Below are positions 1 to 7,838 of a stretch of DNA of 7,838 bases, one piece after another. A program made the position numbers and the translations under genes. How positions within the stretch are numbered: the stretch's first letter is position 1; every line of letters starts with the position of its first letter. Origin of the DNA: Candidatus Bathyarchaeota archaeon (lineage in GTDB: Archaea > Thermoproteota > Bathyarchaeia > RBG-16-48-13 > GCA-020355125); assembly GCA_030617005.1 (NCBI GenBank), contig JAUWWH010000031.1, positions 1 through 7,838 on the forward strand, given 5' to 3'. The notes under the pieces are model-generated. The model ran no database searches. It worked only from the letters and a program-made list of their open reading frames with translations, and was not told where the DNA came from.

Positions 1-1094
1 TGAATCGCGGGAGTTCCATCGATTATCCTGTGATCATACGTGAGGCAAAGGAACATCATCGACCTAATTGCGATTTGGTCATTTATAACGACGGGTTTTT
101 TCTGAATAGTACCAACTCCGAGAATTGCACTTTCTGGAGCGTTGATTATAGGTGTGTTCATAAGGGTACCAAACATGCCAACATTGGTAATGGAAAATGT
201 ACCACCACGTACATCTTGTAGTAGTAACGCGTTGCGTCTAGCCCTATCGACTTTATTCTTTATACTCCGGGAAATTTCGATAAGACTCTTCTGATCTACA
301 TTGTGAATTACTACAACGACTAGTCCATTCTTCCGTGATACTGCTACACCAATGTTGAAATATTTCTTCACGATAATCTTATCATCAATAAGTGAAGAGT
401 TGATGATCGGATACATATCGAGTGCCTGAACTACTGCTTTAACAATGAAAGAGGTGTAACTTATCTTATGTTTAGTCAAATCTTCTGAGTTATTTAATTT
501 CTTTCGCAAATTCCTTAATTCAGTTACATCTACCTCAGCAAAGGTTGTAATGTGAGCAGTGGTTCGCATACTAAATGCCATACGTTCAGCCATGGTTTTT
601 CTCCAACCCACTAAGGGAATAACCTCTTCTACCCCTAACTTAGAGGAGTCGGAATCTGCCTCGGTTACTTTAACACGCTGTTGGTATGAGAGGATGTCTT
701 TCTTTGTAATCATCTCTTCACGACCTGTCCCCAATATTTTAGATAGATCAAGCTCGTATTCTTTTGCCAATCTCTTAGCTAAAGGAGAAACGTAAACAGC
801 GGTCTCTTCAGCTTTTACAACTGGTTTTTTCATCTTTTGTTTTATTGGGATGCCCTCACCCAACTGAACTATAAAAGCGATTGGTTCACCAACTTTTACA
901 GTTGATTCGACAGATTGAGCCTTATAAAAAATGCCTGAGATTGGAGCCTCAACTTCAACCATAACTTTTTGGGTTTCCACCAGGGCAATTGGCTCAGCCT
1001 TTTTCACTTTTTCCCCATCTTTTATTAGCCATTCCACGATGGTGCCCTGTGTCATGAAGTGATCAATTTGTGGCATAAGAACGTCTACTGGCAC
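1..1094 (-). CDS. 2-oxoacid dehydrogenase E2 component (dihydrolipoamide acyltransferase), 3' end cut by window
   Basis: E2 core of a 2-oxoacid dehydrogenase complex: it takes the acyl group from E1 on a swinging lipoyl arm and transfers it to CoA in the cytoplasm. I translated 364 codons from a GTG at 1094. Domains in order: lipoyl domain (about 2-78) with the lipoylated lysine K43 in VETQKVMVEVEAP; a short charged linker; peripheral subunit-binding domain (about 102-137, VSPLAKRLAKEYELDL...); catalytic acyltransferase domain from about 157, ending with the hallmark DHRIIDG (H355, D359). The frame is still open at base 1, so an estimated 25-35 C-terminal residues are missing. The GTG is chosen because an in-frame TAA lies two codons upstream and a GAGG Shine-Dalgarno sits 8 nt before it. 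It is third in an operon, 44 bp after E1beta. The residue before the lipoyl lysine is Gln rather than the common Asp. The substrate cannot be told from sequence alone. Confidence 0.95.
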   Translation of the reverse strand, partial: MPVDVLMPQIDHFMTQGTIVEWLIKDGEKVKKAEPIALVETQKVMVEVEAPISGIFYKAQSVESTVKVGEPIAFIVQLGEGIPIKQKMKKPVVKAEETAVYVSPLAKRLAKEYELDLSKILGTGREEMITKKDILSYQQRVKVTEADSDSSKLGVEEVIPLVGWRKTMAERMAFSMRTTAHITTFAEVDVTELRNLRKKLNNSEDLTKHKISYTSFIVKAVVQALDMYPIINSSLIDDKIIVKKYFNIGVAVSRKNGLVVVVIHNVDQKSLIEISRSIKNKVDRARRNALLLQDVRGGTFSITNVGMFGTLMNTPIINAPESAILGVGTIQKKPVVINDQIAIRSMMFLCLTYDHRIIDGTPAI

Positions 1095-1138
1095 AACTTA
1101 TTCCTCGATCATAGATTCAAAATAAAAGAGGAAGGAGG

Positions 1139-2092
1139 TTACACTACTTCCTTAGTAACTCTGATTATATCCTCCACAGAAGGTATCACAGCCTGTTCTA
1201 ATAAGACCGTACAGGGTATAGGCGTTCCTGGATTTGCCACCCGCATCACAGGAGCATCTAAATATCCAAGTGCTTTTTCGGCTACAATAGCAGCAATTTC
1301 AGCTCCAAATCCATAAGCTTTTGGAGATTCCTGAACAGTAATTAGCCTACTCGTCTTTTTTACAGATTCGATTATAGTATTTTCATCTAAAGGAAGCAAC
1401 GTCCTCAGATCAATAACCTCACAACTTATGCCCTCCTTATGAAGTTTATTTGCAGCTTCAAGAGATTTATGGAGCATTTGAGCCATAGCGACTATTGTAA
1501 CATCTTCTCCCACGCGCTTTACATCAGCTTTTCCCAATGGAATAATAAATTCTTCCTCCGGGATTGAACTCTCTTTCTCCCGTAGAAGCTTATGTTCTAA
1601 AAAGACAACAGGATTATTATCTCTAATAGCGGATTTTAAGAGACCTTTAGCATCATATGGAGTCGAAGGCATTACGATTTTAAGACCTGGAGCGTTTAAT
1701 ATAAAGGATTCAGGACTTTGAGAATGATGTAAACCGAGGCCTCTACCAGTGGCGCCTATTGAAGCTCTTACTACCATTGGACAGGTGACCTCTCCCCCAT
1801 ATTGGTAACATATCATTCGCGCACTGTTAACTAGGTGATCCATACACAAAGGAAGAAGGCTACTAAACATGATCTCCACTATTGGTCGCATCCCATTTAA
1901 CGTAGCTCCGACTCCGACACCAACCATCGCTGATTCGGAGATCGGTGTGTTTAAAATTCTTTCACTAAAGTCTTCCTTCAACGCGGGGTAGAAGTACTCA
2001 ATATCTTCCCCGATCATAAACACCCGAGTGTCCCGCAACATTTCCTCCCTAATAGCTTCAATTATAGCGCTTCTAAAACCAATCTTTCTCAC
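1139..2092 (-). CDS. 2-oxoacid dehydrogenase E1 component, beta subunit
   Basis: Beta subunit of the thiamine-diphosphate-dependent E1, which decarboxylates a 2-oxoacid and reductively acylates the lipoyl group of E2; it works as an alpha2beta2 tetramer. The protein has the transketolase-type pyrimidine domain followed by the C-terminal domain. Visible landmarks are GED near the N-terminus, PISE (E53, the conserved Glu that activates the ThDP pyrimidine), HHSQSPES (H123, active-site His), EHKLL, and a C-terminal domain with DLRTLLPLD and QESPKAYGFGAEI. I prefer GTG at 2092, giving MRKIGFRSAI like other family N-termini, over TTG at 2095; a GGAGG motif precedes both. The segment after GED is shorter than usual and lacks the familiar GGxF loop. 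It lies 18 bp after E1alpha in the same operon. Whether it is pyruvate, branched-chain or acetoin type is not resolved. Confidence 0.95.
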   Translation of the reverse strand: MRKIGFRSAIIEAIREEMLRDTRVFMIGEDIEYFYPALKEDFSERILNTPISESAMVGVGVGATLNGMRPIVEIMFSSLLPLCMDHLVNSARMICYQYGGEVTCPMVVRASIGATGRGLGLHHSQSPESFILNAPGLKIVMPSTPYDAKGLLKSAIRDNNPVVFLEHKLLREKESSIPEEEFIIPLGKADVKRVGEDVTIVAMAQMLHKSLEAANKLHKEGISCEVIDLRTLLPLDENTIIESVKKTSRLITVQESPKAYGFGAEIAAIVAEKALGYLDAPVMRVANPGTPIPCTVLLEQAVIPSVEDIIRVTKEVV

Positions 2093-2110
2093 CAAGAATA
2101 AACCTCCATT

Positions 2111-3076
2111 TTAGGCATACACATGTTTAAGTGCCTCCTCAACAACAGGAAAAGGACTTTTTTTGGCAAATTCTACCGCTTCTTCAAGATCATGTCTAAT
2201 TTTTGCTTCGATCTCCGAGACCTCCTGCTTGGTGAGAATCCCCCGCATCATAAGCTCTTTTTTAAGATCCATTATTGGATATCCCAACTTTCTCTTCCAG
2301 AACTCAATATCCTCTTTAGATCTAGATTCTAGACTAGGGAGACCTGCATGTACCGACCATCTATAGGTCTTACATTCAATCAAGGTGGGACCTTCACCAT
2401 CACGAGCCCGGTATACTGCATCCTGTACCGCAGTGTGAACTGCAATTATATCATTTCTACTAATGACAACACCGGGAATACCATAGCCACCAGCACGATC
2501 AGCAATATCTTCTACAGCTGTGCTCTCCGTAATACTCGTCGACATAGCCGTATGGTTATTTTCACAAATATACACTACGGGTAAGTTCCAGATAGCCGCT
2601 AAATTTAGGGATTCATGGAAATCTCCACGATTTGAAGCCCCATCTCCAAAAAAGTCTAGAACGACTTGCGTTGTTCCCCTTAATTTAGCTGCTAATGCTG
2701 CACCAGTTGCCTTAGCTATATCTGAACCTATTATTCCAGTACCCACTAAAATACCGTACTCAGGTAAACCAAGATGATGAACACTTTCCTTTGGCATAGT
2801 TGAACCTAATTGTTTACCATACATAACTGCTAATAGCGTTTTAATTGGTACCCCTCTAGCAATATATGCCCCACGCCCTCTAAGAGATGGCATAATCAGA
2901 TCAGTTTCTTTGAGATTGTAACACGCGCCAACTGTAATATGCTCCTGCCCAATACATGTATGACAAAAATCCTGCAACTTTCCTGATGGAAGCAATTCTT
3001 GCGTTTTTTCTTCGAAGCGTCTCGTCAAAAGCATTAATCGAAACATTTCAAGTAGATCTTGATTATCAATTTCCAT
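2111..3076 (-). CDS. 2-oxoacid dehydrogenase E1 component, alpha subunit (AcoA/PdhA family)
   Basis: Alpha subunit of ThDP-dependent E1, carrying the cofactor diphosphate/Mg2+ site. The ThDP motif is clear: GDGASNRGDFHESLNL at 144-159, running to ENN ending at 174. Upstream is the family block CHTCIGQEHITVGA. The active-site loop YRWSVH keeps its conserved His (H243), followed by the AcoA-like RSKEDIEFWKRK. Two normally conserved segments differ: the RxHG block reads SLRGRGAYIARG, and the usual GGSMH block reads PKESVHHLG (about residues 95-103). The length, 321 residues, is normal. I choose ATG at 3076; a TTG at 3085 would add three residues, but the TATA box predicts transcription starting at about 3086, favouring a short leader and the ATG. 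It is the first gene of the E1alpha-E1beta-E2 operon. The sequence looks closest to acetoin-dehydrogenase E1alpha, but the substrate is unproven. Confidence 0.95.
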   Translation of the reverse strand: MEIDNQDLLEMFRLMLLTRRFEEKTQELLPSGKLQDFCHTCIGQEHITVGACYNLKETDLIMPSLRGRGAYIARGVPIKTLLAVMYGKQLGSTMPKESVHHLGLPEYGILVGTGIIGSDIAKATGAALAAKLRGTTQVVLDFFGDGASNRGDFHESLNLAAIWNLPVVYICENNHTAMSTSITESTAVEDIADRAGGYGIPGVVISRNDIIAVHTAVQDAVYRARDGEGPTLIECKTYRWSVHAGLPSLESRSKEDIEFWKRKLGYPIMDLKKELMMRGILTKQEVSEIEAKIRHDLEEAVEFAKKSPFPVVEEALKHVYA

Positions 3077-3105
3077 TTTAACCAATTTTATGTTATTTAC
3101 TCCTT

Positions 3106-3118
3106 ATATTATATAGTA
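3106..3118 (-). promoter_or_regulatory. TATA box of the E1alpha-E1beta-E2 operon
   Basis: On the minus strand an ACTATATAATATA stretch is preceded by a purine/A-rich GGTAAAT that could serve as BRE. Its centre (about 3112) lies 26-27 nt upstream of about 3086, so the mRNA would have a leader of roughly 10 nt to the ATG at 3076. The GGAG just downstream of the TATA would then be upstream of the transcript and not act as a Shine-Dalgarno. This is a prediction from spacing and composition only. Confidence 0.6.
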
Positions 3119-3239
3119 TTTACCATAAATAGTAATTTACCAATGGAAGGAAAACAATTATTTTCACAAGAACAGTAAGCTAAGAAGATTTTCACACTCA
3201 TCATTAAGAATAAAAGATTTAGAATGCAAAAAAGTTAGA

Positions 3240-3266
3240 TAAAAAAGATGAAGGAAGAGAAAAAAT
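3240..3266 (-). terminator. U-rich terminator region of the pyruvate-kinase-domain gene
   Basis: Downstream of the stop codon at 3278-3280, the minus strand has two six-T tracts (3260-3265 and 3241-3246) in pyrimidine-rich sequence. Archaeal polymerases terminate at such U-tracts without needing a hairpin. The rest of 3086-3277 is AT-rich, holds the E1alpha promoter, and shows no gene. Confidence 0.45.
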
Positions 3267-3277
3267 AAGGAATATTC

Positions 3278-3847
3278 CTACAACAATGGTTTACAGATGA
3301 CTTCCCGAACCTTGACATCAAAGAAATTTTGAACGTTGGAAGGGGAAAGGACTAAGGCTGTATCAGCACCTCTACCGCTACCCCCAATTGATATTATATC
3401 TTCTTGTATACTTACAAGGCCGGAATCCGCCGCCATTAAAGCAATTTCAACGGCTACCTTGGTTCCTTCACCGAAGATGCGTAGGGTATTAGCAATAATC
3501 TCATCAGATTGGTAAGTATCAAACTTCCGTCGGATAGCCCTACCAACACCTCCAAAAGCATGAGTCGTAGTTAACACTTTTCCACCAGCGTTAATGATAC
3601 GCTCACGATTTTCCTGGGTTAATTCCTGAGTGTCTGGTCCACGAAACCCTGTGCTATGAGTCACTGCTATAACAGTGTAACCTCTAAATTTTTCAGCAAC
3701 TTTAACTCCTGTTTCACCACGGGTGGTAGCAACCACTAAGGATTTTATTCCAAGTTGTTCCGCCCGTTTCTTCACGAGTGTAAGAACATGCTCTGTATTT
3801 TTTACACCTCTCTCTTTAAAATAGACGATTTCTTCAGTTTTAGACAT
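3278..3847 (-). CDS. stand-alone pyruvate kinase C-terminal (alpha/beta) domain protein
   Basis: A 189-residue protein matching only the C-terminal regulatory domain of pyruvate kinase, without the catalytic TIM barrel. The pattern VVATTRGETGVKVAEKF ... GYTVIAVTHSTGF corresponds to the PK C-domain strand-helix-strand that binds allosteric phospho-ligands. The rest (TTTHAFGGVGRAI, IGGSGRGADTALVL, and a C-terminal VREVICKP) is typical of an archaeal family annotated as pyruvate kinase alpha/beta domain-containing protein, whose function is not known to me. It cannot be a kinase by itself. The ATG at 3847 is supported by a TATA-like element with near-leaderless spacing. It is transcribed in the same direction as rnhB upstream, but the 77-bp gap with its own promoter suggests a separate unit. 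A role sensing a phosphorylated metabolite is inference. Confidence 0.88.
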   Translation of the reverse strand: MSKTEEIVYFKERGVKNTEHVLTLVKKRAEQLGIKSLVVATTRGETGVKVAEKFRGYTVIAVTHSTGFRGPDTQELTQENRERIINAGGKVLTTTHAFGGVGRAIRRKFDTYQSDEIIANTLRIFGEGTKVAVEIALMAADSGLVSIQEDIISIGGSGRGADTALVLSPSNVQNFFDVKVREVICKPLL

Positions 3848-3870
3848 ATGGCATATTCAGTGTAAATATA

Positions 3871-3886
3871 GTCTTAAACCTTTTTT
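3871..3886 (-). promoter_or_regulatory. BRE/TATA of the pyruvate-kinase-domain gene
   Basis: Minus strand AAAAAAGGTTTAAGAC: an A-rich BRE-like stretch followed by TTTAAGAC (3878-3871). The centre, about 3875, is 26-28 nt from the ATG at 3847, consistent with a nearly leaderless mRNA. A CTATATTTA closer to the gene is a weaker alternative because it would place the start site inside the coding region. Confidence 0.5.
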
Positions 3887-3924
3887 GCTAAATTAAGATC
3901 CTGTTTAAGTTATTTATTGAATTT

Positions 3925-4631
3925 TTATAAAAGGCGAGTTTTTTGAATATCCTCTCTAATCCGTTTAACTGTTTTCCAAGACTTTCTAACAAAATCAGGC
4001 AGACTATTCTTCTCTGTGATCCAATTTGTTAAAAACCGCCGCGTCTTAGGATCACTACTATACCCACTTCCTAAGTCTCCATATCTCTCCCTTAGATCGT
4101 TAATAACTTCGTCTCTATGGACTTTAGCTATTATTGACGCAGCACCAACGACAACATATTTAACATCTGCATGGTGTTCCGAAATAATTTTAACCTCGAA
4201 AGAAAGCATTTCTCTTATCTGCTTACCAAAGCGTATTTCATTTACATCAGAAGCGTCAATGTATGCAATTTCTGGTTTGAGTTTCATTACGATCTGTGCC
4301 ATAGCCTTTGCTTCAAACCAATTCAATTTGTGTAATCGCTTCCCTTTTAAGACAACTCTGTCAATCTCTGAGGGTTGAAAATCCAGAATAATATGTTTTA
4401 GCGCCAACCTCTTTATTGCATACGAAAGGCGTTGCCTTTTATTAGGAGTTAATAATTTTGAGTCCCTAATACCCAAAGCATACAGTTTAGGAATATGATA
4501 ATCATAAAATAGAACACCTGCGACTACTAGGGGGCCTATGACGGGTCCTATAGGGAAGAGGAGAAATCCCTTCTCTTTCTCCCTGCCTCATCGACCCCGC
4601 AGATTAATTTACTAATCTTCGTCCCACCCAT
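3925..4631 (-). CDS. rnhB: ribonuclease HII, interrupted by a 29-nt candidate BHB intron (exons 4631-4579 and 4549-3925)
   Basis: RNase HII cleaves the RNA strand of RNA-DNA hybrids and starts removal of single ribonucleotides from DNA. The uninterrupted frame begins only near LGIRDSKLLT (codon 43) and would lack half the active site. Upstream, an ATG at 4631 opens a frame reading M-G-G-T-K-I-S-K-L-I-C-GVDEAGR; 29 nt later, in another frame, comes GPVIGPLVVAGVLFYDY, leading into LGIRDSK. Excising 4550-4578 gives GVDEAGRGPVIGP, the family signature, and exactly 226 codons (225 residues plus stop), a normal archaeal RNase HII length. Catalytic residues in the spliced protein are D14, E15, D116 (IDAS) and D146 (HHADVKY). 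ASIIAKVHRD and the SGYSSDPKTRRFL block are also present. Unspliced translation stops after 27 residues. Alternatives are a pseudogene or an assembly error, but all 183 downstream codons look intact. No Shine-Dalgarno is needed, as the predicted leader is about 6 nt. Confidence 0.9.
4550..4578 (-). other. candidate 29-nt archaeal mRNA intron with bulge-helix-bulge fold in rnhB
   Basis: On the minus-strand RNA, AGGG (4584-4581) pairs with CCCU (4555-4552) as a 4-bp central helix. Bulge 1 is AGA (4580-4578) and bulge 2 is AUA (4551-4549). The inner stem pairs 4577-4573 with 4556-4560 (AAGAG:CUCUU), then an A.C mismatch, then AG:CU, closing a 6-nt loop at 4569-4564. Cutting after the second nucleotide of each bulge (AG|A and AU|A) releases 29 nt and joins AG to AGGACCC, restoring Arg18-Gly19-Pro20. 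The outer helix is weak: C4585-G4548, then an internal loop, then GAUGAG with CCCGUC containing one mismatch and one wobble. This is the relaxed HBh' type that some archaeal endonucleases accept. The exact cut is ambiguous by 1 nt, with the same product. The fold is read by eye, with no energy calculation. Confidence 0.82.
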
Positions 4632-4660
4632 TACTTAGCTACTGTTCTAGTCTAATCTAC

Positions 4661-4673
4661 ATAAAAGGTTTCA
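4661..4673 (-). promoter_or_regulatory. TATA box of rnhB
   Basis: Minus strand GTGAAACCTTTTAT: a BRE-like GAAACC followed by TTTTAT (4666-4661). Its centre is about 32 nt from the ATG at 4631, predicting an mRNA starting at about 4637 with a 5-7 nt leader. This supports 4631, not codon 43, as the true start of rnhB. Confidence 0.5.
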
Positions 4674-4793
4674 CTTTTGAATATATGTATTATCTTTTAA
4701 AAAAAAATGTTTTCAGTTACAGTTAAAAAATAAAAGTGTTTTAAGGATTATTAAGATAATAAACAATATGAGGAGACTGTGCTCTTACAATGT

Positions 4794-4802
4794 AGATATA
4801 TC
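4794..4802 (+). promoter_or_regulatory. TATA box of trm1
   Basis: AGATATATC, centred near 4799, lies about 35 nt before the ATG at 4834, predicting transcription from about 4825 and a leader of roughly 9 nt. It is divergent from the rnhB promoter across the 202-bp gap 4632-4833. The remainder of that gap is AT-rich with A/T runs (for example 4697-4709), and I see no gene or RNA in it. Confidence 0.45.
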
Positions 4803-4833
4803 AAAATTGGAAGAGTAAGGTCATGATAGGATA

Positions 4834-6039
4834 ATGACGTATAAATTTCCGTTTCCAACAGAAAGCATAACAGAAGGGCAGATTAATCTAACTATTACAA
4901 GGCTCAATCTCTACGCTAAAAGCCCATCGGAGTACATTCCAGCTAAGGCACCAGTTTTCTATAATCCACTTATGGAGATGAATCGGGATATCGCTGTTCT
5001 TGCATTAAGAGTGTATCAAAAGAGAACAGGAAAAAAACTTCGGATATGTGATCTATTAACCGGTTGTGGAGTTAGAGGGTTAAGATTTGCCCGAGAAGTG
5101 AAGCAAATCGATAGCGTTATCTTGAACGATATCAATCTTGAAGCTGTAAAAATGGCACAATTCAATATAGAAATAAATGAATTGTCTAGTTTAGTCACTG
5201 TAAAGAATCACGATGCAAACATCTTTCTGAGTAAAAATGCATCTCATGAAAAAAGATATGATATAATAGATATTGATCCCTATGGTTCCCCTACACCCTT
5301 CCTAGATTCTGCTGTGAGAGCTCTTAAAAATGGGGGACTCATTGCTTTAACCGCTACAGACATGGCCGTTTTATGTGGAGTTAAAGATTTGGTATGTACT
5401 AGGAAGTACTTTGGAAAATCTTTGAGGACTGAATATTGCCATGAATTAGCTATTAGGCTTTTGATTAATGCGTTAGTCTTCTCCGCAGGTAGACATAACT
5501 TGGGAGTTAACATCCTATTTAGCCATTATACGGGACATTATGTAAGAGTTTATGCACAGATCTGGTGTGGAAAGCTAAAAGCTAATGCATCTATTAAAAA
5601 ACTAGGGTACATACTCCACTGCTTTAACTGTTTCAATAGGAAATGGAAGTTTAACATTCCAAGGCTCATAGAAGGAAAGTGTGATGTGTGTGGTAGAAAA
5701 ATGAGAGTGGCAGGACCTTTATGGCTAGGCAAACTCTTAGAGGGGGAATTTTGTACAGAAATGATTACTGAATTAAAGAAAGAGGGAAACATGAGAACAG
5801 GAAAGAGATTATCAAAGCTTTTACATATCATTGAAAAAGAAGTAGACACATTACCGACATACTATGTAATCGATAAGGTCTGTAAGAAGATGAAAACAAA
5901 TGTACCAGCAAAGCAAAAAGTTATTGAAAAAATCTTGAAGGAAGGATATAAAGCTGTGTCAACTCACTTTAATCCTATCGGAATTAAGACCAACGCTACT
6001 ATAAGAATTGTTGAAAAAGGGATTAAGAACGCCCTTTAA
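4834..6039 (+). CDS. trm1: tRNA (guanine(26)-N(2))-dimethyltransferase Trm1
   Basis: SAM-dependent enzyme that makes N2,N2-dimethylguanosine at tRNA position 26, the hinge between D and anticodon arms. The 401-residue length fits archaeal Trm1 (about 380-400). The N-terminal SITEGQ and FYNPLMEMNRDIAVLAL block is diagnostic. The Rossmann fold shows SAM motif I at 73-86 (DLLTGCGVRGLRFA), the acidic residue of motif II in NDIN (98-101), and the catalytic-loop motif DIDPYGSPTPF at 146-156. LTATDMAVLCG (172-182) follows. The C-terminal domain carries a probable zinc site of two CxxC pairs, C263/C266 and C283/C286, then GPLWLGKL, a family signature. ATG at 4834 is preceded by a weak AGGAT motif. 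There is no sign of truncation. It is alone in its transcript, or possibly read through into the RAM genes 70 bp downstream, which have their own TATA-like site. Confidence 0.97.
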   Translation: MTYKFPFPTESITEGQINLTITRLNLYAKSPSEYIPAKAPVFYNPLMEMNRDIAVLALRVYQKRTGKKLRICDLLTGCGVRGLRFAREVKQIDSVILNDINLEAVKMAQFNIEINELSSLVTVKNHDANIFLSKNASHEKRYDIIDIDPYGSPTPFLDSAVRALKNGGLIALTATDMAVLCGVKDLVCTRKYFGKSLRTEYCHELAIRLLINALVFSAGRHNLGVNILFSHYTGHYVRVYAQIWCGKLKANASIKKLGYILHCFNCFNRKWKFNIPRLIEGKCDVCGRKMRVAGPLWLGKLLEGEFCTEMITELKKEGNMRTGKRLSKLLHIIEKEVDTLPTYYVIDKVCKKMKTNVPAKQKVIEKILKEGYKAVSTHFNPIGIKTNATIRIVEKGIKNAL

Positions 6040-6062
6040 ATCTATACGATTTAAAAAGACAC

Positions 6063-6079
6063 AGAAAGCTTATATTATT
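6063..6079 (+). promoter_or_regulatory. BRE/TATA upstream of the RAM-domain gene pair
   Basis: GAAAGCTTATATTATT: a BRE-like GAAAGC followed by TTATATT. The TATA centre (about 6074) is about 36 nt before the ATG at 6110, giving a predicted leader of around 9 nt. It could serve both small genes. Confidence 0.5.
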
Positions 6080-6109
6080 ATCAATTTAAATGTTGATTAA
6101 GGTTTTTCT

Positions 6110-6346
6110 ATGAAGGCATGTATTTTAATAAAAACCGATCCAAGTAAAATTAAGACCATAGCAAAAATTGTAGAAAAAATTGAAGGGGTAAAAATTGCCT
6201 TTCCCGTCTTAGGAAGGACAGATGTAGTAGCGAGCGTAGAAGCATCTACTCTAGAGCAGTTAAGTATTCTCGCTTTTAAGATAGGCGGAACTCCTGGTGT
6301 GATAGCTACAGAGACCCTTGTTGGATTAGCGGGGGTAATAGAATGA
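6110..6346 (+). CDS. stand-alone Lrp/AsnC ligand-binding (RAM) domain protein 1
   Basis: A 78-residue protein consisting only of the RAM (AsnC_trans_reg) beta-alpha-beta fold; the DNA-binding HTH half of Lrp/AsnC regulators is absent. It starts directly with strand 1 (MKACILIKTD), followed by a helix with IVEKIEGV, then the conserved hairpin PVLGRTDVVASVEA containing the G-x-x-D signature of effector-binding Lrp proteins, a second helix, and the final strand GVIATETLV. Such stand-alone RAM proteins are common in archaea and form oligomeric rings that bind amino acids; some may pair with HTH-bearing partners. Its stop overlaps the next start by ATGA, so the two are almost certainly co-transcribed and translationally coupled. 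The ligand and target are unknown. Confidence 0.9.
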   Translation: MKACILIKTDPSKIKTIAKIVEKIEGVKIAFPVLGRTDVVASVEASTLEQLSILAFKIGGTPGVIATETLVGLAGVIE

Positions 6347-6570
6347 CACGGGGTATTATGTTGGTGAAGGTTAGCTCAAAATTAACGGCAAATTTCATCA
6401 AAGAAGTAAAGAATAAAGAGGGGGTAATTGATGTTTATCCTGTCTTCGGACGTTTCGATGCTGTTGTCTTTATAGAAGGGAAAAATTTTTCAGAGATGAA
6501 GAATGTAGTATTAAATATAATCCAAACAAAGGGAATTAGGAGCACAGAAACGTTTACAGAAGCAATTTAA
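6343..6570 (+). CDS. stand-alone Lrp/AsnC ligand-binding (RAM) domain protein 2
   Basis: A 75-residue paralogue-like neighbour of the preceding gene, again a RAM domain with no HTH. The same order is seen: strand MLVKVSS, helix FIKEVKNKEGV, hairpin PVFGRFDAVVFIEG with the G-x-x-D signature, helix, and final strand GIRSTETFTE. Identity with protein 1 is low apart from the core pattern (V-PV-GR-D-V and TET), so this is an old duplication or a recruited partner rather than a recent copy. The ATG at 6343 forms an ATGA overlap; an internal ATG at 6358 (MLVKV) would also give a typical RAM start. A hetero-oligomer with protein 1 is a reasonable inference. Confidence 0.88.
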   Translation: MTRGIMLVKVSSKLTANFIKEVKNKEGVIDVYPVFGRFDAVVFIEGKNFSEMKNVVLNIIQTKGIRSTETFTEAI

Positions 6571-6604
6571 CTTTGTCTAAAGTTGATTATTCTCTAAAAA
6601 GGGA

Positions 6605-7212
6605 TCAGTTTCCCTTAAACCCTAACGCTAAGAAATATATCTCTGAACTCTTCTTCCTACTAGCCTTGGGTTTTACAATCCTCACAAACTTAAAGTAGTT
6701 CTCAACTTTTTTCATAAAATCCTTCAAAAGATCTCCATGAAAGACCTTTATAAAAAAAGATCCGTCACGACGCAGAACGGTAATAGCAATCTTTAAGGCA
6801 CCTTCAGCTAAACCAATCTGCCTAGCATGGTCCAAGTCCCAAATTCCAGATATGTTTGGAGAGATGTCAGATAAAACTACATCCGCTTTTTTGGGTAACT
6901 CTTGAAGAAGATCAAAACCCTCCAGAAAAGTTATATCACCAATAAATGAAGCCACATTATCCCACTCGAACCTTCAATCGTCTCTAGATCCACACCTAAC
7001 ACATACCCATCCTTACCAACCAATTCCCTAGCTATTTGCATCCACCCTCCTGGTGCTGCACCTAAATCGAGAACAACATATCCTCGCTTAATAAAGCGGT
7101 ACTTCTCTGAAGTTTGAAGAAGTTTATAGGCTGCACGACTCCTATAACCCTCGCTCTTTGCAAGCCTATAGTAGTAATCTTTTGCCCTTTCCCTAAGCCA
7201 CTTCTTAGTCAT
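6605..7212 (-). pseudogene. rlmE: 23S rRNA (uridine-2'-O-)methyltransferase RlmE/FtsJ, split by a single-base frameshift
   Basis: RlmE methylates the ribose of a uridine in the 23S rRNA A-loop using SAM. The N-terminal part is read in one frame from ATG 7212 (KDYYYRLAKSEGYRSRAAYKLL, then LDLGAAPGGW) to a stop at 6931. The rest lies in the neighbouring frame (SDISPNISG, IKVFHGD, KASRKKSSEIY) down to 6605. They join at about 6969-6971: one extra T in GGTTCG would give ETIEGFEWDNVASFIGDI, a smooth RlmE sequence of 202 residues. The K-D-K-E tetrad is then complete: K30, D116, K156 and E191, with the SAM-site D49. There is no slippery heptamer or other recoding signal, so the likeliest explanations are a sequencing or assembly error in a TTT run, or a recent inactivating deletion. 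A second start (GTG, 6955) exists but would lack the SAM site. Confidence 0.9.
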
Positions 7213-7238
7213 CTTTCACGCTTCCCTGTAATAGAGTC

Positions 7239-7248
7239 GAATATATTC
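7239..7248 (-). promoter_or_regulatory. TATA box of rlmE
   Basis: Minus strand GAATATATTC, centred near 7244, is about 32 nt from the ATG at 7212, predicting a leader of around 6 nt. It matches the spacing seen at the other promoters in the window. Confidence 0.5.
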
Positions 7249-7319
7249 TTACCCCTTTTTGAGAAGAGATAGAACAGTATTGAGTTGTGTATATTATTTA
7301 ACATAAATTAGGTAAGAAA

Positions 7320-7450
7320 GATAAAAAAAAATGAGGTTACAAGTGGCAGTTTTTTTGTTACAGATACAAAAAAGAATAGTTCATCCAGATAATAAAAATT
7401 CAGTAAATCTAAAGATATGTATAAATCATCAAATTTAAAAAAAGAAAGAA
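7320..7450 (-). terminator. AT-rich gap with U-tracts downstream of the unrecognised gene
   Basis: The 277-bp gap 7213-7489 holds the rlmE promoter at its left end. On the minus strand it has repeated T-runs (about 7437-7447 and 7323-7331) that could terminate transcription of the gene ending at 7490. A seven-T run on the plus strand (7350-7356) is flanked by two GTTACA copies. I see no convincing protein or structured RNA; the open frame at 7308-7493 (minus) is poly-Phe/Leu low-complexity sequence with no likely start signal. Confidence 0.35.
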
Positions 7451-7489
7451 GAAATAATTCGTAAAAATGAAAAAGTAACAGGCGTATTT

Positions 7490-7813
7490 TCACTTGGGGG
7501 GATATTCTAGAAAAATGTTTGTCCTCTTAAGTTCTAATATTTTTATACAGGCACTCTGTCCATCTGATATTATTTTGTCGCTTGGATACACCTCATCTTT
7601 AAACCTGTTTAAGATAATGTATCGACCCTTAACGGCTTCTTCACATTCCATATAGTACACCATCCGCCCCCCACCAAAACCCATAGTTTGGATAAAATAA
7701 ACGTTTTTATCATTTATCACTATATGATGAAGAAAGGGGGCAGGAGATATAGAAATAAATCTTATTAAATCATCAAAATCTTTAAACTCAATATAACTTA
7801 TCTGTTCAGACAA
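7490..7813 (-). CDS. hypothetical protein, 5' end uncertain (may extend beyond window)
   Basis: I do not recognise this gene. The 107 residues from a TTG at 7813 form a soluble, mixed alpha/beta pattern: YIEFKDFDDLIRFI, then SPAPFLHHIVINDKNVYFIQTMGFGGGRMVYYME, then GRYIILNRF and a closing IKILELKRTNIFLEYPP. No signal peptide, membrane segment, Cys cluster or known nucleotide-binding motif is visible. The amino-acid use is protein-like and the frame is clean, so it is probably real. The start is doubtful: no Shine-Dalgarno precedes the TTG, and the frame stays open to the window edge without another ATG, GTG or TTG in the last 25 bases, so the true start may lie beyond 7838. It is followed on the same strand by rlmE after 277 bp with its own promoter, so linkage is not implied. 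Confidence 0.7.
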   Translation of the reverse strand: MSEQISYIEFKDFDDLIRFISISPAPFLHHIVINDKNVYFIQTMGFGGGRMVYYMECEEAVKGRYIILNRFKDEVYPSDKIISDGQSACIKILELKRTNIFLEYPPK

Positions 7814-7838
7814 AGAAAGACCACTTTTATAGCATACA

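What the first reader, a model, noticed from the sequence alone, without database searches (positions are those of the whole stretch)
4550..4578. 29-nt BHB intron in the RNase HII mRNA
Two independent lines converge on the same nucleotides. First, protein conservation demands that GVDEAGR be followed directly by GPxxGP, which requires removing exactly 29 nt at this place and restores a 226-codon frame. Second, the RNA around it forms the archaeal splicing-endonuclease substrate: central helix AGGG:CCCU of exactly 4 bp, 3-nt bulges AGA and AUA, and a contiguous inner stem. The predicted cuts fall within both bulges. Introns in archaeal protein genes are rare (the known example I can name is cbf5 in Thermoproteota); I know of none in rnhB, and 29 nt would be very short for an mRNA intron.
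Basis: partly seen in the sequence, partly recalled or inferred. Interest (0 to 1): 0.95.

Follow-up and report, generated by a model that had tools for sequence, protein, structure and literature searches.

The report
Tiny conserved intron in archaeal rnhB
In this archaeal genome the gene for the DNA-repair enzyme RNase HII is interrupted by 29 bases, and 16 other archaeal genomes carry a 19- to 31-base insert at exactly the same spot; it is likely a tiny intron that the cell's tRNA-splicing enzyme would cut out of the messenger RNA, which matters because in the papers found only one other archaeal protein gene (cbf5) had a demonstrated intron of this kind.

Summary
Removing 4550-4578 (minus strand) restores a 226-codon RNase HII frame. 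Inserts of 19-31 nt sit at the identical place, inside the Arg codon of DEAGRG, in at least 15 of 224 Bathyarchaeia genomes with an rnhB match and in 2 genomes of another class. In 17 of 17 the protein-defined cuts fall at 2|3 of two 3-nt bulges; the 4-bp central helix is complete in 16 of 17. The helices covary, and RNAalifold finds them unaided. Exons are under purifying selection. The genome encodes two splicing-endonuclease subunits and RtcB. An insert at the site of the known cbf5 intron is present in 14 of 14 of these genomes with a clear cbf5. Corrections: 29 nt is normal (cbf5: 16-44), the outer helix is missing, and the window's own minimum-energy fold is not the BHB. No RNA data were available; splicing is inferred. 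New member of a known kind.

The parts
4579..4631 (-). rnhB exon 1 (53 nt): ATG start to the first two letters of the Arg codon of DEAGRG
   Evidence: translation and spliced frame; Pfam RNase_HII from position 1 only when spliced
4550..4578 (-). predicted 29-nt BHB (HBh'-type) intron
   Evidence: coordinates; same-site inserts in 16 other genomes; covariation
3925..4549 (-). rnhB exon 2 (625 nt with stop): last letter of the Arg codon to the stop
   Evidence: NCBIfam TIGR00729 ribonuclease HII 213 bits when spliced
4581..4584 (-). central helix, 5' strand AGGG (exonic: last base of the Ala codon plus the Gly codon GGG)
   Evidence: this helix paired in 98.1% of cells in A3
4578..4580 (-). 5' bulge AGA; predicted cut between 4579 and 4578 (2|3)
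   Evidence: bulge AGA in 17 of 17
4573..4577 (-). inner helix, 5' strand AAGAG
4556..4560 (-). inner helix, 3' strand CUCUU
4552..4555 (-). central helix, 3' strand CCCU (intronic)
4549..4551 (-). 3' bulge AUA; predicted cut between 4550 and 4549 (2|3)

Best explanation
[quoted passage not shown] Shown by sequence: the insert, the frame it breaks, the same-site inserts in 16 other genomes, the covarying helices, exons under purifying selection, and genes for two endonuclease subunits and for RtcB. Inferred: cutting, ligation, the heterotetramer, and the need for splicing. Unspliced mRNA would give only a short peptide that ends at a TAG straddling the 3' splice site, and the downstream ORF lacks the DEAGR motif, whose Asp and Glu are catalytic in RNase HII (recalled).
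For: Frame restoration to full-length RNase HII. 17 genomes with 19-31 nt inserts at one site and phase; in 17 of 17 the cuts set by protein conservation fall at 2|3 of both 3-nt bulges, the 5' bulge is always AGA, the central 4 bp are complete in 16 of 17, a contiguous inner helix of 3-10 bp is there in 17 of 17. A3, 15 sequences, 13 distinct: 98.1% of cells paired against 81.2% shuffled, covariation 0.577 against 0.225, 19 cells changed on both sides against 5.6, 0/500 each; slid versions at most 65.7%. The first central pair links an exon wobble base to an intron base and appears as UA, AU, CG, GC and GU. RNAalifold finds the 8 pairs without being told. The Gly codon is GGG in 14 of 17 intron genes against 6 of 103 intronless rows on hand, p=3e-11. 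G034 against G035: dS 0.65, intron 0 of 20 changed; G329 against G420: 3 of 30 changed, all in the loop. Two EndA genes (C97, with a KPK stretch aligned to 2cv8; C251); RtcB in 13 of 17 genomes, the own included. Inserts at the known cbf5 intron site in the same genomes.
Against: No RNA reads. The window's BHB is not its minimum-energy fold: -7.5 against -11.8 kcal/mol locally, inner-stem probability 0.08, and the central helix falls to 0.04 with 20-nt flanks; the drawn BHB is the local MFE in only 4 of 17, and G044 and G046 fit poorly. The 81-nt region folds no better than shuffles (z -0.60). No conserved outer helix. Two of the five measures (pairs with double changes, further pair types) do not exceed the shuffles. 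G046 has AWR for AGR and one broken central pair. RtcB was not detected in 4 of 17 genomes, 2 of them 97% complete. A3 was fitted to the structure by model R1, though 12 of its 15 rows were not used to build R1.
Confidence: 0.93

Rival explanations
1. Translational bypassing: the ribosome would hop over the 29 nt, as in T4 gene 60 (recalled), and the insert is never removed from the RNA.
For: The insert is short and hairpin-forming, and a frame-restoring hop would give the same protein.
Against: A hop needs a landing triplet that matches the take-off codon. Take-off would be AGA in 17 of 17, but the triplet before GGN is AUA, ACA, AUG, AAA, ACG, UGA or AAG; AGA in 0 of 17 (bulge columns). It does not explain why exon bases covary with intron bases, nor the two bulges.
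Confidence: 0.03
2. The insert has made rnhB a pseudogene, or it is an unspliced micro-insertion.
For: The MAG is fragmentary and 65% complete, and the neighbouring rlmE gene has a frame break. G046 has a Trp in the motif.
Against: Spliced exons give an open RNase HII frame in 17 of 17 (two cut by contig ends); dN is below dS in all six close pairs with a finite dS (0.011/0.121, 0.015/0.063, 0.034/0.088, 0.084/0.648, 0.107/0.8, 0.062/0.208; three distant pairs are saturated); no second rnhB in the 65%-complete assembly.
Confidence: 0.02
3. Assembly or sequencing artefact.
For: Unnamed MAG contig.
Against: Same-site inserts, mostly of different sequence and length, in 16 other assemblies.
Confidence: 0.005

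Closest known systems
cbf5 pre-mRNA intron of Desulfurococcales and Sulfolobales (PMC2738675; first report Watanabe 2002, not read)
   Same: Very short (16-44 bp there, 19-31 here), relaxed BHB-like motif, cuts between residues 2 and 3 of the bulges, breaks an active-site motif codon, host with a heteromeric EndA
   Different: Another gene (rnhB), another lineage (Bathyarchaeia and one further class); cbf5 splicing is shown by cDNA, rnhB splicing is not
Archaeal tRNA introns with relaxed HBh' motifs (PMC6379350, passages)
   Same: 4-bp central helix, 3-nt bulges, inner helix within the intron
   Different: In a messenger RNA; no tRNA in the window
BHB processing of Haloferax HVO_1309 mRNA (PMC7714728, passages)
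   Same: EndA acts on an mRNA
   Different: There it is in the 5' UTR, not inside a reading frame

Membership tests
EndA-spliced BHB intron in an archaeal protein-coding gene (cbf5 type) | Insert breaks a conserved protein frame that removal restores | tested here: met
   17 of 17
EndA-spliced BHB intron in an archaeal protein-coding gene (cbf5 type) | 4-bp central helix between two 3-nt bulges, cuts at 2|3 | tested here: met
   register 17 of 17, all four pairs 16 of 17. Not the minimum-energy fold of the window RNA
EndA-spliced BHB intron in an archaeal protein-coding gene (cbf5 type) | Outer helix (only for the canonical hBHBh' form) | tested here: inconclusive
   77.4% of cells paired and set off by unpaired bases; relaxed forms are described in PMC6379350, and unconventional BHB is usual in cbf5 (PMC2738675)
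EndA-spliced BHB intron in an archaeal protein-coding gene (cbf5 type) | Host has a broad-specificity EndA | tested here: inconclusive
   two EndA genes in G000; one matches 2cv8/3p1z/3ajv/2zyz with the KPK of the Crenarchaea-specific loop aligned, the other is a second subunit; specificity itself is inferred
EndA-spliced BHB intron in an archaeal protein-coding gene (cbf5 type) | RtcB ligase present | tested here: met
   own genome yes (cut by contig end), 13 of 17 overall
EndA-spliced BHB intron in an archaeal protein-coding gene (cbf5 type) | Spliced mRNA observed | not testable with these tools
   no RNA data
Translational bypass element | Matching take-off and landing codons | tested here: not met
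   0 of 17
Group I or II intron | Catalytic RNA core | tested here: not met
   29 nt long; no Rfam match in the window at gathering scores
Intein | In-frame protein insert | tested here: not met
   29 nt, out of frame

The most novel reading that the evidence does not exclude
Messenger-RNA splicing by the tRNA-splicing machinery is an old, standing trait of this archaeal phylum: introns of 13-31 nt in rnhB and cbf5, each breaking an active-site motif, date back to before Bathyarchaeia split from related classes, have been kept or passed on as intron-bearing alleles, and make a genome-maintenance enzyme and an RNA-modification enzyme depend on splicing-endonuclease activity.
Probability: 0.35. 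Interest if true: 0.88.

Novelty: new member of a known kind. Interest (0 to 1): 0.8.

Why it matters
As of 2020 cbf5 was described as the one archaeal mRNA with a reported BHB intron (PMC7714728, passage; likewise PMC2738675 for 2009). A second gene, with the insert at the identical codon in 17 genomes of two classes, would turn a curiosity into a class, would make automatic annotation truncate rnhB in these archaea, and makes the origin of archaeal mRNA introns testable by comparison. Both introns break an active-site motif, so function would depend on splicing. Inserts at the cbf5 intron site outside Desulfurococcales and Sulfolobales also bear on the published single-gain scenario.

Tried and rejected
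Search for further introns in the own genome: on 100 of 261 contigs plus the window (524 kb), a loose BHB and frame scan gave 157 candidates at the true register; the slid-register lists were also long and the output was cut, so it is useless as a detector. A strict version gave 2 (rnhB, and one on C20 that I did not test further) against 10, 2, 3 and 9 at four slid registers: no sign of more introns, low power. Canonical outer helix: rejected as a conserved feature. One origin against many: the RNase HII tree needs at least 8 changes of the label, 16 when shuffled (104 of 120 rows; 16 rows of f15 and outgroup dropped), yet one clade of all intron bearers is not rejected (p-AU 0.464, 62 of 120 rows); undecided. 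rnhB in genus mates G001 and G002: no match in these incomplete MAGs, so presence within the genus could not be checked. Rfam: nothing in the window at gathering scores. Papers: searches listed no article on an archaeal rnhB intron, and none on Bathyarchaeia introns in protein genes (judged from titles and abstracts, and from passages for PMC7714728); the library lacks most subscription journals and preprints.

Full report
Observation. On the minus strand the RNase HII gene runs from ATG 4631 to a stop ending at 3925. GVDEAGR (frame) and GPVIGP (frame) are separated by 29 nt, 4550-4578. Read without them the gene has 226 codons including the stop and hits RNase_HII from the first to the last profile position (151.8 bits; the downstream ORF alone covers 12-199 with 122.4 bits), ribonuclease HII TIGR00729 (213 bits) and solved RNase HII chains such as 2dfh and 1io2 (1e-55). 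One rnhB was found in the assembly (65% complete).

The insert is shared. The window's genome is placed in the Bathyarchaeia by inference: the nearest named records are Bathyarchaeota MAGs, and the contig of one of them has the length of the G004 contig of the same family. In the same order, two genomes of another family (G008, G009) carry a 30-nt insert at the same codon, with an in-frame TAA, while G004-G007, G010 and G011 have none. A covariance model from three of these and a second from fifteen, run over 256 class genomes, gave 15 insert-bearing rnhB: G000, G008, G009, G033, G034, G035, G040, G042, G043, G044, G046, G047, G048, G049, G222; they score 70-92 bits with 81-93 nt spans, the next best 49.7 bits with the 62-nt intronless span. 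31 genomes with weak, odd or missing matches were searched again, and 13 of those loci were read. In that class 23 of 44 genomes had a match and no third insert was seen.

Anatomy. With borders set by protein conservation, every one of 17 inserts splits the Arg codon of DEAGRG after its second letter, is 19-31 nt long, and is flanked by 3-nt bulges whose 2|3 positions are the borders; the 5' bulge is AGA in 17 of 17; the four central pairs form in 16 of 17 (G046: three); a contiguous inner helix of 3-10 bp follows in 17 of 17. On alignment A3 (15 rows, 13 distinct; G329 and G420 not in it) the eight pairs are formed in 98.1% of cells, with covariation 0.577 against 0.225 shuffled and 19 against 5.6 cells changed on both sides, none of 500 shuffles as high; sliding the partner drops pairing to 65.7% or less. 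The number of pairs with double changes (4 against 3.2) and of further pair types (10 against 9.0) do not exceed the shuffles. A3 was made with a model of that structure, which leans the counts towards it, but RNAalifold applied to A3 predicts the same eight pairs itself, plus four in exon 2. A candidate outer helix is weaker, 77.4%, so I assign the motif to the relaxed HBh' type (type names from PMC6379350, passages).

Results against. The window RNA alone does not favour the BHB: local MFE -11.8 against -7.5 kcal/mol, inner-stem probability 0.08; with 20-nt flanks its central-helix probability is 0.04, and it is 0.31 or less there for G040, G042, G046, G329 and G420 as well; with 6-nt flanks it is 0.74-0.98 in 16 of 17 and 0 in G046, and the drawn BHB is the local MFE in 4 of 17. 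The 81-nt region is no more stable than shuffles (z -0.60). G046 reads AWR where others read AGR, which also breaks a central pair. RtcB was not found in G008, G034, G044 and G420.

Selection. The Gly codon that pairs with the intron's 3' part is GGG in 14 of 17 intron genes against 6 of 103 intronless rows for which I held DNA (5 of 72 in the class); Arg is AGR in 17 of 17 against 59 of 103. dN/dS on the exons is about 0.09-0.39 over the six close pairs with a finite dS. In the five of these with inserts of equal length (G008-G009, G047-G049, G047-G048, G034-G035, G329-G420) the insert is unchanged in four, once at dS 0.65, and changed at 3 of 30 loop positions in the fifth. A dead gene or a free insertion would not look like this.

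Machinery. The genome has two PF01974 genes. The 195-aa one matches 2cv8, 3p1z, 3ajv and 2zyz and keeps KPK where 2cv8 (Sulfolobus tokodaii, recalled) has it; PMC12397907 (passages) describes the lysine of the Crenarchaea-specific loop as followed by Pro or Val and then Lys or Arg. The 177-aa one is a second subunit; its best solved matches are 5x89 and 1a79. That the two form an (alpha-beta)2 enzyme, the kind reported to cut relaxed motifs (PMC6379350), is inferred. RtcB is encoded.

A second gene in the same genomes. As a control I looked for cbf5. 14 of the 17 genomes have a match over the family's cut-off, and in 14 of 14 a 13-21 nt insert sits between letters 1 and 2 of the Asp codon of GGTLDP (13 by script; G044 by eye; loci), the site given for the crenarchaeal cbf5 intron (PMC2738675 section 7 passage); the central helix is complete in 13 of 14. 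In G000, G046 and G048 only weak matches were found. PMC2738675 (conclusion) puts the gain in the ancestor of Desulfurococcales and Sulfolobales and lists Korarchaeum, Cenarchaeum and Nitrosopumilus without it; no Bathyarchaeia are in that table.

Mechanism. Most likely the hairpin AGGG-AGA-AAGAG...CUCUU-CCCU-AUA forms in the nascent mRNA, EndA cuts AG^A and AU^A, RtcB joins AG to A, and translation reads GVDEAGRGPVIGP. Cutting, joining and any regulation are inferred. Translational bypass is disfavoured, because take-off (AGA) and landing triplets match in 0 of 17.

Origin. The label needs at least eight changes on the RNase HII tree, but the data do not reject one clade of all intron bearers (p-AU 0.464): one old intron with losses, transfer of intron-bearing alleles and repeated gain all remain open.

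Literature. PMC2738675 (sections 5 and 9, section 8 part 1 of 2, and passages): no confirmed archaeal pre-mRNA splicing beyond cbf5 in 2009, with other putative introns predicted. PMC7714728 (passages): in 2020 cbf5 was the only reported BHB intron in mRNA, besides its own 5' UTR substrate. Searches listed nothing on rnhB or Bathyarchaeia mRNA introns; preprints and most subscription papers are not in that library.

Noticed in passing
L262-L269 and L270-L275 (cbf5 loci of G040, G042, G035, G034, G033, G420, G222, G047, G008, G009, G043, G044, G049, G329): cbf5 in 14 of 14 inspected rnhB-insert genomes has a 13-21 nt insert inside the catalytic Asp codon, the site of the known crenarchaeal cbf5 intron; this extends that insert to Bathyarchaeia and another class.
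   Followed up: partly
window 6605-7212, minus strand, near 6931-6965: rlmE/FtsJ (TIGR00438) is split into two frames, profile 1-75 and 79-187, apparently by one base; an assembly error or a frameshift rather than an intron.
   Followed up: partly
G043:C118:5610-8417: RtcB matches in two pieces (1-50 and 46-426) about 1.47 kb apart within one 996-aa open frame: likely an intein in the ligase gene.
   Followed up: no
L076 (G046), match 1501-1588, minus strand: rnhB of G046 reads DEAWRGP, a Gly-to-Trp change that also breaks a central-helix pair; sequencing error or beginning decay.
   Followed up: no
L088 (G133), rnhB: An otherwise full-length, intronless rnhB has an in-frame TGA (GP*VIAG), where the relatives read here have Leu or a similar residue.
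   Followed up: no
window 6110-6570, plus strand: Two adjacent small proteins of 78 and 75 aa, overlapping by 4 nt, each resembling the ligand-binding part of AsnC/LysM-type regulators.
   Followed up: no
RNase HII of G329 and G420 (L115, L116): These genomes of another class fall among Bathyarchaeia rows in the RNase HII tree, on a long branch: transfer of an intron-bearing rnhB or long-branch placement.
   Followed up: partly
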